Assembly: GCF_000309385.1 (NCBI RefSeq)
Contig: NZ_JH976537.1
Span: forward strand, 2,250,966 to 2,314,965
Origin: Nodosilinea nodulosa PCC 7104
Lineage (GTDB): Bacteria > Cyanobacteriota > Cyanobacteriia > Phormidesmidales > Phormidesmidaceae
Direction of reading: 5' to 3'
Length of the DNA: 64,000 nucleotides
Shown piece after piece: positions 1 to 64,000 of this stretch (positions within the stretch are counted from its first letter, which is position 1; every line of letters starts with the position of its first letter). Position numbers and translations under genes: made by a program. The notes beneath the pieces were generated by a model, which worked only from the letters and a program-made list of their open reading frames with translations, had not been told where the DNA came from and searched no databases.

Positions 1-1
1 C

Positions 2-181
2 GTGAATTATGGAGCCTATCAGAGTGAGCAACTCTGCTCCATTGGTTCAGGAGCCGTTGAGTCGGCTGTCAAACAGATTGGGCGACGTCTCCAAATCTCG
101 GGTGCCCGCTGGAATACGGCCTCCGTCAATGCAATGTTGAGTCTGCGCTGTGCCTACCTCAATGGTCAACTCGCAAGTTGA
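2..181 (+). mobile_element. ISKra4-family transposase, C-terminal part (cut by window edge)
   Basis: The frame is open from the window edge and encodes about 59 residues ending in a stop at 179-181. It contains the GSGAVESAVKQIGRR stretch followed by a W-N-x-x-S-V-N and CAYLNG tail. From memory this is typical of the C-terminus of ISKra4-family DDE transposases common in cyanobacteria. Only the end of the gene is present, so its activity cannot be judged. The terminal inverted repeat of the IS was not identified, but the element should end shortly after the stop because a different protein remnant starts around 200. Confidence 0.75.
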
Positions 182-200
182 CTATTTTGTCGAAAGTGGG

Positions 201-407
201 ATGCTCCCGCAGCGTCGCCCCAAAGGATCTGGGCGAATTGGTGCCCCAGCGATGCCACCCTACGGTCAAAATTGGCGGCTTCCATTGGCCATTACTGCCG
301 TTCTAGGACTCGCATTTCCCCTCGTAGGACTTTCTTTGATCCTTGTGCTGCTGCTAGATCGTTTTGTACTCAACCGTATTCCTGCGCTCAAACGAATTCT
401 TACTTGA
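201..407 (+). pseudogene. C-terminal remnant of a PepSY-type transmembrane protein
   Basis: The frame encodes about 68 residues: a short polar segment, one strong membrane helix (LPLAITAVLGLAFPLVG running into SLILVLLLD) and a basic tail RIPALKRILT. This resembles the last helix of cyanobacterial PepSY-associated membrane proteins. An ATG 51 nt upstream (150) is in frame but lies inside the transposase gene, so that start is an artefact of the junction. The likely history is IS insertion into a PepSY gene, leaving this 3' fragment; this is inferred from position. It is probably not functional. Confidence 0.5.
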
Positions 408-528
408 GGGCGACTGCACATACCGTTGATTAGATGGAGGAACTGATCAGCGCTATATAGCGTTGGCTAATGCGCTTAGGAATGGGGTTGCTGCCACTGG
501 CAAAACCTGGGACACGCACTGGCTACAC

Positions 529-1986
529 CTACTGGCTCACCCAGGTGCCGTGGAAGCTGGGAGGTACAACGCTGGGCAGCTCCAGACGACAAACTGGCCC
601 TTTCTCCAGGTCGTGACCCTCGTAAACCCACACCTCGCTGCGGTGCTGATACCCGTTGTAGACCACGGTGAGCACCCAGGGATGCTCCGGGTTGGCCGCA
701 TTTTCAACGGGCACTGGTTCGCAGGGATAGCTGCCAGCTCCGGCATCGGCAATGGTCAGCCCAGTTTTGGGGTCGAAGCGGGCGATCGCGCCAAATAGCT
801 CGCTCAATGGCACCGAGTCGTCGCGGTGCACATTCAGGTAGGTGACAGCCGTTTCGTCCTGACCGATCGCGATCGGAAACTCGCAGTGGCGGTCAATCAA
901 ACAGTGCTGGTCGAGAATTCTGGCGGTTTTGGGGTCAATGCGGTAATGCCAGAGCTGAGCATCGGCGGGAGTTTTTATGTTGCCCGAGGCCACCTCTTTG
1001 AGGTACTGATTGGTGGCAAAGTCGGGGTAGCGCACCACGTCAAACACGATCGAGCCGTCAAAATCGAGATAGCTGTGGCCAAAGTGCCACTGGTACCAGG
1101 GATCGACGGCATTGAGGGCGATCGCCTCCAAACTGTCGGCATCCACCACAATGATCTGAGTCCCCTGCTGGGGCTGCCACTGAAGCGCATCGCTGAAGCT
1201 AGAGAGTCCCAAGAGCGCAGGCAGCGGGCTCAGGCGCACGGGCGACACGCAAAACACCAGGTAGCGATCGGCCAACACACAGTCATGAATTAGGGGAATG
1301 CCGCTGAGGGGAATGGTGCCGGTTTTCTCTACGGCTCCGGCAGCGCTGAGGCGGTAGAGTTTGAGGGTAGCGTTGCCCCCCGGCACCAGGCCGAAGCTGA
1401 AGATTTTGCCCGTGCGGGGGTGGCGCTTGGGGTGAGCCGTGAAGGTGTCGCTGGGTCTTAGCCCCTCCAGAATATCTAGCCCCAGGGTCTCCAGAGTTTC
1501 GAGCTCTAAACGATGGGGCAGGCCGCCCTCCCACAGGGCCAGCAGGCGATCGGGCAGGGCCAGCACCGAGGTATTGGCGGCATTTTTCATTTGAGTTTGC
1601 CAGCGCTGCCAGATAGAAACGGGCGGCAGGGTGCCGTAACCTCGATACAGGCATTGATCAGACGCTTCTTCCTCCACAAACCCGGCGGAGCGCACGTAGC
1701 GATAGTTGGCCACGGCAGTCGCCCCGTCAAACCGCACCCGCAGCACCGCCCCATCGCCATCGAACCAGTGGCCAAACTGGGTACCGCCGCGCTCTAGCCG
1801 GGCCGGACCGTTGCGGTAGAGGGTGCCGCGCAGGCCGGTGGGCAATTGCCCTTCTAATACCGACAGCGCGGTAGGGGCAAATTCTGTAGCGGGCTGGGCG
1901 ATCGCCGCTGCCCACAGTGCCGTGGGTGTCGCTGCGGGTTGCGCTTTAGGGGGTGCCGTAGGGGCCATAGGTAGACGGGGATACAA
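529..1986 (-). CDS. Carotenoid oxygenase (RPE65/CCD family)
   Basis: This 485-residue protein matches the length of cyanobacterial apocarotenoid-cleaving dioxygenases. The four histidines that bind the non-haem Fe(II) in the seven-bladed propeller are in the expected contexts: H185 (TAHPKRHP), H234 (IHDCVL), H301 or H304 (WHFGHSY) and H479 (SFHGTW near the C-terminus). N-terminal family signatures LxGTLYRNGP and HWFDGDGA are at about residues 52-80. The family cleaves carotenoids or apocarotenoids with O2 (for example apocarotenals to retinal); the exact substrate cannot be read from sequence. The start may be M7 rather than M1. It is followed on the same strand by nothing obvious; ggt lies upstream, separated by a C-rich repeat tract. 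Confidence 0.88.
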   Translation of the reverse strand: MYPRLPMAPTAPPKAQPAATPTALWAAAIAQPATEFAPTALSVLEGQLPTGLRGTLYRNGPARLERGGTQFGHWFDGDGAVLRVRFDGATAVANYRYVRSAGFVEEEASDQCLYRGYGTLPPVSIWQRWQTQMKNAANTSVLALPDRLLALWEGGLPHRLELETLETLGLDILEGLRPSDTFTAHPKRHPRTGKIFSFGLVPGGNATLKLYRLSAAGAVEKTGTIPLSGIPLIHDCVLADRYLVFCVSPVRLSPLPALLGLSSFSDALQWQPQQGTQIIVVDADSLEAIALNAVDPWYQWHFGHSYLDFDGSIVFDVVRYPDFATNQYLKEVASGNIKTPADAQLWHYRIDPKTARILDQHCLIDRHCEFPIAIGQDETAVTYLNVHRDDSVPLSELFGAIARFDPKTGLTIADAGAGSYPCEPVPVENAANPEHPWVLTVVYNGYQHRSEVWVYEGHDLEKGPVCRLELPSVVPPSFHGTWVSQ

Positions 1987-2022
1987 CTATCTCTATTGTG
2001 CCAGCACCGACAAGAAGGCTGA

Positions 2023-2130
2023 CCCCATCCCCCCATCCCCCCATCCCCCCATCCCCTCATCCCCTCATCCCCTCATCCACCCATCTACCCCCTCACTCAT
2101 CCACCCATCCACCCCCTCACCCATCCACCA
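2023..2130. repeat. Degenerate C-rich tandem repeat (G-rich on the minus strand)
   Basis: About 100 bp of imperfect 7-8 bp units (CCCCATC, then CCCCTCAT, then CCACCCATC). It overlaps the last codons and stop of ggt (stop at 2117-2119) and extends toward the carotenoid oxygenase start. On the strand of the ggt transcript it gives regularly spaced G3-G6 runs, a pattern that satisfies simple G-quadruplex rules. It is not a CRISPR array: the units are far too short and have no spacers. Confidence 0.8.
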
Positions 2131-3721
2131 CCACACAAGCTCCCCCACGCCGCCCATCGCCCACCCCAGACAGGCGGCCATCCGCGCCCACCGCTACCGT
2201 GTGGACGCCGCCAAAGAACATATTGCGGGCCTGCCACCAGGTGCATTCGTCATCGCAGGTAATCCCCTGAGCCTCGATATGGGCCTGGTCAAAGCCAGGT
2301 TCTAAATGCAGCGCCCCTCGCTCCCAGTGCAGGCGGGGCGCGTTGACGGCGGCTTCAATATCCATGCCAAAGTCGAGCACGTTCGATATCACCTGCAAAA
2401 TTGCCGTGCGAATGCGGTTAGAGCCGCCCGATCCCAGTACCAGTCGAGGCTTACCGGCTTCCAGCACAATTGTCGGAGCCATCATGCTCGACATGCGCTG
2501 ATTGGTTGGCCACTGGTGAAAGCCCTGGGGGCAGAGATCTTCTTCCCCCAGCATGTTGTTCATCATGATGCCGGTGCCGGGGACGATGTAGGAGGACCCT
2601 TCGCCGTTGGAGGTGGTCAGGCTGGCGGCGTTGCCCTCGCCATCCACCACGCTGATGTGGGTGGTGCTGCCCCATTTACTGCCCCCCTGGCTAAGGGAAG
2701 CTCTGAGCTGATCGAGGTAGGGGGCCAGGTGGGTAGGGCTGAGAAATTCTGCGGCAATGTCGCTGCGGTAGAGGTAGTCGTCGTAGCCCTGCTGGCGAGC
2801 CAGGTTGGTCAAACCCATGACTTCCCGCAAAACGGCCACGTGGCGGGGGCTGCAATGGAGCGTAGAGGCAGGCGATACCTGAGCTAGCAGGTGCAGGGCA
2901 AAAGCGATTAAGGTGCCGCCCGAGCTGGGGGGTGGGTTAGTCAGTATCGTGTCGCTGCCGTAGGTCACGGCCAGAGGCTCGCGCTCGATCACCCGGTAGG
3001 TTTGCAGATCCTCCAGGCTGAGGTAGCCGCCCTGGGCCTGGCAGTCTTGGGCGATCGCACGGGCCAGATCACCCTGGTAAAACCAGTCGGCCCCGTGGCG
3101 CACCAGGTCGCCGAGGAAGGCGGCAAAGTCGTGCAGGTAAAAGCGATCGCCCAGCCCCAGCAGCTTTCCCTCGGGGGCATAGATCGCCCTGGCGGCGGCG
3201 GTAGCGGTGAGAATGGGGGCCAAAATTTGAAAGCTGTAGGCCCGAAAGGGTTCTACCTCGGTGCCCTGGGTGGCCCAGTGCTGGGCCGGGGCCACCACCT
3301 GCTCCAGGGGTAAGCGCCCCAGCTTGTGGTGAACCTGAAGCAGTCCGGCGATCGCCCCCGGCACCGCCATCGATCCCTGGCCAATGTGAAACTCCTGCAC
3401 CGTGTCGCCAAAGTTGGCGTGGATGGGGAAGAAGTCGGGCGATTCGCAAAGCGATCCGTCCCGGAATCGCCCCAGGTCTTTTGAGCGGGGCGTCTGGCAA
3501 AAAAAGTCGAATAGTCGGTTCTCGCCCGCCGCCGTGTGGGCCAGCAAAAAACCGCCCCCGGCCAGCGAGGTCAGGGACGATTCCACCACGCAGGCGGCAA
3601 AGGCGGCAGCGATCGCCGCATCAAAGGCATTGCCGCCCTGGCGCAGCATTTCGGCCCCGGCTTCGGCGGTGAGGGCATGGCCCGCTGCGATCGCCCCTCG
3701 GTTAGGCTTAACACTACTCAT
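2117..3721 (-). CDS. ggt: Gamma-glutamyltransferase (glutathione hydrolase)
   Basis: This 534-residue protein of the Ntn-hydrolase family is made as a proenzyme that self-cleaves before the nucleophilic Thr. The cleavage site is visible as KWGSTTHISVVD; T353 is the likely nucleophile. Other family landmarks are the N-terminal MLRQGGNAFDAAIA segment, ESSLTSLAGGGFLL, and GSGGSNRI downstream of the nucleophile. It hydrolyses or transfers the gamma-glutamyl group of glutathione and related peptides. No signal peptide is evident, so location is uncertain. The C-terminus runs into the degenerate C-rich repeat, and the last dozen residues are unlikely to be conserved. Confidence 0.92.
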   Translation of the reverse strand: MSSVKPNRGAIAAGHALTAEAGAEMLRQGGNAFDAAIAAAFAACVVESSLTSLAGGGFLLAHTAAGENRLFDFFCQTPRSKDLGRFRDGSLCESPDFFPIHANFGDTVQEFHIGQGSMAVPGAIAGLLQVHHKLGRLPLEQVVAPAQHWATQGTEVEPFRAYSFQILAPILTATAAARAIYAPEGKLLGLGDRFYLHDFAAFLGDLVRHGADWFYQGDLARAIAQDCQAQGGYLSLEDLQTYRVIEREPLAVTYGSDTILTNPPPSSGGTLIAFALHLLAQVSPASTLHCSPRHVAVLREVMGLTNLARQQGYDDYLYRSDIAAEFLSPTHLAPYLDQLRASLSQGGSKWGSTTHISVVDGEGNAASLTTSNGEGSSYIVPGTGIMMNNMLGEEDLCPQGFHQWPTNQRMSSMMAPTIVLEAGKPRLVLGSGGSNRIRTAILQVISNVLDFGMDIEAAVNAPRLHWERGALHLEPGFDQAHIEAQGITCDDECTWWQARNMFFGGVHTVAVGADGRLSGVGDGRRGGACVVVDG

Positions 3722-3762
3722 AGCTGGCTAGTATACCGCTGGCTAGAGGGCGCGCGGTGGAG

Positions 3763-3828
3763 AGAAACCGGGTTTCTATGCGGCGATTGACCAGCCAACA
3801 CTAGACTCACCGCAGAAACCCGGTTTCT
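3763..3828. repeat. Two copies of a 15-bp palindrome AGAAACC(C/G)GGTTTCT
   Basis: Near-identical palindromes lie at 3763-3777 (AGAAACCGGGTTTCT) and 3814-3828 (AGAAACCCGGTTTCT), 36 bp apart, between the start of ggt and the stop of the Uma2 gene; the second includes the Uma2 stop codon. Each can form a perfect short hairpin on either strand. They may act as terminators or be a REP-like repeat; sequence alone does not decide. Confidence 0.7.
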
Positions 3829-4441
3829 AGGCTTCAGGCAACTCCCCCGCCGCCAAAATCTGATCCACGGTCAACACCAGCGCTGGAAACGTAGGCGACA
3901 ACAGGGATTGATCGCCCACGAACACGGCTTCGTCGTAAAGCCCTTCGTTAAAGGTCAGCACCGTCACCTTAGATTCCAGCGGATCGACGATCCAGTATTC
4001 GGGAATCTCCAGGGCCGCGTACTCGGTGCGCTTGTAGCGGTAGTCACGGGTAACAGAGTCGGGGCTGACGACTTCTATCACCAGCAGGGGAGATGTTGAA
4101 AAAACAACCGATCTGCCTTTAAGTTCTTGAGCCTGGTCGAGGGTGACCACACACACATCAGTAAGCCGCGACTTTCGTAGGCCAGTCCTTACACCCGACT
4201 CACGAAAACATAGCCACGGACGCTGGAACCTCTTAATTTCCGTATCTAGCACTTGCTCTAGAAATTTAGCAATTAGAAAATGCTCCATTATGGGTGGCGA
4301 CATCTCCACTAATTCCCCATCCACTAGTTCATAGCGATTCTCAGTGCCGTCATCGTAGGCAACATAGTCTTCAAAACTGAGCAGAGCTGACTTAGTGGAG
4401 GAGGGTGCCATAAATAACTCCGCTTTCTCTAATCTTGTCAC
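3827..4441 (-). CDS. Uma2-family (DUF820) PD-(D/E)XK endonuclease-like protein
   Basis: This 204-residue protein has the DUF820/Uma2 pattern abundant in cyanobacteria: TxEDYVAYDD then YELVDGELVEM near the N-terminus, a central PLLVIEVVSPDS (the E-V-x-S-P-x-S motif), and YKRTEYAALEIPEYWIVDP. The D/E residues of ELVDGE, D of LTDVCVV and E of VIEVVS plausibly form the nuclease-fold active site. The biological role of the family is not established; many copies look like accessory genes. M11 (4411) is an equally plausible start. The stop codon lies within a 15-bp palindrome. Confidence 0.85.
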   Translation of the reverse strand: MTRLEKAELFMAPSSTKSALLSFEDYVAYDDGTENRYELVDGELVEMSPPIMEHFLIAKFLEQVLDTEIKRFQRPWLCFRESGVRTGLRKSRLTDVCVVTLDQAQELKGRSVVFSTSPLLVIEVVSPDSVTRDYRYKRTEYAALEIPEYWIVDPLESKVTVLTFNEGLYDEAVFVGDQSLLSPTFPALVLTVDQILAAGELPEA

Positions 4442-4458
4442 GAGTATGATCGAGTCCT

Positions 4459-4746
4459 CTAGCTCCAGTCTTCGCGGCCTCGGTTTAGCCCTTTGTAGAC
4501 CTCGCCCTGCTGGTGAATAGCGCGGGTTTTTTCAAATAGCTCGGCCTCGGTGAGCTGCCAGCGGTTGCGCGTTTTCTTCAAATCAGTCTGAATGTCGCGG
4601 GCACCGGGGAAACCGTCGTAGCGCGTCATCAGCCGGGCCAGTTCGACCAGATTGTAGTCGGTGGCGTCTCCGGCCAAAAGCTGATTGACCACCTGGCGAT
4701 CGATCTTGTACTGCGGGTGCTGCTGGTCTTTGGTGCTGTCTGCCAT
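4459..4746 (-). CDS. DUF3288 family protein
   Basis: A small soluble protein of 95 residues. It matches what I recall of the cyanobacterial DUF3288 family: DQQHPQYKIDRQVVNQLL near the N-terminus, then NLVELARLMTRYDGFPGARDIQ and a C-terminal GEVYKGLNRGREDWS. Function is unknown. It begins 9 nt after the mnmA stop on the same strand, so the two are probably co-transcribed. Confidence 0.85.
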   Translation of the reverse strand: MADSTKDQQHPQYKIDRQVVNQLLAGDATDYNLVELARLMTRYDGFPGARDIQTDLKKTRNRWQLTEAELFEKTRAIHQQGEVYKGLNRGREDWS

Positions 4747-4755
4747 GGCGATCGC

Positions 4756-5874
4756 TTAATGACTTAAAACATGGGCGTCAGAGGCCGTTGCCGCCATCTC
4801 GGGGACAGTCGCAGCTTCAATGAGCCCTCCACCTAGCACCCGGTCGCCGTCGTACCAGACGGCAGCCTGGCCGGGGGTAACGCCAAACTGCGGCTCGTCG
4901 AACACAATTTTCACCCGATCGCCCGTTCCAGCTTCAGCGGCCAGGGGCACCAGCGTTGCCCCCACCGCCTCGCTGCGGTAGCGGATCTGCACCGATACCG
5001 GCATCGGCTCCTGGGGGGCGGCGATCGAGACCCAGTTGACCCGCTGCGCGGTGCAGTCGGGCCAGTGGGCATCGCTGCGATCGGCCACGATCACGTGGTT
5101 GCGGGCCATGTCAAAACCCACCACGTACAGAGGGTTGGGCGCGGCAATGCCCAGGCCCTTGCGCTGGCCAATGGTGTAGTGGTGAATGCCGTTGTGCTGG
5201 CCCAGAATGCGCCCTTCGGTATCGACAATGTCGCCGGGCTTGGGGGCCAGGTATTTGTCTAAAAAGGTCTGCATCGAGCCGTGGTGCTCGATCAGGCAGA
5301 GATCCTGGCTGTCGGGCTTGTCGGCGGTGTGCAAGCCCAGTTCGGCGGCGATGCGGCGGGTTTCGGTTTTGGTCTGGTGGCCCAATGGAAAATCGCAGGC
5401 GGCCAGCAGCTCCTGGGTCAGGTCGTAGAGAAAGTAGGACTGATCTTTGGCCGGGTCCACGGCGCGGCGCAGCTCGTAGCGCCCCGTAGCCACATTTTGG
5501 GTAATGCGGGCATAGTGGCCCGTGGCAATGCGATCGCACCCCAGCTCATCCTTGGCGTACTGCAACATCGGCCCAAACTTCACCGCTCGGTTGCACTGAG
5601 AGCAAGGCAGGGGCGTAATGCCGCTACCGTAGCCTTCAACTAAGTAATTAATAATTTCGCGCTCAAACACCTCTCGGCTATCGACCACGTGGTAGTCAAT
5701 GCCCAGGTCTTCACAGAGCTTGGCCGCATCGACCATACCCTCTGAGCAGCACTGGCCCTTGCCCTTCATCAGCCACAGGGTGAGGCCTACCACGTCATAC
5801 CCCTGCTGGTGCAGGGTGGCCGCCGCTACCGAGCTGTCCACGCCGCCGGAGAGCCCGACTACAATTCTTTCCAT
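4756..5874 (-). CDS. mnmA: tRNA-specific 2-thiouridylase MnmA
   Basis: MnmA thiolates U34 of the tRNAs for Lys, Glu and Gln using ATP and a relayed persulfide sulfur. From the chosen start ([11 protein letters not shown]) the protein has 372 residues, close to the usual length. It shows the PP-loop SGGVDSS at 9-15, the PLPCSQCN segment holding the first catalytic Cys (C91/C94 region), the ATGHYAR motif, and SQDLCLI with the second catalytic Cys (C193). The frame extends 18 codons further upstream (ATG at 5928), but that extension is unlike family members and lacks an obvious ribosome site. DUF3288 follows immediately. Confidence 0.93.
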
Positions 5875-6170
5875 GGCTGAGATGTTGTGCTTAAACCGCA
5901 AGCGAGAGTTATGCGATCGCATCCCCAAGCGCGGGGTTGATCCAGCTTCCTATTCTAGCCCATGGCCTTGGGGCCTTGGGGAAAGGCATCTGGGCTGGCA
6001 TGGCAGCAGTGCCTACGCATGACTCACTGAAAAAGATGTGCTCACCATAGGGTCATCCGGTTCAAAAAAGCCGTTCAATGAGCCCGTGAACCCAATTAAG
6101 TTTCATGCCGGGGCGATCTGGCCCAGATTGCCCTGGGCACCTTAGGTTAAGCAATCTGCAAGGTTTGGCT

Positions 6171-8081
6171 ATGCTGGCGTCATCGCCCCATCAACTTTTT
6201 ATGTTCAGCGGCAAAGGCGGCGTGGGTAAAACCACCCTTTCCTGCGGATTTGCGCGGCAGCTGGCCCAGCAGCACCCCGCCGAAACCGTGCTGCTGCTGT
6301 CCACCGACCCGGCCCACTCCCTGGGGGATGTGCTGCTGATCGCAGTTGATAACCAGCCAACACCTCTGCCGGATCTGCCCAACATGCAGGTGCGCGCCCT
6401 GGATGCGGCGGCGCTGCTAGAGCAGTTTCGGGCCGACTACGGCACCGTGCTAGAGCTGCTGGTGGAGCGGGGCAGCTTTGTGGAGGGCGACGACCTCAGC
6501 CCCGTGTGGGACATGGGCTGGCCCGGCCTCAATGAGCTGATGGCGCTGCTGGAGATTCAGCGGATATTGCGCGATCGCGAGGCCGATCGCGTCGTCGTCG
6601 ACATGGCTCCCAGCGGCCACACCCTCAGCCTGTTTGCCCTGATGGATTTTCTCGATACGCTGCTGGAGGCGCTGGGGCAGTTTCAGCAAAAGCACCGCAC
6701 CCTGACCGAAACCCTGGCCGGTCGCTACACCCCCGACGAGGCTGACCAGTTTATCCAAGATATGTGCCATGACCTGGAGCAGGGGCGGAGTTTGATTCAA
6801 GACAGAAATCGCGCCGCCTGCTGGGTGGTGGGCATTCCAGAGCCGATGAGCTGGGCCGAGAGCGATCGCTTCATTACCGCCTTAGGCCACCTGGGGGTGC
6901 CCCTCGGTGGCCTGGTGATTAACCGAGTGATACCAGCGCTAGCGACCCACCGCCAGGTGCTGGCTGAGTTTGTGGCGATCGCCCAGGGGCAGCCGGTGCT
7001 GTGGGTACCCGCCCAAGTCAGCGAACCCGTAGGTGCTGCCGCCCTCGATGCGCTGATGCCCCAGGTCAAACCGCTGGATCTGCCCCTGGCGGGGGAGCAA
7101 CCAGCTGACGACAGCTCCCTTGTACACCAGTGGCCCGCACCCCTTCTGCCCGGCCTGGAAGATTTTGTCGCCGCCGGGCGGCGGCTGATCGTAGTCGGCG
7201 GCAAAGGCGGCGTAGGCAAAACCACCGTGTCAGCCGCGCTCAGCTGGGGCCTGGCTGAGCGGCATCCCGAGGCCAACCTGCGGGTGATGTCCATCGACCC
7301 GGCTCACTCCTTGGGCGACGCTTTTGGCCAGCCCCTCAGCCACGAACCCACGCTGCTGCGGCCCAACCTGCAAGCCCAGGAGGTCAGCGCCGATGTGGTG
7401 CTCGACCAGTTTCGCGCCGACTACCTGTGGGATCTGGCCGACATGATGGCGGGCGATGGCGAGATTGCTGGCGGCATCCAGCTCGCCTACGGCCCCGATG
7501 CCTGGCGGCAAATTGTCGCCCAGGCCCTGCCCGGCATCGACGAAATGCTCTCGCTTATTACCGTGATGGATCTGCTGGAGCGCAACGAGCAGCAGCTAAT
7601 CGTGCTCGACACCGCCCCCACCGGCCACCTGCTGCGGTTTCTCGACATGCCCACCGCCCTGGGCGACTGGCTGGGCTGGATCTTCAAGCTGTGGATTAAG
7701 TACAAAGACGTGGTGGGCCGGGTGGAGTTTATGGGTCGCCTGCGCACCCTGCGCCAGCGGGTGCTGGCCGCCCAGGAAAAGCTCAAAGATCCTCAGTACA
7801 CCGAGTTTATTGGCGTGGTGCAAAACCAGTCGGCGATTTTGGCCGAGGCCAGTCGACTTAATCACACCCTCTACGATCGCGGTATTGCCCAGCGCTATAT
7901 CGTCCACAACCGCTACCAGAGTGGCCTTGACCTCCCCGCTGAGCTGTTTCCGCACCAGTGCGTGGTGCGCCTGGCGGCCCTGGCCCCCAGCCCTCAGTCG
8001 TTCGATCAGGTCAAGCAGGCGGCCCATCTGTTGCTGACGCCTCCGTCTACAGCGCAGGCGGAAGTCATTAGCCCTGTTTAG
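6171..8081 (+). CDS. Tandem-duplicated ArsA/GET3-like ATPase
   Basis: About 636 residues from the chosen ATG (MLASSPHQLFMFSGKGG); the frame continues upstream to 6105, but that part is not family-like. There are two complete ATPase halves: deviant Walker A SGKGGVGKTT at 13-22 and GGKGGVGKTT at about 343-352, each followed by STDPAHSLGD or SIDPAHSLGD and a DxAPxGHxL switch (DMAPSGHTLS, DTAPTGHLLR). This is the two-domain architecture of ArsA. However, no arsR, arsB or arsC neighbours are present and the metal-site cysteines are not apparent, so an arsenite pump role is unsupported. It may act as a GET3-like targeting ATPase. It is divergent from mnmA. Confidence 0.85.
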   Translation: MLASSPHQLFMFSGKGGVGKTTLSCGFARQLAQQHPAETVLLLSTDPAHSLGDVLLIAVDNQPTPLPDLPNMQVRALDAAALLEQFRADYGTVLELLVERGSFVEGDDLSPVWDMGWPGLNELMALLEIQRILRDREADRVVVDMAPSGHTLSLFALMDFLDTLLEALGQFQQKHRTLTETLAGRYTPDEADQFIQDMCHDLEQGRSLIQDRNRAACWVVGIPEPMSWAESDRFITALGHLGVPLGGLVINRVIPALATHRQVLAEFVAIAQGQPVLWVPAQVSEPVGAAALDALMPQVKPLDLPLAGEQPADDSSLVHQWPAPLLPGLEDFVAAGRRLIVVGGKGGVGKTTVSAALSWGLAERHPEANLRVMSIDPAHSLGDAFGQPLSHEPTLLRPNLQAQEVSADVVLDQFRADYLWDLADMMAGDGEIAGGIQLAYGPDAWRQIVAQALPGIDEMLSLITVMDLLERNEQQLIVLDTAPTGHLLRFLDMPTALGDWLGWIFKLWIKYKDVVGRVEFMGRLRTLRQRVLAAQEKLKDPQYTEFIGVVQNQSAILAEASRLNHTLYDRGIAQRYIVHNRYQSGLDLPAELFPHQCVVRLAALAPSPQSFDQVKQAAHLLLTPPSTAQAEVISPV

Positions 8082-8308
8082 GAATTGGGGCAGAGGTCCG
8101 GCAGGCTTTAGCATTCTGGGATTTGTTGTCAGTTTACGGCCTCACCTAGGGAACTCTTTAACCAGCCTTAGCGCAGGGCGGGCGGGCTCATCCGCCCAGA
8201 AAACCCCGGTTGAGATGGATTCTCATCTCCGGCAGGGACTTTCTGAAAACCTGAACTATACTAATTTCACGTCTACCAAGCCCTTCGACACCGCAAGAGG
8301 AGTCAACC

Positions 8309-8875
8309 GTGACAAATCATAGGATTTTGGTCATTGATGATAGCCGGGTGATTCGCATGCGCGTCCGCGACATGCTGCCCCAGGGCAACTTCGAAGTCAT
8401 TGAGGCCCAAGACGGTGTCGAAGGCATGGATGCCATTCGCAGCCAGCGCCCCAACCTGATCATGCTCGACTTTCTGCTGCCCCGCATGAGCGGCTGGGAA
8501 GTGTTCCAAGAAATTCAGGCCAATCCAGACCTCCAGCACATTCCCCTGGTGCTGATGTCGGGCCGCAAAGAAGAGGTCACCGAAAAGATGACCGAGCCGT
8601 TTGAGTACTTCGAATTTATTCAAAAGCCCTTTGAGCAAAAAGAGCTGATCGAAGCCATCAAAGCGGCCATGGTCAAAGCCCGCAAGCCCCGTCGCACACC
8701 GATGACGACCGCTGCGACCGCCGCCTCTGCCGCCACTGCAACCGGCGCAGGCGACGTTAGCGCCGCCGAATTCCAGGCCCTACAGGCTCAGGTGAAGCAG
8801 CTTCAGGGCGAGGTCGCCCAGCTCAAGGGGCAGCTCGGCAAGGTACTGGCCTTCATTAAGCAAAAGCTCAAGTAG
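8309..8875 (+). CDS. Single-domain response regulator with C-terminal coiled coil
   Basis: 188 residues from a GTG start preceded by AGAGG at good spacing. Residues 1-130 form a CheY-like receiver: acidic pair in VIDDSR, phosphoacceptor Asp in IMLDFLLPRMSGWE, switch Ser in VLMSGRKEE and the conserved Lys in FIQKPFEQ. An Ala/Thr-rich linker (about 131-155) leads to a heptad-like helix (AEFQALQAQVKQLQGEVAQL), likely a dimerising coiled coil. It has no DNA-binding or enzymatic output domain, so it probably signals by protein contact. No cognate kinase is adjacent. A TATACT hexamer at 8257-8262 is a possible -10 box. Confidence 0.85.
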   Translation: MTNHRILVIDDSRVIRMRVRDMLPQGNFEVIEAQDGVEGMDAIRSQRPNLIMLDFLLPRMSGWEVFQEIQANPDLQHIPLVLMSGRKEEVTEKMTEPFEYFEFIQKPFEQKELIEAIKAAMVKARKPRRTPMTTAATAASAATATGAGDVSAAEFQALQAQVKQLQGEVAQLKGQLGKVLAFIKQKLK

Positions 8876-8959
8876 GCGGGGAGACAGGGAGGCAGCTGAC
8901 GTTTTGCCGTCCTAACCAGCCCGGTTTTTAAGCATCGTACAGAGGATTAGCACAGATCA

Positions 8960-10780
8960 TTAGCGGGGTTCAACGGCCCCGCTTTTTGCTGAGGAGGGGG
9001 CTGAATCATCTCCGTGACCGTTGGTTTCAAGGCCATGGGCAAGCCCCGTAAAGACCTGTTGGGGCACCCCGATCGCAATGCCTGCCCGGTCAAAGGCAAG
9101 GCGCAGGCGGCGGCGAAACTCGCGGGCCACTAAAAACTGCTTGAGAGGCCGAGTCCGCATCCAGAGCAAAATGGTGAGGCCCGCGTGGGTCATCGCCTCT
9201 ATGCCCAGCATCTCCACCGGGTTGAGAATGGCGTACTGCCACTCGGGGTCACTGGCCATGGTGTGGGCTGTTTCATGCACCACCCAGAGGGCCTCATCGA
9301 CATTGGTGCCGTAGGCAACGTCGATCAAAATGTTGGCCCGCGACCAGCTGCGGCTGAGGTTTTCGACCTGGGCAATCAGGCTGTTAGGCAGCGTCACCAG
9401 GCGACCATCTTCGCCCCGAATCTGGGTAATGCGCAGGTTGAGATTTTCGACAATGCCGGTGGTGGTGCCGGTGGTAACCAGGTCGCCGATGGCGTACTGG
9501 TCTTCGAGCAAAATTAGAAAGCCGTTGACCAGATCTTTAACCAGGCTTTGGGCGGCAAAGGAGATCGCCAGGGCGGCGATCGCGCCAAAGGCCAGCAGAG
9601 AAGCTGGCGCAATTCTCAGGGTTTGCAGCACCAGTAGGGTGGCCATGGCGTAAATAACAGCGGTCTTGAGGCCTTTGAGCGCACCGGTAATGGTGGAAAG
9701 CCGCATCGCTTTGCGCTGAATATCGTCGAGATCGCCCAGCTCGTTTTTGCCCCAGGCCTGGGAGACCCGCTCAATGGCCAGGTTGGCAACGCGGTTGAGC
9801 AGCCCGGCAAAAAACCAGGTCAGCAGCAGCAGCACCGGAATCGAGAACAGCCTAAAGGCATAGCCGCGGGTCTGCGGGAAAATATAGAGTGCGCTGGCGA
9901 TGCTTGCGATCCAGACAAAGGCAATTCCCCAAAACATCAGCCAGCGCAAAAAGGCCACCACCTGAAGCCGCTGGGCCAGGGTGATTTGATAGTTAAACAA
10001 GTACTGAAGCTGCTGGGCGGGAAACTCCTCGTCGGGGGGAGCGGGCAGGCCCTCCTGGGCAATCCGCTTTTTTTCGAGGCGGCTTTTGCGCCTGCCCAGC
10101 GCCTGCCAAATGCCGGTCAGAACCAGGGTAAGTAAGATGCCCGTCAGCAACACCCAGAGAGTTTTACGAATTTGCCGCTGGCGCGCCTCCGGCAGACGAC
10201 CGTTGACGGCCCGGCGCAGCGCGTCGCGCAGTGTCGTCTGCCAGCGTTCGGCCAGCTCAGTTTGAGCCATGCCGTTGTACTGGGCATCGGTACTCGTAAC
10301 GGTCAGCAGCACCCTGGGTTCGGCTAGCCCGGCCCCAACCGCAAACAGCACCGGCTGGCCACCGATGGACTCAGTGGTGACATCCAGGGAGTTGCTATTG
10401 ATCGTCTCATCGGTATAGATGAGATCTAAGGACCGATTGACAACCTGATTGAGATTGGTCTCAATTTGCCGAGCCCGTACTTCTACCGGCAGTGAGCCGC
10501 CGGGTTCGTCACGGTTAAACACCGCTGGAGAGGCAATGTCGAACAGGGAAATGCCGTCGAGGGAAACCGATGTAATCTCCAGCAGGCCCAGGCGCTCCAC
10601 CCCGGCGGGCGGCAGGTTGTTGGCCCCTGGGCTAAAGGGATTAGAGATTTGAGCCTGTCCCGCAGTCCCCCAGCCCAGGGTGAAGGACAGCCCTAGCAGC
10701 AGGGCTAGCAGCGATCGCGCCCAGGCCCGCAGTGGGGCAAAACCGGGCCGAGGTTTCAGTGGAGGCGTGGGGCTAGGCAT
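8960..10780 (-). CDS. MscS-family mechanosensitive ion channel
   Basis: 606 residues. An N-terminal signal sequence (hydrophobic LLALLLGLSFTLGWGTAGQAQ, about 25-45) precedes a periplasmic domain to about residue 200. Membrane helices follow at about 205-225, 270-320 and 370-410. The pore helix is Ala/Gly-rich (LLAFGAIAALAISFAAQSLVK), and the beta domain motif NGFLILLEDQYAIGDLV then VENLNLRITQIRGEDG is typical of MscS. The long N-terminal part makes it a large MscS-like protein of the type common in cyanobacteria. It should act as an osmotic safety valve in the plasma membrane. It is downstream of ccsA on the same strand. Confidence 0.9.
   Translation of the reverse strand: MPSPTPPLKPRPGFAPLRAWARSLLALLLGLSFTLGWGTAGQAQISNPFSPGANNLPPAGVERLGLLEITSVSLDGISLFDIASPAVFNRDEPGGSLPVEVRARQIETNLNQVVNRSLDLIYTDETINSNSLDVTTESIGGQPVLFAVGAGLAEPRVLLTVTSTDAQYNGMAQTELAERWQTTLRDALRRAVNGRLPEARQRQIRKTLWVLLTGILLTLVLTGIWQALGRRKSRLEKKRIAQEGLPAPPDEEFPAQQLQYLFNYQITLAQRLQVVAFLRWLMFWGIAFVWIASIASALYIFPQTRGYAFRLFSIPVLLLLTWFFAGLLNRVANLAIERVSQAWGKNELGDLDDIQRKAMRLSTITGALKGLKTAVIYAMATLLVLQTLRIAPASLLAFGAIAALAISFAAQSLVKDLVNGFLILLEDQYAIGDLVTTGTTTGIVENLNLRITQIRGEDGRLVTLPNSLIAQVENLSRSWSRANILIDVAYGTNVDEALWVVHETAHTMASDPEWQYAILNPVEMLGIEAMTHAGLTILLWMRTRPLKQFLVAREFRRRLRLAFDRAGIAIGVPQQVFTGLAHGLETNGHGDDSAPSSAKSGAVEPR
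8962..8987 (+). terminator. Rho-independent terminator of the response regulator gene
   Basis: A 7-bp stem AGCGGGG / CCCCGCT (8962-8968 and 8977-8983) with an 8-nt loop is followed by a T run. It lies inside the last codons of the convergent MscS-like gene, so it doubles as coding sequence on the other strand. Confidence 0.75.
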
Positions 10781-10940
10781 AGATACCGCGATCGCGACGG
10801 CAGCAAGAAAAATACTGACCTAGATTGGCTCACTATGCCAACCCCTTTCCTGCACGGCTCAGCGCCGCAACCAATACTAGGGCGAAAGCCGCACCGGGGC
10901 TAGCCCATAGATTGGGTCCAACAAATTTAGCCCTACGATT

Positions 10941-11924
10941 CTAGAAAAACCAGCCGTAGCTGTGCAGCCCTTTGCCCAAGATATTGACCCCCAGATAGCA
11001 CACCCACACCACCACAAACCCGGTGGCTGCTAAAATCGCCGGACGACGACCCTGCCAGCCCTTGGTAATGCGGGCGTGGAGGTAGGCGGCAAACACCAGC
11101 CAGGTGATCAGCGCCCAGGTTTCTTTTGGATCCCAGCTCCAGTAAGAACCCCAGGCTTCGTTGGCCCACACGGCCCCGGCAATGATGCCAATGGTCAACA
11201 GCGGAAAGCCGAGGCCAATCATGCGGTAGCTGATGTTGTCGAGGGTTTCGGCCAGGGTTAGCCGCTGGGGCGAGAGCTTAACCGCAGCAGGTTTTTCGAG
11301 CACGGCGGTACCGCCAGTTGCAACTGCCAGCATTGGAGCGGGGGCGGCCTCCTCCTCGGCCCGGCGCAGCTTGACGTTGCGGAAGCTGCCCGTACCCACA
11401 GAGCTGCCCTTCAGCTCCACCACCTGGCCCCGGGTGACCAGCAGAAAGGCGATCGCCAGCAGCGCCCCCACCAGCAGCGCCGCGTAGCTGAGCAGCATGA
11501 CGCTGACGTGCATCATCAGCCAGTTGGACTTGAGCGCGGGCACCAGCGGCTCTGACCCCTGCATGGTGCCTGGTAATGTCAGGGTTGCAAAGGCGGTAAT
11601 CGCCATGGCAATGGGGGCGGTGACAGCACCCATCAAGGGGCTGCGGCTCATGCGCTCGGCCACCAGATGCATGGCGGTAATGCCCCAGGCCAGGGCAAAC
11701 AGCGACTCGTAGAGATTGCTCATCGGGAAATAGCCCCCCTCAATCCAGCGGGCTATCAGCAGGGCCGCAATGGTGAGATTGCCCGCCGCGATCGCCCCGG
11801 TGCCCAGGGAGGGCAGCAAAACCGCTCGGGGAAAGGCCACGCCGCACCAGTAGAGCAGCATGGCGATAAACAGCACCGCAAAAGAGGCATTGTCGAGCCA
11901 GCCCTGGAGCACAATCAAATCCAT
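10941..11924 (-). CDS. ccsA: Cytochrome c biogenesis protein CcsA
   Basis: This 327-residue polytopic membrane protein belongs to the haem-handling family of system II cytochrome c maturation (CcsA, also called CcsB-type in some databases). The Trp-rich haem motif is visible as [16 protein letters not shown] near residues 255-270, followed by [17 protein letters not shown] with the conserved His. An Ala/Glu-rich insertion at about 170-215 sits between membrane segments. It works with Ccs1 to attach haem to apocytochromes c6 and f on the lumenal side. The MscS-like gene lies downstream with a gap of about 160 bp. Confidence 0.93.
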
Positions 11925-12030
11925 AGGTTTTAGGGGAGGATGGGTCTCTCCCTATCCTACCGACTTTTGCGGCCTGAATTTTGGCAGCGACCTCCCCGCC
12001 CTGGGAGTACGGCTAAGCCACAGCACCCGG

Positions 12031-12141
12031 CTAGTACTCGAAGGCTGAACTATGCCGACTATTCCAGCTCGCTTGGCTCCCTAGCTCCCCTGCTCCGTAG
12101 CGATTGACAATAGTCGTCACACTTGTGCCGCAGTCTACTAG
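12031..12141 (-). repeat. 3'-UTR repeat element, copy A
   Basis: 111 bp bounded by CTAGTACTCGAAGGC (plus strand, left) and TGCCGCAGTCTACTAG (right), which form imperfect terminal inverted repeats starting CTAGTA. Read on the minus strand it begins 6 nt after the stop of the DUF3352 gene. It carries the family core AGCAGGGGAGCTAGGGAGCC and an internal inverted repeat CGACTATT / AATAGTCG. It is closely similar to copy B at 18339-18464. Confidence 0.75.
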
Positions 12142-12147
12142 GCCCCT

Positions 12148-13917
12148 CTACTGGCTGGCATCAGGGGTGGAGCTCTCCGGGGCGGGGGCATCAGGGCCGG
12201 GGCCGGTAGGGCTGGAGGGCAGCGGGCCGGGGCGATCGCCCCGCTTGAGGGTGGCGGCTATGTCGTAGCGCACCTGGCGATCGCTGAGCACCGTCGCCGT
12301 CACCCCGATCGCCTCAATCGCCTCAGAACCCAGCAGCCCCTCCTGGGGCAGGGGCGGCAGCAGCAAGCTGTTTTCCGCCTTGGTCAGGGCCTCCAGGTTG
12401 GCAAAGAAGTGGCCGTTATTGGGGCGCGGCGCCTCACCGGTGGTGGCCTGAAACAAGCTGTTTTCGGCCAGGCTGCGGCTCGGGGAAGGGGCCACCAGCT
12501 CGGCAATCCCCTGGCCTACGGTAAAGAAGGCAATATCGCCTTCCAGCCAGCCGTGGGCCATCACCAGCGAGTCGAAGGGGGAGGTCAGACGGGTGACGGG
12601 GACGCCGCCCATCTCGGGGCTATCGATCGTAAAACGGTAGCGACTTTCCAGGACGGTATCGAGCTGCTTAAAGGTGGCGGTGGCGGCCTCGCGATCGCTG
12701 GCTTTGACCATCAGCACCAGGGCCGGGTTGGGCAGCGGCGGAGCGTCGCCAGAGCCGGGCGGCGGTGTCAGCACCCCCACGGCAAATTCCCCCGCCATCC
12801 AGGGCAGCAGGTTTTCATCCAGGCTCAGGCCAGTGGCAGACTGTAGCCCCAGGGCCACATCTTCAGCCCGCAGCGGGAACAGCGCCGAGAGCTGATCTCC
12901 CGCCTGAAAATCCTCCCAAAACTGCTTAAAATCTCCCCCAGACAGAGCCAGTAGGGTGCCCGTGGGCAACCGCTGGGGCATCTGCTCAGCCCGGTTGCCC
13001 GTAGCAAAGGTTTGGGTGCCGGGCTCTAGCCAGCCCACGCCCTGGAGGGCAACGCCGCGGCTGGTGACGGCGACGACTCCCACCAACCCTCGCGGAGCCT
13101 CAAAGGCCCGCAGGCGGCTGGGGTCGATGGGTGGATCGGCCCCCTGGGCCACGGTTTGGGCCAGGGCCGGTACATCCACATAGAACCGAGCCAGGGGACG
13201 GGTTTCGGTGATTTGGTCAAAGGCTTTGCCCACCCCAGGACGGTTGACCAGGGAATCGCCGCCCCGATAGGCGTCGATCGCCCGCTCGAGCAGGGGCAGC
13301 TTGGGGCTGAGCACCGCTGTTTCAGCGCTCAGCACAGCGGCGTAGAGAGGAGTCTCCCCGTTGCCGTCAATCTGCTGTAGCGCAATGCCCCGGTAGGAGG
13401 CATCCTGAAGCTGCTCGGCCTTGGTGAGGCGATTGCCCAGGGCGCTCTGAGCCCGGCCAGGGTCGGCAATGGGCACCACCATCACCACGTTGGACTCAAG
13501 GGCTAACTCGGGGGCCGGCAGAGAGGGGGGCAAATCGGTGGTTGAGGAGGTGGTATCCGGCAGCACCGCCAGGGTAATTTCGGGACCCACCCAGGGTTGA
13601 ATATCGCGCTCAAAGGTCAGGTTTTGATCGGCGAGCAGGCGATCGCGCCACTGCGCCAGCAGCCGATCGAACTGGGCCTGGGTGGTTTCGGTGCCAAACT
13701 GGCGCAGCTTTCGCCACTGGGCCTCATCGCTAGAGAGGGCCACCACCATCAGCGCATCGGCAGGAATGGCGCTGGCCCCGGCGGGCAGCGTTTTGGCCAG
13801 CTGGTCTCGGCGGGCGGTGACCCAAAAGGTCAAAATACCGCCGCCGACAAATAGCAGGGCCGCCGCCAAGACTAGCGGTAGCGGAGGTCTCTTGAGCTGC
13901 GGGCGGTTTTGCAACAC
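12148..13917 (-). CDS. DUF3352 domain-containing membrane-anchored protein
   Basis: 589 residues. A single N-terminal membrane helix (LPLVLAAALLFVGGGILTFWV, about 14-34) is followed by a large domain that should face the periplasm or lumen. PADALMVVALSSDEAQW, then PLYAAVLSAETAVLSPKLPLLERAIDAYRGG and the repeated 'ALLALSGGDFKQFWEDF' type segments match my recollection of the cyanobacterial DUF3352 family. The C-terminal 25 residues are Pro/Ser/Gly-rich and probably disordered. Function is unknown. The stop codon is followed after 6 nt by repeat element A. Confidence 0.82.
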   Translation of the reverse strand: MLQNRPQLKRPPLPLVLAAALLFVGGGILTFWVTARRDQLAKTLPAGASAIPADALMVVALSSDEAQWRKLRQFGTETTQAQFDRLLAQWRDRLLADQNLTFERDIQPWVGPEITLAVLPDTTSSTTDLPPSLPAPELALESNVVMVVPIADPGRAQSALGNRLTKAEQLQDASYRGIALQQIDGNGETPLYAAVLSAETAVLSPKLPLLERAIDAYRGGDSLVNRPGVGKAFDQITETRPLARFYVDVPALAQTVAQGADPPIDPSRLRAFEAPRGLVGVVAVTSRGVALQGVGWLEPGTQTFATGNRAEQMPQRLPTGTLLALSGGDFKQFWEDFQAGDQLSALFPLRAEDVALGLQSATGLSLDENLLPWMAGEFAVGVLTPPPGSGDAPPLPNPALVLMVKASDREAATATFKQLDTVLESRYRFTIDSPEMGGVPVTRLTSPFDSLVMAHGWLEGDIAFFTVGQGIAELVAPSPSRSLAENSLFQATTGEAPRPNNGHFFANLEALTKAENSLLLPPLPQEGLLGSEAIEAIGVTATVLSDRQVRYDIAATLKRGDRPGPLPSSPTGPGPDAPAPESSTPDASQ

Positions 13918-14036
13918 CTTTGCGACACCATCACCATAAGTAGCTTAGCTAGGGAGGCCAAGCGAATTTGCCCTGCCACTTTAGCAAAGAACTCCGGCGA
14001 CGAACCACGCCCCAGCCTATGCCCTGGCAAAACCGA

Positions 14037-14579
14037 CTAGCGAAAGCGAAAGTCGTATCCGACGTAGCGATCGCCGTCGTAGAGCACCACCAGCCAGGTC
14101 TGCGGATCAAACTCCAGGGGGTAGGCCTCGCGCTCGGCGGGTAAACCGGCCTCGGTTGTACCTGGCGACAGCACGCAGTAGGGGGCCTTGAGAAACTCCT
14201 GAATCGCCGCCTTGGGCGCTTGCAGATTAGTGTCTAAGAGTTGTTTGAGCTGGTCGCGGGACACCAGCGCCTGGGGCTGTTCCTGGCGGATACAGGTAAA
14301 TGGGTCGGCCACCTTTTGGGCCTGATCCCGGTTGAGGGTAGGGGTGATCAGCAGCGCCGCCAGGGCCAGCATCGACCCCCCGGCCACCAGCACTTGCCGA
14401 GGCTGGGGGCGAGGGTCGGCGTAGCCAGCAGCCCTGGGTCGCCTGGCCGCAGGCGTTGCGTAGGGGCGGGGGCCTGGGTAGGCCTGGGGCGGCACCGACT
14501 GGGAGGCCCGGAGCTGCCCCTGGGGGGGCACTGGGGGGCGATAGTAAGAGGAAACCGGATAAGAAGAGCGTTGAACCAT
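14037..14579 (-). CDS. Hypothetical single-pass membrane protein with Pro/Arg-rich N-terminus
   Basis: 180 residues, family not recognised. Residues 1-60 are rich in Pro, Arg, Tyr and Ala (low complexity, probably cytoplasmic and disordered). One membrane helix follows at about 64-80 (VLVAGGSMLALAALLIT), then a compact C-terminal domain of about 95 residues with two Cys (DPFTCIRQEQ, APYCVLSPG) and an aromatic end (LEFDPQTWLVVLYDGDRYVGYDF). The cysteines may pair if the domain is periplasmic. This architecture is common among small cyanobacterial envelope proteins of unknown role. Confidence 0.7.
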   Translation of the reverse strand: MVQRSSYPVSSYYRPPVPPQGQLRASQSVPPQAYPGPRPYATPAARRPRAAGYADPRPQPRQVLVAGGSMLALAALLITPTLNRDQAQKVADPFTCIRQEQPQALVSRDQLKQLLDTNLQAPKAAIQEFLKAPYCVLSPGTTEAGLPAEREAYPLEFDPQTWLVVLYDGDRYVGYDFRFR

Positions 14580-14857
14580 GGCGTTGACCTTTGCTATTTA
14601 CCGTCGGGAAAGGGAGAATTTTATGGGGCGCCCAACTCTGCCGGGTGTAGCAACCAGGGGCAAAGACTGAAGCCAAACCAGCCGGGACAGGGGCCGCACT
14701 CAACCAGCGCCCGTGGGCATGGGCAACCGATGGCAGCGGTGCTGGCGGCTAAGACACGCAGCCCGCCGGACTCGACTCCTTGGAGTGAGACCAGATCCGG
14801 ACTGAATCCAGGTGAGGATAGGCAGCGCAGGGGCAGAGAAAATTTCTGAGTACAAGT

Positions 14858-14875
14858 ATAGTACATGAATACTAT
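14858..14875. promoter_or_regulatory. 18-bp inverted repeat, possible operator
   Basis: Perfect half-sites ATAGTA and TACTAT are separated by 6 bp in a locally AT-rich stretch, in the divergent gap between the 180-residue membrane protein gene and the photolyase gene. This is the size of a dimeric repressor or activator site. No regulator is assigned. Confidence 0.35.
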
Positions 14876-14938
14876 TTCGCAAGCGGATAGGGACGGAGTT
14901 TTTTGTTACGGTTTGAAAAGCGCGATCGCCCCCTCCCG

Positions 14939-14971
14939 ATGACCGGCAAAGTAACCGGCAAAATGACCGGC
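14939..14971 (+). repeat. 12-bp tandem repeat, nearly three copies
   Basis: Units ATGACCGGCAAA, GTAACCGGCAAA and ATGACCGGC follow each other without gaps, ending 31 bp before the photolyase start codon. The position would fall in or next to the 5' UTR. Confidence 0.75.
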
Positions 14972-15002
14972 TTCGGGCCGAGGTGCCCCTGCCTCAATCC
15001 CT

Positions 15003-16664
15003 ATGAACAAAACCATCGTTTGGTTTCGCCGCGACCTGCGGGTGTCTGACCACGAGCCGCTGCTGCGGGCGGCCCGGCGGGGCCTAGTTGTGCCCGTATT
15101 CTTGTTCGATCGCGCCCTGCTGCACCACCCCGAGACCGGCCCAGCCAGGGTGGCGTTTTTGCTGGCCGCCCTGCGCGCGCTGGATGCCGACCTGAGGGCG
15201 CTAGGCGGGCGACTGATTGTGCGATCGGGCGATCCGGTGCAGGTTTTGCCCGAGCTTGTTCAGGCCACCCAGGCCGACGGCATCTACGCCCACACCGACG
15301 TCGAGCGCATCTATGGTCGGGTGCGCGATGCTCGGCTCAACCGGACTTTGGCGGAGCGGGCCATGAAAATTCGCTGGTTTGAGCCTGCGGCCAGCGTCGA
15401 GGCGCTGGTGCCTTACCCCGACTACCGAGAGCTGTGGTATCGCGAGATGGGCCAGCCGCCCATTCCGACCCCGGCCCAGGTGTCGGTGCCCCCCGACATC
15501 CCCAGCGACCCGCTACCGAGCCTGGATGCCCTGGGCCACAGAGCCGACGCCAAGCCCATTCCCCCCGCCAGCACAGGGGCCGCCCGCGCCCTGCTGCAAG
15601 ACTTTTTGGCCGACAAGGCCGATCGCTACTATTGGCAGCTTTCTTACCCCAGCGCCGAGGCTACCACGGGCCTCAGCCCCCACATTAAATTTGGCGTGAT
15701 TTCGGTGCGGGAGTGCGTGCAGACCGTTCGCCAGGCCCCCGATCGGGGCGACAATCGCCTGCGCCGCAGCCACCAGCAGCTAATCTCGCGGCTGCGCTGG
15801 GGCAACGGCTTTACCCAGCGGTTTCGCTACCTGCCCCAGCTGGAGCTGCGATCGCTCTACCGCACCTTTGACGACGACGGCTGGGCCTTTGACCCCGACC
15901 TCTACCAGGCCTGGCAGAGCGGGCAGACCGGCTTCCCCATTGTCGATGCCGCCGCCCGCTGTTTGCAGGCTACCGGGGGCTACCTGGCGCTAAATTTTCG
16001 CACCCGCGCTATCTACGCCAGCTTTTTGAGCAACCTGGGCGGCATCGACTGGCGCTACGGGGCGCTGCACTTTATGCGCCACCTGATCGACGGCGACTGC
16101 CCCATCGACCACTACCAGTGGGCCATGCAGTCGGGCGTCACCCACTGCGTCGATAAAACCTGGACCCGCATCTACAACCCCGGCCAGGTGGCGGTCGATC
16201 GCTGCGACCCGGAGGGTGAATTTATCAAGCGCTGGGTGCCTGAACTGGTCGATGTCCCCAGCAGCCAGCTCGGCAGCCCGCCGACCCTCTCGGGCTACCC
16301 GGCCCCCATTCTCAACTACAAAGCGGCCCGCCAGCGCCGGGTCAAACAGCTCGAAGCCCAGCGGAGCCGATTTCTCAATGCCAGCAATCTGCTGCCGTTT
16401 TTAGCCCCTCTGCCCAGCGATCTGACCCCGTTTGGCACCGAGGTCTACGGGGGCGAGGTGGCCTGGGCCGGAGCGGCGATCGCCGAGCTGTTTCCGGCGG
16501 GGTTGCCCTTGACCGACCTAGACCCCGAGGCCGCCGCTGTCCTGCGCACCTGGTTTGTGGCCCACGTGAATGTCTTGCCGCCCAGGGCTCGGCGGCGAAA
16601 GCCCAAGGCTGCCGACCCCGACCCCGCGTTTCAGCAGCTCAGCCTGCTGGGCGATGGCGACTAA
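15003..16664 (+). CDS. Photolyase/cryptochrome-family flavoprotein, atypical FAD site
   Basis: 553 residues. The N-terminal photolyase alpha/beta domain begins WFRRDLRVSDHEPLLRA. The FAD-binding helical domain includes LSPHIKFGVIS, GNGFTQRFRYL, TGFPIVDAAARCLQATGG and DPEGEFIKRWVPEL. The usual signature is altered: where E. coli PhrB has DGDLAANNGGWQW, this protein has DGDCPIDHYQWAM, placing D369 at the position of N378, which faces flavin N5. Asp at this site is known from plant cryptochromes. The Trp used for photoreduction next to it is kept (W373). DNA repair versus photoreceptor activity cannot be decided. Its stop codon TAA overlaps repeat element F. Confidence 0.85.
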   Translation: MNKTIVWFRRDLRVSDHEPLLRAARRGLVVPVFLFDRALLHHPETGPARVAFLLAALRALDADLRALGGRLIVRSGDPVQVLPELVQATQADGIYAHTDVERIYGRVRDARLNRTLAERAMKIRWFEPAASVEALVPYPDYRELWYREMGQPPIPTPAQVSVPPDIPSDPLPSLDALGHRADAKPIPPASTGAARALLQDFLADKADRYYWQLSYPSAEATTGLSPHIKFGVISVRECVQTVRQAPDRGDNRLRRSHQQLISRLRWGNGFTQRFRYLPQLELRSLYRTFDDDGWAFDPDLYQAWQSGQTGFPIVDAAARCLQATGGYLALNFRTRAIYASFLSNLGGIDWRYGALHFMRHLIDGDCPIDHYQWAMQSGVTHCVDKTWTRIYNPGQVAVDRCDPEGEFIKRWVPELVDVPSSQLGSPPTLSGYPAPILNYKAARQRRVKQLEAQRSRFLNASNLLPFLAPLPSDLTPFGTEVYGGEVAWAGAAIAELFPAGLPLTDLDPEAAAVLRTWFVAHVNVLPPRARRRKPKAADPDPAFQQLSLLGDGD

Positions 16665-16770
16665 TACTCTGAGGCGGACGTTTAGAGACTATTTCTGCAA
16701 GCTAGGGAGCAGGGGAGCTAGGGAGCCAAGCCCGCCAAAACGTGGAGATATTTCAGCTTTCGCGTACTAG
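16661..16770 (+). repeat. 3'-UTR repeat element, copy F
   Basis: It begins at the photolyase stop codon with a diverged terminus (CTAATACTCTGAGGCGG), has the core GCAGGGGAGCTAGGGAGCC and ends with TTTCAGCTTTCGCGTACTAG, the reverse complement of the left end of copy A with few changes. It runs in the same direction as the upstream gene. Confidence 0.65.
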
Positions 16771-16848
16771 CCACCGGTTGCTGCCAGAGAATAAAGGGCT
16801 TAGCCTATTCGAGAAACGCTTTCAACAAATGCTAAAGGTGGTGACGTA

Positions 16849-17286
16849 ATGGATTTAATGGGCATGGTCAACCAGGCGATCGCCAGCACCGATACCGAGG
16901 CCAGCGGCAGCCTGATGGGTTCACTGCTGGGCAGCCTCAACAATGCTCCGGTGGAGAATAACCAGATCGGCGCGATCGCCAGCAATCTGCAAAACGTGCT
17001 TCAGGCCAAGGGCCAGGGCAATGCCGGAGCGCTGATGGGCGTGCTGCAATCGGTGGCGGCGACCGGCGCGGTGGAGCAACTGCTGGCCTCCGAGCAGGTG
17101 AGCGCGATCGCCCAGCGAGTGGGGGTAGACCCAGCCATGGTCAAAAGCGTGACCCCGCTAATTGCCCAGTTCCTGGTCAAGGGGTCCAACTCCCAGGGGG
17201 GCGGACTGCTGCAAAAGGTGCTCTCCGGCGAGGTCGATCTGGGCCAAATGGCGGGGCTAATCGGCATGGCCAGCAAGTTTTTGTAG
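16849..17286 (+). CDS. DUF937-like small protein
   Basis: 145 residues rich in Ala, Gly, Gln, Ser and Leu. GALMGVLQSVAATGAVEQLLASEQVSAIAQRVGVDPAMVKSVTPL resembles DUF937/YidB-type helical repeats, in which a helix pair of the form 'QxxxIAxxxGxxxxxVxxxxP' recurs. There is no signal peptide or membrane helix. A purine-rich AAAGGTGGTGA stretch precedes the ATG at suitable spacing. Function is unknown. The gene sits alone between repeat element F and the convergent bestrophin-like gene. Confidence 0.7.
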   Translation: MDLMGMVNQAIASTDTEASGSLMGSLLGSLNNAPVENNQIGAIASNLQNVLQAKGQGNAGALMGVLQSVAATGAVEQLLASEQVSAIAQRVGVDPAMVKSVTPLIAQFLVKGSNSQGGGLLQKVLSGEVDLGQMAGLIGMASKFL

Positions 17287-17392
17287 CCCTAGAGCGTCGC
17301 TAAGCAGGAGATCACTTCTTTCGTTTCTAGACTTGCCCCCAGATCTGGTCACGGTGGGGGAATGGTCTATGGCGGTTTGGTGGCAATAATTG

Positions 17393-18241
17393 CTAGCCCT
17401 GCTGAAGCCGATCGCGGAGCGCTACCAGTGTCGTTAAATCGGCCTCAACGCTGGAGCGGCCATCGTACTGAAAGGGGTTATCCAGGTCGCGAATTAGCAA
17501 CAGCAGGTAGGTAAACGACGTAAACAGCAGACAGGACACCACCAGGTTTTCGCTAAAGCTGTCGGCCCCAATCAGCAGCAGGGCAGCCACAGCCCCGATC
17601 AAAAAAAGCTCGAGCAGCACGTAGGCTGGCCCCACAAATTCAGTATCTCGGCTAATGCCGATTTGGGTGAGCAGCAGGCGCACGTTGGCCTGCTCGGCCT
17701 GGGCGCGGGCAACGATGGGGGCACCCGCGTAGGGCAACATAGCGGCCAGGGAGGTATTGAGTCGGTCGATCGCGATCGCAGTTTCGGCCTGGGGCTGCTG
17801 CGACTGTAGCCAGTCGAGGGTTGTCTGCGCGATCGCAAGCAGGTCTTGGGTCAGGGGCGCGGGGTCATATTCAGCATTGGCCCGAGCCACCAGCTGATTG
17901 CTGTCTTGAATCGTTTCTAGGGCTTTGGCCAACTGCATCGGCATATCAGCACTGGCGCGAAAGTCTCCCAGAGTGCCATTGAGCACAAAGGCGATCACAA
18001 AGGTGGCTGCCCCAAACAGTGACCCAGTCAGCGAATCAAAGGCCCAAGGCTCCCAGCCCAGGCGATGCAGAGCCACCTTGACGGCCCCATACAGAGCCGT
18101 TAACGGCAGCACCGTGAGCAGTATTTGCCACTTAGCCGGAACTGAAAGATTAGCCATACGCTGCGCAGATATGCTTGACCACGGGGAGAGCAACGAGGAC
18201 TCCAGATCCGCTGGCGATCGCGCCAGCCGCCCCTGAGCCAC
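17393..18241 (-). CDS. Bestrophin-like (DUF4239-type) membrane protein
   Basis: 282 residues. There are membrane segments at about 40-57 and 70-90 and a hydrophobic pair at about 205-250. The C-terminal stretch ends in LLLLIRDLDNPFQYDG, resembling the D-L-D-x-P-F motif of bestrophin-like channel proteins. The central part is a soluble helical domain of about 110 residues. A shorter start, M29 (18157, MANLSVPAKW), is plausible because the first 28 residues look uncommitted. It may conduct anions, but this rests on a weak motif. It is transcribed away from the nrt promoter region. Confidence 0.55.
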   Translation of the reverse strand: MAQGRLARSPADLESSLLSPWSSISAQRMANLSVPAKWQILLTVLPLTALYGAVKVALHRLGWEPWAFDSLTGSLFGAATFVIAFVLNGTLGDFRASADMPMQLAKALETIQDSNQLVARANAEYDPAPLTQDLLAIAQTTLDWLQSQQPQAETAIAIDRLNTSLAAMLPYAGAPIVARAQAEQANVRLLLTQIGISRDTEFVGPAYVLLELFLIGAVAALLLIGADSFSENLVVSCLLFTSFTYLLLLIRDLDNPFQYDGRSSVEADLTTLVALRDRLQQG

Positions 18242-18338
18242 GCCCTTACCTTTGTACAGCGAGGCCTAACAGAAGCTTAAAAGGAATCCGGGGAAAACTC
18301 CGGCGCTTCCTGGCATGATCCCTTTGAACCAGTGCTCG

Positions 18339-18464
18339 AAGTACTCGAAGGCTGAAATATGCGGACTACTTCAGTTCGCCTGGCTCCCTAGCGCCCCTGC
18401 TCCCCTGCTCCCCTGCCCCCTCGCAATTGACAACAGTCGTCACACTTGTGCCGCAGTCTACTAG
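18339..18464 (-). repeat. 3'-UTR-type repeat element, copy B
   Basis: Nearly identical to copy A at both ends (GTACTCGAAGGCTGAA left; CACACTTGTGCCGCAGTC then TACTAG right on the plus strand). The core is expanded: on the minus strand G-runs of 5, 4, 4, 4 and 3 occur within 35 nt (18386-18420), fitting a G-quadruplex pattern. Unlike most copies it has no gene ending at its CTAGTAG terminus. Confidence 0.75.
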
Positions 18465-18547
18465 GGCTAGCCCCAGCAGGCTATTCCGCCGATTATGCAG
18501 AACCTACATGTCAATCATGCGATAAAAGGATGACTGCCGACTAAAGG

Positions 18548-18589
18548 GTAACTAAACATACAAAATACCGCTCAGAGTTTGAATAACTT
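18548..18589 (+). promoter_or_regulatory. NtcA-activated promoter of nrtABCD
   Basis: A perfect NtcA site GTA-N8-TAC lies at 18548-18561. Exactly 22 nt further is TAACTT (18584-18589), fitting the TAN3T -10 box. This is the canonical class II NtcA promoter arrangement of cyanobacterial nitrogen-assimilation genes, driven by 2-oxoglutarate under nitrogen limitation. It implies a transcript start near 18596 and a leader of about 400 nt before nrtA. Confidence 0.8.
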
Positions 18590-18997
18590 GACTTGAAGCA
18601 GCGGAATACAGAAATGCAGCAATGCTATTCTTGGCCCTGTGTTCTGATTAACAAAGCCATTCTAGGGTTGCTAAGGGGTTGAATTTGATCATTTTTTCTT
18701 CAGCAGAATTCAAAACAGTTACAGTGGCTTAGTCTGACCAGAAAGCCCTACGGCTCAGCCGACAAGACCAACTCCTAGGCCGTTCGCTAAACCGCTATAC
18801 GTATTCTTTTTTCTGCTAGCGTTGCCACAGTTTAACAAAACAAAACCTGGTCCGATGGAGCATTAAACTTGGCACTCCCCAGAGCGAAGGTACTGACAAT
18901 TTCTGGATTTTCGGCGCTGCGAGTTTGGCTGCAATAGGATACCTCAATCTATTTCCCCTTCTTTTTTTCGCCTTGCCCAACACGGAGTAAGCATATT
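18590..18997 (+). other. Long untranslated leader of nrtA
   Basis: About 400 nt without a credible gene between the predicted start of transcription and the nrtA ATG. It is more AT-rich than the surroundings and ends in a pyrimidine tract followed by ACACGGAGTAAGCAT before the ATG (GGAG as ribosome site). No known riboswitch was recognised by eye. It may hold secondary promoters. Confidence 0.5.
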
Positions 18998-20323
18998 ATG
19001 ACTCGACTCAATCGCCGTAGATTTTTGATGACCGCTGGTACCGCCGCTGCCGGCACTGTGCTGCTCCATGCCTGCAGTCAGGGGTCCGAGCAGGCTGCTT
19101 CGGATACCCCGGCTTCAGATACCCCGACTGCGCCTGCTTCTGGCTCAGCGGAAACTCCAGAAACCACCGCTGCCAAGCTGGGCTTTATTGCCCTGACCGA
19201 CTCTGCACCGCTGATTATTGCCAAGGTCAAGGGCTTCTACGACAAGTACGGCATGACCGATGTATCGGTAGAAAAGCAGGCATCCTGGGGCACTACCCGC
19301 GACAACCTGGTGCTGGGTTCTGGGGGCGGTGGCATTGATGGGGCGCACATTCTTACCCCCATGCCTTACCTCATCTCTGCCGGTACGGTTACCGACGGCA
19401 AAAAAGTGCCGATGTACATTTTGGCGCGCCTGAATGTGAATGGTCAGGGAATTTGCCTTTCCAATGACTATGCAGACCTAAAAGTAGGCCTTGATAGCAA
19501 ACCTTTAAAGGAAGCTTTTGCCAAGCGCAAGGCCGAGGGCAAAGAACTAAAAGCGGCGATGACGTTCCCAGGCGGCACCCACGACCTTTGGATTCGCTAC
19601 TGGATGGCCGCAGGCGGCATTGATCCCGATAAGGATGTTTCCACAATTGTGGTCCCCCCCCCTCAAATGGTCGCCAACGTCAAAGTAGGAAACATGGACT
19701 CTTTCTGCGTAGGTGAACCCTGGCCGCTGCAAACCGTTAACCAAAAAGTAGGCTACAACGCCCTCACCACTGGTCAGCTGTGGAAAGATCATCCGGAAAA
19801 AGCCCTGGGTATGCGGGCCGATTGGGTAGATGCTAACCCCAAAGCGGCCAAGGCGCTGCTGATGGGCACTATGGAAGGCCAAATGTGGTGCAGCCAGCCC
19901 GAAAACAAAGAAGAAATGTGCAAGATTTTGTCGGAGCGGGCCTGGTTTAATGTGCCCTTTGAGGACATTATTGATCGCTCCCAGGGTAAGTATGACTTTG
20001 GCTTGGGCCGGGAAGAAGAGTTGCCCGAGCTCCAGCAAAAGTATTGGAAGGATAATGCCTCCTATCCCTTTAAGAGCCATGACACCTGGTTCTTGACGGA
20101 GAACATTCGCTGGGGCTATCTCCCCCCCGACACCGACGTCAAAGCCATGGTCGATGCGGTCAACCGCGAAGATCTCTGGCGCGAGGCGGCTACTGCTCTA
20201 GGGCAAGAGGACATGATCCCCAAGAGTACCTCTCGCGGAGTTGAGACCTTCTTCGATGGGGTTACTTTCGACCCAGAAGATCCTCAGGCTTACCTCGACA
20301 GTCTCAAAATCAAGAAAGTCTAG
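18998..20323 (+). CDS. nrtA: Nitrate/nitrite ABC transporter substrate-binding lipoprotein NrtA
   Basis: 441 residues. It starts with a twin-arginine motif (RRRFLM at 6-11) and a lipobox with Cys26 (LHAC), so it should be Tat-exported and lipid-anchored on the periplasmic side of the membrane. A Ser/Thr/Pro/Glu linker (about 27-57) precedes the binding domain: TAAKLGFIALTDSAPLIIAK, KQASWGTTRDNLVLGSGGGG, GIDGAHILTPMPYLI, DSFCVGEPWPLQTVNQKVGY. These match NrtA and differ from the bicarbonate-binding CmpA (for example ALTDSAPLI and GAHILTPMP rather than the CmpA forms). First gene of nrtABCD. Confidence 0.96.
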   Translation: MTRLNRRRFLMTAGTAAAGTVLLHACSQGSEQAASDTPASDTPTAPASGSAETPETTAAKLGFIALTDSAPLIIAKVKGFYDKYGMTDVSVEKQASWGTTRDNLVLGSGGGGIDGAHILTPMPYLISAGTVTDGKKVPMYILARLNVNGQGICLSNDYADLKVGLDSKPLKEAFAKRKAEGKELKAAMTFPGGTHDLWIRYWMAAGGIDPDKDVSTIVVPPPQMVANVKVGNMDSFCVGEPWPLQTVNQKVGYNALTTGQLWKDHPEKALGMRADWVDANPKAAKALLMGTMEGQMWCSQPENKEEMCKILSERAWFNVPFEDIIDRSQGKYDFGLGREEELPELQQKYWKDNASYPFKSHDTWFLTENIRWGYLPPDTDVKAMVDAVNREDLWREAATALGQEDMIPKSTSRGVETFFDGVTFDPEDPQAYLDSLKIKKV

Positions 20324-20329
20324 ACGCTA

Positions 20330-20370
20330 TTATCTGTCCTGCCTTCTCTAGGTAGAGGCGGGACAGATAA
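20330..20370 (+). other. Intercistronic stem-loop between nrtA and nrtB
   Basis: A 15-bp stem with one G-T type mismatch (TTATCTGTCCTGCCT / AGGCGGGACAGATAA) and a loop of about 11 nt starts 6 nt after the nrtA stop. No T-run follows, so it is more likely an RNA 3'-end stabiliser or partial attenuator than a full terminator. That would give excess NrtA over the membrane components, as is usual for binding-protein operons. Confidence 0.75.
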
Positions 20371-20442
20371 CAATCGCTACAAAAAATTTCTCTTCAAACT
20401 CCTTCTCTGTCCCCTGTTATTTCCTCTGGAGATGCAACCCCG

Positions 20443-21288
20443 ATGACGGCACCTCTCGATATTCGCCCAGCGCGATCGCGCTTCGACCTACAACAATTTA
20501 GCGGGCAAGTTTTGAACTGGCTAAAAGGGTTGATTCCGCCAGCCGTAGCCTTCCTTATTTTTCTGGCTATCTGGCAGCTGTTTACCATGGGCCCGGAGGC
20601 CAACCTGCCCAGTCCCGTTCGCACGGTTCAAAACACCTGGGAGCTGATTATCAACCCGTTTTTTGACAACGGCGGCACGGACAAGGGGCTGTTTTGGCAG
20701 GTGCTAACCAGCCTACAGCGGGTAGCAATTGGCTTTAGCCTGGCTGCGATCGTCGGGGTTGCCCTGGGAATTTTAGTCGGCACTAGCTCTCTGATGTACA
20801 GCGCCCTCGACCCGCTGTTTCAAATTTTGCGCACGATTCCACCGCTGGCCTGGCTGCCGATTTCCCTGGCGGCATTTCAGCAGGCCAACCCTTCCGCCAT
20901 TTTCGTGATTTTTATTACGGCTATCTGGCCCATTATCATTAACACCACCGAGGGAGTGCGGCAGATTCCCCAGGATTACAACAACGTGGCGCGAGTGCTA
21001 CAGCTGTCTAAGCGTCAATACTTTTTCAAGATTCTGTTTCCGGCTACGGTGCCGTATATTTTCACGGGTTTGCGCATTGGTATCGGTCTATCGTGGCTGG
21101 CCATTGTGGCCGCAGAAATGCTGATCGGCGGCGTGGGCATTGGCTTCTTTATTTGGGATGCCTGGAACAGCTCTCGCATTAGCGACATCATCATCGCCAT
21201 TGTCTACGTGGGCATTGTGGGTCTGCTGCTAGACCGCCTAATTGTCTTTGCAGGCACCCTGATATTGCCTGAAGAGCAGAAGCAGTAA
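20443..21288 (+). CDS. nrtB: Nitrate/nitrite ABC transporter permease NrtB
   Basis: 281 residues and about six membrane helices. It has the inner-membrane permease coupling motif in the EGVRQIPQDYNNVARVLQLSKRQYFFKILFP region (E-x-x-R-x-x-x-x-x-x-G equivalent), typical of the NrtB/SsuC/TauC group. It forms the membrane channel with the NrtC and NrtD ATPases. The first 30 residues are cytoplasmic. It lies between two intercistronic hairpins. Confidence 0.95.
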   Translation: MTAPLDIRPARSRFDLQQFSGQVLNWLKGLIPPAVAFLIFLAIWQLFTMGPEANLPSPVRTVQNTWELIINPFFDNGGTDKGLFWQVLTSLQRVAIGFSLAAIVGVALGILVGTSSLMYSALDPLFQILRTIPPLAWLPISLAAFQQANPSAIFVIFITAIWPIIINTTEGVRQIPQDYNNVARVLQLSKRQYFFKILFPATVPYIFTGLRIGIGLSWLAIVAAEMLIGGVGIGFFIWDAWNSSRISDIIIAIVYVGIVGLLLDRLIVFAGTLILPEEQKQ

Positions 21289-21322
21289 ACCGCAGGGTGG
21301 GCACTGTCCACGATCTCCCATA

Positions 21323-21366
21323 GGCCAGTGGCAGCATTCTCGCCTGGGGTGACGCTGCCGCTGGCC
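21323..21366 (+). other. Intercistronic stem-loop between nrtB and nrtC
   Basis: A 13-bp stem with one mismatch (GGCCAGTGGCAGC / GCTGCCGCTGGCC) and an 18-nt loop begins 35 nt after the nrtB stop, followed by a short A-rich stretch and no T-run. Its placement parallels the nrtA-nrtB hairpin. Confidence 0.7.
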
Positions 21367-21475
21367 AAAAGCCAAAATCGCCAAGCCAAAATTTCTAGCT
21401 GACCCGCTCCCAGCCTCTCAGGAGAGAAGAGCCCAATAGTCTAAGTTCAACCTGCACCCTCACCCCCCGCACACC

Positions 21476-23476
21476 ATGGCTGTATTTGTAGAAGTTGACC
21501 ACATCGATCGCGTCTTTAAGATGCCCAAGGGTGGCGAATACATTGCCCTTAAAAATATTGATCTGCAGATTCATAAGGGAGAATTTGTGTCGCTGGTGGG
21601 CCACTCTGGCTGCGGCAAATCGACCCTGCTAAACATTTTGGCGGGTCTGGATCAGCCGAGCAACGGCGGCGTTGTGCTGGAGGGACGGCAGGTGACCGAA
21701 CCCGGCCCCGATCGCATGGTGGTATTCCAGAACTATTCGCTGCTGCCCTGGCTGACGGTGCGCGAGAACATTGCCCTGGCGGTGGACCAGGTGATGCAGA
21801 AGCACCCCAGGCCGGTGCGCGATCGCATGATTGACCACCACATCGAGCTGGTGGGGCTGCAAAAGGCGGCCAGCAAGCGCCCCGGCGAAATCTCCGGCGG
21901 CATGAAGCAGCGGGTGGCGATCGCCCGCGCCCTGGCCATTCGCCCCAAGCTGCTGCTGCTCGACGAGCCCTTTGGCGCCCTGGACGCCTTGACGCGCGGC
22001 GGGCTGCAAGAGCAGCTAATGCAGATCTGCCAGGAAAACGACGTCACCTGCGTGATGGTCACCCACGATGTGGACGAGGCGCTGCTGCTCAGCGATCGCA
22101 TTGTGCTGATGACCAACGGCCCCGAGGCCCACGTGGGCCAAATTGTCGACGTGCCCTTTCCCCGGCCCCGCGAGCGCATGGAGGTGGTCAAGCACCCCAA
22201 CTACTACAGCCTGCGCAACGAGATTGTCTACTTCCTCAACCAGCAAAAGCGGGCCAAGCTGCACAAGGCCAAGCCCGCAGTGGCCATGGCCGCCAACGGC
22301 CTGGAGAAGGTCAACCTGGAGCTGGGCTTCATTCCCCTGGTGGACTGCGCGCCCCTGGTGGTGGCCAAAGAAAAGGGCCTGTTTGAGGCCCACGGCCTCA
22401 GCAATGTGACGCTAAATCGGGAGCCGAGTTGGAACGCGATCGCCGACGGCGTCACCAGCCAGCGCCTCGACGCCGCCATGATGGTGGCGGGCATGCCCCT
22501 GGGCATTACCCTGGGCTACGGCAACCAGAAGCCCATGCCCATGGTCAGCGCCCTCACCCTCAGCCGCAGCGGCAACGCCATCACCTTCAGCAAGCGCCTC
22601 TTTGATGCGGGCGTGCGATCGCTGGCCGACTTTAAGGCCAACCTCGACCGCCGCCCCGATCGCGTCCACACCCTGGCCGCCGTGCACCCCACCTCCATGC
22701 ACAACCTGCTGCTGCGCTACTGGCTGGCCTCGGGGGGCATCGATCCCGATCGCGACGTCAGCGTCACGGTGATTCCCCCGGCCCAGATGGTATCGACGCT
22801 AAAGGCGGGCAGCATCGATGGCTACTGCGTGGGCGAACCCTGGAACGCCCGCGCCGTAGCCGAAGGGGTGGGCGTAGTAATGGCCACCGACCGAGACATC
22901 TGGCCCGGCCACATCGAGAAGGTGCTCGGCGTCACCGAAGCCTGGGCCGAACAGTACCCCAAAACCCACGTGGCCCTGGTCAAAGCCCTGCTCGAAGCCT
23001 GTGAGTACTGCGACGATCCCCGCAATCGGGGGGAAATTGCCGCTCTCCTGGCCCGGCCCGAATATGTCGGAGCCGATGAGGCGCACATTCGCCAGGGTTT
23101 CCTCGACCCCTACGACCGGGGCGATGGCAGTCAGCCCGAGGCGGCGCTCAACTACATTCAGTTCTTTACCGGCCAGGCCAACTATCCCGATGTCTCAGAG
23201 GTGGTGTGGATGATGACCCAAATGGCCCGCTGGGGCATCACTCCCTTCCCCCGCAACTGGCTGGCGGTGGCCGAGCGGGTGAAGCGGGGCGACATCTTTG
23301 GGCAGGCGGCCCGCGAGCTGGGACTGCTCGACATTGGCCGCGATCGCCACACCAGCGAACTGTTCGACGGCATCGTCTTTGACCCCAACGAGCCGCTGGC
23401 ATACCTGGAAAAGTTTGCCATCAAGCGCGACCTGCGAATTGAAGAAGTGCCGATGGATGCCGTGGGCATTCTGTAG
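21476..23476 (+). CDS. nrtC: Nitrate/nitrite ABC transporter ATPase NrtC with regulatory NrtA-like domain
   Basis: 666 residues. Residues 1-265 are an ABC ATPase: Walker A GHSGCGKST at 42-50, signature ISGGMKQRVAIARAL, Walker B LLLLDEPFGALD and the D-loop/His switch VTHDVDEALLLSDR. Residues from about 275 to the end are an NrtA-like binding domain (LELGFIPLVDCAPLVVAKEKGLF, NREPSWNAIADGVTS, DGYCVGEPWNARAVAEGVG). In the Synechococcus transporter this domain is known to mediate ammonium inhibition of nitrate uptake. Length and fusion are normal for NrtC. Confidence 0.96.
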   Translation: MAVFVEVDHIDRVFKMPKGGEYIALKNIDLQIHKGEFVSLVGHSGCGKSTLLNILAGLDQPSNGGVVLEGRQVTEPGPDRMVVFQNYSLLPWLTVRENIALAVDQVMQKHPRPVRDRMIDHHIELVGLQKAASKRPGEISGGMKQRVAIARALAIRPKLLLLDEPFGALDALTRGGLQEQLMQICQENDVTCVMVTHDVDEALLLSDRIVLMTNGPEAHVGQIVDVPFPRPRERMEVVKHPNYYSLRNEIVYFLNQQKRAKLHKAKPAVAMAANGLEKVNLELGFIPLVDCAPLVVAKEKGLFEAHGLSNVTLNREPSWNAIADGVTSQRLDAAMMVAGMPLGITLGYGNQKPMPMVSALTLSRSGNAITFSKRLFDAGVRSLADFKANLDRRPDRVHTLAAVHPTSMHNLLLRYWLASGGIDPDRDVSVTVIPPAQMVSTLKAGSIDGYCVGEPWNARAVAEGVGVVMATDRDIWPGHIEKVLGVTEAWAEQYPKTHVALVKALLEACEYCDDPRNRGEIAALLARPEYVGADEAHIRQGFLDPYDRGDGSQPEAALNYIQFFTGQANYPDVSEVVWMMTQMARWGITPFPRNWLAVAERVKRGDIFGQAARELGLLDIGRDRHTSELFDGIVFDPNEPLAYLEKFAIKRDLRIEEVPMDAVGIL

Positions 23477-23552
23477 CTCTGCTACCCTCCTCCCAGGGAT
23501 GGCCGAATGCCCTGCTGTCAAACTGCCTGCGACCTTAACGACCTCACTCCCC

Positions 23553-24389
<837 letters not shown>

Positions 24390-24412
24390 GGCCAAAGCCT
24401 AGCTGGCTAGCC

Positions 24413-27025
24413 TCAATTGGATGGGGCCAGGGGTGTTTGCCCCGATTGGGATAGCTGCGATCGCAGCTGGGTTTGATACGGTTCTAAGGCCTTGTCGAGG
24501 ACCGGATAGAACATTGGCGAGGTGAACAGCGGCTCGAAGAACTGAACAACGGGGATATTCTCAATCCGGGGCAGAAAGTCCGACGGGTTGGGGCCGTCGA
24601 TATGGCGGCTGAGCACCCCAAACCCCAGCCGCTCGCTGCGGGGTTGCCAGCTGGGCGCGGTGCGGAGCCAGTCGGCAAAATTGGTGGCGCTCTCCATGCT
24701 GGCGGTCAGCTGGTCTATCACCTGGGGCGGCGGCAGCGCCTGGCTCAGGTCGTCAATATCCTCGGGCTGGGTGACCCAGGCTTTTTCGAGCAGGGCCGGG
24801 CGCTGGTCCGGCGTTTGCCAGGCCAAAATAGCGTACTTGGCTGGGGTCTCGGGCCAGGGGGTGACATCTACGGGCTGCCCTTTAGCCAGGCTGAGAAATC
24901 CCTGGTGCAAATCGTCGCCGTAGGGTTGCCAGTCGGCGGCGGCCTCCGCCAGGTCCCCACGCCACCACCGCAGGCTGCCTCTGGCCTGGTGCAAAAAGCG
25001 TTCAAAGTCGGGCGCTTTAGCCTGGGCGATCAGCTCTCCGTAGCGCTGCTCAAGCTGAACCAGCACCGCCGGGTACAGGGTTGAGAAGGGGTCTACTCGC
25101 CACAGGGGGCTGGCCAGCAGAGCGGGATGGCGCAGGGTTTCGAGGGTGAAGGCCGCCGTGGCGCAGTCAAAATGACCGGCTTGCAGGCAGGCGACCCCCA
25201 GGCCAAAGAACACGCCCATTTTGGCGGGCACCAGGGCGATCGCGCGGGCAAACGACGTTTGAGCATCCTTGAACTGGCCGTTCTCGATCTGGAGCCAGCC
25301 CAGGTTCGACTGGCCAAATTCCTGGTAGGGCACGGCCCCATTGCCGGTTTTAAACCAGGCGATCGCATCGGTGAGCAAGGTCTGGCGCAGGGTTGGGTTA
25401 TCGCTGGATTGCAGGGCAAACTCGCCCAGGTGGTAGCCCAGCTGGTAGGGATAGTATGGCTCCCAGGGGGCCAGGGCGTGGGCCTGGGTGAGCTGACTGG
25501 CAAAGCGATCGATGTCGGGGGGCTGGGCGGTAAGGGCAGAAAACCCGGCGCTAGACAGGCTCCAGGCGCGGTGAATGGGCACCAGCCAGAGGGCCACGGC
25601 CAGGGTCAGGCCCAGGCCCACCCCGGCCAGCCAGCGGTGGCGGCGAGGGGCCGCCGGACTCTCCGGCGGGGGCGCAGCGGGGGGTGCCACTGGATTGAAG
25701 GTGCGGGCAATCACCGCCAGGTAGAGGGCGAGGGTCCCGGCGATCGCTGGAATGTCGAGCTGGTAGTCGGTCAGGCCCATCAGCCCAAAGGCGGCCAGCC
25801 CCGCCAGCAGGCTCCAGACCAGCACCGGGGGCAGCCCGGCGGGGGTATTTTGAGCGCCGCGCCGCATCCACCGCACCGTGAGCACCGCCAGCACCAGCAC
25901 CAGCGCCAGGGGCACCACAATGCCCCACAGGCCAAACTCCCCCCAGAGCTGCGCCGGGGTACTGTGGAGCTGAAATTGCAGCTCGGCATCGCGTCCGGCC
26001 CAGGCGGGGCGGTACTGCTGATACACCAGCGGCACGCTGCCCGGCCCCACCCCCGTCAGCGGATGACTGAGGCCCATGCGCCAGCCCACGGCGTTGGTAA
26101 TGATTCGGTAAGACAGCTCTCCACCCGCGACATTGCCCTGGGCCAGATTTCCCAACAGCTGCCGCAGCCTGGGGTTGGCGAATAGACCCAGCACCAGCAG
26201 ACCCAGGGCGGTGCCGCCCATGGCCAGGGCCACCGGGCGAGGCAGACGGTTGTAGAGCAGAGAGATGCCTACGGCGAGCAGGCCCGTCACCATCAGCGCC
26301 AGCCAGCCGCCGCGCGAGCTGGTGGTGTAGAGGTTGAGCAGGCCGAGGGCCAGCCCCCCCAGCCACAGCCAGCGCGGCCGGCCCCGGTCAACCCAGGCCA
26401 GGGCGGCAAGCAGAGGCAGAACCAGCACCAGGTAGCCGGCCACATAGTTTTGGTGACCAATGGGCTGCCAGTTGCGCAGGCTGGTGAGCTGAAAGTTAAA
26501 GGCCCGATCTACCCCATAGCCCTGGAGCGCAGACAGCCGAGCCAGCTCAGGCCAATAGATCTGGGTGATCCAGAGGCCTAAACTGAGCAGAATAAACGCC
26601 AGGGCCAGGTAGCCCTGAAACCGCAGCAGGGTATAGAGGCGCTGGGTCTGGCGCAGCCAGCCGCCCAGGGCGTAGGGAGCCGCGATCGCCCCTATCGCGG
26701 CCCAGGCATACCACCGCCCCTGGGCCGCAAACTCAGCCCCTAGGGTAGCGATGACGAGTCCCGCGATCGCCAGCAGCAGGGCCCAATCCAGCCCGTTTCC
26801 CAGGCGCGCCACGGGTCGGTGCCACAGTTGCCACAGCAGCCACAGCAGCGGCAGGGTCAGCCCCACCTGCCACAAAAACACCCAGGGCCACGCCACCATC
26901 AGGGTGCTGCTGCCCGGCAGCAGGGTGAACAGAATGTAGAACGCCGCCGTCAGCAGGGCCAGCAGGGTGCCATCGCTGGGGTCTTGGACGGTGGGCTTGG
27001 GCTTGGGTAGAGCATCCTCGGGCAT
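24413..27025 (-). CDS. O-antigen ligase/polymerase-family membrane protein with C-terminal TPR-like domain (copy 1)
   Basis: 870 residues. About ten to twelve membrane helices occupy residues 15-480. The Wzy/WaaL-type core has NWQPIGHQNYVAGYL, a periplasmic loop after YTTSSRGGWLAL and GVGPGSVPLVYQQYRPAW with HSTPAQLWGEFG. The C-terminal 380 residues are soluble and helical, with TPR-like segments (FGQSNLGWLQIENGQFKDAQTSFARAIALVPAKMGVFFGLGVACLQ). It likely joins or polymerises polysaccharide units on the outer face of the membrane. It is 9 bp downstream of a second, homologous gene on the same strand, suggesting a tandem duplication. Confidence 0.85.
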   Translation of the reverse strand: MPEDALPKPKPTVQDPSDGTLLALLTAAFYILFTLLPGSSTLMVAWPWVFLWQVGLTLPLLWLLWQLWHRPVARLGNGLDWALLLAIAGLVIATLGAEFAAQGRWYAWAAIGAIAAPYALGGWLRQTQRLYTLLRFQGYLALAFILLSLGLWITQIYWPELARLSALQGYGVDRAFNFQLTSLRNWQPIGHQNYVAGYLVLVLPLLAALAWVDRGRPRWLWLGGLALGLLNLYTTSSRGGWLALMVTGLLAVGISLLYNRLPRPVALAMGGTALGLLVLGLFANPRLRQLLGNLAQGNVAGGELSYRIITNAVGWRMGLSHPLTGVGPGSVPLVYQQYRPAWAGRDAELQFQLHSTPAQLWGEFGLWGIVVPLALVLVLAVLTVRWMRRGAQNTPAGLPPVLVWSLLAGLAAFGLMGLTDYQLDIPAIAGTLALYLAVIARTFNPVAPPAAPPPESPAAPRRHRWLAGVGLGLTLAVALWLVPIHRAWSLSSAGFSALTAQPPDIDRFASQLTQAHALAPWEPYYPYQLGYHLGEFALQSSDNPTLRQTLLTDAIAWFKTGNGAVPYQEFGQSNLGWLQIENGQFKDAQTSFARAIALVPAKMGVFFGLGVACLQAGHFDCATAAFTLETLRHPALLASPLWRVDPFSTLYPAVLVQLEQRYGELIAQAKAPDFERFLHQARGSLRWWRGDLAEAAADWQPYGDDLHQGFLSLAKGQPVDVTPWPETPAKYAILAWQTPDQRPALLEKAWVTQPEDIDDLSQALPPPQVIDQLTASMESATNFADWLRTAPSWQPRSERLGFGVLSRHIDGPNPSDFLPRIENIPVVQFFEPLFTSPMFYPVLDKALEPYQTQLRSQLSQSGQTPLAPSN

Positions 27026-27034
27026 GGCGGCGGG

Positions 27035-29608
27035 TCAGGGGGTAGACAAATCTAACTGGGCGAGGCGAAAGTCGTTGTGAGTTGGGTGGGGTAGGCCCAG
27101 CGCCTCGGTGCGCAGCGCCTCAAGGCGGCGATCGAGGACCGGAAATTCTCGGGGCCAGTCCGGGAAGAGGTTGAGCTTGGCCACCAGGCTATAGCACTGG
27201 AGGTTTTCCGGCGTTAGCATCAGCGTGATCTGCTTGGCCTGGTAGTTGCGGTAGGCAAAGGTCAACGAGCCCCGGTAGCCTTCATCGGGGCTGGTGACGA
27301 TGGCGGTCAGCCACAGGCGCAGCGGACGAATAGCCAGGCTTTCCGCAATCAGCGATCGGCTGAGGTCAGATTGGTCATCGTCGGGGTAGGCCAAGGCAGG
27401 ATGGGCCTGGGGGTCCAGCCAGGTGGCCAGGAGCTGGAGTTCGGGGGTTTGCGGCCCGGCGCTGAGGTCTTGCTCTACGGCCTTGAGGGCCGCTGCGGGG
27501 TCAGAGTCGGCCAGCAGCAACCCGGCCACGACAGGGCGCAGCAGTGCCGGATTGACCTCGACCAGCGGCTGCCCCGTCCACCAGGCCAGCAGGGCCCGGG
27601 TCTCGTAGAGGGTGCTAAAGCCAGGGCTAGCGGGGGAAAGCTCGGCCAGCAGCGTATCGTACTCCGCCAGAGCGGCCCGCGCCACGGCGGTGTAAACCGT
27701 CTGGTAGGGGGCTTGCTGCCACTGCGGATAGGTGAGGGCGGCGGGGTTAACCAGGGCCTCTAGGGTAAAGGCTGCCACTGCCTTTCTCACATCTCCCCGC
27801 CTTAGGAGCAGATCGCCCAGCAGCCAGTAGCCGTAGTGGCGGTGGCGGGGCAGCAGCTGCACGGCGCGAGCGGCGTAGGGCAGCGCCGTGGCGCCGTCGG
27901 CTGTCTGGTTTAGCACCGCCAGATTGTGGTTGAACCAAACGTCGTTGGGGGCGGCCTGCTGAGCCTGACGGGCATAGTCGACCACCAGCGATCGCACGTT
28001 GGCCTGGGCCTCTGACTCGCCCAAAACCTGCTTCAGCCCCAGCAGCGCCTCGCTGGCCACCGCCGAGGCGGTGGGGTCCCACGGGCTGAGGCGGTAGGCC
28101 TTATACCAGCGGGTATCGGCCAGGTTGATCTGCTGGCTGTAGAAGGCGCGATCGGCCAGGGCCCCGTAGGCCACAGTCAGGGTAAACGGCAGCCAGATGG
28201 TAACCAGCAGCCCCAGCCCTAAAGCCACGGCCAGCCCGCCGCGCCGCCGCGCGTCAACGCCCAGGGGAGCAGGTTCAGGCAGATAGCGCTGCCCCAGCGC
28301 CAGCAGCAGCACCACCAGCCCCAGCAGCACCCCCGCGATCGGGATATTTTCCAGCTGGTAGTCGGTCAAGCTAGAGACGCCGTAGGCCAGTAGACTGCCG
28401 CCAATTCCCCCCAGCAGCGAGCGATCCGCCGGGTCCAGGGGCTGTTGCCACAGCCGCAGCCAGAGCCGCAGCAGCAGCACCAGGGCGGCCAAAAGCAGCC
28501 CCAGCCCCAGCAGCCCCAGCTCCCCCGCCACCTGCACCGGGGTATTGTGCAGCTGCTGCACATGGTCGAGCCCGGCCCCGGTTTCGATCGGGCGATAGAG
28601 GTTAGACACCCGGCTCATTACCCCTGGGCCAACACCAAACAGAGGGCGATCGCGCAGAATGTTGCCGCCCAGGCGCAGCATAAACCAGCGATCGAGGGTG
28701 GGACCGTCGGTAATGCCGCCGCCAGCGCTAAACCAGGTGCGAATGCGGGGATTGCTGGCCAAGAGCAGCCCTAGGCCCACCGCGCCGCCCAACCCAGCCA
28801 GCCCCCAGCGCCAGCGGTGAGCGGGCCGAATGCGCCCCAGCCGACTCAGCCAGGTGGCCGCCAGCCACACCACCAGCCCCAGGGCAGCCCCCCGAGAGCC
28901 GCTGACATACAGAGCCGCCAGGATCAGCCCGGCGGCTACGACCCAAACCCGGCGCAGCCATCCCCGAGCCGCCACCGCCGCCGCTACGGCCAGGGGCAGC
29001 GTCAGGGCGAAATAGCCCCCCACAAAGTTGTGGTGGCCCAGGGGCTGGTAGTTGCGCAGGGCCGTCAGAAAGTTCTCTGAGGCCCACATGGCTTCATCGG
29101 GCCGCCACAGACTCAGACTCACCACCGCCGTCCCGGCGGCCACGACCACCATTCCCCACCACAGGCGCAGGCGGCTGAGCCAGCTGCGTTCGACTATATT
29201 CCGGTAGAAATACAGCACCGCTCCGTAAGTTACCACCAGGCTGCCATTCCACAGCGCCACTCGGGGAAAGGGCGAGACTGAGGCCGACAGCCCCAGGACC
29301 AGCCCTGCCCCCAGCGCCAACCGATCTAGCCCGTAGCCCAGGCCGTAGGACATCTGCCCCAGTCGCAGCTGCCGCCACAGCCCCACCAGCAGCAGCATGG
29401 CCCCGATCTGCCAGAGCACAATCCAGGCCCAGCCCACCATCCGGTAGTAGCTCAGCGGCAGCCAGCTAAACCCGAGCAGCACCAGCCCTCCAGCCAGCCA
29501 CAGGCCGGGGCGAGCGGGGGCAAATCCACCGGGCCAAAATTTCACCCGCCGCCCCGCCGCGCCCTTGGAATCTGCCGCCGCTGGCGTAGGGGAAGGATCG
29601 ACGGTCAA
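27035..29608 (-). CDS. O-antigen ligase/polymerase-family membrane protein with C-terminal TPR-like domain (copy 2)
   Basis: 857 residues with the same layout as its downstream neighbour: multiple membrane helices to about residue 480, ALRNYQPLGHHNFVGGYF, YVSGSRGAALGLVV and GVGPGVMSRVSNLYRP with LHNTPVQVAGELG, then a soluble helical region (residues 490-857). The shared motifs and adjacent position indicate paralogy, but the sequences are strongly diverged, so the duplication is old. The start overlaps the sugar transferase stop by 4 nt (ATGA type), showing translational coupling within an exopolysaccharide operon. Confidence 0.85.
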   Translation of the reverse strand: MTVDPSPTPAAADSKGAAGRRVKFWPGGFAPARPGLWLAGGLVLLGFSWLPLSYYRMVGWAWIVLWQIGAMLLLVGLWRQLRLGQMSYGLGYGLDRLALGAGLVLGLSASVSPFPRVALWNGSLVVTYGAVLYFYRNIVERSWLSRLRLWWGMVVVAAGTAVVSLSLWRPDEAMWASENFLTALRNYQPLGHHNFVGGYFALTLPLAVAAAVAARGWLRRVWVVAAGLILAALYVSGSRGAALGLVVWLAATWLSRLGRIRPAHRWRWGLAGLGGAVGLGLLLASNPRIRTWFSAGGGITDGPTLDRWFMLRLGGNILRDRPLFGVGPGVMSRVSNLYRPIETGAGLDHVQQLHNTPVQVAGELGLLGLGLLLAALVLLLRLWLRLWQQPLDPADRSLLGGIGGSLLAYGVSSLTDYQLENIPIAGVLLGLVVLLLALGQRYLPEPAPLGVDARRRGGLAVALGLGLLVTIWLPFTLTVAYGALADRAFYSQQINLADTRWYKAYRLSPWDPTASAVASEALLGLKQVLGESEAQANVRSLVVDYARQAQQAAPNDVWFNHNLAVLNQTADGATALPYAARAVQLLPRHRHYGYWLLGDLLLRRGDVRKAVAAFTLEALVNPAALTYPQWQQAPYQTVYTAVARAALAEYDTLLAELSPASPGFSTLYETRALLAWWTGQPLVEVNPALLRPVVAGLLLADSDPAAALKAVEQDLSAGPQTPELQLLATWLDPQAHPALAYPDDDQSDLSRSLIAESLAIRPLRLWLTAIVTSPDEGYRGSLTFAYRNYQAKQITLMLTPENLQCYSLVAKLNLFPDWPREFPVLDRRLEALRTEALGLPHPTHNDFRLAQLDLSTP

Positions 29609-31083
29609 TAGGCCCCCTTACCCCAAAGCACGATGCCCAGGGTGGCGGTGAGAATTTCCAAATCTAAGTTCAGCGACCAGTTGTCGATGTAGTGCAGGTC
29701 AAGGCGGGCCACATCGTCGAAGGTATCGATGTCAGAGCGGCCCGAAATTTGCCACAGCCCGGTTACCCCCGGCAGCACCTGGTGGCGAATGTTGTGCCAG
29801 CCGTCAAACTTGGCGACATCCCGCACCGGCAGGGGGCGCGGCCCGACCAGGCTCATCTGGCCGCAGAGTACGTTAAAGAGCTGGGGCAGTTCATCCAGGC
29901 TGGTGCGGCGCAGGAGGCGGCCCATTCGGGTAATGCGGGGGTCGTGCCTGACCTTGAACAGCACCCCGTCGGCCGATTCATTCTGCCGCTCCAGGGCGGC
30001 CTGGAGGCGGGGAGCATCGACCACCATGGTGCGAAACTTCCACACCTGAAATCGCTTGCCGTGCAGCCCCACCCGCTCCTGGCGAAAGAAGATGGGGCCC
30101 GGCGAGTCAAGGCGAATAGCCAGGGCAATACCCAGCAAAACAGGAGCCAGCAGCAGCACCCCCAGGCCTGCCCCCAGGTAGTCCATCCAGCGCTTCAGTC
30201 GGTAGTCCCAGCCGCCCATCAGGGGGGCATCGAGGCGGAGGGTGGGCAAGCCCGCTACGGTTTCGGGGGTGCCCCGCCGGTAGAGCATATCGCGACTGGT
30301 GGGGAGCAGCTGCATGCCAATGCCCGCCCGCCGCAGCTTCCAGTACAGCTCCGAAGCCAGGTCGGCGGAGGGAATGCTTTCCGCCAGCACCAGCGTTGCT
30401 CCCGAGGCCAAAATCGCCTGGTAGGTGGTGGCCGAATTGGCGGTGGTGGCCAGGGCCGCCCCAATGACCGGCACCTGCGCCCGCTGGGACAGCACGTCGG
30501 CCAGTCGCTTGAGCCGAGGAGCCGGGGCAATTAAAAAGACGGAAGTCGGCACTTTGGCCTGGGTGAGCGGGCGCAGCAGCAGCGTTGCCACCAGCCGCAG
30601 CACCACCACCAGCCCCACGCCGCTGAGCCAGGCCGAGAAAAATAGCGATCGCGGCAAATCCAGCTTGGGGTCAAAGAAATACATCGCTACCAACGAGCCC
30701 AGATAGACCAGGCTGAGCAGTTTGCCCGCCCGCAGGTGCCGTTGTCCCTGGGAGTTGGTGTCGTAGAGACCGCCGTAGGCAAACAGGCCCACGGTACAGG
30801 CCACCATCACCCAAAAGGGACTGGGCAGGCCCAGCCAGTTCCACCACACCAGCTGAGGCGGAATCGGCGAAAAGAATCGGTTGAGCGATCGCGCGATATG
30901 CCACGACAGCCCCAGCGCCAGCACATCGGTGGCCAACAGCACCAGGCTCCGCCGCCCCGGTCCGGTGAAGGCGTCTCGCAGCTGGAGCCTGAGTCTGCGG
31001 GGGGCGCGAATATCCTGACGGTGGCGGGGCCGCTGGTGCATGACGGCGGGTACGGCGCGGTGACAATCCATAGCAGGGGCCAT
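29605..31083 (-). CDS. Polyprenyl-phosphate sugar (glycosyl-1-P) transferase, exopolysaccharide initiation
   Basis: About 492 residues. The N-terminal half has four or five membrane helices and a CoA-binding-like domain, as in WbaP/WcaJ-type enzymes. The C-terminal catalytic domain is clear: a membrane helix, FFRQERVGLHGKRFQVWKFRTM, LRRTSLDELPQLFNVL and GQMSLVGPRPLPVRD. These enzymes transfer a sugar-1-phosphate to undecaprenyl phosphate as the first step in repeat-unit assembly. Starts at 31101 (TTG), 31083 (ATG) and 31041 (ATG) are possible; none has a strong ribosome site. Confidence 0.88.
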   Translation of the reverse strand: MAPAMDCHRAVPAVMHQRPRHRQDIRAPRRLRLQLRDAFTGPGRRSLVLLATDVLALGLSWHIARSLNRFFSPIPPQLVWWNWLGLPSPFWVMVACTVGLFAYGGLYDTNSQGQRHLRAGKLLSLVYLGSLVAMYFFDPKLDLPRSLFFSAWLSGVGLVVVLRLVATLLLRPLTQAKVPTSVFLIAPAPRLKRLADVLSQRAQVPVIGAALATTANSATTYQAILASGATLVLAESIPSADLASELYWKLRRAGIGMQLLPTSRDMLYRRGTPETVAGLPTLRLDAPLMGGWDYRLKRWMDYLGAGLGVLLLAPVLLGIALAIRLDSPGPIFFRQERVGLHGKRFQVWKFRTMVVDAPRLQAALERQNESADGVLFKVRHDPRITRMGRLLRRTSLDELPQLFNVLCGQMSLVGPRPLPVRDVAKFDGWHNIRHQVLPGVTGLWQISGRSDIDTFDDVARLDLHYIDNWSLNLDLEILTATLGIVLWGKGAY

Positions 31084-31308
31084 AGCAGGGGGCAGAGGCA
31101 AAGGGTAGGGTTGCCCTCAGTATTCCGCAATTGTGCTGAGGATCTATCATCCCAGAACGCCTATCGCGGGTTGCTGAAGCAGCCAACCGCCCAAGCGCAA
31201 AATTGCCAGCCGCCGCAGCTCAGCCCGCTTTTCAGGTCTGCGCCTTGGCCGATTGGCCTGCCAGCGCTCCAAATCTGTTGACCTCTGCCCTACTCTCGCC
31301 GGGCGGAA

Positions 31309-31405
31309 ATCAAGCCACCATTCCATTCCTGGCACCCGGCCCCCCCGGCCCCCCCGGCCCCCGGCGAACGGCAATGGTCAACCACCCCAGGCCATCACCT
31401 ACTAG
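31309..31405 (-). repeat. 3'-UTR repeat element, copy G
   Basis: On the minus strand it starts with CTAGTAG 4 nt after the stop of the WecG-like gene. It then has a strongly G-rich core (runs of 5, 7, 7 and 3 Gs separated by CC, plus strand 31335-31362) and ends with GGTGGCTTGATTTCCG, shared with copies C and E. The terminus is followed by GTGATGGCC rather than ACTGCGGCA, so this copy is diverged. It fills much of the 330-bp gap before the sugar transferase start; the rest of that gap shows nothing recognisable. Confidence 0.6.
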
Positions 31406-31409
31406 CCCC

Positions 31410-32225
31410 TTAAACGCTTTTCCCCGACCCGTCGCGATCCAGCTTGAGCGCGCTCTGCGCCCCGAAAATTCGGTACCTCGCCACCTGCGCCCCAAACAGC
31501 AGCACAAACATCGGGTTGTTGATCAAGTAGCGTTTCCACAGGCGGCCCGGCTCTTGGCCAAAGCGGTAGAGCCACTCCAGCCCCAGGCGCATCATCCAGC
31601 GGGGGGCCTGGGAAACCTCGCCGCTAAAAAAGCTGAAGGCCGCCCCCACGCCAACCATGACGGCATTGACCTGGCCCTGGTGGCGGTGCATCCACTGCTC
31701 CTGCTTGGGGCAGCCCAAACCCACAAACACCACCCGCGCCCCCGACTGGTTGATGCGCTCTACATCGGCGGCCGCTTCGGCGGCGGTGAGCGGACGAAAG
31801 GGTGGGGCATAGGTGCCAGCGATCGCTAAACCAGGGCAGCGGTTTTGCAGGTAAGCCGCCATTTTCTCCAGCATGGGGGCGGTGCCGCCGTAGAGATAGA
31901 TGGGGAGATGGAGTCGGGCGGCGCGATCGCACCAGGCCAGCATCAGATCGGGACCGTAGACCCGCTTTTGATCGGCTATGCCCAACAGCCGCAGCCCTAT
32001 GACCAAGGGCATTCCGTCCGACGTTACCAGAGCGGCGTTGTCCAGAATGCGCCGATACTGCGAGTCCCAGTAGGCGGTCATAACCACGTGCACATTGGCC
32101 GCCACCACGTAGCACGATCGCCCGATGGCGACCCAGGTTTGAATGCGATCGCAGGCGTCGGCGTAGCTCGTGGCATCCACGCGGGTTTTGAGAATGCGCC
32201 TGGCCTGAAGATTTAGCTCCGCCAT
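31410..32225 (-). CDS. WecG/TagA/CpsF-family glycosyltransferase
   Basis: 271 residues. Family motifs are NVHVVMTAYWDSQYRRIL, VTSDGMPLVIGLRLLG, VYGPDLM, and VVFVGLGCPKQEQWMHRH followed by GAAFSFFSGEVSQAPRWM. This GT26 family adds an N-acetylmannosaminuronic acid or related sugar to a lipid-linked intermediate at the cytoplasmic face of the membrane. Its place upstream of the sugar transferase and the two ligase-like genes supports a shared exopolysaccharide pathway. Repeat element G begins just after the stop. Confidence 0.9.
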   Translation of the reverse strand: MAELNLQARRILKTRVDATSYADACDRIQTWVAIGRSCYVVAANVHVVMTAYWDSQYRRILDNAALVTSDGMPLVIGLRLLGIADQKRVYGPDLMLAWCDRAARLHLPIYLYGGTAPMLEKMAAYLQNRCPGLAIAGTYAPPFRPLTAAEAAADVERINQSGARVVFVGLGCPKQEQWMHRHQGQVNAVMVGVGAAFSFFSGEVSQAPRWMMRLGLEWLYRFGQEPGRLWKRYLINNPMFVLLFGAQVARYRIFGAQSALKLDRDGSGKSV

Positions 32226-32263
32226 AGTAGTGCCCCCTCCATCGCACCCATTCTAGCGGCGGA

Positions 32264-33007
32264 CTAGGCCTTGCCCCCCTTAGCATCGCGCTTGTCTTTG
32301 ACGTAGATACCGTTTTGGCGGCGCTGCAGCTCAAAGAGATCGGTGGCGTCAACCAGGGTGCTGAGCTTGGCGTAGCCGTAGTTGCGCGGGTCAAAGGAGG
32401 CCTGATTGGAAACATGCACGCCTACCACCGCTAGGTTGGACCAGCCGTCATCATCCTGGGCAGTGGTGACAGCCCGGCGCAGCAAACTCACTAGCTTCGC
32501 GTCCTGGCGCAGTTCCTTGGTGGTTTTCTTTGCGCTTTCGACGGTTTTGGTAGAGCTAGCGTCGGACTCCTGACCCAGATTTTCGAGGTACAAAAAGGTG
32601 GAGCAGGCATAGACAAACGGCTTAGGGGTTTTCTTCTCGCCAAAGCCGTAGACCCTGAGACCATCGGTCAAAATGCGCATCACCAGCGGGGTAAAATCGC
32701 AGTCGCTGGTAACAATGGCGAAGGCATCCAGGTTGCGGGTATAAAGCAAATCCATCGCGTCGATGATCAGGGCCGCGTCGGTGGCGTTTTTGCCCTTAGT
32801 CAAATCAAACTGCTGCACCGGGCGAATGGCAAACTCGTGCAGGTTGTCCTCCCAGGACTTGAGTGTCGGGTTTTTCCAGTTGCCGTAGGCGCGGCGAGTG
32901 TTGGCCACGCCGTACTTGGCAATCTCCGCCAAAATTGCTTCGATCTTGGCGGCTGGGGCATTGTCGGCATCGATCAGCAGGGCAATCTTGGCTTCCGACG
33001 GCAGCAT
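32264..33007 (-). CDS. NYN domain protein with C-terminal LOTUS/OST-HTH domain
   Basis: 247 residues. Residues 5-155 form a NYN (LabA/DUF88, PIN-like) nuclease domain with the acidic residues expected at the metal site: LIDADN near the N-terminus, KNATDAALIIDAMDLLY and VTSDCDFTPLV. After a Ser/Lys linker (about 156-175), residues 176-240 resemble a LOTUS/OST-HTH domain (LVSLLRRAVTTAQDDDGWSNL then SFDPRNYGYAKLSTLVDATDLFEL), a likely RNA-binding module. It probably cleaves or binds RNA; the target is unknown. It is separated by 38 bp from the WecG gene on the same strand. Confidence 0.85.
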   Translation of the reverse strand: MLPSEAKIALLIDADNAPAAKIEAILAEIAKYGVANTRRAYGNWKNPTLKSWEDNLHEFAIRPVQQFDLTKGKNATDAALIIDAMDLLYTRNLDAFAIVTSDCDFTPLVMRILTDGLRVYGFGEKKTPKPFVYACSTFLYLENLGQESDASSTKTVESAKKTTKELRQDAKLVSLLRRAVTTAQDDDGWSNLAVVGVHVSNQASFDPRNYGYAKLSTLVDATDLFELQRRQNGIYVKDKRDAKGGKA

Positions 33008-33745
33008 GGCCAGTGAACTCCTTACTTGTTGAATCGGTGACTTTTGAAAAAATCGATGACTCGTTGAATCGATGCTGGACGCCGTGGGTATGGCGCTAAT
33101 CTGTACTCCATGCCTAGGCTAGGTTCTGCGCTACTAGATATGGATCTGGAGACCAGCAGTGGCATAGTAACTGTTCTGCAGTGCAGCGATCGCCACCGTT
33201 TTTCCCTATCTCTCAACGGAAATCCAGCCACCGTTCCAACTCCCCTGCTCCCTAGCCCCACTGCCCCCTTGCGATCGGCCACAGTCCAAAACCTATGCCG
33301 CAGTCTACTCGTGCCGCCCCACCCACACCGCACATGTAAATTAGGCAGAGGTAGGAAAGGTCAGAAATATGATTGGCCCCACAACTGGCGACCATTTTCT
33401 GGGCGCTGCACCCTCTAATTTTTCATTTATGTAGCACGCTTATCTTTTTTGAGAGACAAATCACACTTACATTGATTTAAATATTCCTGATTACGCCACC
33501 TCAGCTTTAAATCGGGGCTATAGCTCCCAGGGTGTTGACCTTTAGCAGTCCCGATTCCATGCTCTCAACCTTGAAACCTAGCTAGTTTGCCCCGGCTGAG
33601 CGCGGTTTGAGGTTGAAGTTGGGACAGTGGTTTTCGCCGATTAGGCCTGGTTTTTGGATGAGGTGGGAGCTGGCAGGCATCACGCCCAGGCCGGACAATG
33701 GACCTTTTGAATCTTTGGATGCACATTTAGGGGACTTTACACATC
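33008..33745. other. Long divergent gene-free region with repeat element C
   Basis: This 740-bp gap between the NYN gene and the receiver-like gene contains a short direct repeat GTTGAATCG (about 33025 and 33063), repeat element C, and an AT-rich stretch (about 33410-33500) that contrasts with the GC-rich surroundings. A hairpin lies at 33565-33616 (TCAACCTTGAAACC / GGTTTGAGGTTGA). No convincing coding sequence was found on either strand. Confidence 0.6.
33213..33309 (-). repeat. 3'-UTR-type repeat element, copy C
   Basis: On the minus strand it begins GAGTAGACTGCGGCATAG, shows G-runs of 5, 4, 3 and 4 separated by 3-4 nt (plus strand 33242-33268) and continues GGAGTTGGAACGGTGG to GGATTTCCG. 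It is the copy most similar to E. As with copy B, no gene ends at its start. Confidence 0.7.
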
Positions 33746-34543
33746 GTGGACGCACCGCAGAAGCTGGCTTTTATCGTTCAAACTAACCGCTTGCAGGGGT
33801 TGATGTGGCAGGCGCTGCTCAAGTCTCAGAAGCTAGCCGTTATTCTAGAGCCTGCCAAGGCTGACTTAGCCGACTGCATTAGCCAGATCGCCAATGCCGG
33901 GTTGACCCTCCCCGACGTCATTGTGCTCGACACCGAAGCGGCCGAGCTAAACCCGTACGAGTTCTGTCGGTGGTGCCGCGATGCATTTCCCAAGATTCAG
34001 ATTTTTTTAACCCGCTGCCGCCAGCTCCACGTTTCCGATACCGAACGACGCTGGGCCAAGCAGCAGGGAGCCACGGATTTTCTCTGTGGCTTCGATCGCG
34101 ACACCCTAATGACCAGCGCCACCGAGAATGTCAAGTGCATCCTCACCAGCCTTGACTATCCCTTTCTCAACGAAAAGACTCTGCTTACGGTACTGCTCAA
34201 CATTCGACGCCAGTTGGGTACGACCCAGGCGACGGTCGCCCCAGCCAGCCGCCTAGCTCCCGCCAAACGGGCCGGGCTGTCGCTTGCCGGTGCCCAGACC
34301 CAGCCCGCCGAAGACGCCGCGCCCCCTGCTGCACAGATGACGCCAGACCCCCTCAACGACATTGACTGGGTGACCTCAGGGCTGAGGGCCCTGAGCAATG
34401 GCAAAGCCCGCAAAGCCGCCCGAGAGTCCTTCACCCCGCCCCCGCCAGCGGTCAAGTCCAGCGCTCTGCCCAAGTCGACCGCAGCCGATGAAGCTCTGTC
34501 CGACGGCGCAACGGTTCGCCGCTACCGGGGCGTTGTGTACTAG
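33746..34543 (+). CDS. Atypical receiver-like protein with YRG tail
   Basis: 265 residues from a GTG start. Residues 1-125 resemble a CheY-like receiver (PDVIVLDTEAAELNPYEFCRW supplies the Asp; QIFLTR matches the switch strand). The usual Lys motif is replaced (GATDFLCGFD) and the acidic pair near the N-terminus is missing (AFIVQTNR), so phosphorylation is doubtful. Residues 165-250 are low complexity (Pro/Ala/Lys). The last residues RRYRGVVY resemble the YRGVxY motif of the cyanobacterial DUF4278 family. Function is unknown; a strong bidirectional terminator follows. Confidence 0.6.
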   Translation: MDAPQKLAFIVQTNRLQGLMWQALLKSQKLAVILEPAKADLADCISQIANAGLTLPDVIVLDTEAAELNPYEFCRWCRDAFPKIQIFLTRCRQLHVSDTERRWAKQQGATDFLCGFDRDTLMTSATENVKCILTSLDYPFLNEKTLLTVLLNIRRQLGTTQATVAPASRLAPAKRAGLSLAGAQTQPAEDAAPPAAQMTPDPLNDIDWVTSGLRALSNGKARKAARESFTPPPPAVKSSALPKSTAADEALSDGATVRRYRGVVY

Positions 34544-34571
34544 CCAAACCCACCGCACAGAGTACATCAAC

Positions 34572-34612
34572 AAAACAGGCGAGGTTTCCGTTCAGGCAAC
34601 CTCGCCTGTTTT
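34572..34612. terminator. Bidirectional terminator between the receiver-like gene and topA
   Basis: A perfect 15-bp inverted repeat AAAACAGGCGAGGTT / AACCTCGCCTGTTTT with an 11-nt loop. The A and T runs at its ends give a T-tract on either strand, so it can stop both convergent transcripts. Confidence 0.9.
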
Positions 34613-34619
34613 ACATTGG

Positions 34620-37412
34620 CTAAGTCTCGGTCTCAGGGGAGGGGTCGCTGGCTTTTTTAGCCGCAGATTTTTTAGCGGTTGAGCGCCCACCCGTGGCCTT
34701 AGTAGATTTAGTCGTGGTAGACCGAGTTGTTTTCTTGGTGCCAGTGGCTTTGGTGCCGGTCGCCTTGGCCGTAGTCTTAGCGGTTTTTTTGGTGCCGCTG
34801 GCCTTACTGGCAGCGGCAGTTTTGGTTGTGCGTGAGGTGGTCGATTTGCCCTTGCCGCCTTTGCCCTTCTTAGTCGACGCTTTGGCGTTAATCCAGCTGA
34901 GCGCCTGCTCTAGGGTAACGGCATCGACTTCAATGCCCTCGGGCACCGAGGCATTGACCTTGCCATGCTTGACGTACAGACCGTAGGGACCGTTGAACAC
35001 CGCCACCGGTTCTTGATCGTCGGGGTGGGCACCCAGGTCTTTGAGGGGATCAACTTTTTTGCGACCGCGTCCGGCTTTGGGCTGGGCCAAAAGCTCCAGG
35101 GCTCGCTCTAGGGTAACGGTGAGCACATCGTCGTCGCCCTTAAGCGATCGGTAGTCGCGCCCGTCCTTGCCCTGGTCGTGGACGATATAGGGGCCAAAAC
35201 GACCCTGCCCCGCCTTGATCCATGCACCGCTGTCGGGATGCTGGCCCAGCTTGCGGGGTAGCCTTAGCAGGCCCACAGCCATCTCCAGAGTAACTGCCTC
35301 GGGCTGAGTACCCTTGGGCAGAGACGCCATTTTGGGCTTGGGATTGTCGTCGGTGGGTTCGCCTAGCTGCACGTAGGGACCGTAGGGGCCTATGCGCAGA
35401 AAAATCGGCTCCCCGGTTTCGGGATGTAGGCCCACTTTGTCGGGGCCTTCAACCTTTTGTTTGATAATGCGCTCAATCTGCTCTCCGTCGAGATCAGCGG
35501 GGGGAACATCCGCTGGAATAGAGGCTTTGACTGATTCTTCCCCGGTGCCAATTTCGACGTAGGGGCCGTAGCGACCAATGCGGATTTTGGCCTCCAGATC
35601 GTCGAGCAGCACCGTGCGGGCGGCGGTGGGGTCAATCTGGGCTTCGCGATCGTGAACCAGGGTTTCTAGCCCCTGATCCCCAGAGTAAAACGCTTTCAGG
35701 TAGGGCAACCAATCGACCTCGCCCGTAGAAATGTCGTCGAGGGTTTGCTCCATGCGCGCGGTGAAATGCACATCCACCAGATCGGGGAAGTTTTGCTCCA
35801 GCAGCTCGGTGACGGCAAAGGCCGTAAAGGTGGGAATCAGGCTGTTGTTGACCAGGCGCACGTAGCCGCGATCGATAATGGTGCCGATTACGGTGGCGTA
35901 GGTGCTGGGTCGGCCAATGCCTTCGCTCTCTAGCGTCTTGACCAGGGTGGCCTCGGTGTAGCGGGCGGGGGGCTGGGTTTCGTGGCCGATCGCCTCTAGC
36001 TCAGCGCAGTTCAGGGCGTCACCCATGGCCAGGGCGGGCAGCAGCACCTCCTGGTCTTCGATCGCCGCATCGGGGTCGTCAGAGCCTTCCACGTAGGCCC
36101 GAAAGAAGCCGGGGAAATCAATCCGCTTGCCAGTGGCGCGGAAGATCGCGTTCTCCACTTCGATCGAGGCGGTGATGTTGGTTTGGCGAGCGTCGGCCAT
36201 CTGGCTGGCGACGGTGCGCTTCCAGATCAGGTCGTAGAGGGCGGCTTCGCGCCCGCCCAGCCCCGTTTCCTTAGGGGTTCTAAAGGTGCTGCCAGCGGGG
36301 CGAATGGCCTCGTGGGCCTCCTGGGCTCCCTTTGATTTGGTGGCGTACTGGCGGGGCTTGGGGCTGAGGTATTCGGTGCCGTATTTAGTGGTTACGCAGG
36401 ATCGAGCGGCAGAAATAGCCTGCTCTGACAGATGTACCGAGTCGGTACGCATGTAGGTGATGTAGCCCTGCTCGTAGAGGTTTTGGGCCACTCGCATGGT
36501 GTCGCGGGCCGATAGCCGCAGCTTGCGGTTGGCCTCCTGCTGCAGCGTGGAGGTTGTAAACGGGGGAGAGGGTTTGCGGTTGTTGGGGCGTTCTTCTAAA
36601 TTGCTGACCGTCCAGGCTCCGGCCTGGAGGCGGGTTTGCAGATCGCGAGCCTGGGCTTCGTCGAGCAGCACCACATCGCGTCCCTCGGCAACGCGCCCCG
36701 TGGCTTCATCAAAGTCGCTGCCGTTGGCCAGACGGGTGCCACCGAGGGAGTGCAGCTTGGCCTCAAAGGCGTTTTCCCCTTTCAGTAGATTGGCTTTTAG
36801 ATCCCAGTAGGAGCCTCTGCGGAAGGCTCGGCGCGCCTGTTCGCGGTTGACCACTACCTTCACCGCCACCGACTGCACCCGGCCCGCCGACAGGCCGCCG
36901 GCAATTTTCTTCCACAGCAAAGGGGAGAGGGTGTAGCCCACCAGGCGGTCTAGAATGCGGCGAGTTTCCTGGGCGTGCACCAGCTGGCTATCGATGTCGC
37001 GGCAGTTGCTGAGGGCCGCCTGGATGGCCTCCTGGGTAATTTCATGGAAGACCATGCGCTTGGTCGGCACTTTGGGGTTTAGCACCTGGAGCAGGTGCCA
37101 GCTGATGCTTTCCCCTTCCCGGTCTTCGTCAGTGGCCAGCACCAGTTCGTCGGCGTCTTTGAGCGCATCTTTAAGGGTTTTGACAACCTTCTTTTTGTCG
37201 CTGGGCACAATGTACAGCGGCGCAAAGTCGTCCTCTGGATTGACCCCGAGCTGAGCCCATTTTTCGCCTTTGACGCTGGCCGGAATTTCACTCGCCGATC
37301 GCGGCAGATCGCGCACGTGACCCATAGACGCCTCGACCCGATACCCCGATGGTAGGTAGTTGCGAATCGTCTTGGCCTTGGTAGGAGACTCGACAATGAC
37401 AAGGGTTGACAT
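34620..37412 (-). CDS. topA: DNA topoisomerase I (type IA)
   Basis: 930 residues. The N-terminal TOPRIM domain has [13 protein letters not shown] and the acidic ATDEDREGE motif; the catalytic Tyr is Y320 in ITYMRTDSV. It relaxes negative supercoils by single-strand passage. Instead of Cys4 zinc fingers, the C-terminal half carries TopA C-terminal repeats ([54 protein letters not shown]). It ends in a tail of about 80 residues very rich in Lys, Thr, Ser and Ala, probably disordered and DNA-binding. This layout is normal for cyanobacteria. Confidence 0.96.
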
Positions 37413-37857
37413 AGGGCTGCTGGCGCTTCGGTGGTAATCGTTAGCAATCGCGGTGAGGCTTTTTCGCCTAGGGGATTAACCTTAACCTACAGAATTGGCA
37501 GGTGAATGGTCCAGATGATCAACACTGTACTGCACACCTACCGAACTGCCGGGATCCTCGGCTATGAAAACTTAACCATTGGGAACCCGTTAGGGAGCTA
37601 TACGCTAAATAAATAGATCATTCCGCTAACTATCGTCCAGTCATGCCCAAATTAACGCACTGGGTAACGTTCAGGTAGCTCCAGTGGCCAGTCGATGCAG
37701 CAGAGCCAGCTGGTCGGGGCGCTGCGATCGCGCTACTATCTGCCCAGGCCAGGGCGATCGCCACCGCAATCGCAACCATTGAGCGATCGCCCCTGGTCAC
37801 TGCACAACTGAACTGGTACGGTTAGTAGTAATCTCGCAGAAAAGAGAAAAGGTACCC
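37413..37857. other. Divergent intergenic region between topA and ndhB
   Basis: 445 bp without a gene. It holds at least three GCGATCGC-type octamers or partial ones clustered at 37727-37792, which may favour recombination or methylation-related functions. A purine-rich AGAAAAGAGAAAAGG just before the ndhB ATG is the likely ribosome site. No operator was recognised. Confidence 0.6.
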
Positions 37858-39411
37858 ATGGATCTCGTCAACCTCGGGGCACAGCTCAACGCTGGCACTA
37901 TCTGGCCGGAGGCCGTTCTGTTGGCCACGATTTTGGTGATTTTGGTGGGCGACCTGATCCAGGGCCGCTCGTCTTCGGCCTGGACCCCCTACGCGGCGAT
38001 CGCGGGCGGCCTGGGGGCCACCGCAGTTCTGGTCATGCAGTGGTCTATGACCAACCCGGTTGGGTTTTTAGGGGCCTTCAACGCCGACGACCTGAGCATT
38101 GTGTTTCGCGGCATTATCGTGCTTTCGGCGGTGGTAACGGTGCCGATGTCGATTCGCTACGTCGAGCAATCGGGCACCTCCCTGGCCGAATTTTTGGTGA
38201 TTTTGCTCACCGCCACCCTGGGGGGAATGTTCCTCTCCGGGGCCAGCGAGCTGGTGATGATCTTTGTCTCCCTGGAGACCCTGAGTATTTCGTCGTACCT
38301 GCTGACCGGCTACATGAAGCGCGACCCCCGCTCTAATGAAGCAGCGCTCAAATACCTGCTGATTGGAGCGGCGAGTTCAGCTATTTTCCTCTACGGCTCG
38401 TCGCTGCTGTACGGGCTGTCGGGCGGGGAAACCCGGCTGAGCGCGATCGCTACCAGCATTGTGGGCGATGGCACCGAGGCCCCCATCGGCCTGGTGGTCG
38501 CCCTGGTATTTGTAATCGCCGGTATCGCCTTCAAAATTGCCGCCGTCCCCTTTCACCAGTGGACTCCAGACGTCTACGAGGGCTCTCCCACTCCGGTGGT
38601 AGCCTTCCTGTCGGTCGGCTCTAAAACCGCTGGCTTTGCCCTGGCCATTCGCCTGCTGGTCACGGCCTTTCCGCTGGTGTCGGAGCAGTGGCACTTCGTG
38701 TTCACCGCCCTGGCGATTTTGAGTATGGTGCTGGGCAACGTGGTGGCCCTGGCCCAAACCAGCATGAAGCGTCTGCTGGCCTACTCCTCCATTGGTCAGG
38801 CCGGATTTTTGATGATTGGCCTGGTCGTGGGCACCGATGCGGGCTATGCCAGCATGCTCTTTTACCTGTTCATTTATCTGTTCATGAACCTGGGCGGCTT
38901 CACCTGCGTCATCTTGTTTTCGCTGCGCACCGGCACCGACCAGATCAGCGAGTATGCCGGGCTGTATCAAAAAGATCCGCTGCTCACCCTCGGCCTCAGC
39001 ATTTGCCTGCTGTCCCTGGGAGGCATTCCGCCCATGGCCGGCTTCTTCGGCAAGATCTATATTTTCTGGGCGGGCTGGCAGGCCGGGGCCTACGGGCTGG
39101 TGCTGGTGGGCCTGGTTACCAGCGTGATTTCGATCTACTACTACATCCGCGTCATCAAGATGATGGTGGTGAAAGAGCCCCAGGAAATGTCCGACGCCGT
39201 CAAGGGCTACCCCGCCATTCGCTGGGATCTGCCCGGTCTGCGCCCCATGCAGGTGAGCCTGATTTTGGCGGTGGTCGCCACCTCGCTGGCGGGAATTTTG
39301 TCTAACCCGCTATTTACGATCGCCAACAACGCCGTTACCCAAACGCCCATGCTGCAAAGCCCTGCGGCCCAGGTAGCGGTTACCCCCACAGGCAACGCGG
39401 CGCAGAACTAG
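37858..39411 (+). CDS. ndhB: NAD(P)H-quinone oxidoreductase subunit 2 (NdhB)
   Basis: 517 residues and about 14 membrane helices, as expected for the proton-pumping NuoN/NdhB subunit of cyanobacterial NDH-1, which serves respiration, cyclic electron flow and CO2 uptake. Family segments seen are [68 protein letters not shown] and [19 protein letters not shown]. The Glu and Lys residues of the proton channel lie in these helices. The ATG is preceded by a purine-rich site. The gene stands alone, as is common for ndhB. Confidence 0.97.
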
Positions 39412-39449
39412 CGGTCTGTTAAGCTGAATCTGTAGATTAAATGAGACGC

Positions 39450-39490
39450 CAGTGGAACCCAGAAAAGCCTATGGCTGTTGGGTTTCACTG
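39450..39490 (+). terminator. Stem-loop downstream of ndhB
   Basis: A 12-bp stem CAGTGGAACCCA / TGGGTTTCACTG (one G-T type mismatch) with a 17-nt loop begins 39 nt after the ndhB stop. There is no T-run, so it may be an RNA 3'-end or weak terminator. Confidence 0.6.
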
Positions 39491-39603
39491 CGTTCCAAGC
39501 AACCTACAAGATGATTCAATCTTGAGTTTGACAAAGCACTACTTCTTCAGAACGCATGCTTTTGGGACGAGGTATCGAGCCTGAGCATTTTCTAGCACCG
39601 CTG

Positions 39604-39709
39604 GGCGCAAATCAAACCTCTGCTCCAACTCCTCTAGACCCCTGCCTTCTTGCGCCCCACCCCCTTGCGATCGATTGGCAAAGTAAAAAACTATGCCCCA
39701 GTCTCCTAG
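39604..39709 (-). repeat. 3'-UTR repeat element, copy D
   Basis: On the minus strand the stop codon of the multi-GAF gene sits inside the element's terminus (CCTAGGAGACTGGGGCATAG). G-runs follow (GGGGGTGGGG, GGCAGGGG) and then GGAGTTGGAGCAGAGG and TTTGATTTGCG, homologous to the second half of copies C and E. It is more diverged than A, B, C and E. Confidence 0.6.
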
Positions 39710-42564
39710 GTAGGGCGCGGATAGCTGACCTCTGTGGACGATACTGCGTCGATTAGCGGCTTGGTTTTAGTCTGCTCTGGGTAGGCGGCCAGGGGCAGCA
39801 AAAGGCGGCTGTGGGTGCGGCCATCGTCGAGGGTAGAGAAGCTAATTTCACCCCCTAGCTGATCGATGAGCATTTTGCAGATGGCCAGGTGCAGGCCCGG
39901 TGGGCCGTCTAGGGTGGAAGGGGTCAATACGTCCGTGGGCTGGCTCTGGCCAAGTTCTTCTAGCAGCCGGGGTGGGCACTGCCCATCGTCGGTGACCGAG
40001 AGCTCCACCCAGTCTAGGTTGAGCACCCGACACCAGAGGTCAATCCGACCTCCCACCGGGGAACGATTGCAGGCAGCGGCCATGACCTCGTAGAGAATTA
40101 GCTCCAGCTTAACCATGTCGCCGCCTAGCACAACGTTGCTTTCGTTGTGCACCTTAGACCACAGCTGACGGGCCTCTAAAATTGGGTTAACCCGCTCTAC
40201 CAGGCGATTGAGCAGGCTGATCAGGGGCAGAGTCTGATGCTGCCGATGGAGCTGCCACCGCTCACCCACCAGCACCACTTCGGCATTTTCCATCACGGCG
40301 GCAATCTGGCCGTAGAGCAGCTGTAGCTCGCCTGCGATCGCGGTGTCTTTGGCCTGGAGATGGGCCAAATCCTGGGCCAGCTTGCCCAGCATGCGGTAGA
40401 GATCCTCCAGGCGGTGGTGTTTGTACCAGTTGAGATTTTCGAGCTCCTGACGCTGCTGAACCAGCATGGTGGTCATGGCCAGATGCCGCCGCGACCAGGC
40501 CAGCTGACTGGTCAGCAGCTTAAAGATGGTGAAATGGTGATTAGCCCACTGGCGATGGGGTGGAGATACCGCCACCGCAATGCCCGCTACCGCATGGGAC
40601 GGGGCGGTTCTCAGGGCGGTAATCAGCAGGCGACTGCCGGAGGCGGCTCTGAACCAGGCCCTGGTTTCGTCGGGCAGCTCATCGACGCAGAGGGGCAGCA
40701 GGCCATCGGTTTGCAGCGCCCAGTTGATCAGGGCATCGGAGCTGACCGGAATCGGATGGTGGGTATCTACGCTGACGCTGGTGTCTTGGCTGACCATCTG
40801 GGTCACAGTGGCGGTGGCACTGCCCGGCTGCCAACTCACCAGCAGGGCCGACGAGCCGTGCAGCAGCTGCATGATATGTTGCAGGGTAATTTGCTCTAGC
40901 TGGTCGGGTTGTAGCCCCTTATGGAGCGCCTGCAACCCCCACTGAATCGACTCATAGATGTGCTGCTGCTGATCGAGCTGGCGCTGGAGCTGCCACTGGT
41001 GCAAAATCACGCCGATCTGGCGGGCGACGGCCTCAAACAGCGACTGCTCGGTGGTGGTCCACTGGCGGCTGATGGTGTCGCAGATCAGCACTATGCCCTC
41101 GGGGGCATTGCCGGGGGCGACATTGCCGACCAGCACGGCCTGGGCACCCAGTTCTAGCAGGTGGGGGCGCCAGGCCATCAGCTTGAGTTCATGGGTCAAA
41201 TTGTCGATGCTAATGGCTGACGGGCTACGCTCTAGCATTTGCCCGTCGACGTCGTCTAGGCAAGGCCACAGCATGGGCACTCCACGGGGACGGCTGGCCT
41301 GACTTTGAAAGCAGAGGTCGTAGCCGTTGCGATCGGGATTGAACAACAGCACAAAAAACTGCTGAATACCCAGCCGATCTTGCAGCACCGCAAAGCAGGT
41401 TTGCAGGGTGTGGTGCCAGTCCACATCGCCGTGGATGCCCTGAATTACCCCGGTGGTGAGGTGTTGATCGAGCTCGGTTTGGCGCACGCTTTCCTTGGCC
41501 GTAGCGCTGGGTAGGGCAACGCTGAGCAGCTGGGCCGTGCCAATTAAAAACTGCTTTTCCGGCTCTTCCCAAATGCGGGGAGCGGTGCCCTCCACCGATA
41601 AAAAGCCCATCAGATCTCCCTGGCGGCTGATCGGGGCGATCATCAGCGATTGGGCCTGGAGCTGCTGCATCAGGCGATCGGAGACAATGGTTTTGAGCGC
41701 CCCACGGCTTTCGCCCACCACCACCAGCTGCTGGTTGCCCAGCGCCTGGTAGAGGCCGCGCACCTCGTCGACGGCAATGTGCAGCGAGCGATCGTCCTCG
41801 GGCGCCGTGGAACGCACCGCTGGCCCAGGCGTACGCTGCCAAAAATAGTTGCCCTTGGGCTCAAACCAGAAAATGCGGGTGCGGTGGGGCGCGATAAACC
41901 GCTGAGTTTCGCGCACGACCTCTTTGAGCTGGCTGTCGATGTCGGGCAGAGCGCCCAAGCGGCCAATTAGGGCGAGCAGGGGCTGCTCCAGGCGCTTGGT
42001 CTGCATTCGCTGACGGTCGGTTTCAAAGTGGTGCAGCGCTTCGGCCAGTTCACCCAGAACAATGGCCAGGTACGAGCGTTCGCCCAGGGATGCACTTTTT
42101 CCCCAGTCGGGGGAGGCCAGCACCAGCAGGCCAAAGCAAACCTCCTGACGCTTGATGGGAAAGACAATGGCGCTTTGCAGCGTCAGCTGCTTGGCAATGG
42201 TGCCCCACTCCCCAGCCCGAATTTCGTTTTGCAGATCGGCCACAATTAGGGGACGCTGCTGCACCACCACCTGCTCCATCACATCCCCAGGGGTGAGGTT
42301 GATCATGGTGCGAATAGAGCGCATGGGCCGGGGGCTGTGGCAGCCCTTGGTCACCAGGCGGTGGTTAACACGGTCGTACAAGCCGATCCAGGCCACTTCG
42401 AAGGCGAATTCCTGGTGCACATGGTCGAGGGCCAGGGTAATCGCTTCTTCTGCCGTCATGGCGCCCCGCAGCGCCTTGAGCATGCGCGACAGAGACATGA
42501 TTTGGTGGTCGTGCCGGTCGGAGGAAGAATCGTGGGGTTGGGATTGCGCCATTGGCGTCAACAC
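39706..42564 (-). CDS. Multi-GAF sensor protein with degenerate histidine-kinase core
   Basis: 952 residues, soluble. At least three GAF-type domains can be traced (about 35-190, 210-370 and 390-545), with a fourth probable at about 560-700; this count is approximate. The C-terminal region (about 720-940) has the shape of a kinase core, but no SHELR-type phosphoacceptor (only HHRLEDLYRM). The ATPase domain keeps an N-box-like LILYEVMAAACN, a DDG motif and GLHLAICKMLIDQLGGEI. It is probably a pseudokinase or ligand sensor that acts through partners. The start is GTG at 42564, or ATG at 42552. Confidence 0.7.
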   Translation of the reverse strand: MLTPMAQSQPHDSSSDRHDHQIMSLSRMLKALRGAMTAEEAITLALDHVHQEFAFEVAWIGLYDRVNHRLVTKGCHSPRPMRSIRTMINLTPGDVMEQVVVQQRPLIVADLQNEIRAGEWGTIAKQLTLQSAIVFPIKRQEVCFGLLVLASPDWGKSASLGERSYLAIVLGELAEALHHFETDRQRMQTKRLEQPLLALIGRLGALPDIDSQLKEVVRETQRFIAPHRTRIFWFEPKGNYFWQRTPGPAVRSTAPEDDRSLHIAVDEVRGLYQALGNQQLVVVGESRGALKTIVSDRLMQQLQAQSLMIAPISRQGDLMGFLSVEGTAPRIWEEPEKQFLIGTAQLLSVALPSATAKESVRQTELDQHLTTGVIQGIHGDVDWHHTLQTCFAVLQDRLGIQQFFVLLFNPDRNGYDLCFQSQASRPRGVPMLWPCLDDVDGQMLERSPSAISIDNLTHELKLMAWRPHLLELGAQAVLVGNVAPGNAPEGIVLICDTISRQWTTTEQSLFEAVARQIGVILHQWQLQRQLDQQQHIYESIQWGLQALHKGLQPDQLEQITLQHIMQLLHGSSALLVSWQPGSATATVTQMVSQDTSVSVDTHHPIPVSSDALINWALQTDGLLPLCVDELPDETRAWFRAASGSRLLITALRTAPSHAVAGIAVAVSPPHRQWANHHFTIFKLLTSQLAWSRRHLAMTTMLVQQRQELENLNWYKHHRLEDLYRMLGKLAQDLAHLQAKDTAIAGELQLLYGQIAAVMENAEVVLVGERWQLHRQHQTLPLISLLNRLVERVNPILEARQLWSKVHNESNVVLGGDMVKLELILYEVMAAACNRSPVGGRIDLWCRVLNLDWVELSVTDDGQCPPRLLEELGQSQPTDVLTPSTLDGPPGLHLAICKMLIDQLGGEISFSTLDDGRTHSRLLLPLAAYPEQTKTKPLIDAVSSTEVSYPRPT

Positions 42565-42961
42565 TCGCTTCGGTTGCAGGAAGGGATCGGTACATAGACA
42601 GCTGGCCTGGGTCTAAGCTAACCCAATCCCAGCTCCCCAGAATTGTCCAGGGCGCTAATCTCACCGACCAGGATTGCCTCGGCTGAGGTCCTGAAATAGA
42701 ACCATACTGGCCGAGCTATGGCGGGTTGATTGCTGTAGACTCCACCCAGATCTGCCTAGCGGCCGCAAGCTAACCCCGCAGGACTGCTTTAATGGAGAGG
42801 GTTGTAGGCGATCGCCCCTGGGGACGAATTTTTGACCATGCAGCACCCCATCTCCCAAGGCCGCTAACCGTTGTGCTCACCTGGCGTGCTCCATCGTTGC
42901 AAAGGCCACTGGCAGCCAGAATGTACCTGTAGCCTGAATATCAGTTTACCCCGCCCACCGT
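42565..42961. other. Divergent gene-free region before pyrD
   Basis: About 400 bp between the multi-GAF gene start and pyrD. No gene, repeat family or strong operator was recognised. Short frames here lack family-like sequence. Confidence 0.55.
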
Positions 42962-44122
42962 TTGCATTCACCACTACAGTCTGTGAAAGATCCCTACCGC
43001 CAGTTTGTGCGCCCGCTGCTGTTTCACGGCGTCACCCTTGACCCAGAATTTCTCCACCACCGCATGATGGATTTGCTGACCTGGCTAGGGCAGCCGGGCA
43101 AGTCTGCCCTGATGGAACACATTCGCCCCAGGCTGCAACAGCAGTTTTGCCTCCGCGCCCCCCAGTTGGCCCAGACCTGCTGGGGCCTAAACTTTGCCAA
43201 CCCCCTGGGCCTGGCAGCGGGCTTTGACAAGGATGGCACAGCGGCTCTGGCCTGGCCCCTGCTGGGCTTTGGCTTTGCTGAACTGGGCACAGTCACCCGT
43301 CACCCCCAGCCGGGAAATCCCCAGCCGCGCCTGTTTCGCCTGGTGCAGGATGAAGCGGTGCTAAACCGCATGGGCTTTAACAACGATGGTGCTGAAATCC
43401 TGGCCGAACGGCTGGGGGAATACTGGGCCACTGAGCGGCCCAGTATTCCCATCGGCATTAACCTGGGCAAATCGAAGGTGACCAAGCTAGCCGATGCCGC
43501 TGAGGACTATCGGTTTAGCTTTCAGCGGCTCTACCCCTACGGCGACTACTTTGTGGTGAACGTGTCGTCGCCCAACACGCCGGGGCTGCGATCGCTTCAG
43601 GCCGCAGACCAGCTGGCTCCTATTTTGGCGGCTCTACAGGAGGAAAACAGAGCTGGTAAGCCGATTTTGGTCAAAATTGCCCCCGATCTGGCCTGGCCCG
43701 ACATCGATGCGGTGATCGATTTGGCCCTTAGCCACGGCCTGGCGGGCATCATTGCCACCAACACCACCACTGCCCGCACCGGACTCAAAACTAAAAGCCT
43801 GCTCCAAACGGGCAATTTGGTTGCCGAAGAGGCCGGTGGCATCAGCGGTGCCCCGCTGCGCCAGCGCTCCACCGAGGTGATTCACTACATCTATCAGCGC
43901 ACCGGAGGCAGTCTGCCCATTGTGGGGGTAGGGGGCATTTTTACCGCCGCCGATGCCTGGGAAAAAATCACCGCCGGGGCAACTTTGCTCCAGACCTACA
44001 CCGGCTGGATCTATGAAGGCCCCTGGATGGTGCGCCGAGTGCTCGAAGGGTTATTGGCTAAGCTCGATGAACACCAGCTCACCACAATTGCCGATGCGGT
44101 GGGGCTGAATCACCGAGCTTAG
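42962..44122 (+). CDS. pyrD: Dihydroorotate dehydrogenase, quinone-dependent (class 2)
   Basis: 386 residues from a TTG; GTG at 42983 (VKDPYRQFVRPLLF) is an equally good start. Class 2 features are an N-terminal membrane-associating helix segment (residues 10-40), LGLAAGFDKDGTA, GFGFAELGTVTRHPQPGNPQPRLFR, and the catalytic base Ser in NVSSPNTPGLR. FMN site motifs IIATNTTTAR and GVGGIFTAADAWEKI follow. It oxidises dihydroorotate to orotate in pyrimidine synthesis and passes electrons to the quinone pool. It converges on a small secreted-protein gene. Confidence 0.95.
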   Translation: MHSPLQSVKDPYRQFVRPLLFHGVTLDPEFLHHRMMDLLTWLGQPGKSALMEHIRPRLQQQFCLRAPQLAQTCWGLNFANPLGLAAGFDKDGTAALAWPLLGFGFAELGTVTRHPQPGNPQPRLFRLVQDEAVLNRMGFNNDGAEILAERLGEYWATERPSIPIGINLGKSKVTKLADAAEDYRFSFQRLYPYGDYFVVNVSSPNTPGLRSLQAADQLAPILAALQEENRAGKPILVKIAPDLAWPDIDAVIDLALSHGLAGIIATNTTTARTGLKTKSLLQTGNLVAEEAGGISGAPLRQRSTEVIHYIYQRTGGSLPIVGVGGIFTAADAWEKITAGATLLQTYTGWIYEGPWMVRRVLEGLLAKLDEHQLTTIADAVGLNHRA

Positions 44123-44137
44123 GGTGTTGCCCGCTTA

Positions 44138-44479
44138 CTAACGGCCAGGGGTAATTTTCTTCACCAAATCCTTAGCTTCTTCAGCCAGGCTCTCCTGATC
44201 AGGGTTTTCCCGGCGGTATTGCTTGAGATTTTCCTCATAGTTTTTTTGCACGCCCTTGGGGTCGTCAATCACCTCTAGGGCCTCGTCGTAGGCCTGATCG
44301 CGGGGTTCTGCGCTCATCGTCTTATCTACCGTCGCAGCAGGGGTGCTGCCTGCGGTAGCGGCGGCGGCCGGCTGATGGGCCAGCATTAGCCCACTCATTA
44401 GACCGACTAAGCAGGCGATCGCAAGGGACTGGAAATGGCGGCTGAGCCAGGCTTGGGCAAGAGTGATGAAACGTTTCAT
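44138..44479 (-). CDS. Small exported protein, unknown function
   Basis: 113 residues. A signal peptide is likely: basic MKRF then a hydrophobic helix at about 17-33 (LAIACLVGLMSGLMLAH) with an AAAA site near residue 40. The mature part (about 70 residues) is charged and helical: RDQAYDEALEVIDDPKGVQKNYEENLKQYRRENPD. I do not recognise the family with certainty; similar small acidic exported proteins occur across cyanobacteria. Confidence 0.65.
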   Translation of the reverse strand: MKRFITLAQAWLSRHFQSLAIACLVGLMSGLMLAHQPAAAATAGSTPAATVDKTMSAEPRDQAYDEALEVIDDPKGVQKNYEENLKQYRRENPDQESLAEEAKDLVKKITPGR

Positions 44480-44871
44480 ATCGGTTCCTCAGGCAGGATT
44501 TGAGCTATCAGGACATGTGCTGCGTCGGGGCGTGCAACCATGCATTGCCGACACCGCAGTGCAGACTAACCTGTATCGTACGTAACCCCATGGCGACCCC
44601 TCTCTACCCTCCGGCACATTCGACGGGCTGAGGTTTTGGGGCACTGGGCCGCCGACCTGCAGAAAATTGAGGCCTTGCCTGGTTCTAACTGGGCATTAGC
44701 ACAGGCTTGAGGATTGTGGAAAACCCCATGGCCCGGTTTTTGCCTGGGCACCCTGGTCGTTTACGGTGGGGGATTTACTACTGTACGATGGTTGCCTGTG
44801 TAAAATTTCGGCCAGGTCAGGCATCGGCGCTGGGTTTGTGCGGCGCTTTGGGGCTGGGGCTACCGGAATAG
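44480..44871. other. Divergent gene-free region
   Basis: About 390 bp between the small exported protein gene and the glycosyltransferase-GtrA gene. No gene or repeat copy was recognised. The region likely holds promoters for both genes, but no clear boxes stand out. Confidence 0.5.
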
Positions 44872-46146
44872 TTGGTGCGTTGTGCGGTAGCCATGATTCC
44901 CCCATCCCAGTTGCAGAAGCTTGAGACTTGCCCAGCTGGCCCGCTACAGATCTTGCCGCTGGCCGCAGTGGATCCAATCCTCGGGGAAAGTGGGCCAGCG
45001 CCCAAGACCCTGACGCTATCCCTGGCCATTCCGACCTACAACGAAGGCCAAAACATCGGCCCGCTGGTTGAGCGCCTGACTGCCCTACTGGACGGCTTGC
45101 TGCCCAAGGATTACGAGCTGATTGTGGTCGATGACAACAGCCCCGACCTCACCTGGAACGCGGCCCTGGAGTTGCAGGCCGCCTATCCCCAGCTGCGGGT
45201 GCTGCGGCGGCAGGACGAGCGGGGCCTCTCCTCGGCGGTAATTCGGGGGTGGCAGGTGGCCCGAGGGCAGATTTTGGGCGTGATCGACGCCGATTTGCAG
45301 CACCCGCCGGAGGTACTCATTGGGCTAATCCAAGCCATACAGCAGGGCGCAGACTTAGCCGTGGGCAGCCGCCATGTGGAGGGGGGCGGCGTGAGCGAGT
45401 GGAGTCTGACCCGGCGAGTGCTGTCGCGGGGGGCGCAAACCGTGGGACTGCTGCTGCTGCCCCAGGTGGTGGGCCGGGTGAGCGACCCGATGAGCGGCTA
45501 CTTTATGGTGCGCCGAGAGGCGATCGCAGGCCCCCTGCTCAACCCCAAGGGCTACAAAATTTTGCTGGAGGTGCTGGGACGCGGCAGCATCGACACCATC
45601 GCTGAGGTGGGCTATGTGTTCCAGGAGCGTCTGGAGGGGGCCAGTAAGGTCACCTGGCGGCAGTACATCGACTACATTCACCACTTGCTGCGGCTGCGGC
45701 TGGGGGGGCGGCTATCCCAGCTGCACCAGAGGTTCCCCATGCAGCGGTTTGTGCGCTTTGGCGTGGTGGGGCTGAGCGGCGTGGTGGTCGACATGGCCAT
45801 TCTCTACCTGCTGCACAGCACCCTGGGGCTGCCCCTCACCCGCAGCAAAATTGTGGCGGCGGAGGTGGCGATTCTCAACAACTTTATCTGGAACGACGCC
45901 TGGACTTTTGCCGATGTCAGCATGCTGCAAAAGGGCTGGTCTGCCCGGCTGAAGCGGCTGCTGAAGTTCAACCTGGTCTGCCTGGCGGGGCTGGTGCTCA
46001 ACGTGCTGATGCTGAACGTGATCTACAACCTGGTGTTTGGCCAGCGCTGGGCCTACGCCGCCAACCTGATCGCGATCGCGATCGTCACCTTCTGGAATTT
46101 TTGGCTCAACCTGAAGCTGAGCTGGCGGGTCACCCAAATTAAGTAA
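44872..46146 (+). CDS. GT2 glycosyltransferase fused to a GtrA-like membrane domain
   Basis: 424 residues; ATG at 44893 (MIPPSQLQKL) is a good alternative start. Residues 45-270 are a dolichol/polyprenyl-phosphate mannosyltransferase-like GT2 domain: LAIPTYNEGQNIGPLVERL, VVDDNSPD, IDADLQHPPE (DxD-type site), GSRHVEGGG and DPMSGYFMVRR. Residues 290-420 form a GtrA-like domain of four helices (VRFGVVGLSGVVVDMAILYLL, then NNFIWNDAWTFAD). It likely makes a polyprenyl-linked sugar and flips or presents it in the membrane. The two activities are more often separate proteins. Confidence 0.88.
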   Translation: MVRCAVAMIPPSQLQKLETCPAGPLQILPLAAVDPILGESGPAPKTLTLSLAIPTYNEGQNIGPLVERLTALLDGLLPKDYELIVVDDNSPDLTWNAALELQAAYPQLRVLRRQDERGLSSAVIRGWQVARGQILGVIDADLQHPPEVLIGLIQAIQQGADLAVGSRHVEGGGVSEWSLTRRVLSRGAQTVGLLLLPQVVGRVSDPMSGYFMVRREAIAGPLLNPKGYKILLEVLGRGSIDTIAEVGYVFQERLEGASKVTWRQYIDYIHHLLRLRLGGRLSQLHQRFPMQRFVRFGVVGLSGVVVDMAILYLLHSTLGLPLTRSKIVAAEVAILNNFIWNDAWTFADVSMLQKGWSARLKRLLKFNLVCLAGLVLNVLMLNVIYNLVFGQRWAYAANLIAIAIVTFWNFWLNLKLSWRVTQIK

Positions 46147-46162
46147 CTTGTGAGTACCTCGG

Positions 46163-46197
46163 GGGCAATCGCGGAGCGTTCCCTTGGGGAATTGCCC
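46163..46197. terminator. Weak hairpin between convergent genes
   Basis: A 7-bp stem GGGCAAT / ATTGCCC with a 21-nt loop lies between the stop of the GT2-GtrA gene and that of the next minus-strand gene. There is no T-run; only its position supports a terminator role. Confidence 0.3.
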
Positions 46198-46209
46198 TAG
46201 CCGCAGGCT

Positions 46210-46827
46210 CTAAAGACAATCGAGGGTGGCAAACACCTGGTCGGCGGTGGCTTCGGGCCGATCGCCGTGGGCCAGCACCCAGACAAAGCGAGCCGTGTTG
46301 TTGTACTCCACGAAGGTCAGCAGACTGGCTGCGCTGTAGGTACTGGAGCCCTCTTTGAACTGGCCAGCCTGCATCACCACCGATACGGACTGGCCGCAGA
46401 GGGTGCGTTCTTCGACCCGCTGCTCCGAAAACTGGTAGTTTCCCTCCACCTCAACACTGTCCTGAAACTGTTCAATGAAGGTTTTCTGCGCCTCGCTGCC
46501 CTGCAAATAGCGGGGCAGCTGACCCATCGTCAGCAGCACCGAGGGCGGCGAATTGGTGCTGGCCACCTGCGCCACCTGCAAACCAAACAGACCCAGGTTA
46601 AAAATGCTCTGGCTTTCGCCGGGGATAGCGTAGGTAAATAGCTCCTGGCTGTCGGCTGGGGTTTGGTCGGGGCCAACGGCAAACCGCAGGGTGCGGTTGA
46701 TGACAACCGCCAGAGCCAGCCCGGCTAGCACCGTTAGCCCCAAACAGCCGCCACAGCCCGCCAACACCCATTTTGCAGTGTTGCCGCCACCGGCAGGCGC
46801 TGGGGGAGTGGGGTCAGCCTGGGTCAT
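46210..46827 (-). CDS. Hypothetical single-pass membrane protein
   Basis: 205 residues. A short Pro/Ala/Gly-rich N-terminus (about 1-16) leads to a Gly/Cys-rich membrane helix (WVLAGCGGCLGLTVLAGLALAVVI, 20-43). The C-terminal domain of about 155 residues, probably outside the cytoplasm, has two Cys (RTLCGQSV and the near-terminal TLDCL) that could pair. The layout resembles small cyanobacterial envelope proteins, but I do not recognise the family. Confidence 0.7.
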   Translation of the reverse strand: MTQADPTPPAPAGGGNTAKWVLAGCGGCLGLTVLAGLALAVVINRTLRFAVGPDQTPADSQELFTYAIPGESQSIFNLGLFGLQVAQVASTNSPPSVLLTMGQLPRYLQGSEAQKTFIEQFQDSVEVEGNYQFSEQRVEERTLCGQSVSVVMQAGQFKEGSSTYSAASLLTFVEYNNTARFVWVLAHGDRPEATADQVFATLDCL

Positions 46828-47056
46828 GGTTCAAGCCCTGGGAGATATGAGGTGCTGCCATCATATTGCCCTGGGTTTGGGGTGCTGCGATCACGGCGCA
46901 GATGGCTGCGATCGCGCCCGCCCGCAGGCCATTCCCTCCCCGGGGCAGGGGCTGTCCTGGGGAGCGGCAAAGATAATCGGCTCTTTTTGCGGGAAAAGCG
47001 CCCATCTAAGCGAAAATGTACCCTCAGCGACTTAAGTAATCCCCCGCAAGAGTGTT

Positions 47057-47062
47057 TATAAT
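47057..47062 (+). promoter_or_regulatory. Candidate -10 box of the repeat lipoprotein gene
   Basis: A perfect TATAAT lies 42 bp before the ATG, in a short AT-richer stretch. The matching -35 region (AAGTAA at 17-bp spacing) is poor, so this would be an activator-dependent or weak promoter. Confidence 0.45.
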
Positions 47063-47104
47063 GCTCAATGCCAAAAACCATTCTTTTCAATAGGTAGTTT
47101 TGAT

Positions 47105-47644
47105 ATGGCCTTTTCTCGTCTACCCGGTACTAAGTTTTCGGTCTCCACCTGGGGACGCCTAGGGGCATCGGCAGCACTCTGCCTGATGGGCGCTGTCGGC
47201 TGCACTACCCCCGTGGAAGTCATGGATCCTGAGGCTGGAACCCCCGGCACTGAGCCACCTATGACCGATGAACCCACAGCCACAATCGACGTATTCTTCG
47301 GCGATGTCCCCAGCCCGGCCGGGGGTACCGTCAAGCAGCTCAGGCTGCCCGGCCCCCAAAGCGCAGCCCTAGTGACCTGTGACCAGGAGGGTTTTGTGCC
47401 CTTTGCCTACAGCGACACGGGTATGAACTGGGTCGGCTGCCAGGTGCCTAACCCCGGCGACACCGTGGGGCTTGAGTCGAGCCTCACCGAGCCTGTGCTG
47501 TCTGACGTACCCAGCCCCGTGGGTGGCACCGTGTCCCAGATCACTATTCCTGGTCCCCAGAGCGCCATTTCGGTGGTCTGCGAGACGGGTTCTCCCTTTG
47601 TGTATGAAGATCAGGGTACCTGGGTGGGCTGCGAGGGCAGCTAG
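47105..47644 (+). CDS. Putative lipoprotein with two tandem 45-residue repeats
   Basis: 179 residues. The N-terminus has a basic segment, a hydrophobic core and a lipobox-like LMGAVGC (Cys33), then an acidic Pro/Thr linker. Two homologous modules follow, at about residues 67-115 and 135-179. Each begins DVPSP(A/V)GGTV, continues with (L/I)PGPQSA and a Cys, and ends WVGC. Each module holds one Cys pair, which suggests a small disulfide-bonded fold on the cell surface. The family is not recognised. The stop codon TAG is part of the terminus of repeat element E. Confidence 0.75.
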   Translation: MAFSRLPGTKFSVSTWGRLGASAALCLMGAVGCTTPVEVMDPEAGTPGTEPPMTDEPTATIDVFFGDVPSPAGGTVKQLRLPGPQSAALVTCDQEGFVPFAYSDTGMNWVGCQVPNPGDTVGLESSLTEPVLSDVPSPVGGTVSQITIPGPQSAISVVCETGSPFVYEDQGTWVGCEGS

Positions 47645-47738
47645 TAGACTGCGGCATACGTTATAAACCATGGCCGATCGCAGGGAACGGGGGGCTAGGG
47701 AGCCGGGGAGTTGGAACGGCAGCTTGATTTCCGTCCAG
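47641..47738 (+). repeat. 3'-UTR repeat element, copy E
   Basis: It starts CTAGTAGACTGCGGCATA, where the first TAG is the lipoprotein stop codon. It contains G-runs of 3, 6, 3 and 4 within 26 nt (47683-47708) and ends GGAACGGCAGCTTGATTTCCG-like, matching copies C and G. It has the same direction as the upstream gene. Confidence 0.75.
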
Positions 47739-47751
47739 CAGGACCAGGCTC

Positions 47752-47792
47752 GGCTCCGCTCACCTACCAGTAATCGGTGGGTGAGCGGAGCC
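47752..47792. terminator. Hairpin terminator between the lipoprotein gene and chlB
   Basis: A perfect 13-bp stem GGCTCCGCTCACC / GGTGAGCGGAGCC with a 15-nt loop lies between convergent genes, 5 nt from the chlB stop. T-runs are short on both sides, but stem strength and placement support a bidirectional terminator. Confidence 0.75.
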
Positions 47793-47797
47793 AAACC

Positions 47798-49336
47798 CTA
47801 GGCCCCTACAGCCTCCTTGGCGGCGTAGAGCACCTCGGCGGTGATGCTGTCGATGCCCTGGTCGCGGGCAAACTTTTCGGTATTGCGCTTGACTTTGCCG
47901 CGCACAAAGCCGGGGATTTTCTGCAGCTCAGCTAGCCCGTCGGCGCTCCAGCCCAGGCCCGCCTCTACAGCGGCATCGGCACTCATGGTTTTAGTAAGAA
48001 TTTCCTTGGTGTCGTGGCCGCCGAAGAACTCCAGCAGGTGGTCTTCCATGCCCAGGGTAAAGGAGTTGTAGACCAGATCGACGATCTGGTTGGCCCCTTC
48101 GTAGCCCATGAATGGACGGTAGCCCACGGGAAAGTTCTGAATGTGAATGGGGGCGGCAATCACGCCGCAGGGAATGTCGAGCCGCTTGCCCACGTGGCGC
48201 TCCATCTGGGTGCCAAAGATGGCGGCGGGCTCGAGCTGGGCAATGCGATCGCCGATCGCCCCATTGTCTTCGCTGACCAAAATCTCGTCGCAGTACTCGC
48301 CCACCTCGGCGGTGAACCAGTCGGCGTCGTACTTGCAGTAGGTGCCCGCCAGCACCACGTGAATGCCCATCTCGCGGGCGAGAATTTTGGTCATGGCGGC
48401 GGCGTGGGTGCTGTCGCCAAACACGACCGCCTTTTTGCCGGTCAGGTTTTGGCAGTCAATCGATCGCGAGAACCAGGCCGCCTGAGACACAAACCGGGTC
48501 TGCTCGTCGATAAATTCGTCGTAGTTGACCCCGGCCCCCTGCTCATTCAGCACCGCCTGGATGGCGCGAATGCAGCGGGCGGTCTCGACAATGCCCATGG
48601 GGGTGACATCCACGTAGGGCATCCCCAGCCCTTCTTTGAGGTATTCGGCGGTCAGTGGCCCCACTTCGCGGTAGGGCACCAGGTTAAACCAGGCCCGGCC
48701 CATGTCTTTAATTTGGGTGACTAGCGCGCCTTCGGGCATCACCAGGTTGACCTCAATGCCGAGCTGGGCCATCAGGGTGCGCAGCTCGCGGCAGTCGTGG
48801 TTGTTGTGAAAACCCAGGGTGGTCATGCCAATGATATTCACCGAGGGTCGCTCGGTTTTGCCCTCGGCGAGGGTGCCCTGCTTGCGGGCTTTGGCAATGT
48901 AAAACTGCACGATCTGCTGGAGGGTGCGATCGGCGGCCTGAAGCTCGTTGACCCGGTAGTGGTTGACATCGGCCAGCAGCACGTCGCTTTGGGCATCCAG
49001 GCTGGCCCGCTGCACAAAGTTGGCCAGGTCTTCTTGCAGAATGCTGGAGGTGCAGGTGGGGGTGAGCACAATCAGGTCGGGGTGCTCTTCCTGGTCTTTG
49101 CGGACGATGTTATCGACCACCTTTTCTTGGGAGCCGCGCGCTAAAACATTGCGATCGACAATGCTGGCGGTGACGGGGGTGAAGTCGCGCTCCCGCTCCA
49201 GCATCGATCGCATCACATTAAAATAGTCATCTCCCAAGGGCGCGTGCATAATCGCATGTACGTTTTTAAACGAACTCGCGATGCGCAGGGTGCCAATGTG
49301 CGCCGGGCCGGCATACATCCAGTAGGCCAGTTTCAT
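47798..49336 (-). CDS. chlB: Light-independent protochlorophyllide reductase subunit B
   Basis: 512 residues from ATG at 49336, which has AAGGAG at good spacing; the frame extends 30 codons upstream but that part is not conserved. ChlB pairs with ChlN as the nitrogenase-like catalytic part of the dark reductase, receiving electrons from ChlL. D36 (PLGDDYFN) is the Asp known to ligate the shared 4Fe-4S cluster together with three ChlN cysteines. Other landmarks are [32 protein letters not shown] and a C-terminal helical tail. chlL and chlN are not in this window. The enzyme is oxygen-sensitive. Confidence 0.96.
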
Positions 49337-49493
49337 CGGGTGAGTCTCCTTGGTGGCGGTGGTCAGCGTGAATTTGCCGAAACACCCTGAGCCGCGCAGC
49401 CAGTAGACAGCTTTGATTGTCGCCAAGATGGGGCGAGGTTGGGGGCCGCTGAGAGAATTCTTTACCTCAGCTCAGGCCACCGCCGAATATGAC

Positions 49494-49596
49494 AGCCATA
49501 GTCACGTTGGTTAGGACATCCAGAAACCCTATGAACGTTGAAACGTTTGAACGTTCACTGAAGACATGCTTTAACCAGACCGGCTACGGCTATACC
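49494..49596 (-). repeat. Palindromic 3'-UTR element with triple AACGTT, copy 1
   Basis: 103 bp beginning 19 nt after the stop of the hybrid kinase gene (minus strand). The centre has AACGTT at 49534-49539, 49542-49547 and 49550-49555, an exact 8-bp period, giving a 24-bp near-palindrome. Flanks form inverted arms (GGTTAGGACAT left / ATGCTTTAACC right). A second copy is at 63429-63532. It could be a stem-loop RNA element, a small transposable element or a protein-binding site. Confidence 0.75.
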
Positions 49597-49614
49597 TCTG
49601 GCTATTCAAAAATA

Positions 49615-51720
49615 TTAAAGACCTGTGACCTGAAGAATGGTGCGAATTAGCACCTCGGCATCGATGGGCTTAGGCAGATGGCTTTGAAACCCCGAGGCCA
49701 GCGCCTCGGCCCGGTCGGAAAGGCGGGCGTGGGCGGTCAGCGCGATCGCCGGAATGTGCGCCTGGGGCTCGGGCATCTGCGTCCGAACCGTTTGAATCAG
49801 CCTGTAGCCGTCCATATCGGGCATGCTGATGTCGCACAGCACGATGGCAGGCTGCATGGAACCAATCAGGTGCAGCCCTTCTTCCCCCGAGGCCGCCGTC
49901 GTCACGGCGGCCCCCTGGGACTCCAGCAGGAATGTCAAAAAATCGCGGGTGTCGGTATCGTCTTCGACAATCAGAATCGGCATTCCCTCTAGAGCCTTTT
50001 GGGGAGCCGGGTGGGGGGCCTGGCGGAGATGGGGCTGCTCGGCGGGGGGTGGCGCTGGCGGTTGCAGCCCGGCAGCCCCGGATGGCGACAGCGGCAGAGC
50101 AACGGTAAAGGTGGCCCCCTGATTGAGGCCAGCGCTTTCGGCCCAGACACAGCCCTGGTGCTGTTCTACCAGGTGGTGAACGATCGCCAGCCCCAGCCCC
50201 AACCCCCCCTGGGAGCGCGTAATGCTGCTGTCGGCCTGCCGAAAGCGATCGAAAATATGGGGTAAAAAGCCAGCGTCAATGCCGAGTCCGGTATCGGCTA
50301 CGCTCAGCAGAGCATAGGCAGGCGCGGGGGAATCGCCCTGGCAGGCTGATTTAGGGGGCCGTTGGCCCTTGGGCCACTCGGCTGTGACGGATAAAGCAAC
50401 ATCAATCCGCCCCTGCTCGGGGGTGAATTTGATCGCATTGGTGAGCAGGTTCCAGACCACCTGCTGCAGCCGCAGGGTATCTCCCACCACCTCCAGACGC
50501 GTATAGTCGTGAAAATTGGTGGTCACTGCGATTCTTTTCGCTACCGCCGCCGGTTTTACCGTTTCTAGAGCCGTTTGCGCGATCGCGACCAGATCTAGCG
50601 GCTGGCGGTGCAGCTGTAGCTTACCCCGCACAATTTGGGAGACATCCAAAATATCTTCAATCAGCTGCTTTTGGGCCTGGGCATTGCGCTCAATGGTGCT
50701 GATGGCGTAGTCAATCTTCCGCGGATCTAGGTGGCGCGACTGGAGCAGGCTGGCCCAACCCAAAATGGAGTTGAGCGGTGTGCGCAGCTCGTGGGACAGA
50801 ATCGCAATGAAGTCATCTTTCATGCGGTTGGCGGTTTCGGCCTCTTGGCGGGCCGCCTGCTCACGGATGACCTGGGCTTTGGCGGCCTCGGCCCGCTTGC
50901 GCTCGGTAATGTCTTCCACGGTGCCCACGTGGCCCAAAAAAGTCTTCTGCTCAGACACCATGCGGGCCGAGCGAATCGAGGCCCAGCGGGTGGTGTCGTC
51001 CTGGGCATGGCAGCGAAATTCCTGGGCGTACTCCTGCCCCGACTCCAGGTAGGCGGCCCAGGTTGAGCGGGCTGTCTCGGCGTCCTCGGGGTGCACCGAG
51101 TTGAGCCAGATCTGGTCTGAGGCGGCCCCCTCTACCTCGGGGCAAATAGCCTGGAAGCGCGGATTGGTGTAGATGCAGCAGCCCCTGGTGTCGGTGACGA
51201 ACACGCCCACCGGGGAACAGGCGCTGAGCAGCCGAAAACGCTCTTCGCTGGTCTGAAGTTCGGTATTTATGGCCTCTAGCTGGGTGGTCTGCCGCTGCAA
51301 AATCTCTGTCTTTTGCCGCAGCGCCTGGGTCTTTTTAAACAGATCAATAAAAATGGCAATTTTCGATAGCAAAACGTTGGGCGCAATGGGCTTGATTAAG
51401 TAGTCAACCGCCCCCAGGGCGTAGCCCTTAAACATAAATTGCTCACTGCTGCTGAAGGCGGTTAAAAAGATAATCGGTGTGTCCTGCGATCGCGGTCGGC
51501 GGCGGATTAAAGTCGCCACCTCAAAGCCATCCATTTGAGGCATTTGCACATCCAGCAAAATCACCGCAAAGTCAGTCTGAAGCAGGCAGCGCAGCGCCTC
51601 TTCTCCGGAGGTAGACTTGACCAGGTTTGCCTCCAGATCCCCAAGAATGGCCTCCAGCGCCACCAAATTTTCAGGCTTGTCGTCAACCAGCAGAATATTG
51701 ACCGGAGATTCGGTTGGCAT
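49615..51720 (-). CDS. Hybrid histidine kinase (REC-PAS-HisKA-HATPase-REC)
   Basis: 701 residues, cytoplasmic. REC 1 (5-125) has VDDKPEN and phosphoacceptor D57 (VILLDVQMPQMDG). A helical linker and a PAS domain with PAC (about 160-285, LLSACSPVGVFVTDTRG) follow. HisKA has H310 (LSHELRTPLNSILGW). HATPase (about 405-540) has NLLTNAIKF, VADTGLGID and GGLGLGLAIVHHLVEQHQG. REC 2 (575-700) has CDISMPDMDG. An input receiver at the N-terminus means it is controlled by another kinase. The start is 2 nt after the cheB stop, so it belongs to the cheR-cheB operon. Confidence 0.92.
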   Translation of the reverse strand: MPTESPVNILLVDDKPENLVALEAILGDLEANLVKSTSGEEALRCLLQTDFAVILLDVQMPQMDGFEVATLIRRRPRSQDTPIIFLTAFSSSEQFMFKGYALGAVDYLIKPIAPNVLLSKIAIFIDLFKKTQALRQKTEILQRQTTQLEAINTELQTSEERFRLLSACSPVGVFVTDTRGCCIYTNPRFQAICPEVEGAASDQIWLNSVHPEDAETARSTWAAYLESGQEYAQEFRCHAQDDTTRWASIRSARMVSEQKTFLGHVGTVEDITERKRAEAAKAQVIREQAARQEAETANRMKDDFIAILSHELRTPLNSILGWASLLQSRHLDPRKIDYAISTIERNAQAQKQLIEDILDVSQIVRGKLQLHRQPLDLVAIAQTALETVKPAAVAKRIAVTTNFHDYTRLEVVGDTLRLQQVVWNLLTNAIKFTPEQGRIDVALSVTAEWPKGQRPPKSACQGDSPAPAYALLSVADTGLGIDAGFLPHIFDRFRQADSSITRSQGGLGLGLAIVHHLVEQHQGCVWAESAGLNQGATFTVALPLSPSGAAGLQPPAPPPAEQPHLRQAPHPAPQKALEGMPILIVEDDTDTRDFLTFLLESQGAAVTTAASGEEGLHLIGSMQPAIVLCDISMPDMDGYRLIQTVRTQMPEPQAHIPAIALTAHARLSDRAEALASGFQSHLPKPIDAEVLIRTILQVTGL

Positions 51721-51722
51721 GC

Positions 51723-52295
51723 CTAGGCTCCCGCTGGCGCACAGAGGTGAATGAGGCGGGGAGCGATTTGCCCGAGGGGTAATACCCAGTCGACGTTGAC
51801 TGCGGCGATCGCGGCGGTGGGCAGGACCGCGCTTTCAGCGGTGTCTGGATCTTGCACAATCGCCGTACCGCCCCGAGCCTTGAGCGTAGATAACCCCTGC
51901 ACCCCGTCGTGGTTAGCCCCCGTTAAAATAACGCCGATGACTTGCTCATGATAGGCGTCAGCCGCCGACTCTAGCAACACATCAATAGACGGACGGGCGT
52001 AGGACACTGGTTCATCAACCGAGAGAGAAAAGTATCCATATTCTACCAACAAATGATAGTCGGCAGGGGCAAAGTAAACATGGCCTGGTTGGATACATTC
52101 TTTATCTTCGACTTCGTGCACAGGCAGAACCGTAAACTGCTGCAAGAAAGCACTCATCGCTTGGTCAGACTCTCGGTGACGATGTTGAACAATCGCAAGC
52201 GCTGCGGGAAACTCTCTGGGGAGAGATCTTAGCAAAGTTTTTAAGGCCGACAATCCTCCTAAAGAGGTACCTATGGTCACCAGTTCATAGGCCAC
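51723..52295 (-). CDS. cheB: Stand-alone CheB-type protein methylesterase domain
   Basis: 190 residues from GTG, made only of the CheB catalytic domain; there is no receiver. The triad is in place: S11 (GTSLGG), H38 (VQHRH) and D130 (GANHDG). In chemotaxis CheB removes methyl groups from receptor glutamates. No methyl-accepting receptor, CheA or CheW is near, so here it probably acts on a kinase-linked signalling protein. It overlaps cheR by 1 nt (TAGTG) and is followed by the hybrid kinase after 2 nt. Confidence 0.9.
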   Translation of the reverse strand: MAYELVTIGTSLGGLSALKTLLRSLPREFPAALAIVQHRHRESDQAMSAFLQQFTVLPVHEVEDKECIQPGHVYFAPADYHLLVEYGYFSLSVDEPVSYARPSIDVLLESAADAYHEQVIGVILTGANHDGVQGLSTLKARGGTAIVQDPDTAESAVLPTAAIAAVNVDWVLPLGQIAPRLIHLCAPAGA

Positions 52296-53188
52296 TAGCT
52301 GCGTCTCCTATACAGCTTTTCGGCTTTGGCCAGCTCGTCGTAGGCCGTTTCGTACTTTGTAAAACGGATTGTTTCTTGCTTGCCGAGGCCGAGAATACCA
52401 AACTTACACAGGCTGTTGTAGAACAGCTCGTGCACCTGATTTTGCAGGGTTTGGTTGAAGTAAATCAGCACGTTGCGGCAGATGATGACGTTGAACTCGT
52501 TAAAGGAGCCATCGGTGACTAGATTGTGCTCGCCAAAAACAATTCGCTCTCGCAGAAAGGGCCGCAGAATAACGTTGCTGTAGTGGGCCGTATAGTACTC
52601 TGAAAACGTGCGCCGTCCCCCCGCCTGTAAATAGAGCTGAGTGTATTCCTGCATTTGCTTAGCCGGGTAAATTCCCTGCTTTGCGGTGTGCAAAACCTTT
52701 TCGTTGGCGTCGGTGGCGTAGATGCGGCAGCGGGGATAAAGCCCTTCTTCCTGCAAAAGAATGGCCATGGAGTAGACTTCCTGGCCGGTGGAGCAGCCCG
52801 CATGCCAGATCCGAAAGAAGGGGTAGGTGCGCAGCAGGGGCACCACCTGTTGGCGAAAGGCCTGATAAAAGCTGGGATCGCGAAACATGGCGGTGGTATT
52901 GACCGTTAGCCCCAGCAGCAGGCGCTCGGCGCAGGCGCGATCGCGCAGCATTTGAGCCTGAAGTTCGGCTACGCTGGCAAGGTTTTCACCCTTCAAAAAC
53001 GTGTGGATGCGGCGCTTTAGGGAAGCCTTGGCATAGTTGCGAAAATCGTAGCCATAGCGATGATATAGCCCTTCAACTAGCAGGTGAATATCTACATCGT
53101 TTGGCTTCAAGATACTCACTGGACTCGTACGACTTAATTCAGACTGCTCTTTAAAACCACTGGTGCCAGCCACAGATTTTTGGCTCAA
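52295..53188 (-). CDS. cheR: CheR-type protein-glutamate methyltransferase
   Basis: 297 residues. It has an N-terminal helical domain (about 30-95, FRNYAKASLKRRIHTFL) and a SAM-binding domain: RIWHAGCSTGQEVYSMAI, YATDANEKVLHTAKQGIY and NVIICRNVLIYF. The first 30 residues are variable. It transfers methyl groups from SAM to glutamates. The DNA is somewhat more AT-rich than that of the kinase genes around it. It is the partner of the downstream CheB and lies about 110 bp from the CHASE3 kinase gene, which has the same orientation. Confidence 0.92.
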   Translation of the reverse strand: MSQKSVAGTSGFKEQSELSRTSPVSILKPNDVDIHLLVEGLYHRYGYDFRNYAKASLKRRIHTFLKGENLASVAELQAQMLRDRACAERLLLGLTVNTTAMFRDPSFYQAFRQQVVPLLRTYPFFRIWHAGCSTGQEVYSMAILLQEEGLYPRCRIYATDANEKVLHTAKQGIYPAKQMQEYTQLYLQAGGRRTFSEYYTAHYSNVILRPFLRERIVFGEHNLVTDGSFNEFNVIICRNVLIYFNQTLQNQVHELFYNSLCKFGILGLGKQETIRFTKYETAYDELAKAEKLYRRRS

Positions 53189-53298
53189 GAACTCGGCATG
53201 CTTTTGTTTCCATTGTCGCTTATTTCTCTGGTTAATCTGTATACCATAGAGGAGATTTTAAGCGAGCCAGGCCTTCGAGGCTGGCGCAACCACACGAA

Positions 53299-56200
53299 TC
53301 AGGAATACAGCCACAGGCGCAGCAGCGTGAGCAGCTGATCGGTATCAATGGGCTTGGTGATGTAGTCGGAGGCGCCGGCTTCGATGCACTTTTCGCGATC
53401 GCCCTGCATGGCCTTCGCCGTCAGCGCGATAATCGGCAGCGATCGAAACTGCTCCTGCTGACGAATCAGGCGGGTGGTTTCGTAGCCGTCCAGCTCGGGC
53501 ATCATCACATCCATCAGCACCAGGCCGACATCGGGGTTGGCCTGGAGCATGGCGATGCCGGCGCGGCCGTTTTCTGCAAACACCACCTCCATGGCGTACT
53601 GCTCCAGCAGGCTGGTGAGGGCAAACACGTTGCGCACGTCGTCGTCGACAATTAGCACCTTTTTGCCCGCCAGGGCCGGATCGCTGTGCAGCAGTCGCTC
53701 CAGCATTTGCTGCTGCCCCGGCGGCAGGTTGGCCTGGACGCGGTGCAAAAACAGGGCCGTTTCGTCGAGCAGGCGCTCGGGCGATCGCACATCTTTGATG
53801 ATGATCGTTTCGGCCAGACGGCGCAGCTGGGTTTCTTCGGCCTCGGTCAGGTCTTTGCCGGTGTAGACCACGATGGGCAACCGCACCAGGGCCGGGTCCT
53901 GCTTGATCTGCTCGATCAGGTCGAACCCGTTCATGTCTGGCAGGCCCAGGTCGAGCACAATGCAGTCGCAGGGCTGCGATCGCAGGGCCGCCAGGGCCGC
54001 CGCCCCGGTGTGCACAGCGGTACTGGTCACCTCCGGGCCGCCGATTAGCTCAATAATGCTCTGGGCCTGCACCGGGTCGTCTTCGATCACCAGCAGGTAG
54101 CGCACCCGTCGCTCCACAAACCGTTTGATATCGGCCAGGGTTTGGGTCAAGATTTCGGGGGCAACGGGTTTTTGAATATGGGCGATCGCCCCCATCTGAA
54201 ACTCCTGCTGCTGCTGGTCATCCACGGTCAGAATATGGACCGGAATATGGCGCGTGGCCGGGTCGTGCTTGAGCTGCTCGAGCACGGCCAACCCATCCAT
54301 GTCGGGCAGATGCAGGTCAAGGGTAATGGCATTGGGCACAAACCGCTGGGCCATCGCCAGCCCGGTCTGCCCCCCCAGGGCGATCAGCACCTTAAACCCC
54401 TGCCCCCGCGCCATTTCCAGCAAGATGCGGGCAAAGTTGGGGTCATCTTCTATCACCAGCAGCACCTGGTCGGCCTGGCCCTCGGGCCGCAACCGGGCGC
54501 GATCGTCCTCAATGCCGTCGGGCAGGTCACTGATCAGGCGATCGGCATCATTTGGCGAATCGCCCACCGCCCGCTGAGACAGCAGCCCAGGGGCGGTACT
54601 GGGCGCGGTGATCTGCGGCGCGGACCCCAGGCTGGCCCCCTCGGTGACGGGAGCCGCGTAGTGCCGAGGAAGGTGAAGGGTAAAGGTGCTGCCGCGATCG
54701 GGCTGGCTCTGGAGTTCGAGGGTGCCGCCCAGCAGCTGAGCCAGCTGGAGGCTAATCGACAAGCCCAGGCCGGTGCCGCCGTACTTGCGGCTGGTGGTAC
54801 CATCAGCCTGCTGAAAGGCACCAAAAATGGTGCGCTGCTTGTCGGGCGCAATGCCAATGCCGGTATCGCTCACCGCAAAGGCCACCTGGCTTTCTCCTAC
54901 GGGCGAGATCCGCACCGTGACGCTGCCCCGCTCGGTAAACTTAATCGCGTTGGAGAGCAGATTTTTGAGAATTTGCTGGAGCCGCCTGGGATCGGTGGAG
55001 AGGCTGGAGGGCAGAGCGTCATCGAGTTCGATTTCAAAGCGCAGTCCTTTGCTGGCGGCCAGGGGTTCAAAGGTGCGGACCAGCTCCAGCTGAATGGTCG
55101 TAAAGGGCAGCGCCTCGACCGTCACCTGCATCGTGCCCGACTCGATCTTGGCCATGTCGAGAATGTCGTTGATCAAGTTGAGCAGATCGGCTCCGGCGGA
55201 GTGAATGGTGCGGCTGTACTCAACCTGCTTTTGGGTCAGGTTGCCGTCGCTGTTGGTGCTGAGCATCTGGGCCAAAATCAGCAGGCTGTTGAGCGGTGTA
55301 CGCAGCTCGTGGGACATGTTAGCCAAAAATTCTGACTTATAGCGCGACGACTGGGCCAGCTGAGCGGCCTGCTCTTCCAGGGCCTGGCGGGCCAGCTCAA
55401 TTTCCTGGTTTTTGCGCTCCACCTGCTGCTTTTGGGTTTCGAGCAGCTCGGCTTTTTCTTCGAGTTCTTCGTTGAGCTGCTGTAGTTCTTCGTTCGACTG
55501 CTGCAATTCTTCCTGCTGCTGTTGCAGGGTGTACTCCGATTCTTGCAGCGACTGGGTGCGCTCTTCTAGCAGCTGATTGCTCTGCAGCAGTTCTTCCTGC
55601 TGATGGCGCAGCTCTTCGGTGAGCACCTGGGACTGTTCTAGCAGACTCTGGGTTTGCAGGTAGGCCGCGATCGCGTTGAGCATCACCCCCGCCACCTTGC
55701 TGGCCTCGTCTAAAAAGGTCAGCTGCAGGTCGCTAAACCGCTGAAATGAGGCCAGCTCTAGCACTCCCTGGACCTGGTGCTCAAACAGAATTGGCAGCAC
55801 CACAATGTTGAGCGGCGGCGCTGTCCCCAGCCCGGAGCGAATGCGAATGTAGTCGGCGGGCACTTCGGTCAGCAAAATGCGCTGCTGCTCCAGGGCACAC
55901 TGCCCCACCAAGCCTTCCCCCAGGGCAAACTCGTTCGAGAGGTGTTTGCGCTCCTGGTAGGCGTAGCTGCTGAGCAGCTTCAGCCGGGGCGGTTCGCGAT
56001 TGGGCTCAAGCAGGTAAAACAGGCCCTGCTGAGCCTCTACCAGGGGAGCAACGTAGGTCAAAATCAGCTGGCCCAGGGCCTCCAGGCTGCGCTGGCCCTG
56101 CATCTGCTGGGATAAATCGGCCAGGTTAGACTTCAGCCAGCGCTGTTCTTCGTTCGCCTGAATGGTGGCCCGCAGGTTGGTGACCATCTGGTTAAAGGTG

Positions 56201-56940
56201 CGGGTCAAGATGCCGGCCTCATCCTGGGCATTGCTGTCGGGCAGGGCGATCGCCAGGTTGCCGTCGGCCAGCTTTTCGGCGGTCTCCGAGAGGTCGCGCA
56301 GGGGCCTGGAAATGTTTCGCGACAGCCACCAGCCCACCAGCGACAGCAGAATGAATGAGGCCGGAATCCCGTAGGCGATCGTGTTGAGGGTTTGCTGGGC
56401 AGACAGCTGCGCCTGGTCAGATCGCTCCTGAAGCAGAGCCTCTTCCTCCATCTTCATGGTCGCGATCCGATCGCGGAGCTGATCCATCAGCTGCTTGCCT
56501 TCGTTGGTCATCACAAAGGCCTGGGCCGCCGCAAACCCACCGGCATCGCGCCTTTGAATGCCCTCCGCAAGCTTGGCCAGGCGGGCCTGAATCAGCGGAT
56601 TGAGGGTGTCTAAGCGGCCATAGATCGCCGAGTCTTCGAGGGTTAGCTGCTCTAGCGACCTGTGCAGCGTCTCAACCTCTGCCACAGCCTGGGTGTAGGG
56701 CTCCAGGTACTCGGATCTGCCGGTGATGATGTAGCCCCGCTGCCCGGTTTCGGCGTCGGACAGGGCAGACTCCAGCTGGTTGAGATAGCCCAACACCTGG
56801 TAGGACGTACTTTCCCGCTGGGAGTTACGAATCAGACTGGTGGTAGTGCGGTAGGCAACGACACCGAGCAGGGTAAGAATACCAAGCCCCAGGGCGAACC
56901 CGGCCCCGATTCGCGCCCCAATTTTGAAGCGATTTGCCAT
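53299..56940 (-). CDS. CHASE3-HAMP-GAF hybrid histidine kinase with three receivers
   Basis: 1213 residues. TM1 (about 12-32), an extracytoplasmic CHASE3 domain (about 35-185, SDAETGQRGYIITGRSEYLEPY), TM2 (about 190-210), HAMP (210-262), GAF (about 280-420), then a Gln/Glu-rich coiled coil (425-535). HisKA has H544 (MSHELRTPLNSLL); HATPase (about 655-775) has NLLSNAIKF, VSDTGIGIA and GGTGLGLSISLQLAQLLGG. Three REC domains follow, with Asp in ITLDLHLPDMDG, IVLDLGLPDMNG and VLMDVMMPELDG. Upstream of cheR, cheB and a second kinase, it is probably the membrane sensor of that pathway. Confidence 0.93.
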   Translation of the reverse strand: MANRFKIGARIGAGFALGLGILTLLGVVAYRTTTSLIRNSQRESTSYQVLGYLNQLESALSDAETGQRGYIITGRSEYLEPYTQAVAEVETLHRSLEQLTLEDSAIYGRLDTLNPLIQARLAKLAEGIQRRDAGGFAAAQAFVMTNEGKQLMDQLRDRIATMKMEEEALLQERSDQAQLSAQQTLNTIAYGIPASFILLSLVGWWLSRNISRPLRDLSETAEKLADGNLAIALPDSNAQDEAGILTRTFNQMVTNLRATIQANEEQRWLKSNLADLSQQMQGQRSLEALGQLILTYVAPLVEAQQGLFYLLEPNREPPRLKLLSSYAYQERKHLSNEFALGEGLVGQCALEQQRILLTEVPADYIRIRSGLGTAPPLNIVVLPILFEHQVQGVLELASFQRFSDLQLTFLDEASKVAGVMLNAIAAYLQTQSLLEQSQVLTEELRHQQEELLQSNQLLEERTQSLQESEYTLQQQQEELQQSNEELQQLNEELEEKAELLETQKQQVERKNQEIELARQALEEQAAQLAQSSRYKSEFLANMSHELRTPLNSLLILAQMLSTNSDGNLTQKQVEYSRTIHSAGADLLNLINDILDMAKIESGTMQVTVEALPFTTIQLELVRTFEPLAASKGLRFEIELDDALPSSLSTDPRRLQQILKNLLSNAIKFTERGSVTVRISPVGESQVAFAVSDTGIGIAPDKQRTIFGAFQQADGTTSRKYGGTGLGLSISLQLAQLLGGTLELQSQPDRGSTFTLHLPRHYAAPVTEGASLGSAPQITAPSTAPGLLSQRAVGDSPNDADRLISDLPDGIEDDRARLRPEGQADQVLLVIEDDPNFARILLEMARGQGFKVLIALGGQTGLAMAQRFVPNAITLDLHLPDMDGLAVLEQLKHDPATRHIPVHILTVDDQQQQEFQMGAIAHIQKPVAPEILTQTLADIKRFVERRVRYLLVIEDDPVQAQSIIELIGGPEVTSTAVHTGAAALAALRSQPCDCIVLDLGLPDMNGFDLIEQIKQDPALVRLPIVVYTGKDLTEAEETQLRRLAETIIIKDVRSPERLLDETALFLHRVQANLPPGQQQMLERLLHSDPALAGKKVLIVDDDVRNVFALTSLLEQYAMEVVFAENGRAGIAMLQANPDVGLVLMDVMMPELDGYETTRLIRQQEQFRSLPIIALTAKAMQGDREKCIEAGASDYITKPIDTDQLLTLLRLWLYS

Positions 56941-57082
56941 GAAGTTTGATTACCGCTCTGAGCTATCACCCTATGGTAATGCCCGGGGGGCCTATGGCAT
57001 TTGAGAAACTGTCTCACGACTGGATGCGGCCATACAGCGCTGGTCTAAGGTTGGCGTAGTCACTCGTATTTGGAGTCAAACC

Positions 57083-57364
57083 ATGGGTTCTATCCAGCCT
57101 CCCTCTAGCCACAGCCAGGCCTGGATCGTACAAACCTGGGCCGCCTTTGTGCTGTCGGTCGGCAGCTTATCGCTGGGCATTTTTTGCCTGCCCGTCGATG
57201 CCTGGGTGAAGGGCTACATGGGCATGGGCACGATGTTTGCCCTGGGGTCTACCGCCAGCCTCTCTAAAACGGTGCGCGATATGCACGAGGCCAAGCAGGT
57301 CACCGCCCGCATTGATGAGGCCAAAGTCGAGAAGCTTTTAGCCGAACATCACCCGCTGCGGTAG
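57083..57364 (+). CDS. YiaAB-type two-helix membrane protein
   Basis: 93 residues. Two membrane helices at about 13-36 (AWIVQTWAAFVLSVGSLSLGIF) and 45-62 (GYMGMGTMFALGSTASL) are followed by a charged helix (SKTVRDMHEAKQVTARIDEAKVEKLLAEH). The pair of helices with the W-x-x-F and GY(M)GMGxMFxLGSxxxLxKTxRDxHE pattern is typical of the YiaA/YiaB domain. Function is unknown. Confidence 0.82.
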   Translation: MGSIQPPSSHSQAWIVQTWAAFVLSVGSLSLGIFCLPVDAWVKGYMGMGTMFALGSTASLSKTVRDMHEAKQVTARIDEAKVEKLLAEHHPLR

Positions 57365-57454
57365 CGCGATCGCAGCCATTGTCGCCCTGGTTTCCGCCAC
57401 CCCTTGCGTCAACATGCTCCTCAGAGCAGTTGCGCTCCATCGTCAGTCCCGCTG

Positions 57455-58156
57455 TTAATTGTCGCAGGCGGCAAAGTAAAACCCCAGCAAAACTTCCCTG
57501 GCGTACCATCGTTTAAAGGATACCGATCGCAAAAAGGCAACGTAGGACAGCACTAAAGACATCACAAACAGCGCTATTTGCTCAAAAGAAATCATTCCAA
57601 CCCGGAGCATATTAATCGGCAAAACCCCAGCTAGTATAAGCAGTCCAAACGATATGCTTCTATACATGATATGGGTTGCTTGATATAAGTCTGCCGTAAC
57701 AATTGATGGCCGATTGTGCTCTTTCAGGTACGAACAAACCCTGGAATAGAGGTGGTTCATGGTTTTTGGTGTGCCGATTTTATCGCGCAGCAGCAGCACT
57801 AGCCTATCTTCAAAATCCAGGGTCTTGGGATCAACATCTTTGGCCAGGCCATTGAGCCATTCTTCTCGATCTAAGAGGACGCCAGCTTGAAAATAATGAT
57901 AGTCACGATTAAACAGGTGGCACAGCGCCAGAAAAAACTTCCAGGTTCCTCCCTGCACCAGACCGCCCAAGAGGTAGCTGACAAAGGCAAGGGCAATCAC
58001 CACCTGAATTGAGAAACTGGTTTGAACGGCAACAATCAAGTCCTGCAAGCTGATCGCTGGGTTGTAGAGCAAGGCTATTGCCAGTATGAGGGGCACACCG
58101 CCGATAATGGCGGCAAAAAACTCATAGGGGCCAAGCGCAAATTTGAATAGATCCAT
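57455..58156 (-). CDS. Four-helix membrane protein of unknown function
   Basis: 233 residues. Hydrophobic segments lie at about 10-32, 45-70 (IQVVIALAFVSYLLGGLVQGG), 170-187 and 192-210. A central cytoplasmic or periplasmic segment of about 95 residues (DREEWLNGLAKDVDPKTLDFEDRLVLLLRDKIGTPKTMNHLYSRVCSYL) lies between the helix pairs. No family is recognised. Codon choice is noticeably more AT-rich than in the neighbours, which suggests recent acquisition. It converges on the YiaAB gene. Confidence 0.65.
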   Translation of the reverse strand: MDLFKFALGPYEFFAAIIGGVPLILAIALLYNPAISLQDLIVAVQTSFSIQVVIALAFVSYLLGGLVQGGTWKFFLALCHLFNRDYHYFQAGVLLDREEWLNGLAKDVDPKTLDFEDRLVLLLRDKIGTPKTMNHLYSRVCSYLKEHNRPSIVTADLYQATHIMYRSISFGLLILAGVLPINMLRVGMISFEQIALFVMSLVLSYVAFLRSVSFKRWYAREVLLGFYFAACDN

Positions 58157-58334
58157 AACCTCAGGGTGGCCAGTTTAACGGCAGACAGGTTTAGAAAAAT
58201 CTCCCAAAGGCTGCCAACACATTGGCTTTGAGCGCAGGGCCAATCCCTTTGATCGGGCATTTGCCGTGCTTCAGCCCATTATGGTAGCCCAACAGCAGGG
58301 ATCGCACTCCCTGCATCGCTCACCCATCATGCCA

Positions 58335-58964
58335 CTAGACCTGCGGCGGCTTGGGAAAACCGTTGGGAATCTCGAAGCGATCGCCCGTGCGGCAGTACTC
58401 GTAGCCCGCCATGCGCCCAATCGCCCCCACTTTATCGACGTCAATGCGGTTGTTCGCTTGCAGCACGTCGTCGCGCACAAACAGGTGCACCACCTGGCCA
58501 ATCACAACGTGAAACTCGCCCACCGGCACAATTTGCAGCGTGCGACACTCAAAGGCAACCGGCGACTCGGCTACGCGCGGCGGCTGAATCACCCGGCTGG
58601 GGGCGGGCGATAGGTTTACATAGTCAAACTCCGACTCGCCGTAGGCCAGCGGTTCGGCACATTCTGCCACCTGGTGGGCGTAGGACTCAATCGCCAGGTT
58701 GATCACGTATTCCCCAAGCCCCCCTTCGCTGGGCGGGCGCACATTGCGCAGGGTGTCTTTTTCGCTGCCGTCGGGCTTGAGGCTGATGCTGAACATCAGC
58801 GATACGGGCTTGTGGCCCACGGCGTTGAAGTAGGAAAAGGGGGCCAAATTGGCGACGCCCTGGGGCGACAGGCTGGAGACAAAGGCGATCGGCCGGGGCA
58901 CGATGCTGCCAATCATCAGCTTGTAGCGGGTGGAGGGGTCTAACAGCTCGGGGTCAATTTCCAT
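58335..58964 (-). CDS. Flavin reductase-like FMN-binding protein
   Basis: 209 residues, soluble. It belongs to the flavin reductase-like split-barrel family: RYKLMIGSIVPRPIAFVSSLSPQGVANLAPFSYFNAVGHKPVSLMFSIS, KDTLRNVRPPSEGGLGEYVINLA and a C-terminal VDKVGAIGRMAGYEYCRTGD. These proteins bind FMN and usually reduce flavins or act as small oxidoreductases; the substrate is unknown. It lies 78 bp downstream of the multi-PAS kinase gene on the same strand. Confidence 0.88.
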   Translation of the reverse strand: MEIDPELLDPSTRYKLMIGSIVPRPIAFVSSLSPQGVANLAPFSYFNAVGHKPVSLMFSISLKPDGSEKDTLRNVRPPSEGGLGEYVINLAIESYAHQVAECAEPLAYGESEFDYVNLSPAPSRVIQPPRVAESPVAFECRTLQIVPVGEFHVVIGQVVHLFVRDDVLQANNRIDVDKVGAIGRMAGYEYCRTGDRFEIPNGFPKPPQV

Positions 58965-59042
58965 GGGGGGTTGGGGGTGGGGTGGGCAATGCCACGAATT
59001 CTGCCATGAGTTGCCCTGTCAACGGCCTGATTTAGCCAAATT

Positions 59043-62000
59043 TTAGCTTTGGCGGGTGAGCGCCACCACCGCCTGCACCAGTCGCTCTGGCTCCAGCGGC
59101 TTGGTGACATGCTGCTGAAAACCACTGGCGATCGCCTGCTGGCGATCCTCCTCGCGGGCGTAGGCGGTGAGCGCGACGGCGGGCGTTTGGCCCCCTTGAG
59201 CAGGCGGCAAGGCCCGAATCTGGCGCAGCAGGCTGTAGCCATCGACGCTGGGCATGCCGATGTCGCTGACCAGTACATCAGGCTGAAAGGAGGCCAGATT
59301 TTCCAGCACCGCCGCCGCCGAGGTTACGGCCAGCACCTCGGCCCCGTACTGGGTCAAGATCATGTTCAACAGCTCACGGCTGTCGGGGTCATCATCCACG
59401 GCCAGCACGCGAATGCCAGTGAGATCAAGCGCCGGGGCTGGCACCTCATCGCTGGATGTCGTAGCCGGTGCGCTAGTGAGCAGGGGCAGCCGCACCGTAA
59501 ATGTGGCCCCCAGCTGTTCCCCAGGGCTTTCTGCTGTGACTGTACCCGCGTGGGCTTCTACCAACTCGCGCACAATGGCCAGGCCCAGACCCAGGCCTCC
59601 ATAGTTGCGCGTGGTCGATCCGTCCTCCTGGCGGAAGGATTCAAAAATGTAGGGCAAAAAGTCGGGGTTGATGCCCTTGCCCCGATCGCTCACCGTAATT
59701 TCGGCTGAGCCGTCAACCTGGGCCAGCCGAATCTCTACGTCTGCCTGGGCGGGCGAAAATTTAATCGCGTTGGTCAGCAGGTTCCACACCACCTGCTGGA
59801 GCCGGGCCGCATCCCCAGAGACCTGACCGACATTGGGCAGTACCGCATTCAGCGCGATCAACTTGGCCAAGGCAGCGGCTCTCACCGTGTCGACCGCCGC
59901 CTCCACCACGGTCGCCAGATTGACCGCCGTCATCGTCAGGCTGAGCTTGCCGCGCAAAATTTTGGCGACATCGAGGAGATCGTCGATCAGCTGAGCCTGG
60001 AGTTTGGCATTGCGCTCGATGGTGGCCAGGGCGGCGGCAGTTTTGGCCGCATCCATCGGACGCATCTGCAGGAGCTTGGCCCAGCCCAAAATCGGGTTGA
60101 GGGGCGAGCGCAGCTCGTGGGACAGGACGGCCAGAAATTCATCTTTAATGCGGTTGGCGCGCTCGGCGGCTTGGCGAGCAGCTTGCTCCTGCTGGAGCAG
60201 GCGATCGCGATCGTGCTCCAGCTGCTTTTGAGCTTCAATATCCGTGGCGGTGCCAAACCATTTGACAATGTGCCCCTGCCCGTCGCGCTGGGGAATGGCC
60301 TGGTGCAGATGCCACAGGTAGGCTCCATCGGCCCGTCGCATGCGCCCTTCGGCTTGATAATTGGTACCGAGACTGACCGCCTCGCCCCACCGTTGCACCA
60401 TCTCGGCCAGGTCGTCGGGGTGCACAATCTGCTCCCACCCAGCGGCGCGGGCCCGGTCGAGCGTCAGCCCGGTAAAGGCCACCCAGCGTTCGCTGACATC
60501 CAGCAGCGTACCGTCGCTAATGGCCGTCCACACCAGCTGCGGAATGGATTCGATCAGGTACCGATAGCGCTCTTCACTCTGGCGCAGCGCGTTCTCGGCC
60601 AGCTGGCGATCGGTAATGTCGGTATTGGTGCCAAACCAGCGAGACACGTTGCCCTGCCCATCGCGCACCGGAATGGCGCGGGAGAGAAACCAGCGATATT
60701 CTCCGTCCCGGCCTCTGAGCGGAAAGGTATCCTCCCAGACTTCGCCGGTTTGAAAACACCGGTTAATTTTCTCCACCACGCGATCGACGTGGTCGGGGTG
60801 ATGGACCGCTCGCCAGCCATCGCCCTGCATGGCGTCCAGGGTTGTGCCCGTGTAGTCAAACCAGCGCTGGTTGTACCAAAAAATCCAGCCCGTCTCGTTG
60901 GCCATCCAGGCCAGGGGGGCAATGTTGTCGGCCAGGGTGCGAAACCGGGCTTCGCTTTCCTGCAGCCTGCGCTCAGCCTGTTTGCGTTCGCTAATCTCTT
61001 TAAACAAAATGGCAACGGTGCGGCCGGCGGGGGGACCAATCCGAAAGGCGGAGACCTCAAACCACCGTCTCATGACATCAGAGCCGTTTTCAAACCGGGC
61101 TGGCTCCCCGGTGAGGGCGACGCGGCCATAAATTTCAAACCAGTGGGGCTCTAAATCGGGAAGCAGCTGGCGAGCGGTTTGGCCGACCGCGTTCACCAGC
61201 CCCGTCTGCTGCTCAAAGACAGAGTTAACCTCTACAAAGCGGTAGTCGGTGGGAGTATCGTGCTCGTCAAACAGCATTTCCACCACGCAAAAGCCTTCAT
61301 GCATCGACTCAAAGAGCGTGCGATAGCGCTCCTCAGACAGGCGAAGGGCGGCTTCTACGGCTTTGCGCTCTGAAATATCGCGATCCACCCCCGCCATCAT
61401 CAGCGGGGTGCCCGTGGCGTCATAAAACACTTTGCCGACGCCCAGCGCCCAGCGCACCGTGCCATCGGGTTTGATAAAGCGAAACTCAATGTTGTAGTCG
61501 TCTCGCTCGTAGACGGCGCGATCGATCGCCTGCTCAACCCGAGGCAAATCGTCGGGGTGAATCATCGCCTTGACGGTCTCAAATCGACCATCAAAGCCCC
61601 CGGTCGCCATGCCAAACAGGTGTTCCAGGTTGGCCGACCAGTGCACCTCTCCCGTCTGAATGTTCCAGTCCCAGCTGCCCATGTTGGCCGCTTTCATGGC
61701 CAGATTCAGCCGGTTCTGCTGCTGCTGTAGCGCAATTTCAGTCTGCTTTTGGCAGTCGATATCGGTCATCGTGCCAATCCAGCCTGTGATCTGGCCCTGG
61801 CTGGTTTTGGTGGGTACGGCGCGATCGATGAACCAGCGATACTCGCCCCCTCGGCTAAGGATCCGGTGCTCAATTTCAAACGATTCACCGTTGGCGATCG
61901 CCTGGCTCCAGCGATCGAAGATGGGCTGCCGCTCGTCAGGATGCAGGGCCTGTACACAAGTCTGGCCAGAGGACTCAGCTTCCTCTAGCCCGGTGTAGTC

Positions 62001-62486
62001 GTACCACTCTCGATTCCAGTAGTTGACCGTCCCTGCCGCATCCGCCGTCCAGACAATTTGAGGCATCGCCTCGGCCAGATCGCGGCGCTGCTGCTGGCTG
62101 GCTTGCAGGGCCGCCAGGGCGCGCTGCAGGTCTAGCTCGGTCTGCCGACGCTCGGTGACATCGCGCCAGGAGGCCACAAAACCATCGTTTAGCCGGGTAG
62201 CCCGAATATCAAAGGCCCGCACCAGGCGGCGATCGCCATAGGTGTCGTCATAGATCAGCGAGTCTTTGATCAACGGCTCCCCCGTCTCGACGAGCCGACA
62301 GTAGTCGTCAAATAGCCCGGTCTCCCGATGGGCGGGCAGCACTTCACACAGCCCCCGCCCAATTTGCGCCTCCCTCGGCATTTGGTTGCTGTCGCACGCC
62401 GCCCCGTTCAAATAATCAATGCGAAAGTCAACGATCTGACCCGCCTCATCGCGCAGGGCTGAAAAAAGGCCGAAGCAGTCGAGCAT
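59043..62486 (-). CDS. Multi-PAS hybrid histidine kinase, main part (5' end lost by frameshift)
   Basis: 1147 residues from the first in-frame ATG, but the coding frame clearly continues upstream to about 62535. Six or so PAS/PAC units fill residues 1-760 (repeated W-x-x-x-T/D, WNREWYDYTG, WYNQRWFDYTG, WVAFTGLTLD cores with PAC ends EYRWFxxRAxP). HisKA has H790 (LSHELRSPLNPILGW); HATPase has NLLTNAIKF, VSDRGKGIN and GGLGLGLAIVRELVEAHAG. The C-terminal REC has SDIGMPSVDG. The intact protein would be about 1290 residues with a receiver-like N-terminus; see the fragment at 62408-62926. Confidence 0.88.
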   Translation of the reverse strand: MLDCFGLFSALRDEAGQIVDFRIDYLNGAACDSNQMPREAQIGRGLCEVLPAHRETGLFDDYCRLVETGEPLIKDSLIYDDTYGDRRLVRAFDIRATRLNDGFVASWRDVTERRQTELDLQRALAALQASQQQRRDLAEAMPQIVWTADAAGTVNYWNREWYDYTGLEEAESSGQTCVQALHPDERQPIFDRWSQAIANGESFEIEHRILSRGGEYRWFIDRAVPTKTSQGQITGWIGTMTDIDCQKQTEIALQQQQNRLNLAMKAANMGSWDWNIQTGEVHWSANLEHLFGMATGGFDGRFETVKAMIHPDDLPRVEQAIDRAVYERDDYNIEFRFIKPDGTVRWALGVGKVFYDATGTPLMMAGVDRDISERKAVEAALRLSEERYRTLFESMHEGFCVVEMLFDEHDTPTDYRFVEVNSVFEQQTGLVNAVGQTARQLLPDLEPHWFEIYGRVALTGEPARFENGSDVMRRWFEVSAFRIGPPAGRTVAILFKEISERKQAERRLQESEARFRTLADNIAPLAWMANETGWIFWYNQRWFDYTGTTLDAMQGDGWRAVHHPDHVDRVVEKINRCFQTGEVWEDTFPLRGRDGEYRWFLSRAIPVRDGQGNVSRWFGTNTDITDRQLAENALRQSEERYRYLIESIPQLVWTAISDGTLLDVSERWVAFTGLTLDRARAAGWEQIVHPDDLAEMVQRWGEAVSLGTNYQAEGRMRRADGAYLWHLHQAIPQRDGQGHIVKWFGTATDIEAQKQLEHDRDRLLQQEQAARQAAERANRIKDEFLAVLSHELRSPLNPILGWAKLLQMRPMDAAKTAAALATIERNAKLQAQLIDDLLDVAKILRGKLSLTMTAVNLATVVEAAVDTVRAAALAKLIALNAVLPNVGQVSGDAARLQQVVWNLLTNAIKFSPAQADVEIRLAQVDGSAEITVSDRGKGINPDFLPYIFESFRQEDGSTTRNYGGLGLGLAIVRELVEAHAGTVTAESPGEQLGATFTVRLPLLTSAPATTSSDEVPAPALDLTGIRVLAVDDDPDSRELLNMILTQYGAEVLAVTSAAAVLENLASFQPDVLVSDIGMPSVDGYSLLRQIRALPPAQGGQTPAVALTAYAREEDRQQAIASGFQQHVTKPLEPERLVQAVVALTRQS

Positions 62487-62926
62487 ATTCTCGACGGAGG
62501 TTTGAAACTGCGCCTGACTGTAACGCAGGGCTGCCGCAGCTCGGCATTTTCGATGGCGCTTCGCATCGCCAGACGCAGGTCGTCGGGCGTGGTCTGATCC
62601 TGGACCAAATAGTCGGCAGCCCCCTGTTTAATGGCCTGAACAGCGGTCCTGGTGTTGCCGCCGCCAACAATGACGATGGGCGGGCAGCGATCGCCCATCT
62701 GCTGTTTTAACTGCTGCAGCAGCGCCATACTGTTCTCCTGAGGCCGACTCAGCCCCAAAAGAATGCCGTCGACTAACGGTGTTTGAGACAACAACGACGC
62801 AGCGCCGCTGTACTGCTCTAGCAAAATGCTGTAAGCCACGCTCCCATCCTGCTGCAACTGCTGCCTGTAGGGGTTAGCCTGCTCCTGCGTGTCAGCAATT
62901 ACCAGAACTGTCCGGGGAGTTGACAT
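62408..62926 (-). pseudogene. Receiver-like N-terminus of the multi-PAS kinase, separated by a 1-nt frameshift
   Basis: Residues 1-131 are a receiver-like domain (VLVIADTQEQ, IVIVGGGNTRTAVQAIKQGAADYLVQD) in which the phosphoacceptor Asp is replaced (ILLGLSRPQ) and the Lys position is Gln. It ends SAIENAELRQ. After that the frame goes out of register. Adding one base near 62530-62535 gives ELRQALRYSQAQFQTSVENM, which reads straight into the MLDCFGLFS start of the main part. This is therefore one gene broken by a single-base deletion (mutation or assembly error). Confidence 0.8.
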
Positions 62927-63045
62927 AGGCAGACTCTAAGTTGCAAGGGACAAAAAGCTGCTACAGCCCAAAGGCGCAGGAGTCGGTAATCACAGTATCA
63001 CAGTAGGTATAATTTTATCAGCTAAATAGCCCCGTCCAGGCATAA

Positions 63046-63381
63046 TTAAATCGGAATCGGGATGCAGCAGGGAATGACGAAACAGCCGCCCTGAGCCTGT
63101 TGAGATTGCAGCACCTGGGCCGCCGATTGGCAGTTTCTAAACTGTTGCGGAGCAAGCCGAATCGCGGCGCTTAAATTTTGATTGAGCAAAATGCGCTGGA
63201 CATAGTCTGAGCACGATTCGCCATAGAGCACGCCATGGGGGCAAGCAAAGCCTTTGCGCGGTGAAATGTGGGTGCGGTAAACATTGAGCGAGGCGATCGC
63301 AGCCCTAGTAGCCGCCAATTCAAGCGTATAGACCGTCATGGGATTTAGCTGAAGATAAACGTCACCCACACTGTCGTTCAA
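63046..63381 (-). CDS. YidD-like small protein
   Basis: 111 residues. The centre (LNVYRTHISPRKGFACPHGVLYGESCSDYVQRILL) matches the YidD pattern, in which YxxxISPxxGFxCxH is followed by (G)xSCSxY. YidD assists membrane-protein insertion near YidC. The usual N-terminal amphipathic helix is weak here, and the C-terminus is unusual: a Gln-rich stretch then CFVIPCCIPIPI. It could be the cyanobacterial paralogue type rather than the housekeeping YidD. Confidence 0.6.
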   Translation of the reverse strand: MNDSVGDVYLQLNPMTVYTLELAATRAAIASLNVYRTHISPRKGFACPHGVLYGESCSDYVQRILLNQNLSAAIRLAPQQFRNCQSAAQVLQSQQAQGGCFVIPCCIPIPI

Positions 63382-63428
63382 AGCTGCCGCTGGAGGGCTC
63401 TATCAGGCGGTCTAAGTTAGCAAGATAT

Positions 63429-63532
63429 AGCCCTAGTCCATCGGGTTAAGACATTCAAAAGTCTGAGGAACGTTAGAACGTTCAAACGTTCTTAAAAAAA
63501 CTGTCCTCACCCGACTGGCTACAGCTATGTCC
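63429..63532 (-). repeat. Palindromic 3'-UTR element with triple AACGTT, copy 2
   Basis: 104 bp beginning 20 nt after the stop of the minus-strand gene at the window end. AACGTT occurs at 63469-63474, 63477-63482 and 63485-63490, again an exact 8-bp period. Inverted arms TCGGGTTAAGACA / TGTCCTCACCCGA flank the centre. It aligns along its whole length with copy 1 at 49494-49596, with conserved blocks ATAGC(C/T)GTAGCC and ATGTC(C/T)TAACC on the minus strand. Confidence 0.75.
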
Positions 63533-63551
63533 GCCCAAACTAGCGCCCGAA

Positions 63552-64000
63552 CTAGCGACAATAGCGATCAATCGGCTGCACTGCCTCAACGGCGATGGGC
63601 GACCATTGGCGAATGACAAACTCGCTCAGGCCCACGTGGGCCGGGCGATCGCGATCGAGGCTAGCCCAATCGGCGCTGCTGCCCCAGTCGTAGGTATAGC
63701 CCAGCTGAGTCCAGGGGTAGGGCAGAACATTCGCGGTCTGGCGGGCGATCGGCTGCCCCTGGTACTGGTAGCGCTGATCGTACTGGGCATAAAACCAGTG
63801 CTGATAGGCGATCGGCACCGCAACAAATTCGTTGGCGGTGCGAAAGGTCAGCTCGGCCTCGTGGTCGGTAATTTCGGGGTCGGGGCTGGGGCGAAAGAGA
63901 AACTGCGGGTCAACCCAGACTTCAACCACCTGACGCTGGGCGGCCTGCTCGGCGGGTTCGGGCGGCAAACCCAGCAGTTGGCCAAGGCGAGCCGCTAAAG
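63552..64000 (-). CDS. Hypothetical protein, C-terminal part (cut by window edge)
   Basis: The frame is open to the right edge of the window, so the N-terminus is missing; about 148 residues are visible. They are rich in aromatics and acidic residues (VEVWVDPQFLFRPSPDPEITDHEAELTF, YQHWFYAQYDQRYQYQG, YPWTQLGYTYDWGSSADW). There is no membrane helix in this part. The family is not recognised. An internal ATG at 63968 exists but has no reason to be the start. Confidence 0.65.
   Translation of the reverse strand, partial: LAARLGQLLGLPPEPAEQAAQRQVVEVWVDPQFLFRPSPDPEITDHEAELTFRTANEFVAVPIAYQHWFYAQYDQRYQYQGQPIARQTANVLPYPWTQLGYTYDWGSSADWASLDRDRPAHVGLSEFVIRQWSPIAVEAVQPIDRYCR

Follow-up and report, generated by a model that had tools for sequence, protein, structure and literature searches.

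The window analyzed here, a stretch of 64,000 nucleotides from Nodosilinea nodulosa PCC 7104, contains two short palindromic elements, both centered on three AACGTT hexamers (Table 1). Copy 1 sits in the gap between two minus-strand reading frames, one of which is presumably related to chlB, as judged by resemblance. Beside this minus-strand chlB-like gene, a 179-aa open reading frame (47105-47644) carries an internally repeated DVPSPxGGTV stretch. The pattern AACGTT-N2-AACGTT-N2-AACGTT was located exactly in both copies; in 100 dinucleotide shuffles it was never matched, even with 3 mismatches allowed, and a chance origin was therefore rejected. The palindrome with three AACGTT units at an 8-bp period, as described in the original prediction, is thus real. 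The two copies can also be aligned end to end, as had been claimed, with 69 of 104 positions identical and no gaps, and they represent two subfamilies.

Element limits were set by the family alignment, with the terminal TA target counted in. Both copies are 104 bp long under this definition and begin about 3 bp to the left of the limits first proposed (49494-49596 and 63429-63532), which have been corrected accordingly. In copy 1 the left TA has decayed to GA and the right TA is intact (element proper, 49493-49592); in copy 2 the left TA is intact and the right one has decayed to TG (element proper, 63428-63527).

Table 1. Features of the two palindromic elements in the window (positions are those of the window)
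Feature	Position	Strand	Basis
MITE copy 1 with target dinucleotides	49491..49594	+	covariance-model match G000:C1:2300456-2300559; copy alignment
Copy 1 left TIR	49491..49519	+	2/29 mismatches to a consensus end
Copy 1 right TIR	49566..49594	-	5/29 mismatches to a consensus end
Copy 1 apex, three AACGTT units, 8-bp period, linkers GA and TG	49534..49555	.	motif position
MITE copy 2, second subfamily	63426..63529	+	covariance-model match G000:C1:2314391-2314494; copy alignment
Copy 2 left TIR	63426..63454	+	2/29 mismatches to a subfamily end
Copy 2 right TIR	63501..63529	-	2/29 mismatches to a subfamily end
Copy 2 apex, three AACGTT units, linkers AG and CA	63469..63490	.	motif position

The statement that the element exists in two copies holds inside the window and fails for the genome as a whole (G000; 6.9 Mb in 2 contigs), where 33 exact triple-AACGTT sites were found against 0 for a reversed control pattern. 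Covariance-model searching gave at least 139 distinct matches at E<=0.001 (149 rows, 10 of which repeat a match on the second strand), a lower bound obtained by scoring 150 of 1506 candidates. Sequences of 125 of these 139 copies were read; the 14 omitted were the weakest, so the copy counts given below lean towards well-kept copies. Treating copies with identical 20+20 flanking bases as one reduced the 125 to 118 distinct sites.

Copies range from 88 to 128 bp and contain no gene of their own. The element is an imperfect palindrome of about 100 bp with 29-bp TIRs (TATAGC...GTTAGGACAT) and a perfect 22-bp palindromic core, flanked by TA. The 104-bp consensus of 60 single-site copies, with hyphens added, is TATAGCCATAGTCACGTTGGTTAGGACATCCAGAAACCC-TATG-AACGTTCAAACGTTTGAACGTT-CATA-GGAGACATGTCTTAACCAGACTGGCCACAGCTATA. 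TA is present at both ends in 69 of the 118 distinct sites, and one or both sides differ in the other 49. Across the same 118 sites the base just outside the terminal TA is approximately random, with a weak palindromic target preference, AG-N-TA-N-CT. The midpoint of the element fell within an open reading frame in 9 of 125 copies, compared with 1211 of 2500 positions drawn at random from these loci when a simple ORF caller was used, which shows a strong bias to non-coding DNA. A third palindromic element of about 97 bp, with ends of the same type and a degenerate AACGTT core, was observed adjoining another MITE copy (L067:2674-2770).

Evidence for insertion comes from eight copies that share one place in an unrelated insertion sequence (L004, L005, L007, L008, L010, L117, L118 and L156), which has inverted ends ACCTGAGTTCGGG and a 292-aa transposase-like open reading frame. 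Long flanks were compared for five of them (909-918 bases to the left and 127-142 bases to the right of the start of the element); the other three have at least 10 bases in common on each side. Three exact empty sites at this place exist in the same genome (L270, L277 and L278), and six looser matches, with 2-3 mismatches, were found in other genomes. The left 510 bases of the three empty sites are identical to the filled copy L008 (510/510). The empty site reads GTGA-TA-TCAG and the filled site GTGA-TA-[element]-TA-TCAG, with TA duplicated in all eight filled copies. This exact empty site proves insertion with TA duplication. At the window's own locus, genomes G007 and G016 keep both neighboring genes and lack the element; their 21-bp spacer is too different to be aligned exactly, so this locus yielded no exact empty site and was not counted as one.

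The source of the ends was sought by scanning about 1.5 kb on each side of the 27 DDE_3 and 8 Y1_Tnp loci of the genome. No intact parent insertion sequence with these TIRs lies within 1.5 kb of any of the 27 DDE_3 loci, among which ends occur only in L067 and L075. The former was rejected as a parent because its ends belong to palindromic elements and not to an insertion sequence. In L075 the final 56 codons of a DDE_3 transposase are followed immediately by an element-like TIR, leaving a 3' transposase remnant with one TIR that has 8/29 mismatches to the left end of the MITE. Matches of any strength to this transposase fragment (E<=0.001) were found in 60 of 96 genomes. At 29 loci carrying relatives of the transposase (L087-L115), with ends counted within 10/29 mismatches, a facing pair of ends was seen at 11, one end or more at another 11, and no end at 7. 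Both ends of L087, L088, L091, L093 and L098 match a family end, namely the MITE left end, the MITE right end or the end of the L075 remnant, with 3-8/29 mismatches.

Six of these loci (L088, L091, L093, L098, L099 and L115) contain elements of 956-963 bp with TATAGC...TTAGGRC-type ends on both sides and varied flanks, which resemble the MITE only up to about base 29. Two overlapping reading frames are present in each of L088 and L093. Those of L093 match HTH_Tnp_IS630 (PF01710, 5.1e-9) and DDE_3 (PF13358, 8.4e-41); with the NCBIfam IS630 transposase model NF033545, the DDE part scores above the cut-off and the HTH part below it. These ends and the HTH and DDE_3 frames are features of IS630/Tc1-mariner elements, and the parent transposase is of the IS630 type (HTH plus DDE).

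With a probability of about 95%, we consider the element to be a MITE of an IS630-family insertion sequence, that is, a gene-less miniature transposon, because it has IS630-family TIRs, duplicates TA at an exact empty site, is dispersed through the genome and is biased to non-coding DNA. The original prediction held that nothing known has this design. For the whole element this view fails: the TIRs, the TA duplication and the exact empty site identify the copies as non-autonomous derivatives of an IS630-family element, the kind of finding that the original prediction had named as its refutation. An IS630/Tc1-mariner-family transposase would recognize the 29-bp TIRs, excise the MITE and insert it at a TA, which would be duplicated; it would probably act in trans. 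In PCC 7104 the transposase may now be supplied from elsewhere or may have been lost, since only a remnant was found in this genome.

A REPIN-type element, moved as a single-stranded hairpin by a Y1 (RAYT-like) transposase, would also reach high copy number as a hairpin-forming palindrome in mostly non-coding DNA, and the 8 Y1_Tnp matches offer a possible enzyme. Such elements make no target-site duplication, and here the empty site shows that TA was duplicated on insertion; the TIRs agree with the ends of IS630-family elements, and no element end was detected within 9/29 mismatches at the 8 Y1_Tnp loci, where about 3 kb was scanned at each as far as the contig allowed. A Y1/REPIN origin was rejected on these grounds and is hardly conceivable. 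The REP and REPIN sequences described in the portions consulted of PMC3733652 and PMC3116915 are likewise short, intergenic, high-copy palindromes, and the present element differs from those descriptions in its TA duplication, its IS630 TIRs and the lack of a linked Y1 transposase.

The element could also be read as a structured RNA gene or an RNA regulatory element multiplied by duplication, a very improbable alternative. Copy 1 does fold well (-30.4 kcal/mol, z -3.18, with 2 of 200 shuffles as good), and double-sided changes occur near the apex. A long inverted repeat, however, folds on either strand by construction, and the spread is explained by the TIRs, the TA duplication and the empty site. 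Rfam covariance models gave 0 matches over the gathering score in the window, and a known RNA family was rejected for this reason.

The apex of this IS630-family MITE is unusual and variable in unit number. Counted with at most one mismatch per hexamer, the run consists of three units in 75 of the 118 sites, the commonest state, of two in 18, of one in 10 and of four in 4, and is absent from 11. Some short runs result from point mutations; others are length changes in 8-bp steps, seen in copies of 88, 96, 112 and 128 bp. Among copies read from related genomes, taken from the best-scoring matches, those of G011 have other linkers and those of G012 other arms, and most of them keep AACGTT at the 8-bp period; of the 23 copies from G022, two carry two units. 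A comparison of the window's genome with 43 loci of G022, G011 and G012 gave no clear shared insertion: matching flanks proved to be other MITE copies, short stretches with several partners, or neighboring genes lying at unequal distances from the element (L558 and L563). A change of unit number at one and the same site could therefore not be demonstrated.

The original prediction proposed that the array might bind a dimeric protein, pair RNA with RNA or hold methylation sites. More generally, the apex could be a functional site, such as a dimeric operator, a nucleoid protein site or a methylation cluster, with the palindrome under selection. Mismatch to the consensus in 60 copies is lowest in the hexamers (5.5%), followed by linkers (8.3%), TIRs (9.4%), arms (10.2%) and TATA ends (10.6%); AACGTT cores with the 8-bp period recur in the G011, G012 and G022 copies, and similar arrays occur in other phyla. 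The lower hexamer mismatch is a modest difference, part of the seed alignment was selected by the exact core, and slippage or homogenization alone could account for it. The copies, moreover, have no common gene context, all four orientations of neighboring genes being seen (29, 26, 25 and 11 of 91), and 39 of 118 sites have runs below three units. A functional apex is thus regarded as unlikely, and the functions first proposed have no support beyond the modest conservation of the core.

Two copies show homogenized arms. In L156 (G000:C1:5825767-5825866) the two arms are exactly complementary, giving a 66-bp perfect palindrome, compared with 34 bp in its seven sister copies at the same place in the unrelated insertion sequence. 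In L200 (G000:C1:517857-517944) the arms are exact reverse complements over 38 bp. Judged from the sequences, such homogenization would be the outcome expected of template switching in a quasipalindrome. Quasipalindrome template-switch mutation, as presented in the sections consulted of PMC8794818 and PMC7202029, similarly turns the arms of imperfect palindromes into exact copies; the difference is that we infer it here from one repeat family, and it was not seen as a mutation. The element could fold into a DNA or RNA hairpin with its center, built of 8-bp AACGTT-N2 units, at the tip; the number of units probably changes when the palindrome is replicated, by slippage or template switching. Template switching would also give the homogenized arms of the two copies. 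The count of 19 compensatory cells, against a shuffle mean of 7.9 and a maximum of 15 in 500 shuffles, is inflated by the relatedness of the copies.

The triple pattern is not confined to this family. In 84,980 species genomes it occurs exactly in at least 116 stretches (L279-L394). Carriers include Nodosilinea and the filamentous cyanobacteria CCP5, CCT1 and CCP3, some of whose sites are MITE copies as judged by eye, and many Chloroflexi, Anaerolineales, Bacteroidetes, Thermoanaerobaculales and others. Within 50 bases on each side, the non-cyanobacterial sites are not MITE-like and consist of arrays of 3-15 octamers with changing linkers (for example L311, L327, L345 and L353). In filamentous cyanobacterium CCP5, four AACGTT arrays that are not MITE-like lie within 8 kb (L290, PYEQ01000003.1), and a MITE-like copy is also present (L332). 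Sixteen genomes chosen for having the pattern contain 2 to 136 exact sites, overlapping sites being counted apart, with the reversed control at 0 in all; the 11 non-cyanobacterial genomes among them contain 10 to 136, the maximum being reached in G460. The array lay inside an open reading frame in 29 of 91 cases, whereas random positions did so in 4328 of 4950. Nine loci with cyanobacterial titles, contigs below 4 kb and contig ends were dropped from this count, and some of the last 36 of the 116 loci may be cyanobacterial too.

The 128 AACGTT arrays in genomes have a mean of 5.3 units, and 143 of 423 neighboring linkers are equal; 26 arrays in viral contigs have 6.0 units and 41 of 104 equal linkers. 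Control hexamers in viral contigs gave 3.07 units and 8/15 equal linkers for TTGCAA, 3.9 units and 19/40 for AAGCTT, and two arrays of 5 units each with 6/6 for TTCGAA. At period 7 AACGTT itself gave 4.86 units and 85/100 equal linkers, and at period 9, 4.12 units and 76/87, behaving at both periods as ordinary microsatellites. The unit means in viral contigs show that array length sets AACGTT apart from AAGCTT and TTGCAA and not from TTCGAA, and the fractions of equal linkers show that linker variation sets period 8 apart from periods 7 and 9, with AAGCTT and TTGCAA not far off. By number of stretches in viral contigs, a special status of AACGTT at period 8 was rejected: 20 stretches were counted, against 21 for AAGCTT, 14 for TTGCAA and 2 for TTCGAA, and against 25 and 40 for AACGTT at periods 7 and 9.

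It is a speculative and rather doubtful idea that AACGTT-N2 arrays, found in several phyla and mostly between genes, form a separate DNA class that has no name yet, that the MITE apex is a captured instance of it, and that one hexamer-preserving process, either a binding protein or palindrome-driven template switching, shaped both. If such a class were real, its marks would be an exact 8-bp period, a hexamer that is kept, linkers that are free and tens of sites per genome. That unrelated phyla share this octamer pattern is a side lead that can be put to a direct test; a connection with the MITE core would be conjectural.

The MITE is patchily distributed in the genus: 18 of 26 genomes match it at E<=0.001, and the number of rows runs from 1 to 150 (no more than 150 candidates per genome were scored, and both strands were counted). 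The search of cyanobacterial genomes for the AACGTT triple that had been proposed with the original prediction was also carried out: in a sample of all cyanobacteria, 1 of 386 genomes was positive, the window's own, which was the sole member of its genus in the sample and one of three from its family. In G022, 17 of the 23 copies read, picked as the best matches, score at least 192 of 208 possible against the consensus of the window's genome; a recent MITE burst is therefore likely in this genome. The MITE-rich genomes G012 and G022 have no match to the transposase fragment. Conversely, the largest numbers of transposase-fragment matches, many of them weak or partial, were found in G017 and G019 (13 and 19), which have 1 and 2 MITE rows. 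This mismatch means that the present-day source of transposase is not established for MITE-rich genomes, and it counts against the MITE reading; the distribution could be explained if the parent was lost once a burst was over. Strong transposase matches together with 23-28 MITE rows were found in G016 and G020.

The element can be compared with several known systems. It resembles IS630/Tc1-mariner MITEs in its insertion-sequence-derived TIRs, the HTH and DDE transposase, the TA duplication, its short length, its non-coding location and its many copies; it differs from them in a center that is a variable array of 8-bp AACGTT-N2 units. In ISY100 of Synechocystis, a studied IS630/Tc1-mariner insertion sequence, TA insertion and duplication are described as demonstrated in vitro in the part consulted of PMC2170065. 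A further difference is that the TIR here belongs to an insertion sequence of about 960 bp with two overlapping frames. Nezha, cited in PMC10969869, is also a cyanobacterial MITE, a likeness by description. Literature searches, which lay mostly outside subscription papers, found no work on AACGTT palindromes in cyanobacteria, on intergenic AACGTT 8-bp tandem repeats or on Nodosilinea transposition and inverted repeats; in one on AACGTT tandem repeats in bacteria, the papers listed were unrelated, as judged by title and the start of the abstract.

The element is thus a new family of a well-known kind, the IS630-family MITE, and what looked like a puzzling design is accounted for as a mobile element of a familiar sort. 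For the genus, a family that numbers 139 copies or more in the window's genome is useful for annotation and strain typing. Its variable apex and two homogenized copies may, moreover, provide a natural record of palindrome mutation in bacteria.
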